Below, piece by piece: positions 1 through 64,000 of a DNA stretch of 64,000 nt. How positions within the stretch are numbered: position 1 is the stretch's first letter; each line of letters begins with the position of its first letter. The DNA comes from Owenia fusiformis. Taxonomy: Eukaryota; Annelida; Polychaeta; Sabellida; Oweniidae. Location of the stretch: positions 15,756,467 to 15,820,466 of the forward strand of contig CAIIXF020000002.1 of NCBI GenBank assembly GCA_903813345.2, read 5' to 3'. The translations under genes and the position numbers were made by a program. The notes under the pieces were generated by a model. The model did not search any database. It was not told where the DNA came from and was given only the letters and a program-made list of their open reading frames with translations.

Positions 1-236
1 GGTTAACTAGGCCTAAAATTAGACAGTGTAATGATACTTTCCTGAAAAAAGCAAGGAAATACACACATGCCTTCCTACTTTATTTTGTACCAGAAAATAA
101 CATGTGCAGGTACAACAATTTCTTACCAAAATGTTACTTTCCAGCTGAACCTTAAATGTTAGTAAGTACTTTGAATTTAAAAAATAAGCAATCAAAGGAC
201 CATATTGAAACAGTTTATGTAAAAATAGACACATTT

Positions 237-402
237 ATATTTATCCTAACTTTTGTATATTTCAGATAGTTATGTATAATGTGCACAATGCTCTGGCCTT
301 TTGTAATTTAACATGGCAGAGAAGCATCAAAATATAAGAGGAAACAGATATGCTAGCTAAACTACAAAACAAACTAAAATATACAAAAGTTAGGATAAAT
401 AT
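237..402. repeat. Short inverted-repeat element (MITE-like)
   Basis: Perfect 26-bp arms at 237-262 and 377-402 surround 114 bp of unrelated AT-rich DNA. It has the size and shape of a miniature inverted-repeat element. Nothing coding is seen in it. Confidence 0.6.
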
Positions 403-960
403 AGACTAGGATAAATATAAGAAGAAGCTAGTAGACTATATCCTCTAGTCTGAAATTTTTTTGAAATTTGGAATGAAAATATTCAGACTATAGCCCACAT
501 ATGTTAAAATATGGGATTGAAAATTATTTGTTTACATAGGAAGTGCCATTCAAAATGGCCGACTGGGTAAATTAATTTGCATATTTGTTACTTCTCCTAG
601 CTTTATTTCCATTTGACAATATGCTGTGTTACTTTTTATAACATTTATTTGTACCTTACTACTTAATTGAATTGTTGTAATGCTTATTTTTGGGAAGGGA
701 AGTTTCCTAAAAAATAATAATTGTGTGCAGGAAACTTCCTGTTTTTTCCCACAGGAGGGACATAATGATCAATAGACTGAATTCTCAGGAAATTCAGTCT
801 ATTGGACATAGACTATAGGAGCTAGGGAAAGTCACTGAACAGAATCTTTTGAATTTTTCAGAAAATGTGCCCAATATAATGCTAGTCTATATCCAATAGA
901 CAGAATTCAGTCTAGAGGATCTAGTCTACTTTGAATTGCCTATGGACTTGACACTGGATT
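403..960. repeat. Repeat-rich non-coding stretch with hairpin
   Basis: Several scrambled inverted copies of a TAGACTA/GAATTCAGTCTA word occur here, the clearest a hairpin at 770-804 with 14-bp perfect arms (CAATAGACTGAATT). It is probably a decayed foldback element. No gene is seen. Confidence 0.4.
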
Positions 961-2010
961 TTATCTATCCCACATCATTTGAGACTGAATACTCTATACT
1001 TTTCTTATGACAGATTTACATTTACAGTTTGCTTTTCTTGCTGGGTTTCTTTAAAGTTTTTAGTCACCCTTCCCTTTGGCATTTGTGCTTATATTTTCAA
1101 AACCACATGGTTTGGATATGGTGATAGAAAATCCACCTGTCATTTATTTTGTTTCAAACTGTACGCAGTTTCTATTAACATAATACGTACCATAGAAAAA
1201 TATCCGTGTAGTCGTTGTGCTGCATGGTTGTTGTTATTTTCATTTCTTACTTAGTTGTTGTGTCTGGAACCACTGCCACTGTAATGGTTTTACACGTGTT
1301 GCAGTTCATTTCTGTTGTTCAGTTTATCACTGGTACTTTTCACTCAAACTTTGTTGCTTCACTTCTCCAAACTGGCTATCCAGTCAATAAATTATCTAGA
1401 TCGAGCATACGCATTATAGTTCGTGTTCTGCATTCATTTTGTCTACAACAGCTGCAAATAACAGTATTTTTATGATATTTTGTATTATTTTCGTTTTTAC
1501 GTATCGACATTTTGAAATTCCAGAATTCCTTTGTTCTTTTTTGTATGGTGAATACTCATAGGGGTCTAATCACGTGATTAGACGTCAGATGGCCTGTTGA
1601 CTGACCCCGGAGACTAACCAATGAAAACCGCCAAGTAATTGCCGCTGCTGTAATCGAACGCTAGTACGAAGCGAGTCACTGTGAAATTTCTGATTTGTGG
1701 TCAATATAAATTACATATGATCAATAACATCACACTCTTGGTAATCAAAGGAAGAGGTGCGATAATTGGCAAATACCCCCATGGTCAAAATGAACCATTC
1801 TTGTGTGTAACATGATGAATAGGATGTCATATAATTCTCTGGAAAATATTAAAGGGATGGTCACACACTGTCTGAGATAGGGGTCATTTAGTTCAGCAAG
1901 GTTGTATTGACTTACATGTGGCTGTGCACTATTGACTTAACACGGGGATATCATCAGATCTCATAGAGGCCATTGGACCTCAATCGATTGCAAATTAACT
2001 TTATCATTTC
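961..2010. other. Intergenic, no recognisable feature
   Basis: Short open frames on the plus strand at 979-1475 have no family resemblance and atypical composition. I see no promoter, RNA gene or transposase remnant here. Confidence 0.4.
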
Positions 2011-2265
2011 ACATTGTCGTGCCTAACCATCGACAACGTACAGTGACAAAATATATGAATGTACACTTTAGATGTACGTTATCACATATATTAACGATTT
2101 GAAGAACGATTTGAATTGAACTGTGATGTAGGTTATAACAGATTTATTTGGGAAATATGATGAAGGATATCATGTATAATTCATTGTGCATGATCCTGTC
2201 AAGACTTAATTAACTTTCTAATTACGTAAACATAATCTCGAGTAGCGTTCTAGTTTTTTCCATAT
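2010..2265. repeat. Dispersed repeat, single end (family also at 32.5 and 33.7 kb)
   Basis: Shares words such as ATCGACAACGTACAGTGACA, GTGATGTAGGTT and the TTTCTAATTACGTAAA segment, in the same order, with 32480-32700, and in reverse with 33560-33745. It looks like one end of a non-autonomous DNA transposon. Confidence 0.55.
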
Positions 2266-2424
2266 TTTCAGAGGGCTGAAAAAGCTATTTAAGCATGGTA
2301 AGGGTAATTTTGACCATGACCATTGTGATCGTGCTATGTAAATGATATAGAGGAGTAGTACAACTGACTGAAGATCTTACTTCAAAAAATTCTAAAATCC
2401 CAAGTTTTTCCATTTCCTGGTTGG

Positions 2425-3850
2425 TGTAAAGGGGCAGGTACGTTATTGCAAGCCATATTTAGACAACTCCAACTTAAGATCTGATAATTATTTAACCACA
2501 AAAACAAATTGGTTTTTCATTAAGAGACAATAGAATGAACCTAAAGTTGATCGGATTATCCCTTAAGCTGTCATTAATCCACCCATCATCACTAATTTCC
2601 CCCAAATATGAGCCCAAAATGCAGCATTTTATTCCAACATTTATGACAAAATTACAATGTACAATAAGACATGATTTGCCTGTAAAAAGGAAAAATGAGT
2701 CCCCTTGGGATTAAGATAATCCGAAAACAGTATACTTTTTAGGCCAAATTTCCGGCCTTAAATCAACATTTTTCTATTATGTTTTATGTACGAAAGGATT
2801 GTGATATAATACATGATTGCTTTCCAAAATGAAAAAATGAAAGAAGTATGATAAGGATTATCTGATAATCCATTTGTCATATTTTACCTCTAAGGCGCCA
2901 AACTCTTAGTGAAAAGAATATGAAAATATGTTCCATATTTTATGGAATAATGTGTCTAGATACATTTGTTCATGCTACATAGATGGCATGATGTAATCAA
3001 GAGTGATTGCATTTCTATCTATGTAGAGTTTGTACAGTCAAACCAACAATGTAGTACGTTCAGAACAAACATGGGAAAATACTATATAACTAAGACAGGG
3101 CCAGACCTGTTGAACACTTTACCTCATAAAATTGCTCATTCTAATACTCTTTCCACCTTCAAAAAGAATTTAAAATTACACTTGCTCAACAATTAACATC
3201 ATTACTTAATCAAAGTCTAACTTTTCTGGAGACAAATCTCTAGCGTAAAAAAATCACTTTTATTGGTAATGTCCAGGTTGAATAATCAGAATTAGTTTCA
3301 CATTTTACAAAGTGCTATTTATTTCTAAATAGCTCCACATGAATGACACATAGCACATGAACAATACAATGTATAATACGGGATTATGACAAGCCATAAC
3401 ACCGAGTAAACTATTATCCTTGTATTCCATACAGTTCATCACAGTCATTTATGATACTGAACTGCCCTCTTTTTTGTCTTTGACAAATATTAGTATAAAG
3501 CCCCACATGATATAAAATATCAGAAAAAATGTTCGGATTAACCTAATTCAAGGGGACTCATTTTTCCTTTTCAGAGGTAAATCATGACTTAATGTTCATT
3601 TTAATTTAGTCCTAGAAATTGGAAATTGGCATTGGTGAAAATTGGCACATAAATGCGTAAAATTGGTGATGATGGGTGGATTAAAGACAACTCAAGAGAT
3701 AATTCATTCAACTTTACTTTCATTCTATTGCCCCTTATTGAAGATAACATATTGGCCAAACAAACGCATTTGTTTTTGTGGTCAAATAATTATTAGAACT
3801 TAAGTGAGAGCTGTCTAAAAACCTTGCAATACCGGGTAGTAAATTCTCCA
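2425..3850. repeat. Element with about 300-bp inverted arms
   Basis: The arm at about 2425-2730 is matched in inverse at about 3525-3850; for example TTAATCCACCCATCATCACT (2576) against the inverse at 3665-3690, and GAGTCCCCTTGGGATTA against TAATTCAAGGGGACTC. The arms flank the LINE fragment below. Confidence 0.55.
2940..3196 (+). pseudogene. LINE reverse-transcriptase C-terminal remnant
   Basis: The plus-strand frame ending at 3196 reads FRTNMGKYYITKTGPDLLN, then TLPHKIAHSNTLSTFKKNLK and LHLLNN. This is the typical C-terminus of non-LTR retrotransposon polyproteins (R-x-N-x-G-K, G-P-x-L-x-N-x-L-P, F-K-K-x-L-K-x-x-L-L). Upstream domains are missing, so it is a 5'-truncated copy. Confidence 0.65.
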
Positions 3851-4690
3851 TGCTGGGTTTAAACTTGGTACCCGGTCGAAAAAAACAGGTACCCAATAAA
3901 CGAAAAATATGAATATATAACATAATTAGATCATTAGAAAACGTGTAAGATTTGTTTTGAATATACAAAAATGTATGTAACTTCCTTCAAAATTGAGCTA
4001 GAAGCTTCAAATAAAAGGTATTTTAAGGCTCTTTTCTTCCTCTATCATCATGGTCCGTAAATGAAGTCTCATTTTAAATCTTCATAGTATTTCCAATGGA
4101 TAAATAAGAACCTGATCTTTCATTTGACACCAAAAACAGCTCAAACAGACCACATCAGAATTGACACTAGATCATGAAAAAATATTTTTGATCTATCAAT
4201 TTTTATATGTCAAGTTTTTAGCAATGCGATAGAAAGATGGCATTGTTGTTTGCATTAATTATCCATTCATTTTTGATAGGATTTTCAAGCATACGCCATC
4301 TTTTAATCCAAGAGTTATTCAAAACATACACTTTGTGAAAAGTGGTAATTCACTTTTTTCAATCTCTGAACTTCAAATGCTGTTTTCTATGCAAGTAATT
4401 TTTTTTTCACATCCGTATTATCCCAAATAAAAGTTTTTAACATATTTGATTGACTGTGTGAGTGACATGTCTCAAATAATATTTTGTCCTTTTTCCTTCA
4501 AAAATAGGCGCATTGCATGTTTAAACAATGTAGTGATTTCATTTCAAAATTCATTAAGAATTTTATGAGTAACAAGTGATCTTTAACGAACGTGTAGTAT
4601 CCTTTGTACAGATTATTAATTTGATTTTTTGCTTTTTCATTTTCTGAAAGTAGTGTTGTGGTAGTGGTTAATTTGTGCCCATTGGGTGTT
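3851..4690. other. Intergenic, no recognisable feature
   Basis: AT-rich with short random frames only. I see no repeats or coding signals I can support. Confidence 0.35.
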
Positions 4691-4809
4691 AGCTTCCAGC
4701 CCAAACTCCCGTGCTGTGTCTAGCTATGGCCAATAGGGTACCTCTAGCAAACTGAAAACAATCTGCTTCTCCATTGACTCCTATGTTAAATCACTTACAC
4801 ATTGCATTT

Positions 4810-6350
4810 TTTCTGTAAGATTGTTGACAATCTGCAATCTAAATTGCAATCTGTTCTATACTTCTCTCTCAATGTTACAATGTGCAGATTGTTGCAATGT
4901 GTGCAATATGCAATCTGGATTGTACAATCTGTTTTATACTTCTCTCAGAATGGCCAACAATCTTAACAATGTTAGCAATGTTGCAATGTGCAGATTGTTG
5001 CAATGTGCGCAATCTGCAATCTGGATTGTACAATCTGTTTTATACTTCTCTCAGAATGACCAACAATCTTAACAATGTGAGCAATGTTGCAATGTGCAGA
5101 TTGTTGCAATGTGCGCAAACTGCAATCTGGATTGTGCAATCTGTTTTATACTTCTCCTTTCAGAATGGCCAACAATCTTAACAATGTTAGCAATGTTGCA
5201 ATGTGCAGATTGTTGCAATGTGTGCAATCTGCAATCTGGATTGTACAATCTGTTTTATACTTCTCTCAGAATGGCCAACAATCTTAACAATGTTAGCAAT
5301 GTTGCAATGTGCAGATTGTTGCAATGTGTGCAATCTGCAATCTGAATTGTACAATCTGTTTTATACTTCTCTCAGAATGACCAACAATCTTAACAATGTT
5401 AGCAATGTTGCAATGTGCATATTGTTGTAATGTGTGCAAACTGCAATCTGGATTGTACAATCTGTTTTATACTTCTCTCAGAATGGCCAACAATCTTAAC
5501 AATGTTAGCAATGTTGCAATGTGCAGATTGTTGTAATGTGTGCAGACTGCAATCTGGATTGTGCAATCTGCTTTATACTTCTCCTTTCAGAATGGCCAAC
5601 AATCTTAACAATGTTAGCAATGTTGCAATGTGCAGATTGTTGCAATGTGTGCAAACTGCAATCTGGATTGTACAATCTGTTTTATACTACTAAGAATGGC
5701 CAACAATCTTAACAATCTAAGCAATGTTGCAATGTGCAGATTGTTGCAATGTGTGCAAACTGCAATCTAGATTGTACAATCTGTTTTATACTTCTCCCCT
5801 CAGAATGGTCAACAATCTTAACAATCTTAGCAATGTTGCAATGTGCAGATTGTTGCAATGTGTGCAATCTGCAATCTGGATTGTGCAATCTGTTTTATAC
5901 TTCTCCCCTCAGAATGACCAACAATCTTAACAATGTTAGCAATGTTGCAATGTGCAGATTGTTGCAATGTGTGCAATCTGCAATCTGGATTGTGCAATCT
6001 GTTTTATACTTCTCCCCTCAGAATGACCAACAATCTTAACAATGTTAGCAATGTTGCAATGTGCAGATTGTAGCAATGTGTGCAATCTGCAATCTGGATT
6101 GTGCAATCTGTTTTATACTTCTCCCCTCAGAATGACCAACAATCTTAACAATGTTAGCAATGTTGCAATGTGCAGATTGTAGCAATGTGTGCAATCTGCA
6201 ATCTGGATTGTACAATCTGTTTTATACATCTCCTCTCAGAATGGCAACAATCTTAGCAATGTTGCAATGTGCAGATTGTTACAATGTGCAATCTGGATTG
6301 TTGCAATCTAACAATGTGAAATATAACATTGCATTATTTATACTTCTCTC
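4810..6350 (+). repeat. Tandem satellite, about 106-113 bp unit, about 13 copies
   Basis: Each unit runs from CAGAATGGCC through AACAATCTTAACAATGTTAG, repeated TGCAATGTG/GCAATCTG words and ends TGTTTTATACTTCTC. Unit length varies through small CCCT or CTTT insertions. The open frames read across it (MLQCADCCNV type) are repeat by-products. Confidence 0.9.
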
Positions 6351-7444
6351 AGAATGGCCAACAATCTTACTAACAGTACTGCTTTTATTAATATTCCAAA
6401 AGAATTATCTTATTTTAATAGTATCTTTAACTATTGTATTTCTAGGGAAGTTATTGTATCGTAATGGATGGCTGTGGGTTTTGAGTTCTATGATGGTCCA
6501 AAGGCTCAATCCAAGAGAGACCTTATTAATTAAATGTATAATCCTATTTGGTCTTATAGCTTTTTTTAGCACAATTGTAAACAACAAAAGGCTGAAGAGG
6601 GAGATACAAAATGTCATCGATTTTAGATGGATTTGTAGTTTTGACCAGATCAGAGTGCACTCACCTGCTTTCAGTAAAGGGTTACATCAAAATTGACCAG
6701 GCAATTGTTGGTAACACTTTTATTTTTTGATAGAGACAATGACCATTGTTAGAATCTCATATTATTACACACATTTCAAAAGTTGAAACTAATTTGATTT
6801 CCAGTGAATAATTTGGATTCAGATGTCATCTTGAAAATAGAATAGGCCTAAATGGATTCCCCTCACAAAGGATATCAAAGACTAGAGATGAGTTTAAAGT
6901 AATTAACCTTTGTCAGTCCAAGTTTTTGAAGAGTTACATTTTGAAAACGATTAAGCTGATCTCCCTTTTTGTACATGTTCACATTGACTTCATTTCAACT
7001 AACACCTATGATATATGGAAGAATCAAAGTTTGAATAAGTTTACATTTCACTGTAACTCCAACTGGCTCTGTATTGGCCATGTTAATTAATATTCATTAT
7101 CTTGAACAGTATTTAATTTCTTCTTAATGAGCAGATATCACTTTGGGGAGAGACTGCACATGAAACAGCATCTCATTAACAACATATGATACGATGAAAC
7201 AAAGCATGGGGGCTACATACAACTCTCCCACTTCAAAAGAGAGAGTTCTTAATAAAAAATAAACAAAGTAATGAAAGTAATTAAACTTATATTTCAGCAC
7301 AGATTTAAAATTCTTGTGCCAATCTTAAGCTGACTCCAATAGTGTACACATTATATTGCACATTATATTTGCTATTGAGTAACCATCTAAATAGTTTACT
7401 ATTACAAAGATTGTGTATATCATATAATAATATTAATTATTAAC
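6351..7444. other. Centre of the foldback element
   Basis: Unique-looking AT-rich DNA between the arms. A plus-strand frame to 6696 is hydrophobic (about 6360-6560) and then basic. It has no family match I recognise and no start of its own outside the satellite, so I do not call it a gene. Confidence 0.35.
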
Positions 7445-8170
7445 ATTGCACAATCCACATTGCAACAATATTCATATTGCAACAATGTTAAGGTTATATT
7501 AGATTCTGAAAGTATAAACCATATTGCAACAATCTGCAGATTGCAACATTGCTAAGATTGTTAAGATTGTTTGCCATTCTGAGAGTAGTATAAAACAGAT
7601 TGCAACAATCCAGATTGCAGAATGCACACATTGCAACAATCTGCACATTGCAACATTGCTAAGATTGTTGCCATTCTGAGAGGAGATATATAAACAGATT
7701 TTACAATCCAGATTGCAGATTGCAGCAATGTTATATTTCACATTGTTAGATTGCAACAATCCAGATTGCACATTGTAACAATCTGCACATTGCAACATTG
7801 CTAAGATTGTTGCCATTCTGAGAGGAGATGTATAAAACAGATTGTACAATCCAGATTGCAGATTGCACACATTGCTACAATCTGCACATTGCAACATTGC
7901 TACGTTAATTGCAGATTGCAGCAATGTTATGTTTCACATTGTCAGATTGCAACAATCCAGATTGCAGATTGCACGCATTGCAACAATCTGCACTTTGCAG
8001 TATTGCTAAGATTGTTGCCATTCTGAGAGGATGTATAATACAGATTGTACAATCCAGATTGCAACAATGTTATATTTCACATTGTCAGATTGCAACAATC
8101 CAGATTGTAGATTGTAACAATGTTAACTTTCACATTGTTAGATTGCAACAATCCAGATTGCACATTGTTT
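7445..8170 (-). repeat. Inverted, degenerate arm of the same satellite
   Basis: Contains the reverse complement of the 4.8-6.3 kb unit (TTGCCATTCTGAGAGG, GTATAAAACAGATTG, CAATCCAGATTGCA) in about 4-5 shortened copies. Copies are more diverged and partly lack the AACAATCTTAAC segment. Confidence 0.8.
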
Positions 8171-8625
8171 TTGGGTACCTACTGGCCATGGATGGCTGTG
8201 TCTCGCTAGAAATAGAATATGTTGAAGACTAGCACTGCCGCGGAGTCATGAGTTACGTCAATTTCGCGTGCAAACTTTGGGTAAACATTGTCATTACCGG
8301 ATGCCCAAACGTGTCAGAAACACATACACTGTTGCTCATAAATATGGAATATTTTATAGATACGAACTGTTTAATGGAATTTCTACAAAATGATAACATT
8401 TTGGTGAAAATTTGTAATGTGTTCTCATTCCCTCATCAGTTTTGCATATAAAACTGATTGGTATGAAAAGTTAAAATATTTATGGTTGATTAAACTTGTA
8501 TTCACTCAGGTGACCCCATGACCTCGTGATATTGGTAACTTGAAAGAGGTGTCCAAATCTTAGTTGTAACCATTGTGCACATTTTATAAAACTTTAATTT
8601 AGAGTTGGAAGAGTTTTTAGAAGGC

Positions 8626-9650
8626 ATGCCCCACAAAATAAGCGAAAAAGAGCATGGCAGGTCATAGGGATGGCGTTCTCTGGCATGAAACAAACTGGCA
8701 TTGTCAGGACCCTAGGGGTGTGTCAGGAACAGTCTCTAAAATTCTGCATTGGTACCAAAGGCATTGGAATATGACTCCATGTCACAGCAATAGTAACCCT
8801 AGGGAGAATAATAATGTAAGAAAGACCACCACCTGCTGCATAAATGTCATCAAAATCGATTTAAGTCAACCAGTAGTCTACGAGATGAATGGCTGTCTCA
8901 CCTCAAAACCTGTGTTCCAGAGCTATAGACAACCAGTGATTTCTTTAGAACGGATGCAAGGCCATGAGACCTTTAAAGAAACCACAGCTGACTGATCATA
9001 ACAAAGAAAGGTGCCTTCAGTGGGCAGGAAAGCACAAAAACGTTGCACCTAATCTTTTGTGTCATATAGCATGTGAAGAAATAAGATGTGTCCTCCACAA
9101 AGTTGATAAGTGTGTTCGTTTCTGTCGTAGACCAGAGGAAAGAGACAATAAGGACACTTCATAATGTGGCACTCCACGAAGGTGATCCTATTTATGTTTG
9201 GAGCAGTATTACAGAGGTTGTTTGGAGCAATACTACAAAAATTGCACCCCCTTGGTGATTCCCAAACATAATTTCAGAGTAAATTGACCTTTTGGACCTC
9301 CATCAAGTACCATATATAAACAGAGTGTTTTGGGGCAACATTCATCTGCAGAATGATCATGCTGTTGCATATGCTAGTGGCATCGTGTTGGATTACATCA
9401 GGGCAGGCAATGTGAACCAGCTACCATAGGCACAAAAGTCAGCCAATCAGGCTAATGCAGAGCAAATGTGGGACGACCTTGGTAATGAGATGCGTGACTT
9501 GGACCCCAACCTCAAAATTTAGACGTACTGCTCAAATTGAGGAATGAGGCCTTATTTCACTTAGAAAGGTCAGATGTTTCATTCAATGCTGGTCCCGTAG
9601 GGTTGATGCTCTGATTGCAGCACAAAGAGGACATACCGCATATAAATGCT
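8626..9650 (+). pseudogene. Tc1/mariner-type transposase pseudogene
   Basis: A start-like ATG at 8626 opens MPHKISEKEHGR, typical of a Tc1 N-terminus. Further on, in shifting frames, come GVSGTVSKILHWYQRHWN (helix-turn-helix DNA-binding part), PLKKPQLTDHNKERCLQWA, then DDE-domain traces near 9170-9500 (YVWSS, QNDHAVAYASG, MWDDLGN) and the C-terminal ALIAAQRGHTAY. Several stops and at least two frameshifts make it inactive. No clear terminal repeats were found. Confidence 0.75.
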
Positions 9651-10380
9651 ATCATTGGATAGAGGACACTTCAATCTTCATGACCAGATGTTTATTTTGT
9701 TTGATCTGTTTTACATGACGATTTGGATCGGGGTGTTTTGAAAATGCAAAAATTCTCAGTTAAATAAGAGTAATTTTCTAAATTTAAATGTGAATATTTT
9801 TTCTCTAAAAAATGTTGATTTGTAGATGAAATATGTGGTTATACTTTGCCTAGAAAATAAATGTCTGAACCGACTCCAAATAAATATTCTCCTTCTCCAA
9901 AATTTGAATTCTGAGCTGCCAAATTTAATGTTCCATATTTATGAGCAACAGTGTAAATGCTCGAATGATGTTGATTGGACATCAGGGTTAGAGAAATCGT
10001 AATTTTACTTAGTGGCTTCACGAAAAAATAGAAAGGCTATACGCCTCGTTAACTTGGTTATGGTTCATTCGTCCACTGATGTACGTCAGATCAGAGAGAC
10101 TTCAGCTTTATATTCAAGTCAGTTTCATGTTCAAAGATCAGAGATTGATGAAACTTGAGTTTTATATTCAGAGACCAGAGATAGATGGAAACGTCAGATG
10201 TACATTCAGAAAGACATTTTCATAGAATCCAGAAGGCTACTTCACAAGCAAAGGGTTTTGACTATTATTTGGTGGACAAGCCACATAGTATTATATATAT
10301 ATTCTGCACCTCTATGCTCAGACACTAACTCAACAAACAAGGTAGATATATTTTATATTTAAAATTGGAAAATGTGCACA
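9651..10380. other. Intergenic between transposase relic and CBP 3' end
   Basis: No coding signal. It has short direct repeats of a TCAGAGA / TTATATTCA word between 10085 and 10210. The distal poly(A) signal of CBP marks its right edge. Confidence 0.35.
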
Positions 10381-10382
10381 CA

Positions 10383-10388
10383 TTTATT
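10383..10388 (-). terminator. Poly(A) signal AATAAA, distal
   Basis: AATAAA on the minus strand, about 540 nt below the stop. It would give a longer 3' UTR that includes the TA-rich stretch near 10860-10910. Confidence 0.35.
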
Positions 10389-10816
10389 TGTAAATGCTAG
10401 AATATGACAGATTACAATGTGTGCAGTGTGTTCCACTGTGGTGGTTATACATCCAACACACAACCAGTAACTGGTGACAATATTTTACAAATACCCAGCC
10501 CCTGTACATTTACCATCCTTAGTATCGTCTAGTATTGAGGTCATCTGTGAACAGATGAACTAGGCTATGAACTAGGCTATACGTGATTATATACTACATT
10601 CACCTGGTATAGCACCATGGCATCACATAGAGAAACATTGCAACTTTGTCATTGTTAATAGACTATCTCTGTATACCTGTACAAGTCAATTTACATTACA
10701 CTTCAGATTCTCATTCATCATATCATTATAAAATAAATTGTAATAAAACTCTCTATATAATAACTTTTTTACCATATAGCAAACTGTTTTACTCTTCAGC
10801 ATTTTCATATACAGTA

Positions 10817-10822
10817 TTTATT
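10817..10822 (-). terminator. Poly(A) signal AATAAA, proximal
   Basis: AATAAA on the minus strand about 105 nt after the stop codon. A second AATAAA lies at 10383-10388. The region between is AT-rich with no ORF, as expected for a 3' UTR. Which site is used cannot be told from sequence. Confidence 0.5.
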
Positions 10823-10925
10823 TTACGCAGAAAACACTGTCAAAATAGTTCATATATAAAGTCTCTGATACTGTACATTATAATATATTATAAGTTACTA
10901 TATATATATAGCGATACTGGTTATG

Positions 10926-12842
10926 CTACAAATTATCAACCAGTCTTGATAAAGTTTCTTGTGGTGTAAGAGGTGTAACATTATTGTCATTGTCATTATG
11001 GAGGACCATATCCGGTCCTGTGGTTTGGAGGGAGGCAGGGCCCATGGCCCCTGGGAGCTGGGTCAACATTACAGAATCCCCACTCATGCTTGTATCCACC
11101 TGGTTAGGGTGTGGGGAATGTGTCTGATGATGAGGGGAGGGCATTGTGTGGGGATGAGGGGAGGGGATTGTCTGTGGGTTTTGCCGAGGGGATGGTACTG
11201 GTTGCCCCTGGCGAGGTGATGGGGTTGGATTTGGCGAGCGTACATTCTGATGCATGGCTGTTGGTGGAGAGCGGACCTGTTGCATGATCTGCTGGGGTGA
11301 GGGATTCGTTTGTTGAGCCAGCATCTGTTGCTGTTGCTGGGGACTCATCGGCTGGTTACCAGCTAACATCTGCTGCTGTAGCTTATGATTTTGCATCTGT
11401 AGTAGCTGCTGCTGTTGTTGATATTGAGAGACCATATTGCTGTCTCCTTGGAAGTTCTGGTTTGCAGCCCCAAAGTTGATCTGTGCCCTCTGGCCTTGAG
11501 AATATGGAGGTGCCTGTGGCGGTTGAAATTGCACTTGTTGCTGTTGTTGCCTAGCTTGCTGTTGTTGCTGTAACATCTGCAAGCGCTGCTGTTGTTGTTG
11601 CTGGCGCTGCTGTTGATAGGCCCAGGTGTTTAGCTGCTGTTGATTGCCAGGTTGCTGCATGCCAGGTTGAGGTGGCCCAGGCATACCTGCTACCTGTTGG
11701 GGATTCTGACCTTGAGGCTGCATACCCCCTGGCCCAAGCTGCTGCTGCTGAGGGTGTTGCTGTTGCTGCTGAGCTTGTTGCTGCTGTTGTTGATTTTGTT
11801 GTTGGCGTTGCTTGATGAATGCTGACATGAGTTGAGGGTTTGATTTGAGGATACTGAGGAGTTGTTGTTGCTGTTGGGGTGAATGAGGGGATTTGAGCGT
11901 TTGCAGCAACTGTTGAAGAGCCTGGTGGGAGTTGGTGGCCCTCTGTTGTGGATTCTGGGGTTGTGGGTTGAGACCAGGAGTCATCTGCCTCATAGGCTGT
12001 TGGGGATTCTGAGCCATGTTCTGCTGGGGAAAGCCCTGTCCTTGCTGTTGCTGTTGTCCCCATCTGTTTAATGAGGGAAGCATGTTCTGTTGTTGGGCAG
12101 CCATGGGTGCTACCTGAGGACGTTGTTGGGGCATAACAGGCCCAGGGCCCCTGATGTTTGGATTTGCAGGGGGCATCATAGGCTGGGTAACTGGGGGTTT
12201 CTGGTAAGGCAGATTCTGGACCTGCATTTGTGCAGCTTTCTGGGCCTGTTGGGCTGCTTGGAGAGCTGCCTGAGGGGGAGCCAGCCCCCCTCCACCCGGT
12301 TTCCCTCCCCCTGCTACAGGTGGACCTGCCTTCATGGCTGGGGAGGCAGCGGCAGGAGGGGGAGCAGTCACAGCAGGGGCTGTGGTAGCAGACATAGAAC
12401 TCCTCATTGTGGCCATTCTACGCCTCATTAGCTGGGCCTGCATGAGACTTTGGGTCAATTGCTGTTGGCGCATCTTCTGTTTTATATTCAGACAGAATGG
12501 CACCATACACTTTGTCTCCTTGCAGTGTTTAGCATGATAACAACAAAGTGCGATCAACTGTTTGCATATAGGACAACCTCCATTGGTTTTGCGTTTGCAG
12601 CCTTTCGTGTGGCCCACAACACGTTTCATCTTCTGACAGCTTGGAAGTCGGCAGTTAGCATTGCGACACTGACAGGCATGAACCAAAGACTGAATACATC
12701 TCTGTATTGACTGGCGACGAGATTCCTGTGGGTTTGACTTATTATTGGCACCGGTATCATCATCGTCCAGATCAAATCCTAGTTTTTCCATCTTGTGGGG
12801 ATGTCCTGTATTCTTGTGACACTCCAGACACAAGTCAAAGTC
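10926..12842 (-). CDS. CREBBP: CBP exon 24, ZZ, TAZ2, NCBD and Gln-rich tail to stop
   Basis: Residues 1572-2209. ZZ finishes with [14 protein letters not shown]2 (about 1608-1690) runs from SPQESRRQ-type sequence through [19 protein letters not shown] and [20 protein letters not shown] to [12 protein letters not shown]. After an Ala/Pro/Gly linker comes the NCBD (about 1876-1917; [14 protein letters not shown] and [19 protein letters not shown]), the p160 co-activator contact. The tail is mostly Gln with Pro-Ser-Pro repeats and ends VDNL-stop. The acceptor is GTTGCAG|GAC. The opposite strand carries only shadow ORFs of the CAG/CAA repeats. Confidence 0.97.
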
Positions 12843-15800
12843 CTGCAACACAACAACAGTACATTATAATAATCATTATGTTCACATATATATATATAAA
12901 GAAGAAAATTCTCTATTGCTGACAGTTACATCTCAAGGATTCATGTTTAGTGATGGCACTTCTCATAGGTTTCCCACTAAATTTACACCTAAGATCAATC
13001 TTATTGGAAGGTAGGTAGTTAAAACAAAAGTTGATCAGGTCTAAAACTTGATATCTTCTATCATGTGTGCGAATTTGGAAACAATCTGAAAAGCGGTTTC
13101 CTGAAATGGCGATGACAAGATTTTCCGAAAAGCTTTCAAAATGGCCACCAGAAAACAAGCTTTAGAACTTGATTTCCTATGATGTGTGCGAATTTGGAGA
13201 TAATCTGACAAGCAGTTTTCCTGATATGGGGATGATAAGATTTATCGAAAAACCTTCAAAATGACCACCAGAAAACAAGATAACCACCAAAAAGTTAATC
13301 AGCTCTACAACTTGATATCCTCTATCACGTGTGTGAATTTGGAGAAAATCCGATGAACGGTTTTCCAAAAATGGCAATGAAAAATCTTCAAAATGGCCGC
13401 CAGAAAACAGGATGGCCACCCAAAAGTTAATCAGCTCTACATCTTGGAGAAAATCCGCCGAGTGATTTTCCAGAAATGGCGATGACAAGATTTTCCGAAA
13501 AACCTGCAAAATGGCCACCAGAAAACAAGATGACCGCCCAAAAGTTAATCAGCTCTGGAACTTGATAGTGTAGAACTCTGTGTGTAACTTACCTCACATA
13601 CTGTACAATGATAGCGGGTTTCCACATTGGCTTTGCACTTGTTACAGGTGTAGACGAAATTATCTCGTCCTTGATTATGCAATTCATACAGCAATGCCAT
13701 TGAGGAGAATTTTGCCCGCCTGAGTGATGAGAATTCGTAGTGTTTTTCTCGTGCTAAGGTGAGGAAAGTGTCACGTCCATCCATTAAATCATTAGATATG
13801 TTAGGATCAGGATCCTGAATCTGAGGTAGATTTTGAGCGACTTGTTGAGAATGAAGCCGAATCACAAAAAACACCTGAAAATGAAACATTTTTTTTGTTC
13901 AACTTTTACTCCAATTTTATCAACATCATATCAAATTGCCATGACCATTGCCACAGTCTAAATTAGCTTTAATACAGACACAATGCTACACAATTACATT
14001 GAGCAAAACATATCGTAAATAACTATTTACTCGATCATAATTGTTCAAAAATAATTTTCACACTTATTACTCCCAAAATCAACAGACTACTAACCTCTTT
14101 ATGTTTTTCCATAGTAGAGTAGAGCTTTGCAGAAAGGTCATTGCTTCCCTGGGGGAGGTTAGACTTTTTGCTGTTTTTCTTATTGGCCTTTGACTTGTTT
14201 GCTTTCTTATTGCGACCACTCTTTTGGCCTTTCTTCTTGCCTTTAGCACCAACAATCTGCACAGCAAAGATAATATAAGATTATGACATTATGAAATTCA
14301 ACTTGGAGTAAACCAAGATGAATAAGTAATTCTGAACAAAATAAATAATCATAATACACAAAAGTTATAAAACTCTGTTTCAATAATCTAGTAGAACAAT
14401 CAGATTTAATGATTAAATTAAATGTCAGTTGAGACAATTTTTATTTTAATTTTCGCGATTTTACTACAAGATCGCGATAAGCATGAAACTAGATCGCACG
14501 CAAAAAAATACTGGGAGTACAGTATTGGAACTAAGTACATGTACCAAGGTAATTCTAAAATGTAACAATTCATTACAGATCCAAATTTATATACCAAATA
14601 CATCTACTAGATCGACAGATAAATGAAAGATAACTTACATCCCCATTTTCGCTGCCCTCATCATTGTCAACTGAACCCATAGCAGCCTCTGCCTCGGCTG
14701 CAGCAGCCTCAGCCTCCTCTCTCTTCCTCTTCTCTTCTTCCTCCTGGTCCAACTCCCTGATGCTCTCTTCAATGACATTGGGCCAGAAGTCACCCTCAAA
14801 GTATGGAAGCTCAGCAGCACTTTGCATGTTGTTCTCTATAGCATCTTTTAGAATATCCTGAAAAATTTCCACATATGTATGTTAAAACAAAATATCCTGC
14901 AACATACTGCCAAATGGTATGCATTAATCAAAGATTTTATTTAAAACTAAAAACTTTGAAACTTTTAATTTCCTGCATGCATAATAATATCCTGCAACAT
15001 TCACAGGATACAATACATCAATAATTTGGCCTGATCCATAATGAACTTGAAAGCTTAATATATAAGCTAATCCCAGAGAATTCTTCTCGGGTTATATGCA
15101 GGACTTTATAGTTTGAACAATAAATAAATAAATGGTCCATTTTCTATCACCATTTCCAAACCATGGTGGTTTGAAAGCCCATAATTTCCAATGTTGTCTA
15201 GATACATATCCCCAAAATTTGTAAATTTTACATTTTGTATACTCTCATCTTCTTATGTATGGCCAAGACTAATGATTTATTGCTTGGATTCTACACTTAT
15301 TAACTTATCTCCTTACTTTATAATCTATGACAACACGCTCAATGATGGCCTTGTCCAGCATCTTTTTGTACCAGTCTTGTAAGCGCTTTGGTTTTGGTAT
15401 TTTTTGTTCCACTGGATGACAATGGAATATATAATCATCTCCCTCACTAGGGGGACAAGCCCAGATATGGGCCATGGTATACCTAGAAATTAACATAAAT
15501 AGGTTTTATAAGCCACATATAGTTCTATATAGCATGGTACTGTATCTCATGTGGCAAATTTTCAAATTCAGAATATTGGCAAAGATTGAATCTAAGTTTG
15601 AGAAAGAGACTTAAGATTTAATGTGATGAATAGATTCTCTCTGTACTGTATCTATATTATGAAATTCATGCCAGTATTAAGTTTGCTGTGTAGAGTGTGA
15701 TCATAAACAGTTGTAAAATATAGCACTTACCCCAGGTTTTTAACATAGTCTAGGTAGCCTATGAGGATTTCATGATATACAGCAGTTCTGAACTGACGAG

Positions 15801-18800
15801 GTTGGAAGAAATGAACACTGTCTAGATATGATATATACACACGTCTGAAAGTAGAAAATGAATACTGGAAATGTAATATCTAAAGGATTACTTTTGGATG
15901 TGGATGATAACAGTAACTCACCTAAATGAGCTCAAGAGACTTTAAGAAATTTCCATTCATACAATCACTATATTGTTACGTGATTAATGAAAAAATTATG
16001 AACCCTGAATGGACACAAGTCATAATAATTATTGGTTGAAGACTATTATGAAGCCTTGAAGTCATTCCATTGAAGTTCATAATTCTCATTTGCACATGAT
16101 CTCCAAAATTACACTGTATTAAACAAATTACCTGGAGTTAGGTGGTGGGGAGTCTGACCCGTATTCTTGGACATGCATGCCGAAGAAACAAACATCCGTC
16201 CCATCAATCTCCTCAAACGCAAACATTGCTTTGGCCTTGTATGGATAATTCTCTGGCAGTTCTTCCCCAAACCTGAAATAATATGAGAACTAGAAAATGG
16301 CAACTTCACAGAATATTGTTATTACAGGCTACAGTATTTCCATTCCTAACTTTGAAAAATAAGAACAAATATCAGCAATTTGTGATGGTTTTCAGCTGTT
16401 TTTCCGCAAACATGTATCAAAGTGCAATAAAGAAGTTCCTAAAATTAAAATTTGTTAAAAAAACTAGCTTTTAGTACCTGTAAATGAATGACATGTTCAA
16501 ACTTATTTTTTCTTTATGTAATTTGAGACCTTACTGACTTGACCAGACCAGATCCAACTCTTCTTTCCACACTGGAAAATTATAATACTGGTATATGTAT
16601 TTGAGAACTTACTTATTTCTAAGTCCCGGTTTTATATCTGCTATTTTATCGGAACTGTTAAGAATTCGTATGGTAACATCTCCTGCTCCAGCATCCTTCT
16701 TCTTGAGAAATGAGTTGATACGGTTTTCAAGATACGAACCAAGTTTGGTGTTAGGCAGTCCTGAAAAACAAGTTCACTTTCTATCATGTCCATAGAGAAA
16801 AAGATGTGGCAATATTCAATGCAATTTTTAAGATAATCAAAGCAATCCAAAAACGATATGAAAAATATGAAAATTATATACTTACTCTTTGAGACATATT
16901 TATTTTCTTTACGTTTCTTTCCTTGGGATTTTAGGCACAATTCACACACAAATCTGAAACAATCAATAAAAATAATGAAAAAAAACAGTTCAATCTGAAG
17001 TATTCTGTTAAATGACAATCACTCTATAAATTCTTAATAAAGCCAAAGAATTTTCTTGGATTTTGAAAATGGATTATTGAACCACTTTTGAACTTTTTTG
17101 CAGTAAATATCTCAAAAATGAAATATGTCAGGTCAAAAAGTTCAAAACAATCTGCAATGAAGACCAGACCTCAAACAAAGAGCTACTATTGTTGACAGAC
17201 AGACTCACAAGTGGATGATTGCAGTACGTAGAAAAAGAAAGAAAACATGACATACCCGCTAGGCCAGATCTGATCCATATGAAGGGCACATATCTGGTGA
17301 AGTTTCCTCCCACATTCTTGGCACTCCATGAACCTAAAAGGATTGCACAATAAATTAAATTCAGTACACTTCATACACGTTTTACAATCTCCTAAACTGT
17401 GAAGCCATCTCAATAGCCCACTGGAAGAAGATTGTGTGTGGCTCTAAATAGGCTTACCTGCTACAACTAAACATTTAAATGGTTATTCCATCTCAACATT
17501 TAAATGGTTATTAATATTTGTAAAATGCAAACTTCTTATATTTAAAATGTGAAATAAGTTCCCTGAATACAGGACAAAATAACTTAATTATCGTTAAGTG
17601 TGCCCAGAATCCATATGAACTATAAAATAATACACCAGCATAAGAAACTATGAAACTACCCATGATGCAGTTAACCAGATTAAATCATAACAGAATGTAA
17701 ATTTTCTCAGTGATCTTTAAAGATACAAGGGTCACATCTAAGATTATGAGCAAACACTTCTAGGAGTGCAGCTAGCTGTTCTAACAACATAAGAGAGAGA
17801 GAGGAATAGAATCATGATTAAATCACTTACGGTTCATAATCTAACTGATCGTTCTTTTCCTTAACAAACTGGTCCTTACGTATACAACTAAAACAAACAG
17901 CAGAAGCAACAGGTGAACTCTAAGTACACAACAGCATAAATAATAAACCACAACCTACATCCAAGTAGAACAACAAAGTGCTTCTCGGAACTTTTCATGG
18001 TTTTACTAGCTAATATAAGGCAAATGTGCTTGGCTATAACAATAAAATATCAAACATGTGATAACTGAACTAAAGGAATTGTTTCAGTTACAATTTCATG
18101 CCACAAGCATTTTTTGAACCATGAAAAGTTGCAAGATTCCCTGGTTGTTTCACTGGATTCACACTAAACCATTCCACCTTCCTGCCATTATTTGTAACCT
18201 CTAAGACTAGATGTCTATCCCAGTATGTGCACCTTTTCAGATTTCAAATTGTCTTAAAACAAAGCTGTACTGCTTGAAATTTGAAAGTCAGGAGCACTAC
18301 AGCTTTGACTTTGTTCAGGAAGAGCAGACAGAATTTCTTAAGATGCACATACTACTGGATCAACATTTATTACAAGATGGCTTAAGTGTTGATTGGTTAG
18401 TGAGGCCTGTAAACAAGAAACAAAAGTATTGGAGACCTCAACCGACTAACTTACGGTTCGGTTTCATAAAGGTTGTTCTTCATCTTGGCAAACTGATCCT
18501 TAAGAATCTTGCTGCAATAGGAAGTGTAGCCATTAATAACATTGATACTGTAATTATAAAGAATTCATGCTACATCAAACACCACCGTTACTCCATGGTA
18601 ATAATTCTTAAAATAGATATGGTAAGAATAGACTAGATGCGAGTAGATATAATCTTGATTTACGTCATTAAATATTCAGAATTCAGTCAAAGTGATATCA
18701 TATTTGAAATACATCTAGAAATATGGTTACAGAAATTGTTTATCAACTTTGAAAATTTAGTTTTATTTGAAAATGTAATTTCCAGTTCGGGGAGATTCCC

Positions 18801-21800
18801 CATAGAGCCCATGTTATAAAATCACAAAAAGTTAAATATCTTTTATTTTAATGGTCAGATAATATTTTCCTTAGCTGGACATATTTTAATTTGCATAATT
18901 ATTAGATACATAAGGGTGATATGAAAATTGAACGGCTAAAACAGATAAATATTAAGTTAAAGGGAACTTTTTCCTATACCCGCCATGCTATTTGACCCGA
19001 ACGAGCCACCTAGTGGTGAAACTGGTAACTACATACTCGCATCTGAGTCATTATAATTAGATAAACAATGCCATTATGATCAAAATGAAGGTATTAAGTA
19101 GATGGAATCTATCAAAATACCATGAATACCCTTATCACATAGCCTTAAATTTTATTCTGTCAAGTTTTAATGACATCTGTTTTCTTTTTAATGCTTCGAT
19201 CACATAAGCTCCTATTCATCGGCTGGCGCATGTCTGATTGAGTATTTTGTTCAGAATTGCATTTATTTTTGAACAGAATACTCAATCTGCCGGGCGCCAG
19301 CCGATCAATCGGAGCTTATGTGAGCTAGGCATTAGTAGAAGAGGATTTGGGGAACTGACCCAATACTGAAAAATTAAGTTGTTTCACATTGGAATAAGCC
19401 ATATTAAAGGCAGAATCAGATCTATACGGGTGACAAAATTGCAACATCTACAACTGACCTACCAAACTAATTCCTTATGATCTCAAATACAACATCTCAC
19501 AAAAGATCCACAATATATTATAAATAAGTGAAGTTGCACTTTGGGGATATTTAGAAAATAGACAAGGAATGATTTGAGCAAAAAAATCTAAAATTGAAAC
19601 AGTTTTTTGTCAAGCTTGCTCGCTAGATCTGATCCTCCTTTAATATCAATTTTTGACTACTGACCTAAACCCACATATCTATTAAAATGATACATAGTTG
19701 TGCATTTTGATTGTATTCAAGCATTTTTTAATATTCCTTAAACTTTTAGAATGCTGCAGTGTTAATTTCCAAGATCAAATTCCTAGTACAAGAACATTAA
19801 GAAAAAAAAGATGTACGGGATTCAAAAAGTATATTTTTCATAAAGCAGTATAAACTTTCTAGCAATATTACATATAAGATTGTTAGATCAACAACTCTTT
19901 AAATCCTTGAATTAACGACCATTTAACAAAAAATGAGTAAAAAATATATATGTATCCATATCTTCTAAGTCCAATATTTCATGTTTTAATACGTCTATTG
20001 TACATAAAAAGAAATATCTAATTGTGTTATACTTACTTGGAAGTTGTGGGGTCCTCTGATAGTTCTATAGCATCCCCTGGTAGTTCATTGAAACACTTTT
20101 CACAATAGACATATCTGTCAGATAATTTGCCAAACTGCCTCAGACTGTAGGCACATCATGCAACACAGCAGCAAATTATGAAAGTAAACAAAAATGGAAT
20201 CTATGCAGTTTGTATTGAAAATATGAAAGTAAACAGAAATGGAATCCATGCAGTTTGTTTTGAAATTCTAATTTGTACGATGCAGACCAAATGAGTTGAT
20301 AAAGTGGTGACCAGCACATCTTTATTCATAAAGTACAATCTGACAATTGACATCAGGTTAGAAGAAATCTCAATGAAAGCAGATCCTGGAATCAATCTTA
20401 CTAGTACAAATACATTCTGAACATTTTTACAACTTTTAAAGTGTTGGGGGTTCCTATTTTGTCAAAAGTATTACTTTCACTTCTGCTAGTGATGTATTAA
20501 TTCATGTTAAGAATGTGTCAGAAGAATATGTGCCTTTTTGGTTCCTATTCTTAATCTACATGAAATAAAGATGGTATTGCTCTTGATATATTTAATGAAT
20601 GAATGGCCTCACATGGTATATTGGTTTCAGTACAATTGCAAGGTCCTTTAATATTTTTCTCTTTTTTCTCTATTTTTACCTATTTTGCGATGATGATTAC
20701 ATTACATACCTTGATTGGTAACTAAAATAGGTGGCATCTCTGGGTATGGTACATAACTGCTTGCCATAGCAGCACAACACCTGTGGGTTGTAGACATGTT
20801 TCCTCCCACAACAGTACCCCAAACCTTGCATCACAGAATCTATCTCCCCTTCAAATACCTCCGCTAGTTTGGTGCAGTACTTATAGACCCTTGATGTCTT
20901 CCTATTATAGACCCAAGCATTGTCAAACATGCGCCATACATCATCACAGAACTGCCAAGGGTCCTGGTACTGTCCTGTGTCCAGTTTACGGCGTATAGTG
21001 GCCATGTCCATAGGACATTTCACAATATCAAAGTAGTCCTGGAAAATTAATTTCAGTGTTTTCATGGTTTGAAAAAGTTTGTCATGCATGGATAATATTG
21101 TTTATGCCGCAATTTTATTACTGAATCAAGGCATCAACAATTTTACAATAAAACAAGGCATTAACATGCAAAATATCACCACCTGCCATTTGTTACATAT
21201 ACCAATTGCTAAACACGTCCAACCACTGAACACTAACCGCCAAACACTGTCAACAAAAAAAGGTGGAGACTATTACAATATGTCATCACTTCTGGTGGTG
21301 ACATAACAAGGTAATCTTAAGTTGATGTTTCAATTATTACATTGTGATAATACAAGGTGATCTTAACTGAGGCGTTGGGTGTTTTTTTTATATTGTGGTT
21401 ATACAAGGTGATCTTAACTGAGGCGATGGGTGTTTTTTTATATTGTGGTTATACAAGGTGATCTTAACTGAGGCGTTGGGTGTTTTTTTTATATTGTGGT
21501 TATACAAGGTGATCTTAACTGTGGCATTGGGTGTTTTTTTTATATTGTGGTTATACAAGGTGATCTTCACTGAGGCGTTGGGTGTTTTATATTGTGGTAA
21601 TACAAGGTGATCTTAACTGAGGCGTTGGGTGTTTTTATATTGTGGTAATACAAGGTGATCTTAACTGAGGCGTTGGGTGTTTTTATATTGTGGTAATACA
21701 AGGTGATCTTAACTGAGGTGTTGGGTGTTTTTATATTGTGGTAATACAAGGTGATCTTAACTGAGGCGTTGGGTGTTTTTATATTGTGGTTATACAAGGT

Positions 21801-24800
21801 GATCTTAACTGAGGCGTTGGGTGTTTTTATATTGTGGTTATACAAGGTGATCTTAACTGAGGCATTGGGTGTTTTTATATTGTCGTGGGTAATACAAGGT
21901 GATCTTAACTGAGGTGTTAGGTGTTTTTATATTGTGGTTATACAAGGTGATCTTAACTGAGGCGTTGGGTGTTTTTATATTGTGGTTATACAAGGTGATC
22001 TTAACTGAGGCGTTGGGTGTTTTTATATTGTGGTTATACAAGGTGATCTTAACTGAGGCGTTGGGTGTTTTTATATTGTGGTTATACAAGGTGATCTTAA
22101 CTGAGGCGTTGGGTGTTTTTATATTGTGGTTATACAAGGTGATCTTAACTGAGGCGTTGGGTGTTTTTATATTGTGGTTATACAAGGTGATCTTAACTGA
22201 GGCATTGGGTGTTTTTATATTGTGGTAATACAAGGTGATCTTAACTGAGGCGTTGGGTGTTTTTATATTGTGGTTATACAAGATGATCTTAACTGAGGCA
22301 TTGGGTGTTTTTATATTGTGGTTATACAAGGTGATCTTAACTGAGGCGTTGGGTGTTTTTATATTGTGGTTATACAAGGTGATCTTAACTGAGGCATTGG
22401 GTGTTTTTATATTGTGCAGTGATCTCCCCATGTCACTTTTACCGGAGGCTCCCCCTACTTGAAACCAAAGGCCCCCCAGTTGGCACCCAGTTGGAATCTG
22501 CACTTCAACTTCTGATTTGAAAAATGAGTGAAGTAAGCACCTACACTGAGATATTGTGAGCGTAGCGATAGCTGATTTTTTCAGACTTGAAATCTTGCAC
22601 CCAGTTGAAATATTTTTTGGGGGAGAACACTGTTGTGGTAATACAAGGTGATCTTAACTGAGGTGTTAGGTGTTTTTATATTGTGGTTATACAAGGTGAT
22701 CTTAACAGAGGCGTTGGGTGTTTTTATATTGTGGTAATACAAGGTGATCTTAACTGAGGTGTTAGGTATTTTTATATTGTGGTTATACAAGGTGATCTTA
22801 ACTGAGGCGTTGGGTGTTTTTATATTGTGGTTATACAAGGTGATCTTAACTGAGGTGTTGGGTGTTTTTATATTGTGGTTATACAAGGTGATCTTAACTG
22901 AGGCGTTGGGTGTTTTTATATTGTGGTAATACAAGGTGATCTTAACAGAGGCGTTGGGTGTTTTTATATCGTGGTTATACAAGGTGATCTTAACTGAGGC
23001 GTTGGGTGTTTTTATATTGTGGTTATACAAGGTGATCTTAACTGAGGCATTGGGTGTTTTTATATTGTGCAGTGATCTCCCCATGTCACTTTTACCGGGG
23101 GCTCCCCCTACTTGAAACCAAAGGCCCCCCAGTTGGCACCCAGTTGGAATCTGCACTTCAACTTCTGATTTGAAAAATGAGTGAAGTAAGCACCTACACT
23201 GAGATATTGTGAGCGTAGCGATAGCTGATTTTTTCAGACTTGAAATCTTGCACCCAGTTGAAATTTTTTTTGGGGGAGAACACTGTTTTGGTAATACAAG
23301 GTGATCTTAACTGAGGTGTTAGGTGTTTTTATATTGTGGTTATACAAGGTGATCTTAACAGAGGCGTTGGGTGTTTTTATATTGTGGTAATACAAGGTGA
23401 TCTTAACTGAGGTGTTAGGTATTTTTATATTGTGGTTATACAAGGTGATCTTAACTGAGGCGTTGGGTGTTTTTATATTGTGGTTATACAAGGTGATCTT
23501 AACTGAGGCATTGGGTGTTTTTATATTGTGGTAATACAAGGTGATCTTAACTGAGGCGTTGGGTGTTTTTATATTGTGGTTATACAGGGTGATCTTAACT
23601 GAGGCGTTGGGTGTTTTTATATTGTGGTTATACAAGGTGATCTTAACTGAGGCGTTGGGTGTTTTCATTGTTAGAGTGTGATAATAAAAGGTGATCTTAT
23701 CTGAGGTGTTGGGTGTTTCATTGTTACATTGTAATATACAAGGTGATCTTAACTGAGGTGTTAGTGTGATAAGGAACATGCATGTTAATAACTACCCGTC
23801 TATTAAAGACACAGACCTTTCAAAAATAAATTTTCAAAATGGTGATGAAAATATTATTTTATCTGATTTGATGAATTTAATGACAGGGACACCCCGAAAC
23901 AGCCTGACTACGGTAAAGTCAGATACTGTTGTCACAAATGGCGGACTTAACCGTCACTTCAATTAGATTTTCATGAACTGTATGTTTAATAGAGCACCTA
24001 GATCAAATTCCTTTGGAACAACAATCAATCAAAGTGTCTTAATACTCATTGTACAGATAATAATGTTCTACCATCGAAATAAAGTCTTTAATTTAACCGA
24101 TCAAAATGAGATACGGGACAACGGACACTGTAATTACCATATGCCGTTGTCTTTCTAAATTACTAAAAATCAGATTCCACTGTCATTGACGATATCGAAG
24201 ACGCTATATTGTGGCGATTCACGACCCAATTTGATCGAAAATGGGTTTTCATATGATACATTATCACAAGAGCTTAATGCATGCACAGAATTAGTGACAA
24301 TAACAACCCATCAAATGAGGACCAAGTGATTAAACAGTTGAAGCGACGGTTATCTCCGCCATTTGTGACAACCGTATCTGACTTTACCGTAGTCAGGCTA
24401 TTCCGGTGTGAGGGAAGAATCTTGTCCTGAAAGTTAAAGTATTTGAAATGGTGGATGGTGGGAAATAGAGTGAAGTAGGCCATGAACAAAATGAATGAAT
24501 AAAAGATGTATTCTCACATTTTTGTTCCATCAAAAAATGAATGAATAGGAATTTAAGCTGATGAACAAAGGTTATGGTGAAAACATGCTTTTAATGTTAC
24601 CTACAAGGAAGTGAAAGCTGAATCATTTTACAAATTTATTGCCATAGCAACTAGAGCTTGTCCTGAACACATTACTTCAATATAACTACAATCTGAGACC
24701 CTATTGCCTTAAGTATGAACTTAGAAAGTGTACTGTAACTGTTAAATGCCAAGTGAGAGCATGTATGATCTCCAGTTGTCCACACTATCTGCTTACTAGT

Positions 24801-27800
24801 CATTACACTCAACAGCCAAAGTTATGTTATGGAACAACTACTTATCCTAAATGGTATTAGTGTGACATGCTGATTGGTCTGTGCCTTTAAAAACTTACGG
24901 GTATTCCTAGAGCAATGGGATCTACAGGCTCCCTGAATGGCACAGCTTCTGGATCTTGCTTGTTTAACTTCTCCAAAATGGGCATCAACGTTTGACGTAA
25001 TTCATCCGGATTAAAAACTGGAATAGGTATAATGAAAAAGAAAAATATAAAACATTTATGTTCAAACTTACAGGAATTTGTAGAGCTTCTGGGTCTACTG
25101 GATTCCTAAATGGCAGAGACTCGGGGTCCTGTTTGTATAACTTCTCCAGAACAGGCATTAACGCTTGCCGTAATTCATCTGGGATAAATACTGCAATGTA
25201 ATGGCCACAATTAATAATAATGAGCCAAAACTTTCTTAGAAATTAAGCTAAACAACGATGTTCCTGTTTCCCAGTTGTATTGTCAGTAGTTACCTGTGGT
25301 AAAAACAAGTTGTAACAATAGTAACTGTATTTGTATCTTAGGATGAGGATTACAGCGATTAGAACAGGGGAATACATACTTTTCTTTGCCCTAGGTTTGA
25401 CTGGTGGTGGTGGTGTGCTCTCAGTTTTCACCAACACATCTTTGCTATCTGTACTAGAGTCTGCTGGAGTGGAAGGCTCTGGTTTATCACTAGGTTCCTC
25501 CTTAACTGCTGTTGATGCATCTGCACCTGGCTCTGTCTTAATCTCTTCCTTTATAGTTTTGTCAGCTACTTCTGGGGTTTTAATGGCTGCAGCTGCTGGC
25601 TGATATGAGCTGCTATCAGTTGGTTCTGTCTTCACTTCAGTCTTGATTTCCTCTTTGATTTCTGTTTTGACAGCGGTTGCCAAATCTTTGCTGGCTGTTG
25701 TAGTGCCTGGCCCAGTATCACTGATGAGCTGCTGAAGAGGTGTTTGTTGGGCTGTTGTTGTAGCAGTGCTAGTTTGCTGTTGTTGTTGCTGCTGCTGTTG
25801 CTGATCATTCAACTGAAACATTTCATTTTTCATAATGACAAACCACATTGGAGATGATCAGATAAATTGCAGGCCAATTCCTCACAAATCAAGGAATAGA
25901 AGCTTTGCTATAAAGCTCTGTTCCATTCTGAAAAATCGAGCTAAAAAGTGATCTCCTCAGGATTTTTATCAAGTTTCAGCATTCAGAGGGGCCTTACTAT
26001 CTCTAAACTGTTCTCTTTTAAATCGTTTTGCACATCTACAGCTATAAGATCATTACAGGCCTCGTTGTTACAGGAAGAGAGAATTGTTTACAGTATTCAT
26101 ATATCCTAATCAGGGTTTAATGCAGGGAAAGTGATCTTCAAATTTTTTGAATTTTTCTGAATTATTTCCGAATTTTTTAGCAGGAATTTTAACGGACAGC
26201 ATGGAGGGTGGATGTATTGAACAGGGTGGGTACAGGGCACTAGAAATGAACCAACAGGGTAGGGCACCATTCAATTAGCTCCTGGGGAGATCACAACTAA
26301 ACCACCTTTATTACAACACTATCCAAGACAGACATGGTGTTAGGTCTTTCTATACTCAATTAAGTTTGGATTTTTATCCCAGAACTACTAAGCTTAACTT
26401 ACAATAATGACTTAAGTCATCTTATGTGTAATGTTGAGTTGATCAGAACTTAAAGTCTTACATGTTACACAAAAGAAAACAGGTTAAGAAATGTTTATCA
26501 ATGGAATAAATAACTTTTTGAATTTTCAAAATCAATATTTTTAATCTACATGGTGAAATATTGCCTATTGGGTATTTAGTTAGGAGCAAGATGGTCATGG
26601 GTCATAAAAGTACCATTTATCTGTGTGGTTAAATGTCCATCTTAAGTTGCTTGTCTGGATTATACAAAGCTTGATTTTCCTACATAACTATTGACTGACA
26701 ACATGTAATTGAAACATACCTGTGCCTCTCTCTTCTGAAGAGCATTTTGGAACTGTCGCTGCGATTCTTCTAAAGCACGGTGTACACTTTGAGGTTGAGG
26801 AGGTGGACCCATCTATAGCAGAGAAATGTAGCTTTTGAGGAATTCTGACCCATAGAGACTACTTATTGCATGTTTATGAGTTTCTGGGAACAATTCAAAT
26901 ATAACTTTCTACGACACATGAAACTGCCAGGATATGGAAATGTTTCCTTAGAGGCAGAATCAGATCTAGGGAGCAAGCTAAACAAAGATTGTTTTAATTC
27001 TAGAATATTTTTGGCTCATACCATTCCTTCATTCCAGATGTCTAATTTAATAAAATGTCATAAAAGGGTAGATACTAAATAATATAAAATATGATTTAAA
27101 ATACAAATAATTATTACAACTAATAATATAGAGGACTTACCATTCTTACTTGGTTCTGATTGGTGCTGGGTGCTAAACCATTTGCTGCCAATGATGGTCT
27201 CAGATTGTTCAGAGGCATTGGGGTGGCTGGAGGTGAATTAAATGGATCCGTACCCCCAGGCAAACTTGCACCTAACCTTGGAGTGGGACCAGATAAGGGC
27301 CCATTGGCTTGTCCCCGTAACTGGGCTAATGTGGTTGCTAAACTTGCGGGTGGTGGAATAGCAGCTCCAGGAGGAGCATTAGGATTTTGCTCCTTAACTC
27401 GCTTTTGACGCTTTTCTTCAAGTTCTTTTTGTATCTTGTAGATTTTTTCAGCTAGGTAATGGTAGTACTCTTCGCGACTGTTGGCACACTCATACATATC
27501 TCCTTCCACTTTACGTGCATATGCGACTAGATTATTCATCCTCCTGTCCTTTAATGCTTGGGGGTCAGGTGCCGGAAATATTGCTTGAACCCTATAAATG
27601 ATTAGTTATAGACATAATTGATATTTAAAGTGACTATGTAATCAGCTATATATCATAAATTTATATATTACTTTTGTAAGTTTAAGATCTATGTTGCCAT
27701 TCTGACTCTAGAAATAGAACAAGTTTAAATTCCATATTCCACTGGTATGGCAACAGAATGCGGGTATAGAAAATATGCAGGCTTCATGCTGTATCCTCCC

Positions 27801-30800
27801 TGTATGAGTCAACCTGACCATGATTCAACATATACTAGATGTTAACTGTGCAAGTCTCAAGTCAATCTGACCTTTTCTTCTCAAGGTTCCTATGAAATAT
27901 CAAACGTAATTAAATTTTTTATTTTTGCTTTTAAAAATGTGAATTCTTTAACATATGAAAATCTGTTAACCTCTTGAGAGTATTATATTAAGAATTAAAT
28001 TATGTAAATGTGAAGCTAGGTAGCAACTCTATATATATGTCATCCTATATACATGATGGACTGTAGTACATGATTCTTAAAGTTGTGTCCCATGTGTTTC
28101 GATAGTAACAAATAAATGAATATATTAAAATAGTGTCCCATAATCTGTTTGCAAAAATCTCTGAATGGTAATTATAACTGCAATAATTCCAATGTAATAT
28201 TATTGGTTTCAAATGGACGTATCAATTAGTGAAGCAAACAAATGGGGAATGACTTACAATTTGTGCACCAGATGATTCCTTAAATCCTGCGTAACATGCT
28301 GGTGCCATTCTTTGGTCCCCCGGTTGGTTAGAGCTATGTTCTCCCCTGTCGATGCCATACTTGTGGGCAGGGTTGTTGTTGGGATAGCATTGAGGCCTGC
28401 AGAACCAGGGGCAGGACTGGTGTTTGCCTGAGGGTTGCCAGGCAACTGTTGCCCTTGGAGACTACCTGTAGCACAAAATATTATAACCGTTATATTATTA
28501 AGTTCAATTTTATATTTTCATTTATTAATTCACATTTAATATATTACACATTTTAGCCATATAATCAATGAATGAAAATTTAGCACCTGTTAGCTAAGCC
28601 TTCAATGGAAAGAGACAATGTTTTTGAATTACATTTTCAAATGTGTGTCTGCACCCTATGCAGACAGAGCCTGTGGGAAATATTGGGTGCGGCACAAATG
28701 AGCGGAGGGTGCGGAGCTTACGGTCATTTTTGAATTTAGAATTGAGGTATTTCTGAAACTAAGCCGTTTTGGGACTTCAAATATACCAAGATATGTGTAT
28801 TTGACACCAAATATCAATAAAATTGTGAAAATAGTAGTGCAATTCATTTTATAGCGACGCAGTATGCCTTAAACATTTCCCAGACCTATATATTTTGAGA
28901 CTATCCTTTTAATACTGCGTCCCCAGCATTCATAAAAAATGGTGTTCAAGATACACTACCCATGCAAATTATTTTTGCATCTTGGAAGCCGGGCAGTATC
29001 TGTGTGATTTTATAAAAATTCGGAAATGTTCTTCAGATATGAGCCCCCTCTAAATATTGGGTGCGGAGCTACGTTTATGGAGCTGCTCCGCACCCAATAT
29101 TTAGAGGGGGCTCATATCTGAAAAACATTTCCGAATTTTTATAAAATCACACTGATACTGCCCGGCTTCCAAGATGCAAAAATAATTTGTATAGATAGTG
29201 TACCTTGAACACCATTTTTTATGAATGCTGGGGACTCAGTATTAAAAGGATAATTTCAAAATATATAGGTCTGGGAAAGGTTTAAGGCACACTGCGTCGC
29301 TATAGAATGAATTGCGCTACTATTTTCACAATTGTATTGATATTTGGTGTCAAATACACATATCTTGGTATATTTGAAGTCCCAAAACGGCTTAGTTCCA
29401 GAAATATCCCAAATTTAAATTAAAAAATGACCGTTAGCTCCGCACCCTCCGCTCATTTGCTCCCCACCCAATATTTCCCACAGGCTCTGTCTGCATAGGG
29501 TGGTCTGCAAAACAATTCTTTCACTGTGGGTTTTATTTTGCTTTCAAATCATCTTTCGAAGAACATGATATGAATCAAAATCAGACTTAACTTGTGTATA
29601 AAATTAGACCCAAAACACTGGAATAAAATTCTAGTGTGCACTTACCTGCTGTGGCAGATAGACTAGGTCTCACTTGAGGCAAGGAGTCGGAACCTCTGGT
29701 GTATGTCAGGCCCAGGGCATTGTAGGCCCGCTGTAGATCCATCTGAGAGGGACCAGAACTTGAACCCCCAGAGGCCCCTGGGGTAAGGCTAGTGCCCGCA
29801 GCTTGTGCTAAAGAGACATTTATATCTAATAATACCAACAGTTTAACAGGAACTTAAAACTTATATATACTGTATATACAAATTTTTCAGAATTAAAAGA
29901 TTCTGAATTCTACGAGCTGGTTACCTGGAATCACAATGACAAGAAATACCAACAATATTATCAAATAGAGATCAATGTACCTGCTAATGTACTGTTTCGT
30001 CGAACCTCATTTGCATTTTTCAGTGGCAGACATACAGGACAATCTGGCCTCGTACAGTTCTTCCAATGGGATATAATTTGTCTTGATGATGCACAATGGG
30101 CCACTGAAATAATATAAAGTCACACAGTTTGAACTTCTGAACTGGACTAACCCAAATGTTGATTTTCAAATGTTTGGCAAATCAAACCTTCTGTTTCACA
30201 ACCTACTTTTGTGTTCACAATTGCACAGGGAACTCAGAAATACAAAGAAAATGCACTGTTCTATTCAAATACAGAATGAATTAATTGATGTGTTGGTATA
30301 TAACTGAAATCTGTGTTACCTTGACAAGCCTTGCCAGCCGTGCATGTTGTCATATGGTTTAATACATTCTTCATGGTTCGGCAGTGTGGGAGACCACATG
30401 CTCTTATTTCACCATTACTCTGCTCACGACGTTGACACTTGTGTGCATGTAAGAGAAGAACAAGCTGTTGCTGTATGAGCTTACGCTTTTCTGGGTCTGC
30501 TGTTGGAGGGTGGTTGCCAGGGGTTGGAGCAGCAAGTGGATTCGTAGCAGGCTATAACACAACAAAAATCATTCAACCTTGAAACAAGATCTTATGTATT
30601 ATATAAACCTGACTGCAACATTTTTTCCACAAGATATTCAGTAAAATAAGTATTTTTGAAAAAATGATGAAAAATGTGATTTAGAAACTCATCCCCAAGA
30701 TTTACAAACTTCTAATGTAAGTAATATGTCATGACAAAAGCACAGTTGAAGTGGCTTATGCCTGTACAGCTTAATTAGTAAGTTAGATTTGGATCTCCTG

Positions 30801-33800
30801 GGTTCTTGACCCACACAGTCAATGAATTTAAACACACTATCCTTCATGTCTGTATCTAGCTTGTTACTCTAACATGCTTGGCAGTTGTCAGTAACAGGCG
30901 GGGGGGGGGTAATATATGAATGAATTTGTGAAAACACTGAATAGAAATAATCTTGATTTGATGTACACCATTAAATATTCAAAATTCAGTCAAACTGATG
31001 TCATATTTGAAATCTACATGTAAAAGTACATCTAGAAATATAGTTTTGAAAATTGTTTATCAACAATTTAATTTATTGTAACTTCTAGTTGGGGGAGATT
31101 CACCATAGACCCCATTTTATAAAATCACAAAAAGTGAAATATCTTTCATTGGACAAATAATATTTTCTTTTATTTAAATTTGTATAACTATTAGATACAT
31201 AAGGGTGACATGAAAATTGAACCACATAAACTGATGAATATTAGGTTAAAGGGAACTTTCTACTATGAACAGGTTCCAGTGTAGTTTGGCAATTCCATAG
31301 GTGACAAAAGTTTGAATTATTAATATAAATTAAGAAATATATTTGACAATTAATGTATTCTTTGGGTGTTGGAGAAGTTTTTTGTATGAGAAAAGATTAT
31401 AAACAACCAGCAAAGTATAAAAATAAAGATATATATTTCTAGGTACTGTATATCTATGTTATGTACAGACATCAGCAACATATTTACAAGCTTTTTGTGT
31501 AGATATATGAAGTGTCTGAATTCAGGCAGATGTTTTACTCTATGCAACTCTTAGTATGGGAAAATATGTGTCTGAATTCAGACATGCCCACACATTTTTA
31601 ATTTAAAAAGACAAGATTCTCTTAAACTAAAATAAGGTGTCTGAATGCAGACACTTTGCTAAGCTTGGATGAGGTGCCTGAATTCAGACAACATTCCATA
31701 AAACTGAAATATGGTGTCTGAATTCAGACAACTTGCTAAGCTTGGATGAGGTGCCTGAATTCAGACAACATTCCATAAAACTGAAATATGGTGTCTGAAT
31801 TCAGACACTTTGCTAAGCTTGGATGAGGTGCCTGAATTCAGACAACAATCTATAAAACTGAAATATAGTGTCTGAATTCAGACAACTTGCTAAGCTTGGA
31901 TGAGGTGCCTGAATTCAGACAGCAATCTATAAAACTGAAATATGGTGTCTGAATTCAGACAACTTGCTAAGCTTGGATGAGGTGCCTGAATTCAGACAAG
32001 AATCTATAAAACTGAAATATGGTGTCTGAATTCAGACAACTTGCTAAGCTTGGATGAGGTGCCTGAATTCAGACAACAATCTATAAAACTGAAATAAGGT
32101 ATCTGAATTAGTAAACTGACATTACAGGTAAGGATTCAGAAATTATAGTTTTCCCTTCTGTTTTTTAATCGAAATTGATGTTTGAATTCAAATTCATTAA
32201 GTCAACATTTGTGTGTTAAAAGCAATTTTGCTTCCATTCATAAGTTTGGCAACAGAAATTTTCATCGGATTGCAATTAACATGTCTTATATAATGTTTTA
32301 ATTGCAATTCTATATAGGTACAATTTCAAATTTTATGACAAGATATTTTTAAAAAGTAGTTCATCAGGTACAGATCAAGTAATCTTTAGCATTACAGAAA
32401 ATACTTCATTAGAAGATACTGTAACTGATGGTACAACAGGCAGAAGATTGATCATTTGAACTTTTTTATTTTAAATCACACCTGATCATCGACAAAGTAC
32501 AGTGACAAAATATACCCCCGTAGACTTTTGATGTACAGTGTCACTATTCTAACTGATATGAAGCAAGAGATATGATGTAGGTGTGATGTAGGTTTTAAAA
32601 ATTAATCTGAGGAATGCATAAAGAATTTCATGTTTAATTTTGTGTGTATTCGATTAGGAAAACCATTAGCTTTCTGATTACGTTAAAAGATTTTCGAGCA
32701 GTGCTCCATTTTTTTCATAGTAAATCAAACCAAAAACAATGATCGGTTGGAAAATGTTGTGTTTTTCACATTTACTTTGATCATTTTTCCCCCTGTCGCC
32801 TAAGAGTGTAAATTATTTTTATGAGAATATGTTTCCTTAAGTTACACAACAATTAAGGTCGGTTGAAAATTTAATAAATATTCATGTTTTAGTTAAAATA
32901 ATAAAAATCAAAAAATTACAAATGTGCCTTGTCATCTTGATGTACGTTGTTTCAACGAACTTACATATCTGAATTCACAGTTAACCCTGACAACATATTT
33001 TTAATAACACTAATGGGCAGGGGGAGCAGATTGATTTAAAACTGAAACTTAACAATCACAGTATTACATAAACTTGATTGAACCATGGTATTGAACCTCA
33101 ACACTTTCCAGATATAGCATAAAGAGGTTTTAAAAAGTCATCTTCCACTAACTAGTATAGATCTCTCTATCAACTTCTTAAGATAATTAAAATTCATTCA
33201 TACATTAAAGTACAGATGTCAAGTGATCAAGGGGTAAGAGGCTAACACCCCATGGTCACATATTAATCACCACACCAACACTTTTATAAAATGAAATAAC
33301 ATTCAACAAGATTTAAAAATCAAATTTACCTTAACTTTAGAACATCTGTATTGGGGATAATTGAACATGTTCCTTAAACATAACTTGTTTAATTATTGCA
33401 TTGTTCAATATAACATCTCATGAATTTCATTTACACTGACACCCTTCAGTGGAGTTGACAACTACTCTTCTGATTTTTTATTAAAATTACACCCAATACA
33501 TAATATTTATCAAATCTTCACTCATCTTAAATTGTGTAGTTTAGAGAAACATATTCTCATAAAAATAAATGATCAGAAAGCTAAAAGTTGAAGATGAAAT
33601 TGAAATCTTTCAAGTATTCCCAAAATTAATTTTTGAAAACCTACATCACACCTGCATCATCAGTTTTTAGTGACACTGTACAATATAAAGTGTGCAATGG
33701 TATATTTTGTCACTACGTTGTCGATGGTTAGGCGTGTAAATATGAGTAATACTCTAGTTCTTTCATAATACATTATAATCTATTAGCTTCATCATTATAC

Positions 33801-36800
33801 TAGCCCAAGTTCTAATCTAACGATTTCAAAAAAAAATCTGAAGTAAATTAGGGTCATATTCATCAAGTCTTCGCATTTTGTCAGATTCATCTTCAAGGAA
33901 TTTACAATGGCTTTGACGTTTGCCACATTACAATGGCTTTGACGTTTGCCACATAAATTGATCCCACCATATCACTGGCTTTGACTCAACAGTGAGATTG
34001 TTCATTCCTATATAGAGAGATGCTATCTTCCCCAATTTCATCTTAAAGCTTCTTTTTTGAGATTGGTGTCGTATTTGGCTCTAATGGCTCAATTAATAAT
34101 CTTTGATCTTGCTTGCTTTTTCTATGTTGTATTGTGCAACAAATGAACATGCGCAATGGCAATCCTTGTATTGACATGCATACATGTTGTTGCTTTGGAA
34201 ATAGCCAACATAAACCGCTCGCCGTTTTTTTGGTCTCAAACATCACCTGGAATTAAACAAAAGAAAACTATAATATTATTTAAGTAATATAATAATATTA
34301 AGTAATATTGCTGTACAGGGTGGTCAAAAAAAGCTGCAACCCTGTCATTTTAGGAAATAACTACTTGATATTTAAAGTCATGTAACATTGTGACTATATC
34401 AGGCTGGTAGTCATGAAATATAGGCGAGTAGGCCAAGCCTCAGAAGTCCATAAATAAAGGAGTTTAATAGTCGGCTGACCCTATGGGATATTTTGGTATC
34501 GTTGGAAAGCTGAGATATTGGCCTGTACTATGTGATAGATACCTACTTTGAAAACAGGTGACGTTACCATGGAAACGGGCATTGAACAATAGTTATACTT
34601 AATAAGAACTAAATACCAATTTCAGGTTTATGTGCACCAAATGATAAAAATATTCTCCTTTTTAATGCGTAAATGGTGAGAATTCAATAGAGATTGGTAA
34701 ATCTTGAACATTTGTGACTAAATTTGTAGTATAAAACAGTTTTAATTTACATTGTGACATCACAATTGTGAAATTCAAATAGAAAACTGTTTATTTCATT
34801 TGGTCTCCTTTAATCCAATTCATCGTGTAATTATAATTTAGTTAAAATATCACCTTCATGTATATCAAATGAAAGCTGCTTTTCTTACAAATACGTTGGT
34901 ATACGAAACAAAAGGATTGGACAATCACCCACTGAGATATAGCATATTTTGCTCTGATGAAGCAATGGCCAGAACTACTGATATCTACTATAATTGCACA
35001 GGTTTAGCACACAGTTTGTGAATTTCAATACCAAAACACATTTTAATTGTCTTATAACTTTAAATATCTGTGGCCCTTTGGATTAGTTTTGGTCTCATTT
35101 CAATAAAGAGGTATATATCTAAAATGTATGATATTGACTCATTTGAAAAGCATGTATTGTTACCATGGAAACAGGTGTTGAATTGGAGATTTCATTATCA
35201 AGAATAATGCATTTATATTCATTATTAGTTGGTGATCTAGTGAAATACTGTGAATACAAATGAAGTGATCCTATGTGGATCCTATGGATAAAATTGGTAT
35301 GTTCGAACAGTTACCACTTTGTTCTTGTAGACATAGGGATAGATTTGGATTATAACTGAAATGGGGTTTGTTGCTATGGAAACGCTTGTCAAACAAAATA
35401 TGTCCTTGATATGAGTAAACTATATAAAACAATTTGTTCGCATAGTTAACATTATGAATGTGTATTCTTTCAGTGCCTAATGTGAGGATATTGGTGGATT
35501 TGATTTATATTGACCATTAGTGGCTAATTAAGTTCAGTTAATTGAAGTGTATATATGCTATGTGATGTCACAATGGTGAATTTTGATTAAGATAATTGAA
35601 AATCAAAATTAATTACCGCAATTCATTGTGAAATTTCAATTTTATTGGAATGTGACCGTGTTATATATCATATTAAAGCTACTGGTCTATTGATTTCAGT
35701 GATATATAAAAGTAATATGATCAGTTTGTGGATATAACCCTTATTTCTTTCTGGTGTATCAGTACTGGCTACAATGGCTAAATTGACCTGTTTTGGCACA
35801 AACAGATTCACGAACAAAATGTTTGTTAATACTGAATTATTTAAACTATTGATAAGAATGTGCAGAAAACTATTATTTGAATATTCTCTGCATGTAGATC
35901 AAATGAAAGCTTATTTTTTCAGAAAAAGCATCCATATATTTTATTTTGCAATAACCTTTTTGTGACTCATGTCACAGATGGGCCACTAGATATGGTTAAT
36001 GGTTCACAACTGTATTTGAAATCATGATTGTCTAATTTGACATACACTGGCATACAGCGCATTGCCCAATATGAAACTTGTTTTGCCAAAGTTATTACCA
36101 TTTGCCAGAAAAATAAATTGTTGTAAAATCTTTAGATTTTCCTGAAATAAAGTATACACTCTGGCAATTTTAGAAAATAGACACTACAAGGAATGATATC
36201 AAAAATATTCTAAAATAGAAACAATTTTTGCTAAGCTTACTCGCTAGATCTGATTGGCCAAAGAAATTATAATATTCACATGCTATCACAATCATCAATT
36301 ACCTATGTATTCCATAATATTTTTTATTTTATTTATTTTCATGTTTTTTTTATGTCATCGCCCGATGATAGTGACCAAAAATGATGCAATTTGATTTTCA
36401 ACTACTAACAAGTCTTAAAATAGAACGAAAACGTAAAAATCAAGAGAAATCTCAAGGAATAGCTCTGATACTGGATCTGATACTGAATTTTGGCTAATAT
36501 GGGATCTAGTATGGGATCTGATATTGAATTTTGACTAATAAGTAGTTGCTGTATTTGCAACGTATGTCCTGTGAAGATTTCAAAGCTCTTGGAATTTCAG
36601 TTTTCGATGTTTACTTTAAATTGGCAAAAAGTAGACTTTTTCCATTCTCAAGGAACTTTGTCATGTATAAGGTCAATTACCAAGTTACCAACTCATATCA
36701 TTTGGACAAAAAAAGAAGTTTTTCTGTATAAAGTTATACCTTTCCAAACATAATGTGGTTACAATTCACTGTCTGAACACAGGGCCGAAGGTCCTTAATT

Positions 36801-39800
36801 CTAGTACCTGGTGGTTGCTTAACAATGAAAATGATAAGTTTCAGTGATTTTTCAATTTATTAAAGAGACTCTATTCCATAGGTTAGCGTAATCAAGATAC
36901 ATTCATGTATGGATCAAAGAACATATCCAAATCAAGATAAAAATAAGATTAATATAATTATCATTAGTCTATATATAGGCTTCCAATTCCAAACATGGAA
37001 AATAAGTGATAGTGTTAATACAAGTTTATCTCTGAAACTAAATGCAGTTACTTTATGAAACTTTCAAATATTTATATTTTAATGATCTTTCTTTCAGATG
37101 ACCTAATTTCAAGAATACCCCTTCTTCACTTGAGATTTATTCTATCCAGGTATAACATAGAAATATAGGTAACAGTACTAAAACAACTAGAAAAACAGCA
37201 ACTCCACGGAGTAGCAAATCCCACATTGGTAAATAGCGGCCATATAAAATTTGAGCCAAATCCATCCACTGGTATTTGAATTATCAAAGATTGTGTTTTT
37301 ATGATACATGGTTGCCAATTCAGCTGTAATCTTTAGATTTCTTCTTTAGTAGAGCTCATATGTCCCAAGGCATCAGCATATACAGTTTAATCCAAATCCG
37401 TCAACTGGTACTTGAGTTATCAAGGATTACATGTTTAATGACAAATTGTGGAGATTTCGATAAATAGCAGCCACCTTGAAAATTTCTTCTCAGGCAGAGC
37501 TCCTTTATCTCTAGGCATCAGTATACACAATTTGAAGTAAATACATCCAATGATATTTGAGTTATCAAGATTACCTTTTTTATGAAAAATGGCAGCCATT
37601 TTGAAATTCAGCTGATGCCTTTGAAATTCCTTCTGAGGCAGATCTCCTATTTCCCTAAACATCAGGATATAAAATTGGAACCAAATCCATCCACTGGTAT
37701 TTGAGTTATCAATGATTATGGGTTTTTTTACGAAAAATGGCGGCCATTTTGAAATTCAGTGGCCATCTTGAAAAGAACTTCTTGGGCAGAACTTCTTTGG
37801 CTCTAGGCATCAGCATATAGAATTTGAACCAAATCAATCAACTGGTATTTGAGTTATCAAAGGTTACATTCTTTTATGAAAAATGGCGGCCATTTTGAAA
37901 TGTAGCTGCCATCTTGAAAATCCCTTCTCGAAACAGAGCACCTATGTCCCTAGGCATAGGATCAATGGTATTTGAGTTATCAAAGATAAAGTTTTTTCCG
38001 AAAAATGGCTGCCATTTTTAATTTAGCAGCCATTTTGAAAATTCCTTCTCGAGCAGAGGTCCTACACCCATAAGGCATAAGCCTATAAAATTTGAATGAA
38101 ATCCGTCAACCGTTATTTGAGTTATTGCCCGGACACACGAACGGACGGACGGACGAACGAACGGACGGACCTCTTTTCTATATCCCCCTCGAATTTCGTT
38201 CGGTGGGATAATAATTTCTCCAAACTTAATACCGTAGAGTTACCTAGTTAAACGTTCAGCTGCTTAGAACTAGCAATCTACCCATTCGAGTGGGTCACCA
38301 AGGGTCCATAACAGCTCCACATGGCAACAGCTCCCATCAAATGCTCGTCTGTATTGATCGTTTGACCTTAATATGACCTTGGCCAAGAAACATTGACTTT
38401 GACTTCAGGTCACTTAATCATGAGTCACTGAGGGTTACAGAATCCTTCAAGTAAGTGTCGAACTTTGTTCTTGAGATCTTGACAAATATAATGTTGACCT
38501 TAACCCTAAGGTCACCTAGTCATGGGTTGCCAAAGATCACAACAGCCCACCAGGCTCTTAAAACACCAAATATCTAGATATCAACCTTTGATCTTGGTAT
38601 GACCTCAGGTCACGTAATCATGGGTCGACAAGGGTCACAATAGCACTTAAGGTACTTACTTAGATAGCAACCCTCGACCTTGACCCATAAAAATTGACTT
38701 TGACCTTGGGTTACTTAATCAATGGTCGTCAAGGGTCACAGCAGCCCCAAGGACCTAACATCACCAAATATCTAGATATTGACCTATGATCTTGGAATAA
38801 CCATGACCTCAAGTCACCTAATCATGGGTCGCCAAGGGTCAAAGCAGTCCCAAATGCATTATAAAACGCCAAAAACCAAGGTATTGACCTCTGATCTTGG
38901 AATAACCTTGACCCGTAAATATTGACCTGGAACTCAGGTCACCAAGGGTAAAAGTAGCCCCAGAAATCTTAAATTTCAAAATACCTAGATATTGACATTT
39001 GACCTAGTAATGACCTTTACCTCAGATCACCTTATCATTGGTCGCCAAAGGTCACAACAGCCCCAGATGCATTTGATCTGGGAATGACCTTGCCCCACAA
39101 AGTTGACCTTGACCTCCGGGCACCTAATCATGGGTCGTCAAGGGTCATAGCACAGATCAAGGGTCTTAAAAAGCCAAATACCTAGATATTGACCTTTTAC
39201 CTTTAAATGACTTTGACCTCTGATCTTCGTAAAATGTCCACCAATCCACTTAGTATGTTAACCAAGTATGGGAGCTCAGGGTCAAACGGTCTAGGCGGAG
39301 GAGATGTCTTGACAGACAGAGAATGACAGACAGAGTCAGATCCTTGAAAAAGGGCCTTCGTTTTTTCAATGATGGAAACATTAGGTCCAAATAAGACTTT
39401 AATGATTTCCATACACATGGTGGTGTCTGCATTTAGAATCTTCAGAATAAGGGACAATGGCTTCATAGAAGGCCCAGTACCAGCACAACAGTGATTTTAA
39501 GGAAGACTCTTATAGATTACTACATGGTCATGGTTGTTCCATAGAAGGCCACAGTGGTATCCCGTCAATCCATAGAAGTTCGCACTTTTGTTCCATAAAA
39601 GGCCCTATCCCTGGTTGTGCCTTGATAGACATTGTCCTTAGCTCAAATAATTCCCATTTAAAACATAGCAACTCCTTCAAATAGGCGATGCCAGAGCCAG
39701 AATTTGATTTATATAAACACAGTATTCCTAACTTGATTGAATGATAAATTCTTATGAAATCATTCTTTAAAATTGTTGATTGTATACAAATTAAATTGTT

Positions 39801-42800
39801 AATTATTTTTAAAGTATATTTCACAATATAAGATTGATACTTATCCAATAGTCGACTACATGAAAAGAATCCTCAAATAATCATGAATTTATTGAAGGAA
39901 TATTTTTGCAGACTTTTTGAGGTCATGTGACCATGCCGTACAGTATGTGAAGTTATCATGGATGATTGGCTCATGAAGTGCAACATTGATATTTTTGACA
40001 TATATGGACATGTCGTGATTTCAAAATTTGAAGGCTGAACCAAAGTAGAAATATGCATTAGTTTCTCATTTGTACGCATTTCAATAACAAAAATATTTAT
40101 AATCGACTTCACAAAAAAATAATTCTTGTGAAAAATTATCCCTTACAAACACAGCTCGATGGATTCCGAAAGTGGTATAATTAGTCTTCACAAAATTGAT
40201 ATACGAGGGGGTCCAAAAGTTTTGAACACCCTGCTATTTTTTTTAATGACCATGGAACTTTCAAATCATTAAGAACAATTTATAAGTTTCACCAAAAAAT
40301 AATAAGTTTTTAATAAGGAGACCAAGCCAATCGGAATTAATGAATATAATTATTTCTAAATCACGCCCATGTCTAAAATGAGTAAAACAGTTTAGTGCAA
40401 CTTTAAAGAACACCAAAAGTTGTAAATCATTTATTATAATGCCATCACAATAGGAGTATTTACTTAAATTAGTGACTTTAAATGTTTATAAAGCTTTGTC
40501 TGATATGAGACATACATGACAACATACCGTACGTACTGAGGAAAACACTTTTCTTGCGACTTTCAGACTCATCGATCAGGATAAAAAGTTGTTCCACCTC
40601 TCCCGAGACTAGCATAAAAGATGTTAGTCTCAGACCTCTCATACAGTATTTTGTGTCTATAACCACTGATACCCCAGATTCAAAAGCATGAAACCACGGC
40701 ATAGCTTGATCTAATCATGTTGATTTACTTATCATAATACTCGTTATTGCACTAGCTTTAATTTGATATCCATAAAGTGCATATTCTTTTGCAATTGTAA
40801 TCATGGAAGATATCAGTTTCACGGAGACCATGTAAAGTAAACTGTTTCTCATTTGAAATCCGCTATTGTGATGTCACAATAACACTTTAAAATTTAATAT
40901 ATAGAATCATTTAGTCATTATAGTTCAAGATTGATAAAAATTGGTCTATTTCCACACAATTGCTATTAATAAAATATGCATATTTGGATCACTGGCTTGA
41001 AATGCGTATTTCAATCTTATTAAGGATACCTATTGCTCAACGCCCGTTTCCATGGCAACGGCACCTGTTTAAACACTTATCATATATCACACATCATAGA
41101 CAGTTGTCAAAGCTTTGCATTGATACCAACTTTTCTCATAGGGTCAAAATACTACTAAAGTTATGATATCAATAAGAATGTATACAATGGTAGAAATTCG
41201 CCAATATTTTGTCATTTGCGATAATGCCGAACTGCTGATAATTTCTGTAACTCAGGCCACAATTTAAATCACCTTATATCATAATATCTCAGAGAGTAAA
41301 TGATCAATGTTTACAATTTATATACCAAAATGATCGTGAGAGCAGTAGCTTTCATTTGATATACATAAAGGTAACATTTGTAAGCAATTGTGATTACACA
41401 ATCTAATGGTGTTAATAATTTCATATGAGACCAACTGTTTTTCATTCAAAATAGACCATTATGACATCACAATAATCAAAAAAGAGTAGAATATGTATAC
41501 TTTTGAGTTAAATGTTGAAGATAAACTAAAATTCTTTCAATTCCTTAATTTTCATTCTTTCAAAGTTGCACATTGACTTAACCAGATATCCCTTGCAATG
41601 GTGCTGTACTTTTTATTCTTATTAAGGACATCTTTTGTTCAACGCCCGTTTCCATGACAACGTCACCTATTCCAACACAAATTATTTATCACACGACATA
41701 GACAATTCTCTGAGCTTTGCTATGATACCAAATTTTCCCATAGGGTCAGTTGAACTATTAAACTCATAATTTATTTCTTTGGCCTACTCGCCTAATATGG
41801 TTGGTAAGTCACAGGTGGTCAAAGATTTGTCCAGCTTAGGGGAGCATGCTATTTTTCATTAAAAAAAACATTTAGAAAACTTCACAAATTATTTTTTAGC
41901 TCAAATATTTTGTTATACCAAAGAAAATAACCTATCCCAATATAATAAAATATATGATTTAAAGCATATATATTAATAAATACGCATTCGAACAATCCCG
42001 TATGTTTTTAAATTAGTATATGTGCTTTAAATCATATATTTTAATTTTTTTGATTAAATAATTCAACTGATCTGCTCCGGTTACGTTCCCAGCTCCGGTT
42101 ACGTTCTTAAGTAATATTTTTAAAACTTTTTTTTAATTAAACAAATCAGAGTCGTGTGAATCAGAAATAACAGAATTATTCAAAAGTATAAGGACTATTC
42201 TGTACTTTTTTCAAAAGTCTATACTTAAATGTTGTGAAAAGTTATAATCGAAAAACCATCTTTCGGAGTAAAGTCCGTCTGCGCCGATTTCAATAACTTC
42301 GTACTTGATCAGAACTGGGTTCCAACAGAATTCCAACAAACTCATGAATGAAATAGTTACTGCATGGAATATTTACTTTTGTCAAAATCAAAATAGAACT
42401 CTAGTTAAAAAATATATTGTGCTAAATTATTGCCATTTCTTAGCAAAATGTTGTTCTCCGGTACGTTGCCAAAATTATTCGATGGTACCCCGTGCTACTC
42501 TGCATTAAAATTCTGAGTCAACCCTTTCAACAAATAATCAGTATATGCTAATATTGCAATAATGTTTAATGTACAGTATAATGGTATAATGATAAAAACA
42601 ATTTACTAAAAAAACAATGACTGTGATATATGGCATTAATTGAATTATTAATTACAATTAAAACAGTTGATTGAAAACTTCAACATTATAAACTTGAAAG
42701 GGAATTCTATGATACAATAAGTTTTATTTTCCAAACTGCAAAATCAATGAATTGATCAGTTTGATACAATGAGTCGACGTAAATGTCAAAACGTGCAAAA

Positions 42801-45800
42801 CAGCTAAAGTATCTTCTGCCACAATTTCCTTTCTGAAAAACTACATTTACCATTGCAAATATAATAGTTTTGAAATCATATACATAAACCTTACAATGAC
42901 ATGAGATAGTATAAAATCAGCCTTGTATCATAAATGGTTCATATTCAACTTTAAACCCATTTTCTCAAAACCACAAAAATGTCACTTAGGAAACACTGGT
43001 TTCCATGCAATGAAATAGATCAATCAGTTCTCTAAAGCTTACTTAATATGATATAACCCTCTCCCCCTTATCACAACATTACATAATGTTAATGTTTATT
43101 TTACTTGGGGAGGGCAAAAATTAACATTTTGAAATTTAACCCACTTGTATCTGTGTATCAGATGCTAGAGGTGTGGATGTAACACAACTAACATGGGATA
43201 TATTTTAAAAGGGGTGGTATCATATATGTTTAATCTTTATGGAATATCCTTCCTTTTCTAAAAAGTTTGAGATATTCCCTTTATTAAAAATATAAATGAC
43301 CCGATTCAAATTCAAGTTTCCGTGATTAATGATTTAAGGTCATGGAAAACTGTTTAGTGTTGACAAGTTGGTGATCACATCACTGAAGTAGGTTGATTAA
43401 TTTGACATGTCCCTGGTACCAGAACTTTGGTATCAGCAATTGCAAGGAAGCATAAATATGCTGTGTCCTTGAATCTTGTTATAAACCAAATACATGGCTT
43501 CATTGTTTTAAAGCTTTAACATTATAACATAAAAAGTGTTCCTCTAAAACTGGATTTTAGCTGAGACATGTATGTACTCAAGAATTTGGGTGTAACTAAG
43601 TATTTTCACAATTTAATAATAGTCACAATAGTCCACAATGTATCTTCAACTTTGATCAACTTTCTAATTTAACCTTGTATTTGAGGAACTAGCATGTCAT
43701 TACATAATTTTGAGCCAAATTGTTAAGAGTATCTGCGATTACAATTATATTTGTTGCATCTCAATATCTATATTTTAGTCTTTCACCCATATCGAAACAC
43801 TTAGAATTCCCTAGAAAAATTGACACTTTGTCTTTGATACAATAATTATCACCCAAATCTTGACAATTAATATTCTCTTGGTGGCATGCTAACACATAAC
43901 TTACCTCATAGCCCAAGGAATATAACAATGCTTTAGATTGAGGTTGAAACTTGATGAGCATCTGCTGTGTTTCATATTTATTTTTCCTATTGGTTGTTTA
44001 TCCATTTTCTTCTTTGATGTTTTTGAACATTATTTCTAATATTTGCAATACAAGTACATCAAATGAATTTTGAGCTTTTGCTGACACTTTAGCATCAGGA
44101 TGGTCCTATTAGCCCATATTCATTTAGTATCAAGCTTGGCCCTGAGTTGCATTTGAAACATGCTGTATTCTAACAAGGTTAAACTAGCCTGGATTCTGTA
44201 TTTGACACATTTTATTAAAAAGAAATTCATAATCAAATTAGTTTTTATACGGTTAACATTCCCATTTTGAAGAAGTGGTCTATCACTGGTAAATAAAGGG
44301 TGGTATTTTATTTATTTTAGGAGACAGTACCAACAGTCCATTCTATTAGATCAACTCGTTACAATAGATAATGTCAAAATCAGTCATTGGAAAGTTTGAT
44401 CCATTTAAGTGGTAACTGTCAATATAACCAAATTCAACTTCATCAGATTTCTCCAAACTTAAATCATGAAACTCAATCTAGAAGTTGATTTTATTATATG
44501 GTTCACAACTGAGTGATCTCAACCTATTGAAAAGCCTAGCTTTTGTGTAAAGATGTTATGCTATAAAAATAGATAAGTATCTCGTTGGTGCTATATTTTA
44601 TAAGAAATCGCTAAGTGGTTTTGTGAATTTCAGATGGAATTTGTCATAATATCAAGGAGTTAAACATTGTAGTTGATATCAAATTAAATTATATGGCAGT
44701 GTAAATGCTTGTGCAATTTGTGGTTATTAGATATGCATATCAATTTCAAAGAATTTGCCCTTATAAGATGTTCAACAAATATTCACTAAAAAATAAACAA
44801 AAGTGATGAATTAACTTTTAGGTTCATACTATAAGTAATTATTTTGTTTCGTTAATTTCTGTTGCTTTCCTTTTCCTTTATTTAATCATCTGTTTTTATC
44901 TTTTTGTGAGTTTTAATGGCAAATCTGTTCAGAGTAATGATACTGCATGTGAAGACCCATAAAATTACCTGCTTTAAAATTTTTGGAAATTACCTCACTG
45001 AGATTGATATTAAAATATAATTGATTTGTTAATTATCAATAAGGTTGGATTAATTATAATCAATTGAATAGTTGAGCATTTTATTTCTATGAATATCTTT
45101 GAAACATACTGCATGCCACATGTACCAATGTACATGATTAGTTAAATGTGTATTTGAAATCACTGCAAATAGGAATACCATACCCTTTTCAAGCAATTTA
45201 TCATATACATTTCCCAGCAAACAAGTGCATCCTTGCTGCAAGGGTATTTTACAAGTATATACCCTTGCTTCTCTCTATTCAATTGTTGGGCTTGAGCAAA
45301 CAAACTGGACATTAAACAATTTAAGCCTACACCACATACCCTAAGAGAACTACTACACACAGTGTACAAGGGTAATTAAAATCCTGTTGAATGGTCCACA
45401 AAGCTGTCTTTATACTATAGTGGTATGCCCTTACATATCTTATGACTAAGTTAGAAGTTTGTAATCTTTACCACAAAAATCATAGGATCTATAAAAATAT
45501 TAGCTTAAGAATAAAACATCATCCGTAGAACATTCTTTAGTATGTCCAAAATTAAAATATTTAACAATTTCACGAAAAAGAAAAAGAATACTGCAAAAAT
45601 AAGGTGGTTTGAAGAGACACAAATGGTAAGATTATTCATAAGTTCCAGGAAATGAGACATGTAATTGGACAATTTGCACAACTCATATTCTGCGTTGACC
45701 ACTAGGAAACTCAGCTTATATAAGGCCCCAAGAATGAAACTACCTGGGCTTGAGTGAAGGGCTGAATTTACAGTCAATATGGAACAACGAAAATGGGACT

Positions 45801-48800
45801 TCTGCGCATGTTAAAATTTTTCGTCAAAACTCAACTTTTGTTCAAGTTGATACGATTGTCTTTCGAACTAGAGACTTACCTCATTCGAAAGATCATAAAA
45901 TACTTTATCTATACTGAAAATCTTAGATCCAAACATAGTAGAATACGCCGTCAGTCCGCATTTGATTTTTTGAAGTGAGTTTCGTAGATCGTCAGATTTC
46001 TCCGACTGATATCGGGTTATCTCAAACTGGTTCGTTTATAAATACGAATTTCTTTACCGTTGTAAGGCGCATGCGCAAAATTGATTTATAAACCTTATTG
46101 GTTGATGGTTTTTCTCCTGCGCATGCGTGAAGTCTGATGAACACTTATGACGAAGACCGGAGCAAATATTACTAGCTCTCGAACGAAATTCCAAGATTCA
46201 GGTCATTTCGCAGTGTTTGCTAAGCGTGTATACGTGAATGACAAGCTGGTTTGAGTAGATCGGGTACCTGTTTTAGACACAACATTGATTTAGCTTGACA
46301 TTGATGTGCACATTGGCACTTTTGAGCATGTTAATACAAGTTTTTACACTCTTAGCACGAGACGGGTTTTCGAAAAATCTGTTATCTGATTCACTCGATT
46401 ATCGTATGGATATGTATTTCTGCTGACATTTCAACACCACATCACATAGAATTACGATGCAGAATGATAATAAAACACAAAACAACTACTAAATTCCACT
46501 TGTTATTTCACAGGAGGTAAAAATGCAAACTGCCTAGATTCTTTGTAAGGGTCGTCAGACATCGGATTGGCCGCCATATTTGAAATGAAAATATCACTAA
46601 ATAGAGGTCTGTGCATGCCTCAACATTTCGACTGTTTAAGCATAAATGAAGTCCTTTGAAGAAGGATGAACAAGTGTTAATGTTTGTTTTCCTTATGCCA
46701 TTGTGTAATTTGGACTTTAAAGCATGACATAAAACAAAGTATCTACATCATATGGCCTAATGCAACAAAGTACAGATGGAACACTGAACTAGAACTTATA
46801 ATGAATAAAAAGTAAGGAGTCAACAAGGTACTATCCTTTAATACAAAAGATGTGGGCCCCAAACGAAAGGGAAAAATGTTGAATATTGTTTCAAAATTTC
46901 AGGAAAAATTGTTTTAAAGAAAACAAGGCAAATAAACATGTTAGAATTAATTACTCACCTTTATCCATATGTTGGTAGCAGACTCTTCTTCACAATCAAT
47001 ATATTTTATGTATGCATGTAGGGCTTTGTTCCTACAAAAAATAATGTAAATTATTAATAGCTTTATATAATCAACATTTTGCAGCAACAGTAATTTAACC
47101 CTATCATTGGTGGTTGAGTCCAAGTTAGGAAAGACCACCATCATTGCACTATTATTCCCCTCTGAAGGGCCAGTGATTTATTCATCTAAAATTTTCAAAT
47201 TCATAAGTTTTAAATAAACCAATATCATTCATTGAAGGGGCTGTGATTCATTCTTGGTTTAAAAGTTCTAGTTGGTTTAAGGGGGAAGCTCACATAATCC
47301 GCATTAATTCTAATCTTCAATATCTCTTTTTATATTTAAGATTAGTTGGATTTTCTTAAATTAAATGTAATTTTTGAAAAAGTATTTAAAACTATCTTAA
47401 TAAAAATAACTTACCCCGACTATCATCAACATATTGGAAATAAATCCTAGAATCTTCTTCAAATTTCCAGCACCTAGGATTTCTCCAACTGTCATGCTTT
47501 TGTTATTTTCCTTTTGTATACTGTATAATCAATTGTCCAATGGAAACTATTCTATTTGAAGATGTTAATGTTACTTTTGTGGTGTATATTGCATACAGAT
47601 ACAGTTAGTAGCACTTAGGGAATAAGCTTTCAGATCAGTCCATTGAATCACTGTGTACCCTTTTTGAAATATTAGACTCACCCAAACTTTACACTATCCA
47701 ATGAAAGAAGGGATTTAAGTTACACCCATTCAAATTTTTGGCGGAAACAGGTTTAACAGACAATATTAGAAATTATTAACATTTTGAAGAAAGAGATCTG
47801 AATTAAACAGTTAAACACTGGATTATTGGAACATGCTTATGTACAGTATGGCAGATACATCAACAGGGAATTGTGAATTTGGTAAGTCAATTTATCATAA
47901 TTTTAAGTCCAGAGTAGGATAGAAAGATGTAAAAATAATTTAGAAGAGGGTTAAGCTTGAGAGGAGAATTAAAGGTTTTGTGTAAAATTGGGGTGACTGG
48001 ATAACGAGGTTTCCAGTTGACTTGGTAACATTCTTAGCAGGGCTAGGATTTGATTTTATGCCTTCCAGGTATTCTGATATTGAAAAAATAGTCGATTATT
48101 CAAAAAGTGCTTGGTCTCTGGTAGGTTTTTGATAAAAAGATAATGTGTAAATATAGAACAGTATAGTTTACACTTAGGAGGCTGGGGCTATCATGTCAAT
48201 TTGCTACTATATTAGGGGAAAATGTCCAACTTTGAAAGTTGGTAACCCTGCTAGACACATTAGGTACCCTGAGTCACCGGCTACCCAGTCATCTGTTTTT
48301 TAGGCAGACCCTAAATAATATACATTTCTTCATAAATAACTAATGTGACGGCCAAGGAGGATTTTCTCCCAGTGACGCCAATCGATATTCTGTTTCATAT
48401 ATGGGTATTATCACATAGCCATGTTATGAATACAAAATTCAATCAAGAATATCAGTCATTCTCCTGACAGCCGTAGAAATATACAGGCAGGATCTGAAAC
48501 TATCGCATCGATTGGAGATTAAAGAATATTGAGTTGGAACCCTGGCTTCCAATCCTCCTTGGGTGACAGCTTAATATGAGAATTCAAAATATTATAATGA
48601 CTCTTATGGTTTTTTAATCTTGTATAAGACAAAAACGTCAAGTCTGTGAGGTCAAATAATATGTTAGCACTGTTTATTTTGCAGAACCGCTAATACTTGA
48701 AAAGAGAAGGCTTTAGATGTAGATCTTATGAAGACAACACTCCTGGATGCATTTACTTGTGGTAGAAAACACAATGCAAAACTAACTTGGAAAATATGAG

Positions 48801-51800
48801 ATGGCAACTAAGGTACCAACATTTGAAACAGGGCCAATATCATTTGATAATCGACTTGCCGAGCTATACAGTGACAAAAGTCAGTGAACATAACAAAGAG
48901 AGTTTGCATATATTGGAAGGAATCTATGTTTGCACTGCAAGTATGTAACACCATCATCAAAATGTATATTTAATTTAAAAAAAAAATTTGTTTGTTTTAA
49001 ATTCTACTTAATTAATTAACTTATTCTTACTTGACATTGATAGACTGATAATTAATATTTCAGAAAATCCAGTCAAACTCTCATGGCTATATGAGAAGGA
49101 CATACACATGAGTCAAAAAAGAAAGTGATTAATCCTAACAGCATTATTGAACGAACAAAGTCGAGGTCTGCAGAAAAAGGTATGAGCATTACATTGAATC
49201 AAAACACAATAATGGTCAAAAAGGTATATTCCACTCAAATTATTATATTCCATAACACTCCATATTAAATTTGAAGTGTGATATTTTCCCGCTTATTTTG
49301 TTATTTTTCTTTATTATTAGGAGTGTCTGTCTGCTTTTGTCTGTCCATCCGTCAAGTTGAGTCTTCATGATAACATAGATAAAACTGTTTAATCTATACT
49401 ATTTCAGGTTGTAACAAGCAAATGTCCATTAAATCAGGGGGAAACCAGAGACCCCTCCAAATTAGACAGAAGTTTGAGGTGGAATACATAGTAGGATATA
49501 GAATGAGTCCTGGTGAAGCAGTGAAGATTGGTTTGGTTGTGGAAATTGGACATTAAAATTTACTTTTAACGGGATATCAATTGAACACGGCAAACTTTAT
49601 ATCCAATGGCATCTACTGTACCATGACTATTGACAGGGAACTTAAAATTGAAGTTAAGCATTCGCTTTAACACAGTCCAATTAATTGAATCCCACAACAA
49701 ATCAGAAATAAAATCAACTTACAACAAAATTTAAAAAAAACATTGACACCCCCCCGCCACAATTCGAGACACACAGATAAATACTATTAATCTAGTATTT
49801 TGACAGCTACAAATTGTCAAAGATCTATCAAATGAAGTGAAAGTGACATGGTTCACTTTTCCCTTGGGTTGTACATTTTATATTATACCTTTTATATTTA
49901 CTATATAGTTACTATACTAGTATCATAATAGTTATTAACAAAATAATTTGATTGTAAATAGTTCATCAATTTTAAAAAGCTTCAATCATGTGATGCAGAA
50001 TGTATGTTAACATCTCTAAGTTAAAAGGATCAAATAAATCAAATGAAATGGAATGGAATAACTTGACAACTCTTTCTGTATGTACTGAGTGTACTCAAAA
50101 ATATGTGCTGAAATATATTATTAAAGTAGTCAGACATACAATTTGATGAACTTAAGGTTGAACATATACATTTTGTAATGATGTACAGTAGATTAAACCA
50201 TGAGAACTGTCACTGAGAACCATATATAAAAAGAAATTGTTATTTTCTAACTACTTTGATGTGAATTAGAGTATATTATGTCCATTTCTGTCAGAAAAGT
50301 ATGGATAATGTGGTCATATGCAACATTGCATAACTTAATTAGGGTTCACCTCACTATGATCAGTCCATGTCTGAATTCAGACAGTTGAATCAGTTTTCTA
50401 GCATGGAAAAGCCTATGTCTGAATTCAGACACAGTCTCATTATAGTGAGATGAATTTGTTTATGTGTCTGAATTCAGACAAGATTTCAATCTGAGAAAAT
50501 TGATACTGATTTCCACTGTCTGAATTCAGACACAACACATAAGATAAACAAATTCATCTTACTATTATCAAATTGTGTCTGAATTCAGACAGTTGAAATC
50601 AGCTTCTGTTTTCTAATATGGAAAAGCCTGTGTCTGAATTCAGACACAAGAGATAAACAAATTCAGTATTATCAAGTTGTGTCTGAATTCATACAGTGAA
50701 AATTTAGGTTACTCATAGATTAGAATGCCGCTGCCTGAATTCAGACACAGAATATTCAAGTATAAGATACACTATATGTTTAGCTAAGGAATGTTTCTGT
50801 CTGAATTCAGACAACTTGTTTCCCTCTGAAATACATGTGCCTGAATTAATGTAAGAAGATGCAATGAATAAATATGTCATGAGTAAAAACACCTATAAAA
50901 CAGTTTTGTTTAATACTTTTGTCAAACTGGAAAAATGTCAAACTTCACTGGAACCTGTTTATACCCGCCATGCTATCTGACCCAAATGAGCCACCTGGTG
51001 GTGAAACTGGTAACTACATACTCGCATCTGGGTCATTGTAGTATAAATAAATGATTATTACAATATTAAACTTATTGACAGAATCAGAAAAGTGGCTAGA
51101 TGTACAAAAGCTAGAATATTAAAAGATGAGACTAATTATTATAATATATTTGCACTTACAGACTTATTAACACTTGCAGTAGATTTGTCACATCTACAGT
51201 AAAACCAGTGTATATTGAACACAGGTGCTCACTAAGACAGTTTTGCTGTGCTTCATCACAACCACTGAATTCAATGAGTTAGAAAAAACAGTCTAATTTT
51301 ACTCTCCAGGATTCCCTTCCAATTCTTGGAAAATACAATAAAAATCTTGATTTTCATCATAATATTCAACATTTGTTATACCTTATTATCCATATAGTGG
51401 TGACACTGTTAACTACCTACTGGCAACTAGGTCAGGGGTCTAGATAAGTTGAAAAGTTATTAGCTAATGTGGCTAATGTTTTCTAAAAATTATTAGCCAC
51501 TCTGAAAAATTATTAGCCACAATATTTTCTTATATTTTCACAAAAAACATATTTTACAGATTATGTAGATTGTATTCTTGATAGTCTTTTCTGATAATCA
51601 TTATTACTGATACTTTTCAATCAGTCTGTCAATCTCGGCTTCAGAATCTGAAAATCGTCATCTAAACCTCAATCGTCCCGGCATAATTTTGAAATATTTA
51701 GCTCAACACACAGACAGATTGAATGTATCAGAAAAACGAACGAAACAGCCGGAATATAAGCTAATGTTAAATTTTCATTTACTCGAAAATAAGTTTTGGC

Positions 51801-54800
51801 ATCTCAATTGATTCATCAAAATACCGAACACAACAGGTCTTGTGAAGGTGCCCCGTGTTAAATTTCCATTGAAACAAAAATAACTGTGGCGTCTCATGGG
51901 TGAAATTACAAAAATTACGAAAGTTGAAAATGAAGAATCCCCGATAATTTATCTGTTTCTCAGGTAGGTTCTGTACAAAGATCTTTGCCACCTTTGCGAA
52001 TATTTAGATCAAGACCTTCGCCAGGTGCTAAAAATATTCGCAATTGGTGAATGGCGACAGCTTTTCTAGACCTCTGAACTAGGTACCTGATCCAGTGTCA
52101 TATTCTTGTGATAAAATTGCATCAAAGTCACAGTTGAATGGAGGAATTAGAATCTACAAGTTTGATAACTTGTTTGGATGAAGGAAGATGGGTTGATGTA
52201 ACAATATCCAGAGAAAATTAGGTCAATCTAATGGATTCACTAAAAGTATGACAGTGTAGGCATTTCTGTAGTATAAGAGTTCAGGCTTATAACTACTCAA
52301 AATTGAACCAGAAATTATGGCATAAACTTTAAGTAATTTTCATTAAAACTACATATAGCCTGCAGTAGAGCTAAGTACATTTACTGATTTTTTAAAGTTA
52401 CAAGCTAGATTGAGTACCAATAAGGATAGATATAAGACTTAAATGGATAGATTTTGACTATATTAATTTCATGTCAACACAAAATGATTTTAATGATTGA
52501 CGAGAAACTTGTAATTTTTCTACTTACATTATTCAAAGTAGGTGTTGTCTTGTTGAGATCAGCTGTTGTCATATTTCCCAAGCTAAGTGAGTTCACCAAT
52601 GCTGAAGATGTGTTCACAAATGTTGTGTTAGGCAATGCAACTTGTGAGCCCAGGCTGCTTGTTGGTACAGAGTTCAACGTGGCAGACAGAGATGATGCAG
52701 AGAGAGAATTCTGTTGTGACACTGACTGTGAGTTAAAGTTGAATGGGCTGTTTTGTTGACCATTCATTCCAAGAGGTCCACCTGCCCCTAATGGACCGTT
52801 TTGCTGGAAAACAAATCATTAAATGAAGCATTACTATGACAATATATCAACACTATGTTGCACACTTCCAAATTATATAAAACTGCAACAATCCATACTA
52901 CATATATAGAAATGCAAGTCACAAAAATAGAGGTTATAACAATATGTCATCACAAAGAGTGTTTTTCTTAAATTGTCCAATTTGGTTCAAAGTATTAAGT
53001 ATTCTGGCACAACCAGCCTAACAACATCACAACCAAGGCAAGAGGAACCATAAGTAATACAGAGTACCACTTTAACAATCACCACAATTATGAAACATGG
53101 TATACTATTCAATGCAATACAAAATTTGCAAAGACAGCACAACCAAACTAGGCAACACATCAAAGTTGCAAAGCATATTGGCTAAACATATATTAAGAGC
53201 AAATGACAGTGCAACATAATCAGTGTATGGCCTCAAAAATTCAGATAAATAGAACTACATGTATTGCTAGACAATTAGTTCAATCTTTGGACACACTATA
53301 CAAAATAGCTCGACAATTATAAATGGCTTGAAATTCATATTGCCAACTTGCTACCAGATTTCAAATGATAACTACCTGTTGTTTCTACCAGATGTGATTT
53401 GCACTATTCATCTTGAAAAAGCTCATAACTGTTCATATTAAACCTGTACTAAATTTTTAAAAATCATTTCCTTTTCCTCACAGATTCAAATCCACAAAAC
53501 ACTGTTTTATTTTTAAACCCACATAATCTACAAAATGGAAGCAAAGAACTCCCTGAGATTGGCCAGGTCACTATTTTAGCACCAGGCAAGTTTTTTTAGT
53601 TTCAAGGCCAGGTGTTTAACCTTAAACATTCAATACAGCTGAGATACAGTGGTGTAGTTAGGTGCTTTATGGCCGGCAATATCATACTAAACACAATATG
53701 ACCAAAATTACTATGAAAATGAAATATGAAAATAGTTCAAAGAATTTGATATACATTTATTAGTAACATTTATAGTCAGAATGACCTTGTTACTGCATCT
53801 TGTTGAATGATTAATCAATCAACCAATGAAATTCTAAAAAGATTTTTGACAGAGTTTTGTTAATTCAGTATAATGTGCCTTAAAGCTATGGCCCCTTATA
53901 TAGTTTAAGTTATGTTGATTTTGAAGCCATGCTTATAAAATTATAGCAGAAAACATTGGAACACAAAAGGCCATATAATTTAATATTATTTAGATTACCC
54001 ACTTGCAATGTGAAATTGCCCCACTTAGGAAAATACTGTTGTTCATTAATTGTTTACTTTAGCAAAAAACAATCTGTAATAACAATGCCATTCTAGCTCA
54101 ATGAGAAAGCGAATCAATGGGCATACATGCAACTGCATATAAGATAAAAACACAATGTTGACATCTGAATTTGAATTCTTATTCGCAAATATTTGTGTGA
54201 AGAGAATATAATCATGAGCATTGAAACAATTACATAAATAAATGGTACACTTACCTTTAACATATTTGCTTGAGCATTCATTCCTGGGTGAGGGGATGAT
54301 CCTATACCAGTACCACCAAGATTCCCAATTAGATTTCCTTGTAAGCTTACAGTCCTTTGGCCTGGATTGCCAAAATGTGGTCCATTCGGCCCATTCATCA
54401 TTGAATTTGGGTGTGCATTACCCGCTGAAGTGTTCATAGAATTGTTCATACTTGCTTGTGAATTCATTGGTTTTGTAGAATTTATAGAGTTCATTGAATT
54501 AACTAATGTATTGGCGAGACTGAAATTTACATTGTTTGATAAGCTATATGCTGTACTCGTAAGAGAGCTGTCTACATTCATTTGTCCAGGAGGTGCATTT
54601 TTACCACCTTGACTGATACCTGGCGGTGATGACAGACTGTTTGTTAGAGGACTTTTCAATGAATTGTTTAAATTAGTGTTAGAATTTATGGCTGCACTAG
54701 ATCGAGGATTGGGGACTTGTCCAGCTTTCTGTGCTGCAAGTGCTGTCTGACTACTTGGTATTGAAGGTGTAGGTGAGTCACTGGAAAGGAGCTGAGAAAG

Positions 54801-56719
54801 TTGCTGGTTACGTTGAGTAGTCTCATGTTGTTGTTGAGCAATGGTTGCTGCAGAGGGTTGACTATTATTCCCTCCAGCATCAGATCCACCCAGTAAATCA
54901 TCTGGTAATTCAGTCTCCAAATCATAGAGCTTCCCAAAAAATTCTGAAATTACAAGAAGATGTTTCTGTTTCAATCACATCTTTCACCTGACATAATAAA
55001 CTAACATGCATACAACTTGCTTCTTAACACTTCCAGATAATAAATTAATGAGTAACCTTGAAATAAAGATTACAATTACCCAGAAATTACTACCAGTACT
55101 GTACCTTCAGTTAAATTCTTGTGAGAAGAATAATGAAACTTTTCACAAAAACATCATGGGGAGAGCACTCAGGATGGGACAAATATTTAACTCACGCAGC
55201 AGTATTGATAAGCATGATTTTCACATCATTTTTTCATATTTACTCTAAGAAAGATGACAATAAAATTTACATAAACATTTATAACACGTATCTTTCAGTC
55301 CAAGCGATAAGTATTAAGCTAAATTAATAGAATCTGTTTAGCTTAGAGAGCTATATACTCCAAACTCGGAAGAGCAACCTACATTCATACACCTGGGAAT
55401 ACATGTACTTGATTTTTTTGCTATTTATCGGTCAGATTCAAGAAGCTTTGTAAAATTGTCGATATAAGTTGTGCTTGTAACTAATTTACAAATGTCTCAG
55501 ATAAAATAGGTCAGAGATTATCCATGATATTTTCAGTTTCAAATTGAATCATATCATCATTGGTCAATTTATGAAGATAACATTTCAACTCTTCTCTTTT
55601 GTTTTGAATCTACCTAATGCGATTACTTGGTAAATAACACTTAATAGATGTCTAGTTTACATATGAAGCAGAAGATGAACAAATTTAGGGTTGTGCTAAA
55701 TACCACCTAGGTGCCCCACACCTAGGTGTCCCCATTGAAATGCCTTACTGGCATATTTTCTACTTTATTTCAAGATAACATTTTTCCTAGTGTTAATATG
55801 GTACATAATAAAGTATTTTCGTGGAACTTATGTAAATATTTCTGTTTATGATATTTTTAATTGTCTTGAAAATTCTGATCGATGTCGAGAAAGTCATCTG
55901 TAAGAATAATATTTCATTATTTGCTCACTATAAAATGCTACAAATTCACTATTTTAGCAACAAGTAAGAACAATATATATATTTCAAATATAAATGCACG
56001 CTTTAGCATTAATGGTGTTTTATTACTACAAATAAACCATACATATGAGCAAAATTCCAGGTGCCCATTTTTCTATGAACAATAAAGCTTTTTACATTTT
56101 ATTTTCGAATCTTCTTTGCTATATTCTCGACTACAAATTATTATTTTAAGCCTATATAATGTCAAGTTAATATGACAAAGGAAATAATACTATATTTAAA
56201 ATGTGTACGTGGTTTAAAATGGAATTAGCAATCCAGGTGCCCAAGGGGACACCTAGGTGGTATTTAGTAATACCCCAAATTTAGGTGTCCGTGAAAGGCA
56301 TGAATGCCTAAATCAGCCTCCTAGATTTTGTCAAACTGTCCATTGAAGAATAATCATTCATTCCAAAATAATCATTCATTCAAATTCATAGGTGAACTAA
56401 ATCAGAAACCACTCTGTAAGTTGGAAGGGGTATAGGCTAAGCAAGTGGCTAGGCTTCAAATGTTCTTGAATATGATAGACTTATTCACCTTCGATTTCCA
56501 AACAAACGAAACAGCCAAAAATTGAATGTGAAAAATGATCTAAAATTCAAATTTTGAGCGTCCACACAATCGTATCAGTATCAAAGTTTCAGGACTTTCA
56601 GAGAAGTCTAATGCAAAGAATATATGCTACTTACCGCCATCTCCCGGGGTTATCAGACCCGACGATGACAATTTTTGTCTTTTATTCGGGGGCCCATCCA
56701 CGAGTTGTTGGTCGGCCAT
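10926..56719 (-). CDS. CREBBP: CREB-binding protein / p300 lysine acetyltransferase (whole gene span, 24 coding exon positions)
   Basis: This is a nuclear transcriptional co-activator and histone/protein lysine acetyltransferase of the CBP/p300 (KAT3) family. The coding join on the minus strand is 56719-56635, 54943-54255, 52803-52528, 30551-30320, 30103-29981, 29807-29646, 28465-28258, 27591-27141, 26812-26720, 25812-25380, 25190-25072 (or 25017-24899), 21038-20710, 20114-20037, 18511-18455 (or 17887-17831), 17333-17256, 16953-16886, 16760-16613, 16272-16132, 15844-15731, 15482-15317, 14857-14639, 14256-14095, 13874-13593, 12842-10926. The sum is 6630 nt, 2209 residues, against about 2400 in human CBP/p300. 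Domains: LxxLL 77-81, TAZ1 about 369-457, KIX about 573-656, bromodomain about 918-1035, RING/PHD about 1067-1160, HAT about 1161-1545, ZZ about 1549-1592, TAZ2 about 1608-1690, NCBD about 1876-1917. CBP and p300 are one gene in most invertebrates, so the symbol stands for the pair. Confidence 0.97.
12985..13565. repeat. Tandem repeat filling CBP intron 23, about 120-130 bp unit
   Basis: About four to five degenerate copies of AACTTGATATC..., GTGTGCGAATTTGGA, GAAATGGCGATGACAAGATT and CAAAATGGCCACCAGAAAAC. It fills most of the 750-nt intron between exons 23 and 24. Minus-strand frames through it are repeat artefacts. Confidence 0.8.
13593..13874 (-). CDS. CREBBP: CBP exon 23, HAT C-terminus and ZZ start
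   Basis: 94 codons (1478-1571). [20 protein letters not shown] and [18 protein letters not shown] close the HAT domain. [20 protein letters not shown] opens the ZZ zinc finger. The acceptor is TTTCAG|GTG and the donor is GAG|GTAAGTTA. Confidence 0.97.
14095..14256 (-). CDS. CREBBP: CBP exon 22, lysine-rich autoacetylation loop
   Basis: 54 codons (1424-1477). The first 32 residues are dominated by Lys, Asn and Ser ([18 protein letters not shown] and more). This matches the p300 loop whose autoacetylation relieves inhibition. [17 protein letters not shown] resumes the HAT fold. The acceptor is GTGCAG|ATT and the donor is GAG|GTTAGTAG; phase 0 at both ends. Confidence 0.96.
14639..14857 (-). 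CDS. CREBBP: CBP exon 21, HAT and acidic helix
   Basis: 73 codons (1351-1423). [20 protein letters not shown] is invariant HAT sequence, followed by a Glu/Arg-rich helix and an acidic tail. The acceptor is TTTCAG|GAT and the donor is GAT|GTAAGTTA; phase 0 at both ends. Confidence 0.97.
15317..15482 (-). CDS. CREBBP: CBP exon 20, HAT catalytic segment
   Basis: 166 nt, residues 1295-1350. [19 protein letters not shown], then [19 protein letters not shown]. Trp1332 and Tyr1333 correspond to the Trp1466/Tyr1467 pair of p300, of which the Tyr acts as general acid in the Theorell-Chance mechanism. The acceptor is TTCTAG|GTAT and the donor is AAA|GTAAGGAG. The catalytic residues are intact, so the enzyme should be active. 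Confidence 0.97.
15731..15844 (-). CDS. CREBBP: CBP exon 19, HAT core, acetyl-CoA-binding segment
   Basis: 114 nt, residues 1257-1295. [20 protein letters not shown] and [19 protein letters not shown] are almost identical to human CBP/p300. The segment contains the Leu-Asp-Ser and Arg-Thr-Ala residues that bind acetyl-CoA in p300. The acceptor is TTTCAG|ACG and the donor is TGGG|GTAAGTG. Confidence 0.97.
16132..16272 (-). CDS. CREBBP: CBP exon 18, HAT core
   Basis: 141 nt, residues 1210-1257. [20 protein letters not shown] and [17 protein letters not shown] are hallmark KAT11 strands. The acceptor is TTTCAG|GTTT and the donor is CCAG|GTAATTT. Confidence 0.97.
16613..16760 (-). CDS. CREBBP: CBP exon 17, HAT domain N-terminal part
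   Basis: 148 nt, residues 1161-1210. [19 protein letters not shown] and [20 protein letters not shown] match the first helix and strands of the KAT11 fold. The acceptor is TTTCAG|GAC and the donor is ATAA|GTAAGTTC. Confidence 0.96.
16886..16953 (-). CDS. CREBBP: CBP exon 16, end of PHD and basic linker
   Basis: 68 nt, residues 1138-1161: [20 protein letters not shown], the last CxxC pair followed by a basic KKRKEN linker into the HAT domain. The acceptor is GTTTCAG|ATT and the donor is AAGA|GTAAGTAT; the exon ends in phase 1. Confidence 0.95.
17256..17333 (-). CDS. CREBBP: CBP exon 15, PHD zinc finger
   Basis: 78 nt, residues 1112-1138: [20 protein letters not shown] then QIWPSG. It carries the CxxC and H-x-x-C zinc ligands of the CBP/p300 PHD/RING module, which restrains the HAT domain in p300. 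The acceptor is CTTTTAG|GTTC and the donor is GCGG|GTATGTC. Confidence 0.96.
17831..17887 (-). CDS. CREBBP: CBP exon 14b, linker before PHD (alternative to 14a)
   Basis: 57 nt, phase 2 in and out, encoding [19 protein letters not shown]. 11 of 20 positions agree with 14a, including KDQF, the K-x-KN spacing and the final EP. The acceptor is GTTTTAG|TTG and the donor is AACC|GTAAGTGA. Since 57 is a multiple of 3, using either, both or neither exon keeps the frame. It is closer to the human linker, so it may be the older or default version. Confidence 0.88.
18455..18511 (-). CDS. CREBBP: CBP exon 14a, linker before PHD (alternative to 14b)
   Basis: 57 nt, phase 2 in and out, encoding [19 protein letters not shown] plus shared edge codons. 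It corresponds to the KDQF-containing linker between the RING part and the PHD cysteines in human CBP. The acceptor is ATTGCAG|CAAG and the donor is AACC|GTAAGTTAG. A second copy of the same length and phase lies 567 nt downstream. It is less like human CBP than 14b. Confidence 0.88.
18640..19060 (+). repeat. Dispersed repeat, unsplit copy (intron 13)
   Basis: Shares about 400 bp with 30940-31267 joined to 50960-51050, and in inverse with about 62640-62960. Landmarks are TTCAGTCAAA, GGGGAGATTCCCCATAGA, ATACATAAGGGTGA, AAAGGGAACTT, CCCGCCATGCTAT and GGTGAAACTGGTAACTACAT. This copy is continuous across AACTTTTTCCTATACCCGCC, the site at which the copy in intron 3 is interrupted. Confidence 0.75.
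19198..19326. repeat. 128-bp hairpin element (intron 13)
   Basis: Arms of about 52 bp (CACATAAGCTCC..., GGCTGGCGC, TTGAGTATT...TGTTCAG) are inverted around a short AT loop. It is more GC-rich than its surroundings and probably a MITE. The RNA would fold into a stable stem. Confidence 0.75.
19403..19642. repeat. Small inverted-ended element (intron 13), family also at 26950 and 36170
   Basis: The ends ATTAAAGGCAGAATCAGATCTA and, inverted, TAGATCTGATCCTCCTTTAAT make about 20-bp terminal repeats. Right-end sequence (TTTAGAAAATAGACA, GGAATGAT, CTCGCTAGATCTGAT) recurs at 36165-36255 and in inverse at 26950-27035. Confidence 0.6.
20037..20114 (-). CDS. CREBBP: CBP exon 13, RING/PHD cysteine segment (short form)
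   Basis: 78 nt, residues 1067-1093: [20 protein letters not shown] and a short tail. The chosen acceptor, CTGACAG|ATATG, gives a gap-free match to the family. Another AG 30 nt upstream (CTACAG|TCTG, exon start 20144) is in frame and would insert ten residues ([10 protein letters not shown] plus the split codon). It has no competing AG immediately before it, so it may be the main site. The donor is CCAA|GTAAGTATA. Confidence 0.85.
20710..21038 (-). CDS. CREBBP: CBP exon 12, bromodomain core and start of RING/PHD
   Basis: Residues 958-1067. [20 protein letters not shown] and [20 protein letters not shown] give bromodomain helices A to C. Asn1002 in VYNRKT is the acetyl-lysine anchor (Asn1168 in human CBP). 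[11 protein letters not shown] and [17 protein letters not shown] begin the cysteine-rich RING/PHD module. The acceptor is TTCCAG|GAC and the donor is CAAG|GTATGTAA; the exon ends in phase 2. Confidence 0.97.
21085..21305. repeat. Dispersed repeat related to 61.9-62.3 kb
   Basis: Shares CAAGGCATTAACATG, CACCACCT, GCCAAACACTGTCA and the TGGTGGTGACATAA end with 61895-62325, in the same orientation. The two copies differ in internal length. Confidence 0.55.
21330..23765. repeat. 48-bp minisatellite in the intron after exon 11b
   Basis: About 40 copies of a 48-bp unit beginning GGTGATCTTAACTGAGGCGT and ending GTGGTTATACAA, with a few shorter or longer variants at the edges. Because 48 is 16 codons, long frames stay open on both strands (16-residue peptide repeats), but these are artefacts. 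Two 220-bp non-repeat blocks interrupt the array at about 22417-22635 and 23070-23290. They are 653 bp apart and nearly identical, with matching arrays after each, so a higher-order block was duplicated. Confidence 0.95.
23884..24415. repeat. About 530-bp element with long terminal inverted repeats
   Basis: The left end near 23884-23965 (AGCCTGACTACGGTAAAGTC, GTCACAAATGGCGGA, AACCGTC) is matched in inverse at 24335-24415. The arms are about 75-80 bp with few differences. There is no coding content, so it is a MITE in the intron after exon 11b. Confidence 0.75.
24899..25017 (-). CDS. CREBBP: CBP exon 11b, bromodomain start, VPF version (alternative to 11a)
   Basis: 119 nt, with the same phases as 11a. 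It reads [20 protein letters not shown], then [16 protein letters not shown]. It matches 11a at 31 of 40 residues. The differences include Leu to Val at the first shelf residue, Tyr to Asn in helix Z, Asn to Glu after the shelf and Gln to Gly before IP. The acceptor is TATTCCAG|TTT and the donor is CCC|GTAAGTTTT, both good. It has no stop and no frame damage, so it looks functional rather than decayed. Confidence 0.93.
25072..25190 (-). CDS. CREBBP: CBP exon 11a, bromodomain start, LPF version (alternative to 11b)
   Basis: 119 nt, residues 918-957. [20 protein letters not shown] is helix Z of the bromodomain, followed by [16 protein letters not shown], the ZA loop with the Leu-Pro-Phe shelf (943-945) that lines the acetyl-lysine pocket in CBP. 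The acceptor is ATTGCAG|TAT and the donor is CCT|GTAAGTTTG; phase 1 in, phase 0 out. A near-duplicate (11b) begins 54 nt downstream with the same length and phases. Because 119 is not a multiple of 3, a transcript may keep only one of them. Confidence 0.94.
25380..25812 (-). CDS. CREBBP: CBP exon 10, polyQ and repeated SUMO-type motifs (CRD1-like region)
   Basis: Residues 774-918. It starts with ten consecutive Gln, then Thr/Ala-rich sequence. From 821 to 904 there are eight psi-K-x-E motifs, with lysines at 822, 826, 830, 834, 861, 865, 877 and 902. It ends in a [11 protein letters not shown] basic patch just before the bromodomain. In p300/CBP the matching region (CRD1) is SUMO-modified and repressive. 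The acceptor is TTTCAG|TTG and the donor is AAAA|GTATGTA; phase 1 out. Confidence 0.94.
26720..26812 (-). CDS. CREBBP: CBP exon 9, linker
   Basis: 31 codons (residues 743-773), Pro/Gln-rich at the start and then a helical [14 protein letters not shown]. The acceptor is CTATAG|ATG and the donor is CAG|GTATGTT. It is phase 0 at both ends, so skipping it would keep the frame. Confidence 0.92.
27141..27591 (-). CDS. CREBBP: CBP exon 8, KIX core and proline-rich linker
   Basis: Residues 592-742. [17 protein letters not shown], then [15 protein letters not shown] and [20 protein letters not shown], give the second and third KIX helices, including the YARKVE face that docks the KID helix. The linker after residue 656 is rich in Ala, Pro and Asn. 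The donor used is ATG|GTAAGTCC. A second GT 9 bases earlier (CAA|GTAAGAATG) is also in frame and would drop three residues. Confidence 0.96.
28258..28465 (-). CDS. CREBBP: CBP exon 7, KIX domain start
   Basis: Residues 523-592. [19 protein letters not shown] (574-592) is the first KIX helix. KIX binds phospho-CREB, c-Myb and MLL activation domains in the family. The acceptor is CTACAG|GTA and the donor is AAATT|GTAAGTC; the exon ends in phase 2 and splits the Leu codon. Confidence 0.97.
28652..29502. mobile_element. 851-bp palindromic (foldback) element in intron 6 with target duplication
   Basis: The left arm from 28652 (CACCCTATGCAGACAGAGCC) and the right arm ending 29502 (its inverse) run about 415 bp each to a centre near 29070 (GGAGCTACGTTTATGGAGCT). 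A 5-bp direct duplication, GTCTG, flanks it at 28647-28651 and 29503-29507. The transcript of the intron would form a very long duplex. Confidence 0.88.
29646..29807 (-). CDS. CREBBP: CBP exon 6, linker between TAZ1 and KIX
   Basis: Residues 469-523. It is Gly/Ser/Pro-rich and contains [13 protein letters not shown], a conserved short segment of the TAZ1-KIX linker in the family. The acceptor is CTTTAG|CAC and the donor is GCAG|GTAAG; phase 1 in and out. Confidence 0.94.
29981..30103 (-). CDS. CREBBP: CBP exon 5, TAZ1 (last part)
   Basis: Residues 428-469. [17 protein letters not shown] and [10 protein letters not shown] supply the final TAZ1 helix and the third zinc site. The acceptor is TTTCAG|TGG and the donor is GCAG|GTACATT; phase 1 in and out. 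Confidence 0.96.
30320..30551 (-). CDS. CREBBP: CBP exon 4, TAZ1 zinc finger (first part)
   Basis: Residues 351-428. [20 protein letters not shown] starts TAZ1, followed by the Cys/His set of the first two zinc sites ([29 protein letters not shown]). TAZ1 binds HIF-1alpha, CITED2 and STAT activation domains in known family members. The acceptor is TTATAG|CCT and the donor is CAAG|GTAACAC; the exon ends in phase 1. Confidence 0.96.
30940..31267 (+). repeat. Left part of the dispersed repeat split by the 19.7-kb insertion
   Basis: It matches 18650-18975 and stops at AAAGGGAACTTTCTACTATG. The rest of the repeat (CCCGCCATGC...) resumes at 50963. Confidence 0.75.
31505..32110. repeat. Left subterminal array of GTCTGAATTCAGAC palindromes
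   Basis: About 14 copies of the palindrome (some GCCTG variants) alternate at 38-40 bp, forming a 77-bp repeat with the spacers ACTTGCTAAGCTTGGATGAG and AATCTATAAAACTGAAATA. It resembles an array of transposase or host-protein binding sites. Confidence 0.9.
32470..33745. repeat. Nested element with inverted ends, inside the 19.7-kb insertion
   Basis: The left end (32480-32700: ATCATCGACAAAGTACAGTG, GTGATGTAGGTTT, AGCTTTCTGAT) is repeated in inverse at 33560-33745. The same end also occurs at 2010-2265. The interior is AT-rich with no ORF. Confidence 0.6.
37180..38130. repeat. Tandem array, about 135-bp unit with ATGGCGGCCATTTTGAAA
   Basis: About seven degenerate copies of AAATCCATCCACTGGTATTT, GAGTTATCAA, ATGGCGGCCATTTTGAAAT, CAGCTGCCATCTTGAAAA and CTAGGCATCAGCATATA. 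Such arrays, ending in an ACGGACGG tract, are widespread in marine invertebrate genomes. The unit holds a YY1-like ATGGCGGC core. Confidence 0.85.
38135..38172. repeat. ACGG/ACGA tetranucleotide tract
   Basis: A short impure run of ACGG and ACGA closes the preceding array. It is followed by TATCCCCCTCGAATTTCGTT. Confidence 0.9.
38330..39235. repeat. Tandem array rich in TGACCT/AGGTCA half-sites
   Basis: About eight degenerate units of about 110 bp: ATATTGACCT-TTGATCTTGG-ATGACCTTGACC, AGGTCACCTAATCATGGGTC, GCCAAGGGTCACA and AGCCCCA. Each unit has several TGACCT or AGGTCA words, which are nuclear-receptor half-sites. The array is clear; any receptor binding is inference. Confidence 0.85.
39240..40200. 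other. Non-coding interior; unassigned minus-strand frame
   Basis: A minus-strand frame at 39203-39466 (87 residues, containing [20 protein letters not shown]) is open but matches no family I recognise and partly overlaps the half-site array. The rest is AT-rich without signals. Confidence 0.3.
41860..45780. other. Long AT-rich interior of the insertion, no gene seen
   Basis: Only short random frames on both strands. Two CTCCGGTTACGTTC words lie at 42073-42105. No terminal repeats, transposase motifs or splice-bounded conserved exons were recognised. Confidence 0.4.
45880..45936 (-). CDS. Candidate alternative first exon (19 codons), inside intron 3
   Basis: On the minus strand an ATG opens [19 protein letters not shown] and ends at a strong donor, GAG|GTAAGTCT, in phase 0. 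CBP exon 4 has a phase-0 acceptor, so the two could be joined in frame to give a shorter CBP beginning just before TAZ1. The NRF-1/CCAAT cluster lies 130-190 bp upstream. The peptide matches nothing I know. It could also be the first exon of a nested gene, or chance. Confidence 0.3.
46060..46130 (-). promoter_or_regulatory. Promoter-like cluster: two NRF-1 sites around a CCAAT box
   Basis: GCGCATGCGC at 46067-46076 and TGCGCATGCG at 46118-46127 are near-perfect NRF-1 palindromes, rare in such AT-rich DNA. CCAAT on the minus strand lies between them at 46097-46101. A YY1-like AATATGGCGGCC occurs at 46568-46580. There is no TATA box. Confidence 0.45.
46959..47031 (-). CDS. Orphan candidate exon, origin unknown
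   Basis: 73 nt bounded by TTTTTTGTAG|G and AAG|GTGAGTAA. In the open frame it reads [20 protein letters not shown] and IWIK. It does not fit CBP: inserted after exon 3 it would frameshift and hit a stop within the exon. It may be an exon of a decayed or nested gene, or a poison exon. I do not recognise the peptide. Confidence 0.25.
47200..50360. other. Non-coding interior of the insertion, right side
   Basis: No open frame of note on either strand and no recognisable repeat family. It ends at the right palindrome array. Confidence 0.4.
50365..50840. repeat. Right subterminal array of GTCTGAATTCAGAC palindromes
   Basis: About nine or ten copies of the same palindrome at irregular spacing (45-60 bp). 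The spacers, such as GATAAACAAATTCAT and GGAAAAGCCTGTG, differ from those of the left array. The array stops about 120 bp before the right terminus. Confidence 0.9.
50960..51050 (+). repeat. Right part of the split dispersed repeat
   Basis: TATACCCGCCATGCTATCTG and GGTGAAACTGGTAACTACAT match 18976-19055 closely. It continues the left part, which stops at 31267. Confidence 0.8.
51051..52527. other. Intron 3 remainder near exon 3
   Basis: No gene. A short TTATTAGCCAC duplication lies at 51508-51536, and a weak fragment of the GGTGAAACTGGTAACTAC repeat at about 51399-51425. Confidence 0.4.
52528..52803 (-). CDS. CREBBP: CBP exon 3, Ser/Asn-rich linker
   Basis: Residues 259-350, disordered and rich in Ser, Asn, Thr and Leu. 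The acceptor is TTTTCCAG|CAA and the donor is AAT|GTAAGTAG. It is 276 nt (92 codons), phase 0 at both ends, so it joins directly to exon 4. A 22-kb intron follows. I saw no further in-phase coding exon with family similarity in that intron. Confidence 0.93.
54255..54943 (-). CDS. CREBBP: CBP exon 2, nuclear-receptor interaction region
   Basis: Residues 29-258. It opens with [18 protein letters not shown], the acidic stretch that follows the NLS in CBP/p300. LSQLL at 77-81 is an LxxLL motif in the place where CBP/p300 contact nuclear receptors. The rest is low-complexity Ser/Asn/Gln. The acceptor is TTTCAG|AA, the donor is AAG|GTAAGTG, and the exon ends in phase 0. Confidence 0.95.
55695..56275. 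repeat. About 575-bp inverted-ended element in CBP intron 1
   Basis: The left end AAATACCACCTAGGTG..., ACACCTAGGTGTCCCC is matched in inverse by GGGGACACCTAGGTGGTATTT at about 56245-56268. The interior is AT-rich and non-coding, so it is probably a MITE. Confidence 0.65.
56635..56719 (-). CDS. CREBBP: CBP exon 1, start codon and NLS-like N-terminus
   Basis: Encodes residues 1-28 plus one base. The start was chosen because the reading [17 protein letters not shown] matches the CBP/p300 N-terminus, in which a Pro-Pro stretch is followed by a basic NLS-like cluster. The donor is G|GTAAGTAG and the exon ends in phase 1. The 5' UTR must lie above 56720. Confidence 0.93.
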
Positions 56720-57300
56720 GTTTGTGTACATAAAAATGATCCAAATTCAAATTTATATTTTGGCTTTAAAACCGCATCTGCACCACATTTGTCCATAAAA
56801 TATACATTTTGCAAGCACAATATATATCCCAACGCACGGATGGCTTCCTAAGACAATATTCAAGGCATCTTTAGACTGTCTGATTATCGGCAGTTTTGAC
56901 GAATTTGCTGAAGCACAAAGCCGAATCTAGGTGAAGCGTTGAAACCAATATTTGTCCATATATCCGACTATATACGATTTAATCCTTACTGAGAATATTA
57001 TCCTATATCCTAACTAAAATCCTATAAGGTCTCTGCCTAACTATCATGACCAAAGAGCATACAATCCATGGAAGAAAACTAATAATTCCAAGGCTATATT
57101 CCTCAAAATGGCGGCTGTTGATGAAAAGTTTTCGCTTGTCACAGAGAAGTCCGGAAATTGCCGAGCACCAATCAAGCGCACGGAAATTAAATATTCATAA
57201 GAATTTAGTATCACGTGACTAAAAACAAGCGTATTATTTGTCGGTTTCACTAATTTATGCAGGTGCGAGCAAGGTGCGATCAGTCGGGAATGTTCGGCAT
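56720..57300 (-). promoter_or_regulatory. Likely CBP promoter and 5' UTR
   Basis: Above the start codon there is a small relatively CpG-containing stretch with motifs typical of TATA-less housekeeping promoters: an ETS-type CCGGAA at 57151-57156, a CCAAT at 57168-57172 and a YY1-type AAAATGGCGGC at 57105-57115. The 5' UTR would be roughly 57100 to 56720. The exact start site is inferred from motif spacing only, and an upstream non-coding exon is possible. Confidence 0.5.
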
Positions 57301-58700
57301 TGTTCGGGAGTGCTCTTTAAACTTGATTGACAGCCAAGAGAGAAATTGCATTAGAGCATCTATCTGATCTCTCTCATGTAAAGTTCTCTTTTAGTTGAGC
57401 ACTCTTATTTATTCTTTAGCGATTGCGTTTAATAGTGATCACTGGACATAAAATGGCCGTAACAATATGTTACTACTTCTTTGATTCAGAATAAGTGATC
57501 TTAACGAAAAGAACATCCAACAAGGCATATTCATATTGTTTATGGTTGTGCATTGATGATGATTTCTTTTTAGCGTTTTAGTAAGCACAAAAATGTTTTA
57601 CAGTAGATTATATCGAATTTTGTAGATTGACATGTTCAAATACTAACATAAATTGCAACTGTATAGGAATAGAGGGCATTTGTAGGCTTGTTCGTTATCA
57701 TGAGAAACTTTCTAAGAGAAATGTCAAAAATCAAGATTAATCTCAAAGCATTTGCCGAAGAAATAAACGTAAATCAAGTCTCATTTCAAGACCATTCGGA
57801 AAAATCTTTACATTGTTTGTAAACATTTGTTTGTCTGAAATGTCATTCGGTTAGGCAATTTCAAACACTAGGTGAAGCGGCAAAATTGCGCTGAACGGAC
57901 TGGGATCCAGACTGCTAACAAGGGGGCACATTTAAAGTCAAAAATAAAATACTTGATTTTCCGTGGTCCCTATAACCCAAAAATCTGAAATTTATGCCCA
58001 TTTTTGATAGATTTGCCTAAAATTAAAAAAATATCCAAAAGCCCAAGTAATGCCCAAAATGGCAAACTAATTTAGGCTCTACAAAAAAGTTGTTCCCCAA
58101 AGTATTTTTGAGCCACCTAGGGAGGGGGCTCGGGGAAGGGGCCAATAGGTCGGATTTGTTTGTCAAGTTACTTACCGTCTTTTTAAAATGTTTAAATTCT
58201 CCTTAGTTGGTAATTTTGTAATGGATCTACAGTAGAGCGCTTATATTTTAAGTGGCAAAAAGACGATACGAGCAAGAGAAGTTTCGAAAAATTGTTGATT
58301 TTACAATATTCATTGCTCTTATCTCTTTATTTCATATCATAGTCAAACATTTCTAGCTTTATTTCGGGATAATCCTTCGATTTCTTATCTAGCCCGGCCA
58401 AAAATGGATATAAAAAAATGTAAAGGGACACTTCCCAAATGCCGCCATAAACATGATAAAGTCTTCCATAAATTTTATGTTAGGTGTATCTCAATTGTTT
58501 TTCAGAAAATAGAATTGGGATTGTAAGGTTACATTGACATGCTTTTAGTGAAGTTTTGTTCCACTCTCTACTGTAGTCTGTGCACTGGCGGATCTGAGGG
58601 GGGCAATCGATTAAGGGTCCGATTAATTAGCTTTTGGGACGTAAATGAGCCTTTTAAGGCCTTATTTTAATTAACATCTTGTGATACATTGTTAATTTGC
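57301..58700. other. Upstream intergenic, no gene seen
   Basis: Only short frames. The G-rich stretch around 58110-58145 is low complexity. No divergent gene sharing the CBP promoter is visible. Confidence 0.4.
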
Positions 58701-58714
58701 TATATTACCTTAAA

Positions 58715-59365
58715 GAGTAATCTATTATCTTTCAAATAACAAAAATCAAGGTAATACCTTTTCTGGTACTGAACTTATGCACGTTCAAAGATAGCAGGTA
58801 TCGCGAAAACACATTGAAATAAATGGAACGTGTAGTGAATATCAGCAATTTCAAGTTCAACTTGTTTTTATCTTTGTATGGAGAATTGGACATATCAATA
58901 TGTCCAATTTGGATGGAATCTAAGCGTTTTTATCAACTTTATATGTTGACAATGGTAAAAATACAGATGCGGTAGGAAGCATCAATAAATTTGCAAATAA
59001 ATTAATGCATTTTAACACATTTTTATTTTTTTTCAAATTCATTTGGTACGCCTGTGCGTATTTTGCGTAATAGGCGCTACGCCCATGGATATGATACCAC
59101 TTTTCAAAATGTACTACAAGCAGCAATCAGTGATTTGGTATAAAGAAAATAGATAATAAATAAAGCATGTTGAACATTAAATTCTTTACTGAATAATCTA
59201 TCATCTTTCAAATAAAATAAAAATCAAGGTAATACCTTTTCTGGAACTGAACTTATACACTTTCAAAGATAGTAGGTATCACCAAATTCCGCTAAAATTA
59301 GTTTCGCGTTTACAATATTGAATAATCAACAATTTCAAGTTCAACTTGTTTTTGTCTTTAGTTGT
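58715..59365. repeat. Direct repeat pair, about 160 bp, 480 bp apart
   Basis: 58715-58880 and 59198-59362 share TCTTTCAAATAA, AAATCAAGGTAATACCTTTT, CTGAACTTAT, CAAAGATAG and ATTTCAAGTTCAACTTGTTT in the same order and orientation. A hairpin, ATTGGACATATCAATATGTCCAAT, follows the first copy. The direct orientation could reflect a short duplication or small LTR-like ends. Confidence 0.7.
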
Positions 59366-60238
59366 ACTACACAATCAATGATTCAGTAAGTAAATTGAGA
59401 AATGCCTGACTTGGTATTATTCAAACATAATTTCGGTCCATTATTTTGCCTAGCAACCACATAGCAACGGAATATAAATCAAATTAGTGAAATTGAAAAA
59501 TGGGGGGTAGGGGAGAATAAAAAATTATATCTAAAAGTTGGAGAGGGTTATCATTATAACCATTATATTATACCACAGTTTTCACGAACATTCAATAATG
59601 TGCAAAAGTATTCCAAAGGTATTCATCATGAAGTTTAAAAAAACGTTTTCTCTCAAATTCGTAAGGAGAACGCGATTTGCGAATATGTACCACTTAACTT
59701 TATTTTAACTATATATTCATAATACTAAGATATAGTCAATCGTGGCTCAATTTTCATGAAATAAAGTAAGTTGGAAAGGGGAATTCAATGGGATAAATGG
59801 TTATCTATCAAACAGAGCAATAATGATCACTTTGCATTTTCTACAATATAGGAAACAAGGTAATTATCAATATTTTAAGAATTTTATTTTTATTGGCATC
59901 AACTTCCGACTATCATAACTTTGCCACTCTACTTCAATCACCTAGGTTTTTACACCAAAATGTGTCTTAAATCTGTGGGTCAAGGTAGAAAAATAACCGG
60001 GAAGCACTAAAAAGCTTGCAAAAAATACTATAGTATTTTTCTGCGTTAAACTTCATCAGTGAAGTTCCCGTTATAAGAAGCAGTAGGGTGCATTTTTGAA
60101 GATTCGAGGTGTATAGAAATACATTTTGGACGGAGAGTTCACGTCTCCCCTAGAGAATCCTAAGGTAAAAAGAAATACCATTTGCTTGCTTTTTCGTTTA
60201 TCCGATTTGTTTATATAATTGCTTGTTTGTTGGTCATA

Positions 60239-61183
60239 CAGGGTGTCCAAAAAAAACAGGACCGTAAGAAAGTTGAATAACTCGGGCAATTTTACATATT
60301 TTGCCTTGAAATTTCAGAATTATTTAGTTCATTCAATGTGAATTTTGTTGTGAAAGTTTGATAATAACCAATTGAGTCAAAAACTACAGCTCCTTACAAA
60401 ACATGCCCCAAATGTGCAAATCTCATCCCTATGCACAATTCAATCCGGCGAACAAAGCTGTTGATGATCCTCCTGCACACATGTCTTTCTGAATGGACAA
60501 GTTTGTTCCAAGAACAATTGCTCCTGGGGCTTACATCCTCATGATGAAGTGTTACAGCATCCATTGTATTCTGAATAATGTACTCCCTGGGTGGCAATGA
60601 GGAAACATGGAATCATCAGTCCCTTTTGGTTCGAAGGTGACTGGGGACTTGCTATCACCATGAACAAGGACCAGTAACTTCTCACCAAGTTTTGGAGGTC
60701 ACTAAGCACCAGAAGGGACATCTAAGGAGATAATTAAGCAGTGGTTTCAACAAGCCAATACCACCCCAACACTGCAAATGATATGCTGAAATGGTTTAGG
60801 CAATGCTTTGGTGGTCAGCTCATCAGTTGCAGAATGCAAACCATTTGGGCAGCTCATTCGCCTGATCTAAATCCCCCAAATTTTTATCTTTGAGGATTTC
60901 TCAAAGCCAATTTGTATACTGAGAGGCCCCTAACAATTTTAAGAGGGCAATAACTACCCCAATATTTATCATCCACATTAATGTGTATAGGTAAGGGTCA
61001 TTAACAACTTTGTTCGCAGGATTCGTTTGTGCATAGAGAGAAGTGCCCACTTTGAGCATGTTTTGTAAAGGACTGTAGTTTTTGACACAATAAACAGATT
61101 ACCATCAAACTTTCAGAACGAAATTCACAAAATTGACCGAGTTATTCAACTTTCTTACGGTCCTGTTTTTTTTGGACACCCTG
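60239..61183. mobile_element. Mariner-type element, inverted-duplicated, TA target site
   Basis: Terminal inverted repeats CAGGGTGTCC followed by A-rich sequence and GACCGTAAGAAAGTTGAATA (about 47 bp near-perfect) are flanked by TA on both sides (60237-60238, 61184-61185). Homology between the two ends continues for over 200 bp, so the transposase C-terminus (N-x-F-V-R-R-I-x-L-C-I ... A-H-x-x-H-V-L) is present once on the minus strand near 60394-60480 and once on the plus strand near 60990-61070. Confidence 0.8.
60600..61070 (+). pseudogene. Decayed mariner-type transposase, C-terminal half
   Basis: Plus-strand reading in several frames: HGIISPFWFEGDWGLAIT, then SPDLNPPNF (a DDE-domain motif in the family), then NNFVRRIRLCIE and AHFEHVL before a stop. 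Multiple stops and frameshifts make it inactive. Confidence 0.65.
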
Positions 61184-61894
61184 TATAATAATTTGTTTCC
61201 AGGAATGGAATGTTCCATCAACTCAAAGAGCTTCTTTTTGAGATCTGTGACTAGTTTTGATAATTTTGTTAGGAAAATGGCCCTGTAGATTGTCAGAACT
61301 TTAATCAACAAGTTCACAGTTACAATTTTTCATATCTAGGACTGATGGCCATCCAGTTTGTATGTCATATATTTAGAGTTCAATTGTTCTGTGTTGGTTT
61401 CATGTTCTTTTGAATTTTCATGTTTTTTGATAGGTGAAGCGTTGTGTAACAGTCCATTTGAAGTTAATTATACGTTAACATCTTATTGAAGGGCCCAAAT
61501 ATTAAAAGAATGGGAGGACAACAATTAAACAAATTAAAAAACTCTTTGTATTTCTATATGAATGTATGGATGTTTTATTGTTCAAAAGTAAAATACTATA
61601 CAAAAAGAGTGTGACTGAAAGAACTAACCGTTTGAGTCCACATAAACTTCTAAAGGAAGAAAATATACTAAAATTGAAATACATGTAGTTTTCAATCTAG
61701 GAATTCCCATAATGTCGGCTTCGATAAAGGTTTTGAAGTTTCACTTGAATTCATCATCTCATTGTTCATTACAAGTGTAAGGTATAAGTACTTATTACAA
61801 GTATAAAATTGAGAACTAAAATTGTTGTTTTCTTATTTGGCTCACTCCAAGGAGGGAGTTCAACATATATTCAACTTTTGATGCCAGTTACAAG

Positions 61895-62325
61895 AGAACA
61901 ACAAGGCATTAACATGACAAAATGTCACCACCTAGTTGCTCACAATATTATGATCTTAATTCAGATTTGAATTTCTGAGAACTTGTACTTGTAGATGATT
62001 TTGAAAAAATTGGTCAATTCGATGCAAGTTGAAAAATACCTTTTTGACCAGATTTGAAGTTTTAAGAACTTGTAGATTATTTTGAAAAAATAGTTTGGTC
62101 AATTTGAAAATACCTTTATGACCCTTTTTGACCTAGAGAAGGTCATTGAAGGTCAAACCTCAAATCTAGTCATATTTGAACTTCTGAGAACTTGTAGATG
62201 ATTTGAAAAGTCAGTCTAGTTATTGGAAGTTGTAAGAATATGTTACAGAAGCCAACTGCCAAACACTGTCAGAAAAAATGGAGACCTAACAATATGTCAC
62301 CACTTTTTGGTGGTGACATAATTAT
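61895..62325. repeat. Dispersed repeat related to 21.1-21.3 kb, with internal short repeats
   Basis: Ends match 21125-21305 (CAAGGCATTAACATG at the left, TGGTGGTGACATAA at the right). Between them is a degenerate tandem of ATTTGAA-CTTCTGAGAACTTGTAGAT of about 75-85 bp, two to three copies. Confidence 0.6.
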
Positions 62326-62639
62326 CAAATGGTCAGCAGTACCTATCAGTTCAAGAGGATGGGGAGACAAGCCATAGTTCACAGTTGACTTTATTTACCA
62401 CTCACCACTTTCATTTGGTTCAAATTCACCATCATTCATATGTCTTTGACCAATCAGTAATGATGACATGGTGTAAGAAAATGTCTTTGTATGATGGGAG
62501 TTGAAAACCCTCCTTTATTGAGTCAATCACTTCAAAGAGTTAACATTATCTGGATTATGAGATTAATGGAGTTTTTAAACTGTTTGGTGATCATTGTTGG
62601 TTAAGTAACCAGTTCAGTAATTTGTCAAGACAATTACTC

Positions 62640-62960
62640 GGATGCGAGCAGGTAGTTACCAGTTTCACCACTAGGTGGCTGATTCGGGGGAATTAACATG
62701 GCAGGGTATTACAAAATTCTGTTAAACTTGAATATGCATCAGTTTTAGTGGTTCACTTTTCATATTACCCTTATGTATCTGATAGTTATACAAATTAAAA
62801 TATGTCCAGTAAAAGAAAATAATATCTGCCCAACAGAAGGAAAGATACTTCACTTTTTTTTGGTTTTACACCATGGGGTCTATGGGGAATCTCCCGACCT
62901 AGAAGTCACATTTTCAAATTTTTAATGACGTAAATCAAGATTATTTCTACTCGCATCTGG
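62640..62960 (-). repeat. Third copy of the 18.6-kb dispersed repeat, inverse orientation
   Basis: The reverse complement carries GGTGAAACTGGTAACTAC, ATACATAAGGGTAATATGAA and GGGAGATTCCCCATAGACCC in family order. It is continuous across the region split in intron 3. Confidence 0.7.
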
Positions 62961-63299
62961 GATATTGATTAGTATTTGAATTATTCCATGATCAAAGAAG
63001 GACAACTGGGATAACAACTCCAAGGATTGCGTTTGGTTTGTACAGTGTAATTGGAACAAGTGAAGACAAAACTGAGTGAATATATTCATTTATTCAAGTT
63101 CAACAATGTCCACATATATCATTATATTTTGTGCATCCATACATACAATCCATACAAAAGCCAATCTGGAAATATCTCTCAACTTGAATGAAACATTAAA
63201 TACAGTTCCTTGTATGATTTCTACATAAGTTACTATGGTAACAAACATACTATTTTTCACTGTTAATGAAGTCGAAGTGTCTTGCACATGTAGATAAAC

Positions 63300-63475
63300 A
63301 AATCAGCACAGTTCGTTGAAAGAGTTTTCTATTCGACTTCCTAAAGGCAGAATTATTGTGACTTTTTTTCTATTTTACCATGCTGACTTCCTTAAGACAG
63401 AACCATTGTGAGATTTTTTCTATTTTACCAGGCTGACTTCCTTAAGGCAGAATCATTGTGACTTTTCTTTTGCAC
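63300..63475. repeat. Tandem repeat, about 60-bp unit, three copies
   Basis: CTGACTTCCTTAAGGCAGAA, TCATTGTGA-TTTTTTCTATTTTACCA repeats three times with small changes. Not coding. Confidence 0.85.
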
Positions 63476-64000
63476 CACCATTCTAAGATCTTTACATCAG
63501 AATCTCCATTACATTTTATCATCACGGAGATGAACCCATTCAGTTCATTAGTAAGTATCAAAGTATATATTAAAGTATATATTAAAAGATAGATAGGAAT
63601 AAATATATTGTCAATATGCTCATAATACTGAAGCATGCTACCCAAATACAATTTACAACGATTATTCACAATAACTGACATTTTGTTATATTAACTATGG
63701 TTACCATACAAAATGTCCAACGAGAGCAAGTTCATCCATCAAGTCACTCTACCCTGTCCTGATATCTGAGTTTACAGTATGTACATATTACATAAATTCT
63801 CAGGCTTCAATCACAGCAACAGATATTTCATCAATGAAAGGGGCAGACATTGCGGCAAAAGGACGATTCTCGGTTTGGAGAACGAAGTTCATCAATCTAA
63901 ATGAGCATTATCCCTGCTTCGGACAAATTTCTTTTTTTTTTACATAATATAGATTTGAATGTCTTCTTTTGAATAGTCATAATTTAATTTGGGTAATATT
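63476..64000. other. Window edge, no feature seen
   Basis: AT-rich DNA without ORF or repeat that I can support. Confidence 0.4.

What the first reader, a model, noticed from the sequence alone, without database searches (positions are those of the whole stretch)
24899..25190. Mutually exclusive exon pair switching the CBP bromodomain acetyl-lysine shelf
Seen: two tandem exons of exactly 119 nt with good splice sites, the same phases and 31/40 identical residues, 54 nt apart. Including both adds 238 nt in place of 119 and breaks the frame, and a 54-nt intron may be too short to splice, so exclusive use is favoured. Known: this segment is helix Z plus the start of the ZA loop, and the LPF shelf lines the acetyl-lysine pocket of CBP/p300 bromodomains. 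11a has LPF and 11b has VPF, with a nearby Asn/Glu change and a Tyr/Asn change. Inference: the animal makes two CBP proteins with different acetyl-lysine reading. I know of no described splice switch in this pocket in CBP/p300.
Basis: partly seen in the sequence, partly recalled or inferred. Interest (0 to 1): 0.93.

Follow-up and report, generated by a model that had tools for sequence, protein, structure and literature searches.

The report
Swappable bromodomain exon in CBP gene
The only CBP/p300 gene found in this animal carries two side-by-side, mutually incompatible versions of the exon that builds much of the acetyl-lysine-reading pocket, so it can probably make two CBP proteins that read acetylation marks slightly differently; no RNA data were available to show it.

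Summary
On the minus strand, 25190-25072 (11a) and 25017-24899 (11b) are two 119-nt exons with GT-AG sites, equal phases, 31/40 identical residues and 54 nt between them. Either one alone completes a CBP bromodomain (Pfam 75.4 and 74.3 bits). Using both gives a stop 10 codons into 11b; using neither stops within four codons. Seventeen codons differ silently and nine change the residue; simulations with one copy neutral never gave so few replacements (0 of 400), so both copies look functional. The 54-nt intron is far below the others measured (98 estimated, minimum 118; 12 placed in CBP, minimum 121-125). This supports a mutually exclusive pair enforced by spacing and frame. CBP appears single-copy. 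Of eight pocket residues listed in one CBP-inhibitor study, six lie in this exon and two differ between copies (1109 L/V, 1113 N/E); the rest are unchanged, so tuned acetyl-lysine reading is plausible but unproven. No RNA or related-species data were available. Among the papers listed by ten searches I saw no such switch in CBP/p300.

The parts
25380..25812 (-). Upstream exon ('exon 10'), predicted 433 nt, poly-Q and acidic linker before the bromodomain, ends in ...KPRAKK plus one base
   Evidence: reading frame, TTTCAG| acceptor (predicted) and A|GTATGT donor
25072..25190 (-). Exon 11a, 119 nt, [40 protein letters not shown] (helix Z and ZA-loop start, LPF shelf)
   Evidence: TTGCAG| and |GTAAGT sites; 31/40 identical to the CBP chain
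25018..25071 (-). 54-nt intervening intron GTAAGT...TTCCAG
   Evidence: length and sites; shorter than every other intron measured
25034..25048 (-). Candidate branch adenine (25048, 24 nt from the 11a donor, 30 nt from the 11b acceptor) and pyrimidine tract (25045-25034) of exon 11b
   Evidence: loose yTnAh scan; a stricter nTrAy scan found none; inference only
24899..25017 (-). Exon 11b, 119 nt, [40 protein letters not shown] (VPF shelf)
   Evidence: TTCCAG| and |GTAAGT sites; 28/40 identical to the CBP chain
20710..21038 (-). Shared downstream exon ('exon 12'), 329 nt, rest of the bromodomain (DYFDIV... with the pocket Asn and Val)
   Evidence: ORF, splice sites, match to the CBP chain

Best explanation
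A tandem duplication of the first bromodomain exon of the single CBP/p300 gene has become a two-member mutually exclusive exon pair. Shown from sequence: two intact, constrained, phase-matched copies; either one alone completes a CBP bromodomain; both or neither gives an early stop. Inferred: the spliceosome does not readily join 11a to 11b because the intron is only 54 nt, so any branch site lies near or under the proposed donor-branch limit of about 50 nt; each transcript therefore carries one copy, and frame-shifted by-products are removed by nonsense-mediated decay. How the choice is made is open: 11b has the most pyrimidine-rich acceptor of 15 compared (81%), 11a a middling one (57%, the median), so 11b might be the stronger default site, with a pyrimidine-tract-binding factor shifting use to 11a (speculative). 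The two proteins keep the acetyl-lysine-binding core but differ at shelf residue 1109 (L/V), ZA-loop residue 1113 (N/E) and seven other sites, so they probably differ in affinity or peptide preference rather than in ability to bind.
For: Sites, lengths, phases; frame consequences; 17 silent against 9 replacement codons, dN 0.15-0.18, dS 0.70-1.89, 19 of 31 base changes at third positions; simulation with one copy neutral: 0 of 400 runs with 9 or fewer replacements in each of two settings, mean 1.6 stops, while both copies at omega 0.1 give a mean of 8.4; both isoforms score as bromodomains; no intron under 118 nt in 98 estimated pairs, and 121-125 nt the shortest of 12 others placed in CBP; the pair and the KAT11 domain were found nowhere else in the assembly; 13 copies of a 157-nt exon in a myosin gene suggest that the lineage uses this kind of splicing; OGDH exons 4a/4b are held exclusive by branch points 25-41 nt from the donor (PMC7969005, passages).
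Against: No transcript, tissue or related-species data. A human 56-nt intron is spliced with SPF45 (PMC8363638, passages), so 54 nt is not an absolute bar. The branch site is only a loose match, with none by the stricter scan. The 11a acceptor is not weak for this gene (median of 15). No competing RNA pairing between the introns stood out (18, 15, 88 and 82 of 100 shuffles as good). Partial relaxation of one copy was not simulated, and 40 codons cannot resolve it.
Confidence: 0.82

Rival explanations
1. Mutually exclusive use is real, but the two bromodomains read acetyl-lysine alike; the pair matters for another surface (helix Z, contacts with the neighbouring RING/PHD/HAT core) or only for expression control.
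For: Six of eight pocket residues listed for CBP are the same in both isoforms; L to V at 1109 is conservative; seven of the nine differences lie outside that list.
Against: The CBP and p300 chains, which are paralogues, are identical over these 40 residues, so nine differences inside one gene is a lot for so conserved a segment; two of the nine are at ligand-contact positions.
Confidence: 0.4
2. Only one copy is used and the other is a decaying relic of an exon duplication.
For: No expression data here; 11b departs more from the CBP chain (12 against 9 differences).
Against: Open frame, intact sites and equal length after near-saturated silent divergence; 0 of 400 simulated runs with one neutral copy match, in each of two settings.
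Confidence: 0.07
3. 11b serves mainly as a poison element: joint inclusion of 11a and 11b gives a stop 10 codons into 11b and lowers CBP dosage through decay.
For: Double inclusion is frame-breaking.
Against: A poison exon need not keep protein sequence, yet 11b looks constrained at protein level, and joint inclusion needs splicing of the shortest intron in the sample.
Confidence: 0.05

Closest known systems
Two-member mutually exclusive exons enforced by a short intron or near-donor branch point (OGDH 4a/4b, PMC7969005; alpha-tropomyosin, recalled and in that paper's reference list)
   Same: Two homologous exons, branch site predicted within 50 nt of the upstream donor, uridine-rich tract before the second exon
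   Different: 54-nt intron here against 118-131 nt in bird and mammal OGDH; branch site here is only predicted; the host protein is a histone acetyltransferase co-activator
CREBBP/EP300 bromodomain (PDB 3dwy, 5bt3 and others; taken as human, the table names no organism)
   Same: Same 40-residue segment and the same pocket core residues
   Different: Those chains carry one version of the segment; this gene carries two (that the human gene has one such exon is recalled)
Mutually exclusive exon clusters of muscle myosin heavy chain (recalled for Drosophila Mhc)
   Same: Tandem copies of a domain-building exon in one gene; 13 copies of a 157-nt exon lie in a myosin gene of this genome
   Different: Many copies, so spacing alone cannot enforce the choice there

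Membership tests
Mutually exclusive exon pair | Adjacent homologous exons of equal length and phase | tested here: met
   119/119 nt, same phases, 88/119 nt and 31/40 aa identity
Mutually exclusive exon pair | Exactly one copy restores the frame | tested here: met
   single inclusion open through exon 13; both or neither gives an early stop
Mutually exclusive exon pair | Both copies under protein-level constraint | tested here: met
   dN 0.15-0.18 against dS 0.70-1.89; 0 of 400 neutral-copy runs match; partial relaxation of one copy not tested
Mutually exclusive exon pair | Transcripts contain one or the other and not both | not testable with these tools
   no RNA data held
Spacing-enforced two-exon type | Intervening intron or donor-branch distance too short to splice | tested here: inconclusive
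   54 nt against a sampled minimum of 118-125 nt; the branch site is predicted only
Mixed U2/U12 two-exon type | Introns of different spliceosome classes | tested here: not met
   the three donors around the pair are GTATGT, GTAAGT and GTAAGT, acceptors TTGCAG, TTCCAG and TTCCAG
Docking/selector RNA-structure type | Competing intron pairings better than chance | tested here: inconclusive
   18, 15, 88 and 82 of 100 mononucleotide shuffles as good; a short duplex search over parts of the introns
CBP/p300 acetyltransferase | Bromodomain, KAT11 HAT and ZZ in CBP order | tested here: met
   623-residue reading that I joined from exons matches the CBP chain over residues 1-621, E 1.3e-285; KAT11 exons; the ZZ label is recalled
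Conserved pair across related species | Both exons present in relatives | not testable with these tools
   the tool holds no relatives of this genome (header); scans of bacterial/archaeal and viral contigs with exon 12 found none

The most novel reading that the evidence does not exclude
An animal with one CBP/p300 gene uses a regulated splice switch in place of gene duplication to make two CBP proteins whose bromodomains prefer different acetylated targets, changing which chromatin marks the co-activator follows by tissue or life stage.
Probability: 0.4. Interest if true: 0.82.

Novelty: new member of a known kind. Interest (0 to 1): 0.64.

Why it matters
CBP/p300 sits at most active enhancers (general knowledge), and this part of its bromodomain is highly conserved: the CBP and p300 chains of the PDB are identical over these 40 residues. 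A natural two-version pocket would be an evolved test of which residues tune acetyl-lysine reading, and would show splicing doing a job that gene duplication could do in vertebrates. If the genome is Owenia fusiformis or a close relative (a guess), published transcriptome data over the life cycle could settle it without a new experiment.

Tried and rejected
Scans for the shared exon 12 in genome contigs (44 pattern hits, 0 relatives) and viral contigs (2 hits, 0 relatives) gave no other species. Intron similarity around the two copies was at chance (256 and 135 of 300 shuffles as good), so flanks cannot date the duplication. RNA pairing between introns was unremarkable.

Intron survey limits: the match lists are themselves capped (first-look candidates scored: myosin 65 of 210, TCP1 76 of 76, kinesin 122 of 218). 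One search used 92 of 92 myosin, 59 of 60 TCP1 and, by hand count, 63 of 144 kinesin rows; one search repeated kinesin with 127 of 144 (17 of the 18 copies of one 158-159-nt repeat left out), giving 39 pairs and the same minimum of 118. Lengths are profile estimates, by my judgement about +/-20 nt, and a short intron could be swallowed by a read-through match: 8 of the 127 kinesin rows were 36 nt or more longer than their profile span. I read the two with a 48-nt excess (L001, L002) by eye and saw no such intron; the other six (147-414 nt excess) were not inspected, and myosin and TCP1 rows were not checked this way. In the CBP gene 12 introns besides the 54-nt one were placed, with donors chosen by consensus where several GT fitted; introns upstream of exon 10 and between 20036 and 17332 were not resolved.

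first placed the exon 10 end one base wrong; one search is the corrected frame analysis. Four of the 15 acceptors were cut one base off the AG. One search used a pattern of no relevance; only its header and its contig names are used.

Full report
WHAT IS THERE. The window's minus strand carries a CBP/p300 gene. A 623-residue reading that I joined from its recognised exons, from the second bromodomain exon to ZZ (label recalled), matches the CBP chain 8hal_K over residues 1-621 (E 1.3e-285). Where that chain has one 40-residue segment at the start of the bromodomain, this gene has two tandem exons, 25190-25072 and 25017-24899, 119 nt each, with a 54-nt GT-AG intron between them. Both align to CBP and p300 chains over all 40 columns. 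The tables name no organism; I take these chains as human.

FRAME. Predicted exon 10 (25812-25380, 433 nt) plus either copy plus exons 12 and 13 is open (320 codons). Both copies together hit a stop 10 codons into 11b; neither copy gives a stop within four codons; keeping the 54-nt intron also ends in a stop. So exactly one copy must be used to make CBP.

BOTH COPIES LOOK CONSTRAINED. Of 40 codons, 14 are identical, 17 differ silently and 9 change the residue; changes by codon position are 9, 3 and 19. dN is 0.15-0.18 and dS 0.70-1.89 by four methods. I simulated divergence matched to the third-position count. With both copies at omega 0.1 the mean is 8.4 replacements (omega 0.05: 5.2; 0.2: 14.7). 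With one copy neutral the mean is 25 to 26 replacements and 1.6 stops, and 0 of 400 runs gave 9 or fewer, in each of two settings. The model is simple (kappa 2, window base composition, start from 11a), and partial relaxation of one copy was not simulated. Near-saturated silent sites mean an old duplication and argue against an assembly duplicate or an allele. Flanking introns share no similarity above chance.

WHY EXCLUSIVE. In this genome 98 exon pairs adjacent in myosin, TCP1 and kinesin profiles give estimated introns of 118 nt or more, median 382 (a fuller kinesin set gives 39 pairs with the same minimum; limits under Tried and rejected). In the CBP gene 12 other introns were placed: 189, 595, 302, 125 (121 with another donor), 340, 287, 248, 459, 382, 220 and 750 nt, and 3860 nt between 11b and 12. 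The 54-nt intron is less than half the shortest. A loose scan puts branch candidates 10, 24 and 39 nt from the 11a donor, and a stricter one finds none; in so short an intron any branch site is close to the donor. PMC7969005 (passages) cites a steric threshold of about 50 nt and shows OGDH exons 4a/4b held exclusive by branch points 25-41 nt from the donor. Against this, a human 56-nt intron is spliced with the help of SPF45 (PMC8363638, passages). PMC6071210 (passages) lists short introns and nonsense-mediated decay as proposed routes to exclusivity in two-exon clusters; both could apply here. Among 15 acceptors compared, 11b is the most pyrimidine-rich (81%, longest run 9); 11a is the median (57%), with a longest run of 2, joint shortest. 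So 11b may be the stronger site, but 11a is not weak for this gene.

GENOME CONTEXT. The KAT11 domain gives 4 matches in 498 Mb, all in this window, and of 28 matches to the bromodomain query the exon pair occurs only here; the best match elsewhere is another bromodomain at E 5e-9. So CBP looks single-copy, although a missing match in this genome does not prove absence. The same genome has 13 tandem copies of a 157-nt exon of a myosin gene in the 8.5 kb I fetched, each with AG before and GT after (read by hand). That suggests exclusive exon choice is in use, but splicing of that array was not tested either.

WHAT DIFFERS IN THE PROTEIN. With numbering anchored on L1109-P1110-F1111 (PMC5644722, passage), the copies differ at 1086, 1093, 1097, 1102, 1108, 1109, 1113, 1118 and 1121. 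PMC8058528 (passages) lists eight CBP residues in its inhibitor free-energy table: 1109, 1110, 1113, 1115, 1120, 1122, 1168 and 1174. Six are in this exon, and two of those differ (L/V at 1109; N/E at 1113, where the CBP chain has Q). The other four match the CBP chain in both copies, and the Asn and Val of exon 12 are kept (alignment). PMC8311651 (passages) also describes the LPF shelf, R1173 and N1168 as ligand contacts. These are inhibitor contacts, not histone-peptide contacts. 11a equals the CBP chain at four of the nine sites, 11b at one (G1121), neither at four. The CBP and p300 chains do not differ over the 40 residues. Both isoforms score alike against the Pfam bromodomain (75.4, 74.3 bits). 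I therefore expect two working readers with tuned affinity or preference; this step is inference.

NOVELTY. Ten full-text searches of the open-access library (of these 3, 10, 31, 32 and 51 aimed at this question) listed no title or abstract start describing mutually exclusive exons in a CBP/p300 bromodomain. The listings were capped: one search showed 20 of 86 papers, one search showed 12 of 1,048. PMC1949830 (passages), on splicing of epigenetic regulators, mentions partial loss of a SMARCA2 bromodomain and a small TAZ change in C. elegans cbp-1, and does not use 'mutually exclusive'. PMC12153100 (passages), on annelid chromatin regulators, does not contain 'CBP', 'p300' or 'bromodomain' in its main text and took the longest isoform per gene for its trees. 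Subscription papers and database annotation were not searchable.

SPECIES. The assembly has 498.3 Mb in 525 contigs; 50 of the 52 matches fall on contigs C1-C12, and the four large contigs measured are 39-62 Mb. PMC9977687 (passages) reports 505.8 Mb and 12 chromosome-scale scaffolds for the annelid Owenia fusiformis. This is a guess from size and number only; no sequence test of identity was possible.

Noticed in passing
L005 (G000:C9:37985900-37994400): Thirteen tandem copies of one 157-nt exon (T[FY]SGLFC..NPY...) of a myosin head on the minus strand, each with AG before and GT after: a large putative mutually exclusive array. Copies outside this stretch were not counted.
   Followed up: partly
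window 21337-23762: A 48-nt minisatellite (rows of 35.2 and 9.7 copies, with a 144-nt higher-order period) fills much of the intron between exons 11b and 12.
   Followed up: partly
window 23890-23962 and 24338-24410: 73-nt inverted repeats, 90% complementary, 375 nt apart in the same intron; possibly a small foldback transposable element.
   Followed up: no
G000:C2:23266359-23269174: The last part of a kinesin motor (profile 290-327) appears 18 times at 158-159-nt spacing with near-identical scores: a coding segment caught in a tandem repeat, or an exon array.
   Followed up: no
window 25285-25300: The intron before exon 11a contains an internal CAG|GTAACT site (cut at 25294/25293), a possible cryptic or recursive splice site.
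   Followed up: no
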